Shown here: positions 1-10,176 of the stretch, piece by piece
How positions within the stretch are numbered: position 1 is the first letter of the stretch
Layout of the letters: every line of letters starts with the position of its first letter
Notes under the pieces: generated by a model
Told to the model about the DNA's origin: nothing
The model's database searches: none
Seen by the model: only the letters and a program-made list of their open reading frames with translations
Position numbers and translations under genes: made by a program
NCBI RefSeq assembly: GCF_015207245.1
Contig: NZ_JADEXF010000045.1
Coordinates: 1-10,176, forward strand
Origin: Nostoc cf. edaphicum LEGE 07299
GTDB taxonomy: Bacteria > Cyanobacteriota > Cyanobacteriia > Cyanobacteriales > Nostocaceae
Length of the DNA stretch: 10,176 nucleotides
Direction of reading: 5' to 3'

Positions 1-2618
1 CTTCTAACATTTCTTCTAGCCGCAGAAGTTTAGCTGAATTATGTTGCTCTAATGTCGCCTGCTTCAAATATTGGGCTGGGTGATTGCAGATTTGTTTGAG
101 TTTGATTAGCAAAGCCAAAATCATCCCCCGGCGTTGCAATCCTTCAGCAGATTCTATCTCTACTAAAGATTGTTCTACAACTTGTTGATAAAGTGCAGCT
201 TGTTCACCAGTTAGACCGCAAAATACGGTCATTTCTTGCTTATCTGGTAAATCTTGAATGATGTCGCGATCGCTTTTCAATCGCCGCAGTATAAATGGTT
301 GCACTAATGAACGTAATTGAGTCAAAGAAGCCGTATCACCATACTTTTCAATTGGCATGGCAAACCGCCTCTGGAAAAATTGCTTATTCCCTAAATACCC
401 CGGATTCAGAAAATCCAAAATAGACCAGAGTTCTTGCAGTCTATTTTCTACTGGTGTCCCCGTCAACGCAATCCGAAATGTCGCTTCTAATTCCCGCACT
501 GCTTTTGACTGCTTCTAAAAAGGCTTTACCTTTTGGTCGTTTGTCACCGTGATATTGCAAAATTTTCAGGTTTGGTGCAAATTTATTGACTTCCCTTTCC
601 CAGTTACCTAAAACAGAAGTTGGACAAACTAATAGTGTTGGATTTTCTAGTGCATCTTGTTCTTTGAGATGTAGCAGAAAAGCAATGAACTGGATAGTTT
701 TACCGAGTCCCATATCGTCGGCAAGACACGCCCCCAAGCCCCAACGTTCCAAGAATGACAACCAAGCAGCGCCACGTTCTTGATAAGGTCGTAACTGCCC
801 TTTGAAGCCTGTTGGTGTGGGCAAAGGTGCGATCGCTTGATTATTACTTAACGCCCCAATCAACTCTTGCAATGCCCCAGATGCCTCAAAGCTAACCACT
901 GGTAATTTTTCAATTACTTGAGTATCGCCTGTACTGAAACGCAAGGCATCTTCCAAAGAAAGCGCCATTTGGTCTTTGCGAGTGGTAAAAAATGTTTGGG
1001 CTGTCTTGATATCTTGGGGTCGCAATTCTACCCACTCACCGTTAATTTCTACTAGCGGACTATTTAAAGCCACAAGTTTATCAAACTCAGCTTTAGAAAT
1101 AGTTTGTCCACCGATTGCCAATTGCCACTGGAAATTTAGTAGACTTTGTAACCCTAAACGTCCCTGCTTTGTCTTTGGGGTTTCAGCGGTAATTTTCAAA
1201 CCCAAACGGTTCGCCCATCCTTCACGATTCGCTAAACTGGGAGGCAAAATTACTCCTAAACCACTGTCTTCCAACCTCCAAGCTACAGCTTTGATAAACT
1301 CATAAGCTTGAATGGGGGTGATCCGAGAAGATTGGGGATATTCGGTTTCAAAGCTGGGTGCGATCGCTGGATATAATCTGGAAGCTACTCCCAAACCTCG
1401 CAAGAATGTTTCTTGTGGTTGGTCAATTGTCCGATTTTCATAAACCAATCTTTCAACTGGATTGTTCCAAATAGTTGCTGCATCCACTAAAAACTCTGGA
1501 TTGTCAGCCGCTTGCAAAAAATACGCCAATGTCCAATCTGTTTCGCCAGACTCTGGAGAACGCAGTTGAAAACAGGTACGAAATAGACTTTTAAGAGTTA
1601 ATTGGTATTGTAGCGGCATAGTCCAAGCCTTCAATGCCGCTTCCAGTCTTTCCACTTCAATTGCATCTGCATTAACTATATGAGATGCACTAGTTAAGGC
1701 TGGCAACCACTGTCGCACCCCAGACGGTAAAGATGCAATCGCCTTAGCTTCAATTGGAGGTTGCGAACCCATCATTTCTCGCACTTGGGCATCTATCGTA
1801 CTGTTGAGAAATCCCAAAAGTAATTCTTGAGGTTCTGTGGGAAAGTCTACATAAAGTAGAGATTGGGAAAAATCCTCCCCAGTCTCCAATCCCTCTTGAT
1901 AAGTGCGACAAACCAACGGTATATTCCCAGAAAATCTTTCTAGGCGAGTTCCATCTACTGCACTGTCTAAAAGTACTCGCCATTTGGCAGCAAATGCACC
2001 ATCTGATTGTCGATCTATTGTTGGTAAAAACTTACACCTAGAGATTAAATCTAAACTCCATCGGGCAACCTGCGACCAAAAGCGTAAATCTCCACCCAAA
2101 AAAGCATCTTCCCCTTTCGCAGCATTTAGGGGAATCGCAGCGAGAAATTTTACTGCTTCGCTGGGGTTGAGACAAAAACCCTCAACTCGCCACGGTTGCA
2201 AATATTGCGGGAAGTCTGTATTTTCGCCCAAGCTGGCAGAATGTACAGGGAAAATCGCTGTTGTTCCTTCATCACTGCTTTCTGGGATATAAGTTGGTAG
2301 GGCGATGATTTGGGAGTGCATTGGCAAACTGATCTCAGGCGCACTGGCGGCTTTGCGCGATCGCCCAGTAGTTGCGATGGCTCCGCCAACGCCAGGGGCA
2401 AACGCAACTTGAGGTTTTTGGATGAAGTTGGTAATTGCCATGTTCTGCGATCGCAACCACTCACTCAACTCAACTGATGTCATTGCCAATGGATGTACTG
2501 GGATATTTTCAGATCCATTAGACTCGAAATTCACTCGTGGCGATCGCCAAGTTTCCCCCCAAATAAATAAACAACCATTTTGATTTTTTAGTAACCAATT
2601 ACAGTGTAAAATCGCCAT
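1..2618 (-). pseudogene. SNF2-family DEAD/DEAH-type helicase, frameshifted by internal deletion, C-terminus beyond window
   Basis: This is a Swi2/Snf2-type ATP-dependent DNA translocase of the long cyanobacterial kind. Translation starts at the ATG at 2618 and is open to a TAG at 441. The N-terminal part (about residues 1-590) is the helicase-associated region. Motif I, DDMGLGKT, lies at residues 634-641 with K640 as the nucleotide-binding lysine. Motif Ia follows, with CPTSVLGNWE and QYHGDKR. After the residues FLEAVK the frame switches near 503-514. The downstream frame is open from 514 to position 1 and reads motif III (ALTGTPVEN), then [15 protein letters not shown] and KQICNHP, all typical of SNF2 proteins. 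The intervening stretch, where the DEAQ box (motif II) should lie, is missing. In the first frame only about 19 nonsense residues follow FLEAVK. Without motif II and the second RecA lobe the product should be inactive. The remaining C-terminus (motifs V and VI) lies outside the window. An assembly error at this point is possible. Confidence 0.9.
503..514 (-). other. Deletion/frameshift junction in the SNF2 helicase gene
   Basis: On the minus strand the 12 bases AAGCAGTCAAAA can be read as the end of the upstream coding frame (GAA GCA GTC AAA, residues EAVK). They can also be read as the start of the downstream frame (AAG CAG TCA AAA GCA GTG, residues KQSKAV), which continues into VRELEATF. 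Both readings suit the family, so the junction probably marks recombination or slippage between two short direct repeats with loss of the DNA between. The size of the loss is inferred at roughly 45-50 codons from the usual spacing between motifs Ia and III. It is not a multiple of three. Confidence 0.7.
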
Positions 2619-2761
2619 TTGCTAACTACTCAGATTTTCCCAAAACTCTAGAATTAAAATCGCAAATATTCTACTTTTTGCATCTTCTCAAGAAGATTTA
2701 TTGCCCAACTTTCTCATATAATAAATATTTAAGTAAATATTCCACATAAACATTGTTAATA

Positions 2762-3307
2762 ATGAATTTTCCCCTAATTAAAGTCTTAAAAAATGGGATG
2801 TTAGTGGAACTGGATTATATGCATACTCAAGAAAAAGAGGTTGTAAGATCGTTACTCAATGTTGTAATTGTTGAAGGTAAAACTTATCCCCAAAAGCAAC
2901 CTCTATCTCCTACAGAATTTTCAGCTTACTGGTTAAGCAAGGATGCCTTTGTTGTCAGGACATCTGTTGTAGATCCTACACACAAGCCAAAAGAAATATT
3001 AGGGGCGTTTTATTTAAAGCCAAACTTTCCCGGTCGGTGTAGCCATATTTGCAACGCTGGTTTTATTGTACAACCTGGGTTACGCGGTCAAGGTTTAGGA
3101 CGGTTCATGGGAGAGGCTATGCTTTCGATCGCAGCAAACCTGGGCTACGAAGCAGTAATGTTTAATTTGGTCTTTGAGACTAATATACCTTCAATTACAC
3201 TTTGGCAGTCGTTAGGATTTGAGATTATTGGGCGAATTCCGGGCGCGGCGAAGCTAGAGAATGGGCAGGTGGTAGACGCGCTAATCTTGTATCGCACTTT
3301 GCGTTAA
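2762..3307 (+). CDS. GNAT-family N-acetyltransferase
   Basis: This 181-residue protein belongs to the Gcn5-related N-acetyltransferases, which move the acetyl group of acetyl-CoA to an amine. The substrate cannot be told. The acetyl-CoA-binding motif A lies at about residues 99-126, with the pyrophosphate-binding signature RGQGLG at 108-113 preceded by FIVQPG. Motif B lies around residues 133-158, with FNLVFETN and LWQSLGFEIIGR. The length is normal for a single-domain GNAT. The ATG at 2762 is preferred over the in-frame TTG at 2753, because the sequence MNFPLIKV is a natural N-terminus and the TTG has no ribosome-binding site. The gene stands alone. It is divergent from the helicase pseudogene, with a 143-bp AT-rich spacer, and lies about 100 bp before pnp in the same direction. 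Confidence 0.88.
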   Translation: MNFPLIKVLKNGMLVELDYMHTQEKEVVRSLLNVVIVEGKTYPQKQPLSPTEFSAYWLSKDAFVVRTSVVDPTHKPKEILGAFYLKPNFPGRCSHICNAGFIVQPGLRGQGLGRFMGEAMLSIAANLGYEAVMFNLVFETNIPSITLWQSLGFEIIGRIPGAAKLENGQVVDALILYRTLR

Positions 3308-3390
3308 ACGACTTGTCTATCTTTGTATGTACTAGAAGTCAGCCATAGGGCATAAATGTTAGGATTGCCACAGAAAGAGAATAGCGAAAG

Positions 3391-3397
3391 AGAAGGA
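3391..3397 (+). promoter_or_regulatory. Ribosome binding site of pnp
   Basis: The purine-rich AGAAGGA sits 11 bases before the ATG at 3409 and supports that start. No clear promoter can be assigned in the 101-bp spacer after the acetyltransferase gene. Confidence 0.55.
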
Positions 3398-3408
3398 AAA
3401 AAAACTGA

Positions 3409-5565
3409 ATGGCAGAAGTTGATAAGTCAATATCCTTCGATGGAAGGGATATTCGACTGAAAGTAGGCCTACTAGCTCCCCAGGCAGGTGGGTCGGTTTT
3501 GATAGAATCAGGGGACACATCAGTTTTAGTGACGGCTACGCGATCGCAAGCCAGAGAAGGCATTGATTTTCTTCCCCTTACTGTAGATTATGAAGAAAGG
3601 CTATATGCCGCTGGTAGGATTCCCGGCGGGATCATGCGGCGCGAAGGTCGTCCACCAGAAAAAACAATTCTCACCAGCCGTCTTATAGACCGTCCCATGC
3701 GTCCCTTGTTCCCGTCATGGTTGCGGGATGACTTGCAAATTATTGCCTTAACGCTGTCGATGGACGAGTTAGTTCCACCCGATGTGTTAGCAGTTACAGG
3801 CGCTTCCATCGCTACCCTGATTGCCCAGATTCCTTTTAATGGACCAATGGCAGCAGTGCGGGTTGGTTTAGTGGGAGATGATTTCATTATTAACCCCACT
3901 TATGCAGAAACTGAAGCTGGAGATTTGGATCTGGTAGTAGCAGGTTCACCACATGGCGTGATCATGGTGGAAGCGGGAGCCAATCAGTTGCCAGAGCGAG
4001 ATATTCTTGAGGCGATTGACTTTGGTTATGAAGCAGTGCGGGACTTAATCAAAGCGCAGCAAGATTTAATTGCAGAATTGGGTCTAGTAATAGTGCAAGA
4101 AGCACCACCAGAAGTAGACCAAACGCTAGAAAATTATATCCGCGATCGCGCCAGCGGCGAGATTAAGAAAATCCTGTCTCAATTTAGTTTCACCAAACCC
4201 CAACGCGATGCAGCTTTAGATGTCGTCAAGGATGAAATTGCCGCGACGATTACCGAACTGCCAGAAGAAGACCCAATTCGAGTTGCTGCAACTGCAAATA
4301 AGAAGGCACTTGGTAACACTTTTAAAGATATTACCAAACACTTCATGCGGCGACAAATCATCGAAGATAACGTCCGCGTTGATGGTCGTAAACTCGATCA
4401 AGTGCGTCAGGTTTCTTGTTTAGTTGATGTCTTACCAAAGCGAGTCCACGGCAGCGGTTTATTTAACCGGGAACTAACTCAGGTATTATCCACTTGTACT
4501 CTGGGTACACCTGGGGATGCTCAAAACCTCAACGATGACATGCAGCTAGATCAGCACAAGCGTTATCTGCATCATTACAACTTCCCGCCGTTCTCAGTTG
4601 GTGAAACCAAGCCAATGCGGGCCCCAGGAAGGCGTGAAATTGGTCACGGGGCATTGGCAGAACGAGCGATAATACCTGTGTTACCGTCCAAAGAACAATT
4701 TCCCTACGTGATTCGCATCGTATCGGAAGTACTTTCCTCCAACGGTTCCACCTCAATGGGTTCAGTCTGCGGTTCCACCCTCGCCCTGATGGATGCTGGT
4801 GTACCAATTATCAAACCCGTTAGTGGCGCGGCAATGGGTCTGATTAAGGAAGGCGACGAAGTACGAGTCCTGACGGACATCCAAGGCATTGAAGACTTTT
4901 TGGGCGACATGGACTTCAAAGTTGCCGGGACGGATACCGGGATTACCGCCTTGCAAATGGATATGAAAATCTCCGGTTTGTCTTTGGAGGTTATTGCCCA
5001 AGCCGTCCACCAAGCCAAAGCAGCCCGATTGCACATTCTGGAGAAAATGCTCGCCTGCATTGACACGCCACGGACTGAAACCTCACCTTATGCTCCACGT
5101 CTGTTAACAATCAAGATTGATTCAGACATGATTGGTTTGGTCATCGGGCCTGGAGGCAAGACTATTAAGGGAATCACAGAGGAAACTGGTGCAAAAATTG
5201 ACATCGAAGATGATGGCACCGTGACAATTTCCGCTGTGGATGAGAACAAGGCGAAGAGAGCCAGAAATATCATCCAAGGCATGACCCGCAAGTTGCACGA
5301 AGGAGATGTCTATGCAGGACGCATTACTCGGATTATACCGATAGGTGCATTTGTGGAATTTTTGCCTGGAAAAGAAGGCATGATTCACATATCTCAACTA
5401 GCTGACTACCGCGTTGGCAAAGTAGAGGATGAAGTAGCGGTGGGCGATGAAGTGATTATCAAAGTGCGCGAAATTGATAACAAAGGTCGGATTAATCTCA
5501 CCCGCTTGGGTATTCACCCAGATCAAGCAACAGCAGCAAGAGAAGCAGCGGCGGTGAATCGGTAA
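3409..5565 (+). CDS. pnp: Polyribonucleotide nucleotidyltransferase (polynucleotide phosphorylase)
   Basis: PNPase degrades RNA 3'-to-5' by phosphorolysis, releasing nucleoside diphosphates. It can also add 3' tails, and in cyanobacteria it is considered the main tailing enzyme. It acts in the cytoplasm as a ring-shaped trimer. The 718-residue protein has the full family layout: a first RNase PH domain (about 10-145), an all-helical linker (about 240-320), and a second, catalytic RNase PH domain (about 325-545). A KH domain follows (about 563-625, with the GxxG loop as GPGG at 580-583), then an S1 RNA-binding domain (about 631-701). Active-site signatures are visible: [10 protein letters not shown] around 405-414, [10 protein letters not shown] around 447-456, and the acidic pair D496 and D502 in [13 protein letters not shown]. 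These match the E. coli catalytic D486 and D492. The length is typical. No rpsO lies upstream, unlike the enterobacterial operon, so the gene appears monocistronic, ending in hairpins. Confidence 0.98.
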
Positions 5566-5574
5566 CTCGATTTG

Positions 5575-5604
5575 GGATTTTAGATTAGATTAAATCTAAA
5601 ATCC
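5575..5604 (+). terminator. Hairpin just after pnp, possible terminator or mRNA stabiliser
   Basis: A perfect 12-bp stem (GGATTTTAGATT paired with AATCTAAAATCC) with a 6-base loop starts 10 bases after the pnp stop codon. There is no T-run after it, so it is not a classical intrinsic terminator. It may protect the 3' end or act together with the next hairpin. Confidence 0.5.
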
Positions 5605-5629
5605 GCGATGCCTATCGTGAAGGCATCGC
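5605..5629. repeat. Second hairpin, GCGATGCC repeat type
   Basis: An 8-bp perfect stem (GCGATGCC and GGCATCGC) with a 9-base loop directly abuts the previous hairpin. Its GC-rich arms resemble the short palindromic repeats common in intergenic regions of Nostoc-type genomes. It could be part of a composite terminator for pnp. Confidence 0.5.
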
Positions 5630-5660
5630 CGTATGCTTCTCTAATTTGACAAATTACGAA

Positions 5661-5834
5661 TTATTTTAACGACTTTTCTAGTGTTTTCGGCTCTGGTAGA
5701 GGTTGACCGTCAGTCAAAGATGATTCAATCAGCATTTCTAAAACTTCTTGAGCATTTTTGAAAGCTTTTTTGTAAGTATCTCCGTGAGTATGACAAAATC
5801 CCCATTCAGGAAGACTCACAACAAAACACTCATA
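5661..5834 (-). pseudogene. HicB-like antitoxin, C-terminal fragment without start
   Basis: The minus-strand frame from about 5834 to the TAA at 5661 gives 57 residues. They include CFVVSLPEWGFCHTHGDT, then KNAQEVLEMLIES and LPEPKTLEKSLK. This is the HicB fold of cyanobacterial type II antitoxins: the core strand segment SLPEWG, a helix with NAQEVL, and the LPEP tail. The usual first strand (about 10-15 residues with the start methionine) is missing, and no hicA toxin gene is next to it. Upstream sequence belongs instead to a NACHT gene fragment whose stop codon overlaps the first codons, so this is a remnant created by a deletion that joined two genes. The family call rests on sequence recall and is fairly firm. 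Confidence 0.6.
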
Positions 5835-5987
5835 GTTGTTTCATCAACCGTCTGGCTTTATCTCTGGCATCACTCACTGGTATACTTTGCAGATATTTAG
5901 TAAAGATTGCTTCCAAATCATCCGCATAGATAATGTTGCCAGCTAAACCTTTTTCACTGGTTTGCATAAGATAAGCAACTTGACGCA
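5830..5987 (-). pseudogene. NACHT-family NTPase gene, post-ATPase fragment (third remaining piece)
   Basis: The minus-strand frame gives about 52 residues, including RQVAYLMQTSEKGLAGNI, YADDLEAIFTKYL and DARDKARRLMKQL, then TGA at 5830-5832. This matches the helical region that follows the ATPase core in cyanobacterial NACHT (STAND) proteins. That region normally continues into a segment ending near a conserved FVHRTFLEYF motif, which is absent here. The upstream end is cut exactly at an inverted-repeat unit (5988-8279). When that unit and one GACGCA copy are removed, the frame joins without error to the piece ending MLR at 8286. The downstream end runs into a hicB remnant. No complete product is possible. 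Confidence 0.72.
5982..5987. repeat. Target-site duplication GACGCA, left copy
   Basis: This 6-bp sequence directly precedes the left inverted repeat and is repeated directly after the right one at 8280-8285. The uninterrupted NACHT gene would need only one copy to stay in frame. Confidence 0.8.
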
Positions 5988-6003
5988 CTGGAGTTTAGAC
6001 TAA
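5988..6003 (+). repeat. Left terminal inverted repeat of the insertion unit
   Basis: CTGGAGTTTAGACTAA is the exact reverse complement of 8264-8279, 16 of 16 bases. The next bases on the two sides differ, so the repeat ends there. Confidence 0.85.
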
Positions 6004-6034
6004 GCAGCAAAAAATGACCTAGCAGTGCTAAGTT

Positions 6035-6246
6035 GATGAAATACAATCTTCAAGCGTAAAAATCTTTGGATTCAAATATTTCGAGCATGGCGGATGCCCG
6101 GTATGCCAAGGATTAAGAAAGGATTGTCGGGAATCTGAGCGCACAGGTTTGGTTTTCTGCCGCGAAATCTCCGTTAATCCTCCAAATTATATCTACCGTG
6201 GCCAGGGCAAACGTATCTTGTCAACAAGAACCTCTCAATGTCAATA
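6035..6246 (+). pseudogene. Primase/plasmid-replication-like protein, N-terminal zinc-binding fragment
   Basis: The plus-strand frame ending at the TAA at 6244-6246 contains FKYFEHGGCPVCQGLRKDC, then ESERTGLVFCRE and NYIYRGQ. The CxxC, C and FC spacing looks like the N-terminal zinc-binding module of large cyanobacterial primase/helicase-like replication proteins. In those proteins, as I recall them, a similar YIxRGQ segment leads into a long catalytic part. Here homology stops at YIYRGQ, exactly where a nested inverted-repeat element begins (6202). The frame has no start codon of its own. An ATG at 6037 reads MKYNLQA and then TAA in another frame, which suggests that a one-base change near 6058 separated the start from the body. 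The gene is thus broken at both ends. The family assignment is from memory of similar proteins and is moderate. Confidence 0.45.
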
Positions 6247-6401
6247 AATCTCAAAATAATCGCATTAATTCCCGCTTATTGACAAGATTTTAAGCGATCG
6301 CCTTAACCCCTGAAAAACCAATCAAACAATAAATTCTTGTTCTGCCGTTAATACACTAATTAAGGTTTTTGTCAAGATTAATTAAGATGCGTTTGCCCTG
6401 G
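6202..6401. mobile_element. Nested 200-bp MITE-like or IS-derived element
   Basis: The ends are CCAGGGCAAACGTATCTT (6202-6219) and the reverse complement of CCAGGGCAAACGCATCTT (6384-6401), matching at 17 of 18 positions. Weaker symmetry continues inward (TTGTCAACAAGAACCT against TTGACAAAAACCT). The interior is AT-rich with a HIP1 site near 6295 and no coding potential. No target duplication is visible. Unrelated truncated genes lie on its two sides, a primase-like N-terminus on the left and an inverted OpuAC-like N-terminus on the right. It may be an internally deleted insertion sequence sitting at a rearrangement junction. Confidence 0.68.
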
Positions 6402-6608
6402 CAAATCAATCTTACCAGTTCCCAACAGTGGGAATATCTGCTTGTGAGATCCTTCCCTTACCTCAACCGTGTAGCCAAGTTCCAACACCATCTGAATCAA
6501 AGCTGCTTTGACTTGATAGAACGACAAGCCAACCTGTCCCATTACTACTGTGCGTCGGGACTTACTGTTAGTCTGATCCCAGCTTTTGCTAAGGACTATG
6601 CCACTCAT
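6378..6608 (-). pseudogene. OpuAC/ProX-like glycine-betaine-type substrate-binding protein, N-terminal fragment
   Basis: From the ATG at 6608 the minus strand encodes MSGIVLSKSWDQ, then VGLSFYQVKAALIQMVLEL, GYTVEVREGSHKQIFPLLG and TGKIDL. This resembles the first lobe of OpuAC-type binding proteins. In those, a helix pairs with a strand reading GYxVEV, and a segment of the form IFPxLGxGEIDL precedes a conserved tryptophan-containing ligand loop. The frame then enters the nested element (PGQTHLN, stop at 6378), so about three quarters of the protein is missing. There is no signal peptide, so it could be a cytoplasmic homologue rather than a transporter subunit. It starts 41 bp after the monooxygenase gene in the same direction, which suggests they once formed an operon. 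Confidence 0.5.
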
Positions 6609-6649
6609 GGGAAGTGTAGACGCGCTTAGCACTGGATCAGCCCTACCAG

Positions 6650-6988
6650 CTATATTTTTGCAGGCTCAATACTTCTGTACACCTTATAAGAATGTACGTC
6701 CTGTGAGATTTCCTTACCAACACTTTCTATTTTTTGCCGCAGGACGGTGGCTTCGGTGTCTTGAGTAAATGCCTGCCATGCCTCTTCTGTTGCCCATTGA
6801 GCATAATTTACTATCCTAGTGCCGTCCAGACTCTTATGGAAGTGCGATGACACCAAGCCAGGACGATATTGAACCCACCGTTCTACCTCGCTTATAATCA
6901 CATCAACTAATTTCTGTTGTTGCTCTGGCTCTACAGTAAACATGATGATTACTGTGAAGATTTCATTATTTTCTGAAATACTAGGCAT
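6650..6988 (-). CDS. Antibiotic biosynthesis monooxygenase (ABM) family protein
   Basis: This 112-residue protein fits the ABM family, small dimeric alpha+beta-barrel (ferredoxin-like) proteins. The family includes cofactor-independent quinone-forming monooxygenases and many members of unknown substrate. The first strand is FTVIIMFTV (11-19). A helix follows with QQQKLVDVIISEVE. The family signature PGLVSSHFHKSLDG (43-56), followed by TRIVNYAQW (57-65), is clear, and a last strand lies around VHSYKVYRSI (98-107). The length is normal. The ATG at 6988 has a GGAG ribosome-binding site 7 bases upstream (TGGAGAATTAA). It lies inside the inverted-repeat-bounded unit, 241 bp downstream of the SDR gene and on the same strand. 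The two may cooperate in oxidation and reduction of a small aromatic or polyketide-like compound, but that is inference from proximity. Confidence 0.82.
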   Translation of the reverse strand: MPSISENNEIFTVIIMFTVEPEQQQKLVDVIISEVERWVQYRPGLVSSHFHKSLDGTRIVNYAQWATEEAWQAFTQDTEATVLRQKIESVGKEISQDVHSYKVYRSIEPAKI

Positions 6989-7229
6989 TTAATTCTCCAA
7001 CAAAAAGGAATACAAGAGAAACGGCGAGGAATTCCATGAATAGTGCTATTCTAGCCACAAGCGCTCACTTCCAAAAACGAGAGGAATGGTGGTTTTTGAG
7101 TTGTAGTTGTGGTAAACAATAACTCTACTACGGAAGGCCCTCTTTATTTTGGCGAAGGTATTGACTATTTGTACCTTATTACCCACTTATGCAAGAACTC
7201 TATTGAATCATGTCGAAATAGCTTCTAAC

Positions 7230-8024
7230 TCAAAGCATTTGAACTCCACCACTCACAGGTAAATAAGTTCCAGTAATAAATCTCGCTTCCTCAGAGGCTA
7301 ATAGTAAAATCGCACCTGCAACATCCTCTGGTAGTCCATTTCTTCGCAAGGGTGCCTGCTGTGCAGCAGCATCTTGCGCCTGCTGGGGCAACGATCCCGT
7401 AGCATCAGTGAGGGTCAATCCTGGTGCAACGGCGTTGACCCGAATCCCTTGCGGACCTAATTCGAAGGCAAGGCTTCTGACGAAAGCATCTAAGGCAGAT
7501 TTGGCGGTACTGTGGGCAGAAAGACCTTCGCCGGACGTTCGAGACGCACCACTGCTAACCACAATGATGCAACCTCGTTTCTGTTCAATCATCGATGGAA
7601 CAACTGCTCTACAGGGAAAAAATGTCGCTTTGACCTCTCCAAGCAACTTGGCTTCAAAATTTTCCCAGGGAGTATCGACAAACAAAGACACAAAAAAAGC
7701 AGCGTTGGCATTAGCGATGAGGGTATCAATCGTGCCAAATTTATCTACAACCTGTTGTACCATTGTCTCAACTTGCTGCAGCTCTCTTACATCTGCTTTG
7801 ACTGCCAGAGCTTTGCCCCCGCTTGATATAATTTCATCCACGACCTGCTGAGCTGCCGCTTCACTACTGTAGTAGTTGACTCCAATCGCCGCACCGTGAC
7901 GAGCGAACAGTTTAGCGGTTGCGGCACCAATTCCACGGCTAGCTCCTGTAATTAGAACCACACGATTGTTCATCAACTTAGAAATATCTGAGGTTGGGTT
8001 GGTATCAGAATGTATGGTAACCAT
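7230..8024 (-). CDS. Short-chain dehydrogenase/reductase (SDR), with His in place of the catalytic Tyr
   Basis: This is a 264-residue classical-type SDR with a Rossmann fold. The nucleotide-binding TGASRGIG lies at residues 26-33, and ADV at 77-79 contacts the adenine ring. IANANA at 103-108 stands where NNAG is usual. The catalytic serine is in VVSSGA (155-160). The next motif reads SAHSTAKSAL at 169-178, so the usual YxxxK is HxxxK with H171 and K175. NAVAPGLTLTD and the C-terminal TGTYLPVSGG follow as expected. NAD(P)(H) binding is therefore likely, but the proton-donor tyrosine is absent. Substrate is unknown; FabG-like ketoreductases are the nearest general type. The start at 8024 is supported by AAGGAG seven bases upstream. 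It is the first gene of the cargo, followed by the ABM gene on the same strand. Confidence 0.88.
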   Translation of the reverse strand: MVTIHSDTNPTSDISKLMNNRVVLITGASRGIGAATAKLFARHGAAIGVNYYSSEAAAQQVVDEIISSGGKALAVKADVRELQQVETMVQQVVDKFGTIDTLIANANAAFFVSLFVDTPWENFEAKLLGEVKATFFPCRAVVPSMIEQKRGCIIVVSSGASRTSGEGLSAHSTAKSALDAFVRSLAFELGPQGIRVNAVAPGLTLTDATGSLPQQAQDAAAQQAPLRRNGLPEDVAGAILLLASEEARFITGTYLPVSGGVQML

Positions 8025-8028
8025 ATCA

Positions 8029-8036
8029 ATCTCCTT
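8029..8036 (-). promoter_or_regulatory. Strong ribosome binding site of the SDR gene
   Basis: On the minus strand GAAAGGAGATTGAT precedes the ATG at 8024. The AAGGAG core is close to the ideal anti-16S complement and fixes the start. Confidence 0.65.
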
Positions 8037-8214
8037 TCAGGTTGTTAATTTCGTTACGGGAATAGCTAAGTACCCATTATTTTTGTTTTTCGCACATTTT
8101 GGTGCGTTTGCCTTGAAATATATGGTGTCCGGGGTATCGAGCCGAGATACCAAGTGCCCGCCCGTTGGCAGATAGATGAGAGTTGGTGGTTCTTCTCTCA
8201 GAATCTGTCAAAAG

Positions 8215-8236
8215 GGGTCTGTGTTCAATCAGACCC
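8215..8236. terminator. Hairpin inside the right end of the insertion unit
   Basis: GGGTCTG (8215-8221) pairs with CAGACCC (8230-8236) over an 8-base loop. On the plus strand it is followed by the pyrimidine-rich TCTATTCTTTTCTTTG. On the minus strand it is followed by CCTTTT. It could block transcription entering the cargo from the NACHT side or act as part of the element end. Confidence 0.4.
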
Positions 8237-8263
8237 TCTATTCTTTTCTTTGCCTTTACCCAT

Positions 8264-8279
8264 TTAGTCTAAACTCCAG
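8264..8279 (-). repeat. Right terminal inverted repeat of the insertion unit
   Basis: TTAGTCTAAACTCCAG is the exact reverse complement of 5988-6003. It abuts the GACGCA flank at 8280. Confidence 0.85.
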
Positions 8280-8285
8280 GACGCA
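8280..8285. repeat. Target-site duplication GACGCA, right copy
   Basis: Directly adjacent to the right inverted repeat and identical to 5982-5987. On the minus strand it reads TGCGTC and supplies the codon CGT of the interrupted NACHT gene. Confidence 0.8.
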
Positions 8286-8442
8286 ACATTGCCTGTTTAT
8301 CTTTATAATCAATAATGTCCAGACATTCATCAGGCTTTAAATTGCGTCCGTCGTCCCAATTATGCAGCAAAACTTCTGAAGCCTCTTTATACAGTTCGCT
8401 TCTATCTCTAGGTAATTCTCGCCAGACTTTAGTCCTCAAAAT
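8280..8442 (-). pseudogene. NACHT-family NTPase gene, second remaining piece (just after the ATPase core)
   Basis: The minus-strand frame reads LALILRTKVWRELPRDR, then SELYKEASEVLLHNWD and IDYKDKQAMLR, and is cut at the insertion unit. In cyanobacterial NACHT proteins the PRDRxELY...VLLxxWD segment follows the ATPase domain. The piece is in the same frame as the N-terminal fragment upstream, separated only by a TAG at 8467 and a short palindrome. The whole P-loop/Walker B NACHT core that should lie between them is gone. After MLR the frame enters the inverted repeat and stops at a TAG within it. Confidence 0.7.
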
Positions 8443-8459
8443 AAGGGCTAAAGCCCTTA
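8442..8459. repeat. Palindrome at the NACHT deletion junction
   Basis: TAAGGGC and GCCCTTA form a 7-bp stem around the loop TAAA. This sequence type (AAGGGCTTTAGCCCTT on the minus strand) recurs as a dispersed intergenic palindrome in cyanobacterial genomes. Here it sits exactly where the NACHT N-terminal part ends and the post-ATPase part begins. Confidence 0.6.
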
Positions 8460-8466
8460 CTACAAA

Positions 8467-8847
8467 CTACAAATCCGATTTTTTTGTGACACTTGCGTAA
8501 GTCCTATTAATATCAAAAGCCTGACCAAAAATTTCTTTAACCGACTTGTCACGGATAAATTTCTTGATATCTTCAGCATAATTTTGAATTTCAGCTTCAT
8601 CAAGTTTGCAACGAACCTTGAACTGCTGCTGCATTAGTTGCAAAAATTCGGTCAGCGCCATGACTACAGCTTTCTGAAGCGGTTCTTGCTTAAAGGGCGC
8701 GGTGACAGCATTATTAAAGATATGTTTGAGAAAATCTTTAGCGTAGTCCTTGACTAAATCTTTGAAAAATTCTTCGCTAATAATAGTTTTGACAAGAAAT
8801 CCAACCGCTTTTTGACCTATCCAGAGAGTGACCCACTCAACTATCAT
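8467..8847 (-). pseudogene. NACHT-family NTPase gene, N-terminal domain fragment
   Basis: From the ATG at 8847 the minus strand encodes 126 residues. They begin MIVEWVTLWIGQKAVGF and continue through FLQLMQQQF, CKLDEAEIQNYAEDIKKFI and SVKEIFGQAFD, ending in a TAG at 8467. This all-helical N-terminus is typical of large cyanobacterial NACHT (STAND) proteins, where it precedes the ATPase core. Bacterial NACHT proteins include characterised anti-phage systems. An upstream in-frame GTG at 8886 would add 13 residues, but the family normally starts near the IEW motif, so the ATG is preferred. The fragment may still be translated, but it lacks the NTPase and sensor regions. It is divergent from the Uma2 gene, with a 149-bp spacer. 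Confidence 0.75.
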
Positions 8848-8982
8848 ACTCACGCCTGCTAAGTGCTTGACTACGAGTATATACACCTGCCAGAGAAATC
8901 TTTCCAGATTTGTGGGTTTTTAACTTAAAAGCGATGCTGGCTGAAGATTTGTTAAAAATAACTAATATACTGTGCATGGATA

Positions 8983-8988
8983 TTAGGA
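8983..8988 (+). promoter_or_regulatory. Ribosome binding site of the Uma2 gene
   Basis: TAGGAG lies eight bases before the ATG at 8997. It selects this start over the longer in-frame opening from 8910. A possible -10 box, TATACT, lies at 8966-8971, without a convincing -35. Confidence 0.6.
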
Positions 8989-8996
8989 GTAATTTT

Positions 8997-9800
8997 ATGG
9001 TTCTACAAGTTAACCCCATCCAAAAAGAACCAATTGTTACTTGGGAAGCACTTCCAGCCGACTTCATTTTACCAGACGATCCAGTGGAAAATATTCAACA
9101 ACCTGCGATCGCTGCTGCGCTTACCGATGCTTTGGGAAGCACAGGACGCATCCAGCCTCAAATGCTGATTGGCTCTAACTTTGGACTTGTAGCCACAGTC
9201 AACAAAAAAATCGTTGTCAAAGCCCCAGACTGGTTTTACGTTCCTCAAGTGCAGTCTGTGGGAACAAATGTAGTTCGTCGCAGCTATACCCCAAATTTAG
9301 AAGGTGCTGCTGTGGCTGTAGTGATGGAATTTCTCTCAGATACAGAAGGCGGAGAATTATCAGTCCGTTCAACTTCGCCTTACGGGAAACTCTATTATTA
9401 CGAAAAGATTCTCCAAGTTCCAACCTACGTAACTTACGACCCTTACGAACCCAGTCTAGAAATACGATGCTTACAAAATGGACAATATACTTTGCAGCAA
9501 GCAGACGCTAATGGACGCTTTTGGATTCCTGAGTTAGAGTTATTCCTCGGAATTTGGCAAGGTGAAAGATTATGCCAAACTATGAATTGGCTGCGCTGGT
9601 GGGATAGAGAAGGAAATTTGCTGTTATGGAGTAGCGAACAAGCCCAACAAGAACGCCAACGTGCTGAACAGGAAAGCCAGCGTGCTGAACAGGAAAGCCA
9701 GCGTGCTGAACAGGAAAGCCAGCGTGCTGAACAAGAACGCCAGCGTGCTGATATATTAGCAGCTAAGTTACGTGAGCTAGGTATTGACCCTGATGCGTAG
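8997..9800 (+). CDS. Uma2-family (DUF820) restriction-endonuclease-fold protein with heptad-repeat tail
   Basis: This 267-residue protein belongs to the Uma2 family, a PD-(D/E)xK-type fold present in dozens of copies in many cyanobacteria, with no settled function. The likely metal-site residues are D78 in VKAPDWFY, E111 in VVMEFLSDTEGGE, and K131 in the KLYYYEKILQVP segment. The motif YVTYDPYEPSLE (144-155) and the tail WLRWWDREGNLLLW (198-211) are characteristic of the long cyanobacterial subtype. Residues 218-252 are five copies of a 7-residue unit (QERQRAE or QESQRAE), predicted to form a charged coiled coil. This is followed by a short ending, LAAKLRELGIDPDA. The catalytic core looks intact. 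It is the only gene on its strand between the NACHT remnant and the methyltransferase. Confidence 0.88.
   Translation: MVLQVNPIQKEPIVTWEALPADFILPDDPVENIQQPAIAAALTDALGSTGRIQPQMLIGSNFGLVATVNKKIVVKAPDWFYVPQVQSVGTNVVRRSYTPNLEGAAVAVVMEFLSDTEGGELSVRSTSPYGKLYYYEKILQVPTYVTYDPYEPSLEIRCLQNGQYTLQQADANGRFWIPELELFLGIWQGERLCQTMNWLRWWDREGNLLLWSSEQAQQERQRAEQESQRAEQESQRAEQESQRAEQERQRADILAAKLRELGIDPDA
9648..9752 (+). repeat. Five 21-bp tandem repeats encoding a heptad coiled coil
   Basis: Five in-frame units of 21 bp begin at CAA in positions 9648, 9669, 9690, 9711 and 9732. The three central units encode QESQRAE and are nearly identical at DNA level. The outer two encode QERQRA(E/D). Because each unit is a multiple of three, gain or loss of copies would change coiled-coil length without a frameshift. 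Confidence 0.9.
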
Positions 9801-9925
9801 GCGTAGTCCGCGCTTCTCTACGTTCGCGCAGCGTGTCGCAGACAGACGCTCCGCGTAGCTTGCTTGCTTCCCCGGAGGGGGGTATGGTTCGACTCCGCTC
9901 ATCAGCCGCTCAGTGACCATCGTAG
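9794..9925. repeat. Intergenic repeat island of short palindromes
   Basis: The stretch starts within the last codons of the Uma2 gene with GCGTAG units and is GC-rich compared with its surroundings. It contains GCGTAGTCCGCGCTTCTC, TCGCAGACAGACGCTCCGCG, the small hairpin CCCCGGAGGGG near 9870, and TTCGACTCCGCTCATCAGCC. These are of the types dispersed in many Nostoc-like intergenic regions. No coding frame is visible. It may end Uma2 transcripts by structure. Confidence 0.55.
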
Positions 9926-9991
9926 ACATCGCATAACCTAAACAAATGCTGGGAATAATAATTTTGGGACATCAGCACCAAAATTCATTCT

Positions 9992-10176
9992 ATGAAACAG
10001 CAAAAAAATCTGTTCAGCCATCTTACTGCGATCGAAAGAAGTTATCTATCATTTCCGGCACAGTTTTTATTAAATCAAAACCTTCTCCAAGGCAAAATAC
10101 TAGACTTTGGTTGTGGGTTTGGTAATGATGTTAAAATATTGCGCCAAAAAGGTTATGATATTATAGGCTATGACCC
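9992..10176 (+). CDS. SAM-dependent methyltransferase (class I), N-terminal part, runs off window
   Basis: The ATG at 9992 opens a frame that is still open at the window end, giving 61 codons. Residues 36-46 read ILDFGCGFGND, the glycine-rich motif I that binds S-adenosylmethionine. VKILRQKGYDIIGYD follows, where the acidic residue at the end of the second strand would contact the ribose. The preceding residues (HLTAIERSYLSFPAQFLL) form a helical cap. No clear Shine-Dalgarno precedes the ATG. The substrate cannot be inferred from this part. Confidence 0.78.
   Translation, partial: MKQQKNLFSHLTAIERSYLSFPAQFLLNQNLLQGKILDFGCGFGNDVKILRQKGYDIIGYD

Follow-up and report, generated by a model that had tools for sequence, protein, structure and literature searches.

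The window analysed here, a 10,176-nucleotide stretch of contig NZ_JADEXF010000045.1 of Nostoc cf. edaphicum LEGE 07299, carries a unit of 2,292 bp (5988-8279) with inverted repeats identical at 16/16 positions, lying between two copies of GACGCA in the remnant of a NACHT gene. The features of the locus are as follows (window coordinates, strand in brackets where applicable).

5834-5981 (-): NACHT-gene remnant downstream of the insertion, matching relatives down to 5834
5982-5987: left copy of the target duplication GACGCA, single copy in relatives L103-L107
5988-6003 (+): left terminal inverted repeat, CTGGAGTTTAGACTAA, 16/16 against 8264-8279
5988-6070 (+): left insertion sequence (IS) end from IS alignments, non-coding, after the transposase stop in the parent
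6071-6205 (+): fragment of ~45 codons, matching the start of a long hypothetical protein from cyanobacterial plasmids (tblastn)
6201-6402: nested MITE-like repeat of ~200 bp, with 19-bp inverted ends that are 95% complementary
6378-6632 (-): 84-aa open reading frame with a glycine-betaine ABC transporter substrate-binding-like fragment (tblastn)
6650-6988 (-): ABM-domain gene (antibiotic biosynthesis monooxygenase type), 112 aa, open frame (PF03992, E 2.6e-10)
7084-7163: dispersed repeat of ~80 bp, with 68-bp pieces in other genomes of the family
7230-8024 (-): SDR oxidoreductase gene, 264 aa, open frame (PF13561, E 2e-58)
8165-8279 (-): right IS end from IS alignments, non-coding, forming the leader of the parental transposase gene
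8264-8279 (-): right terminal inverted repeat, pairing with 5988-6003
8280-8285: right copy of the target duplication GACGCA, matching 5982-5987
8286-8466 (-): NACHT-gene remnant upstream of the insertion, in the frame of the rejoined part; five relatives match to ~8422
8467-8886 (-): N-terminal NNH2 part of the broken NACHT gene (PF22734, E 2.4e-22)

Insertion site and cargo

The perfect repeats and flanking GACGCA copies described in the first-pass annotation were confirmed. Within the window, the two 16-mers form the sole exact inverted 16-mer pair 30 to 3,000 bases apart, and shuffled sequence (n=60) contained none at this spacing. Removal of the unit together with one GACGCA leaves 120 bases that are continuous in 5/5 fetched same-genus relatives (L103-L107) at 95.8-97.5% identity, and base-level reading of these relatives finds a single GACGCA at the empty site. 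Likewise, the rejoined 109 residues cross the junction without a stop in at least 18 genomes at 87-93% identity, with one further genome at 76% among the matches listed (217 genomes searched). Thus, both DNA and protein matches bear out the earlier claim that excision restores the NACHT reading, and the empty site it had suggested seeking is present in relatives. A native origin of the 16-mer within the NACHT gene, which the same annotation had named as counting against a transposition unit, was rejected, since the 16-mer is absent from the site in all five relatives.

Placement of the unit within a NACHT gene stood only in part: the interrupted site is real, but the gene is a broken remnant. 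The NNH2 part lies 84 bases from the next matching piece in the window, compared to 1.16 kb in all five relatives, and an in-frame stop occurs at 8467. On the other side, the 173 bases beyond 5834 have their counterparts 2.1-2.2 kb farther away in L103, L104 and L107. Since ~1.1 and ~2.1 kb are missing on either side of the site, the gene is broken whatever the insertion did.

Pfam and tblastn bore out the SDR gene, ABM gene and gene fragments reported inside the unit. The plasmid-protein fragment starts where the left IS end stops; its best plasmid match is to Calothrix NIES-22 (53% over 45 aa, E 6e-9, tblastn), and the first 1,048 aa of that plasmid protein gave no Pfam match above cut-off. 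The 84-aa reading frame likewise gave no Pfam match above cut-off, and its residues 27-77 have a best tblastn match of 46% (E 3e-6). Copies of the nested MITE-like repeat occur in other genomes of the family at up to 93% identity over its length, as do the 68-bp pieces of the dispersed repeat at up to 99%. The SDR and ABM genes lie on the strand of the parental transposase gene. The closest relative of the ABM gene outside its own 99% cluster is 83% identical; no relative above 50% identity outside its own genome was found in 388 genomes of the class, and none was found in viral contigs.

The SDR gene, preceded by AAAGGAG upstream of its ATG, shares 90.5% DNA identity with a gene at locus L129 in a genome of another cyanobacterial family, the Chroococcidiopsidaceae, and its dN/dS of 0.11 against L129 indicates purifying selection. 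Relatives of the SDR numbered 158 in genome contigs, from which 80 loci were kept, and the best 8 of these 80 were without IS ends, ABM gene or transposase. The first-pass annotation had regarded cargo found elsewhere without the repeats as grounds for abandoning a transposition unit. Such a gene does exist in L129 for the SDR, but it does not refute a cassette because captured genes need a source, and the L129 lineage is a possible source of the cassette SDR.

The parental insertion sequence

The ends of the unit, which the first-pass annotation had been unable to assign to any named element, belong to an IS of ~1.5 kb whose transposase is of the NF041680 family and distantly resembles that of IS701. 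The same terminal 16 bp occur with 0-2 changes in IS copies L020, L021 and L023, while the L022 copy is missing the first bases of one end. The L020 transposase scores 572.5 bits against a curated NF041680 cut-off of 440. The right IS end is 86.1% identical to L020 (108 bp), 79.6% to L023 (108 bp) and 75.9% to L021 (116 bp). The left IS end is 82.7% identical to L020 (81 bp) and 82.6% to L021 (86 bp); its match to L023 is shorter, at 87.5% over 56 bp only. The parental coding region begins 85 bp from the left-type end, occupying bases 85-1392 in both L020 and L021, and homology to the unit is limited to bases 1-81 (L020) or 1-86 (L021) and from 1399 (L020) or 1394 (L021) to the end. Since these limits adjoin the coding region, replacement of the gene is accurate to within a few bases with respect to L020 and L021.

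The unit has lost the parental transposase gene. In agreement with the first-pass annotation, which had seen no transposase in any frame, tblastn of the unit with four parental transposases returned no credible match (best E 4.8), and a transposase hidden in another frame was rejected with the same four proteins. At the DNA level, 8094-8119 match 26 bases of the L023 coding region in the opposite orientation (E 0.001), which may be due to chance.

Full-length NF041680 ISs of Nostocales (e.g. NZ_CP040275.1 and NZ_CP023281.1) share the 16-bp ends, similar subterminal DNA and 6-7-bp duplications with the unit, and unlike it encode a 435-aa transposase. When repeats of 5 bp or more were counted, the 26 repeat-flanked pairs, including that of the window, had duplications of 6 bp (20 pairs) or 7 bp (6 pairs); one of the 20, L120, has an end lying inside another end. 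A single 4-bp repeat was observed, at L245. Although the parental transposase shares the Pfam DDE_5 domain and a weak model score with the IS701 family, it reaches only 59.3 bits on IS701 model NF049999 against a cut-off of 170, and no other IS701 model matched at E <= 0.01. IS701 is described in part of PMC2266710 as making duplications of exactly 4 bp. Membership of the IS701 family was rejected on the basis of duplication length and model score. PMC4369082 mentions an IS701-type IS shared by N. azollae and its relatives; our literature search on NF041680 found no paper.

Of the genomes of the genus, 17/53 have matches that exceed the NF041680 cut-off, and helper transposases therefore exist. 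The first-pass annotation had proposed searching the ends against known ISs and the host genome. Full ISs with the same ends were found elsewhere, but the host assembly (72.7% complete, 997 contigs) contained transposase fragments only, and its best end matches outside the unit were 75-84% identical. Relatives of the parental transposase were absent from viral contigs.

Other units with the same ends

Occurrences of the 16-mer were drawn from 33 different genomes among the matches listed, and both ends were also searched in plasmids. The end pairs fetched were a chosen part of the total, mostly of unusual spacing with some ordinary ones. Among them, the search for cassettes with different cargo, also suggested by the earlier annotation, succeeded only in part, with L242. 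This 3,311-bp unit (G174, another genome of the same family) has perfect ends and a GTCGCC duplication, and the 50 and 244 bp of IS that it has kept match full IS L248 of the same genome at 100% identity. Its interior holds a group II intron with reverse transcriptase plus other DNA, the cut does not fall at the gene limits, and 51 transposase codons are left; L242 looks to have been gutted in place.

Other pairs were of different kinds. L117 (7,888 bp, AGGTTA duplication) was rejected as a transposase-free cassette, since it holds a broken NF041680 transposase along with Tn7-like genes. L101 and L214 are end pairs without duplication, the former with a FAD-binding/lactone-oxidase-like gene in two frames and the latter with peptidase-like reading frames (by eye), and L209 is an IS split by insertion. 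L112 (151 bp) and L118 (378 bp) are MITEs with 0-1 changes in their ends, 6-bp duplications and no transposase. MITEs are described for Anabaena sp. 90 in PMC3542288, and are reviewed in PMC10969869. Although L112 and L118 share the ends of the window unit, they are short, and a MITE was rejected for the latter given its 2,292 bp and two open genes. A composite transposon was likewise rejected, as the IS ends span only ~85 and ~115 bp and no complete IS copies are present.

Origin of the unit

The unit has the terminal repeats of an identifiable IS, SDR and ABM passenger genes in place of a transposase gene, and a target duplication with an empty site, features by which mobile insertion cassettes are recognized. 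In its anatomy it looks like a cassette of this already known kind, with the parental IS ends identified. MIC231 of Bacillus cereus and the qnrD mic elements, described in passages of PMC3913671 and PMC3129680, similarly combine inverted repeats, a passenger gene instead of a transposase and a duplication; trans-mobilisation has been reported for MIC231, as told in part of PMC3913671. However, MIC231 derives its ends from IS231 rather than from an NF041680 IS, and the window unit differs from both in having two cargo genes plus fragments and no second copy found. The whole cassette was not found in 217 family genomes (two candidates scored per genome), and none of the 25 plasmid records with a match covered 80% of it. 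Among the papers listed, literature searches gave nothing on this unit or on cyanobacterial mobile insertion cassettes, the one match concerning Bacillus plasmids.

We conclude that the unit is probably a non-autonomous derivative of an NF041680 IS with the architecture of a mobile insertion cassette. It retains the two IS ends, and the SDR, the ABM gene and fragments occupy the place of the lost transposase gene. The unit would have inserted into the NACHT-gene remnant in one piece, with cutting and joining done by a transposase that an intact copy of the IS elsewhere in the same cell supplied. The first-pass annotation had offered a cassette or a transposon stripped of its transposase; the anatomy fits both and the ends are now matched to a specific IS, so that its interpretation is borne out in part. 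Only one copy of the cassette was found, and joint movement of cargo and ends, with a transposase acting in trans, is a proposal.

A less probable but serious alternative is that a normal NF041680 IS entered the NACHT gene and had its interior later replaced in place by nested insertions, deletions and recombination, so that the unit would be a relic and its cargo would never have travelled with the ends. L242, with its perfect ends, duplication and intron-bearing interior, provides a precedent, and broken copies are common, an end pair without duplication being found at 26 of the 61 loci examined. The mosaic interior of the window unit, with its nested MITE-like repeat and gene fragments, also suits piecemeal change. 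In contrast to L242, however, loss of the transposase gene from the window unit was clean at either limit, and several foreign pieces would have had to accumulate without damage to the ends or the duplication. Neither the ends nor the duplication shows decay and the flanks are 2.5-4.2% diverged from those of relatives, so that such in-place acquisition after insertion would call for numerous recent events.

Recombination between two IS copies flanking the cargo, with one outer end of each left behind to transpose or stay, is improbable. Among the matches listed, the closest left end is in G078 (86%) and the closest right ends are in G062, G111, G129 and G149 (86%), so that the two ends differ in their closest relatives. 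Recombination alone would leave no target duplication, whereas the duplication and empty site require that the two ends transposed together. An assembly chimaera joined at IS ends is more improbable still: the draft is fragmented and IS ends are repeats, but both junctions carry the identical 6-bp duplication and rejoin to relatives' sequence, and, as judged from the copies in the assembly, the similar host ends are so diverged that they offer only short exact matches for a misjoin.

Observations at odds with the cassette reading are the single copy, with no whole unit in the family genomes and plasmids searched, the mosaic interior, the host genome with transposase fragments only (in an assembly 72.7% complete), its end matches of 75-84% identity at best, and the 26-base L023 match, for which there is no explanation beyond chance.

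If the unit moves whole, an IS that is very common in cyanobacteria can serve as a vehicle for other genes even when its transposase is missing, and annotation would miss such cassettes because no gene inside looks mobile; if it does not, it is an ordinary relic. The broader proposal is that NF041680 ISs of Nostocales give rise to cassettes that spread metabolic genes among distantly related cyanobacteria and that an intact IS resident in the same genome can still mobilise; it is tentative and on balance doubtful. The 6-7-bp duplications made by NF041680 copies place them outside the definition of IS701, the family they most resemble.

Ends of the unit and its parental insertion sequence

The first-pass annotation had described 16-bp inverted repeats flanked by a GACGCA duplication. 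Both were borne out: the ends of the 2,292-bp unit (5988-6003 and 8264-8279) are identical at 16 of 16 positions, and the same six bases lie outside each. This was the sole exact 16-mer inverted pair in the whole window at a spacing of 30-3,000 bases, and none was found at that spacing in 60 shuffles of the window. The reported absence of a transposase likewise held, as four full-length parental transposases used as queries gave a best E of 4.8 within the unit. A 26-base DNA match (23/26, E 0.001) between positions 8094-8119 and the coding region of L023, a plasmid copy of the parental insertion sequence (IS), is in the opposite orientation and may be chance.

The 16-bp end, allowing ≤1 mismatch, was present in 192 of the 217 family genomes; the backward control pattern occurred 0-2 times per strand among the genomes listed. 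Full transposase-bearing copies with the same ends, proposed as a check, were found on four named plasmids (L020-L023, from Nostoc C052, N. carneum NIES-2107, Calothrix NIES-22 and Nostoc CENA543). Each is ~1.5 kb and carries one 435-aa gene. The L020 protein contains a Pfam DDE_5 domain, passes the NCBIfam NF041680 cut-off (572.5 bits against 440) and falls below that of the IS701 model NF049999 (59.3 bits against 170). Matches to NF041680 exceeded the cut-off in 17 of 53 genomes of the genus, with any match in 49, and were found in none of 14 control genomes; the open-licence literature yielded no mention of NF041680. In the assembly of the window's own genome (72.7% complete, 997 contigs), only transposase fragments were found (C81, C349), and an intact copy may lie in the part that it lacks. 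One fragment copy, L010, spans 707 bp and has both end repeats without a duplication.

Alignment of the window unit to L020 matched bases 1-81 and 1399-1506, and to L021 bases 1-86 and 1394-1504, while the coding region is 85-1392 in both. L023 gave a shorter left match (1-54) and a similar right match (1399-1503), and L022 resembles L021 with a damaged left tip. Since the match limits approximate the coding limits, the better-matching copies indicate, to within a few bases, that the non-coding IS ends were retained and the gene is gone.

Target duplications were surveyed at 61 loci, including the window, many of them picked for unusual end spacing. Direct repeats of at least 5 bases flanked 26 end pairs from 24 loci (20 of 6 bp, 6 of 7 bp), one of these pairs (L120) being an end within another end. 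At 26 other loci the end pair lacked a direct repeat of that minimum length, and at 11 no pair of ends was present at ≤2 mismatches. Two surveyed loci are the same place (L101, L218) and two are probably one element (L114, L219); none of the four has a duplication. Displaced flanks gave a direct repeat in 1 of 603 comparisons. In contrast to IS701, for which PMC2266710 describes duplications of exactly 4 bp, those of the parental IS are 6-7 bp, which places it outside IS701 as so described in duplication length. Read on the strand listed, 23 of the 26 duplications have A as their last base, which may reflect a target preference.

Other units with these ends include L117:397-8284 (7,888 bp, perfect ends, AGGTTA duplication), which contains a broken NF041680-type transposase with TnsA-like, integrase-core and TniB/AAA-like genes, and MITEs with 6-bp duplications at L112:3979-4129 (151 bp) and L118:345-722 (378 bp).

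The empty site and the NACHT gene

We removed the unit and one GACGCA from the window and compared 120 bases with five fetched relatives of the same genus (L103-L107). The empty site that the annotation had proposed seeking was found in all five, as a gapless 120-base alignment with a single GACGCA (97.5% identity in L103, L104 and L106; 95.8% in L105 and L107). The genus is probably Nostoc, since contig C4 of genome G129 has the end pair at the coordinates of the Nostoc sp. C052 plasmid copy. The rejoined 109-residue protein had a match at E ≤ 0.001 in 169 of 217 family genomes; among the matches listed, it crossed the junction without a stop at 87-93% identity in at least 18 genomes, and one further genome matched at 76%. 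Taken together, the empty site and the stop-free protein matches indicate a genuine insertion that is derived in the lineage of the window.

The NACHT gene that served as target is damaged in other respects as well. The NNH2 part is separated from the next matching piece by 84 bases in the window versus 1.16 kb in all five relatives. In L103, L104 and L107 the match to the 173 window bases beyond 5834 lies 2.1-2.2 kb farther away; in L105 and L106 these bases had no strong match within the stretch fetched. The remnant also has an in-frame stop at 8467.

Cargo of the unit

Cargo features, from left to right
From the IS-end limit: ~45 initial codons of a long hypothetical protein from cyanobacterial plasmids (53% over 45 aa, E 6e-9)
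6201-6402: nested MITE-like repeat, ~200 bp, 19-bp inverted ends GCCAGGGCAAACGTATCTT
After this repeat: glycine-betaine-binding-protein-like fragment (46% over residues 27-77, E 3e-6)
Next: ABM-domain gene
7084-7163: dispersed repeat, ~80 bp
7230-8024: SDR gene

The long plasmid protein itself had only a sub-threshold match to KAP NTPase. Along its length, the MITE-like repeat has copies of up to 93% identity in family genomes and weaker ones in plasmids, and the ~80-bp repeat occurs in many family genomes (68-bp pieces up to 99% identical).

The catalytic Tyr of SDR proteins belongs to a YxxxK motif. The window SDR has His171 instead (HSTAK), a residue that aligns with the 4rzh Tyr. His occupies this position in 96 of 120 close homologues and another residue in 2, and 22 fell outside the pattern used. 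A relative of the window SDR in a Chroococcidiopsidaceae draft genome is 90.5% identical over 825 bp (92% protein identity), with a dN/dS of 0.11 by substitution counting. The 8.8 kb around that relative contained no ABM gene, IS end (≤3 mismatches) or transposase. For the ABM protein, 77 database matches included relatives of up to 83% outside its own cluster. Matches at E ≤ 1e-10 occurred in 37 of 388 class genomes, its own included, where the strongest other match had 47% identity and the highest identity, over a shorter stretch, was 50%.

Movement as a unit or loss of the gene in place

The first-pass annotation had proposed a mobile insertion cassette or a transposon stripped of its transposase. 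The anatomy of the unit fits either, and cargo and ends may have moved jointly. A search for other transposase-less units recovered L242:376-3686 (genome G174; 3,311 bp, perfect ends, GTCGCC duplication), but its interior looks gutted in place: it keeps 50 and 244 bp with 100% identity to L248, a full IS of the same genome, and between them lie a group II intron that carries a reverse transcriptase and further, partly masked DNA. This anatomy indicates that in-place gutting does occur. On the rival reading, the interior of the window unit would likewise have been gutted, its cargo never having moved with the ends. In contrast to L242, however, the window unit lost the entire gene cleanly at both sides and carries two open metabolic genes, and we regard in-place gutting as rather unlikely here. 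We favor the reading that the window unit probably arrived as a unit. According to PMC3129680, an intact related IS can activate derivatives of the mobile-insertion-cassette type. A search of the open-licence literature for such cassettes in cyanobacteria returned nothing beyond work on Bacillus plasmids.

Elsewhere in the window, a helicase-like gene recognized by eye (2-2618, minus strand) is split between the overlapping frames 441-2618 and 2-499, with an apparent frame shift near 500 that could be a sequencing error. A 296-aa ORF (8910-9800) has repeated AEQESQR heptads towards its end, at 9640-9760.
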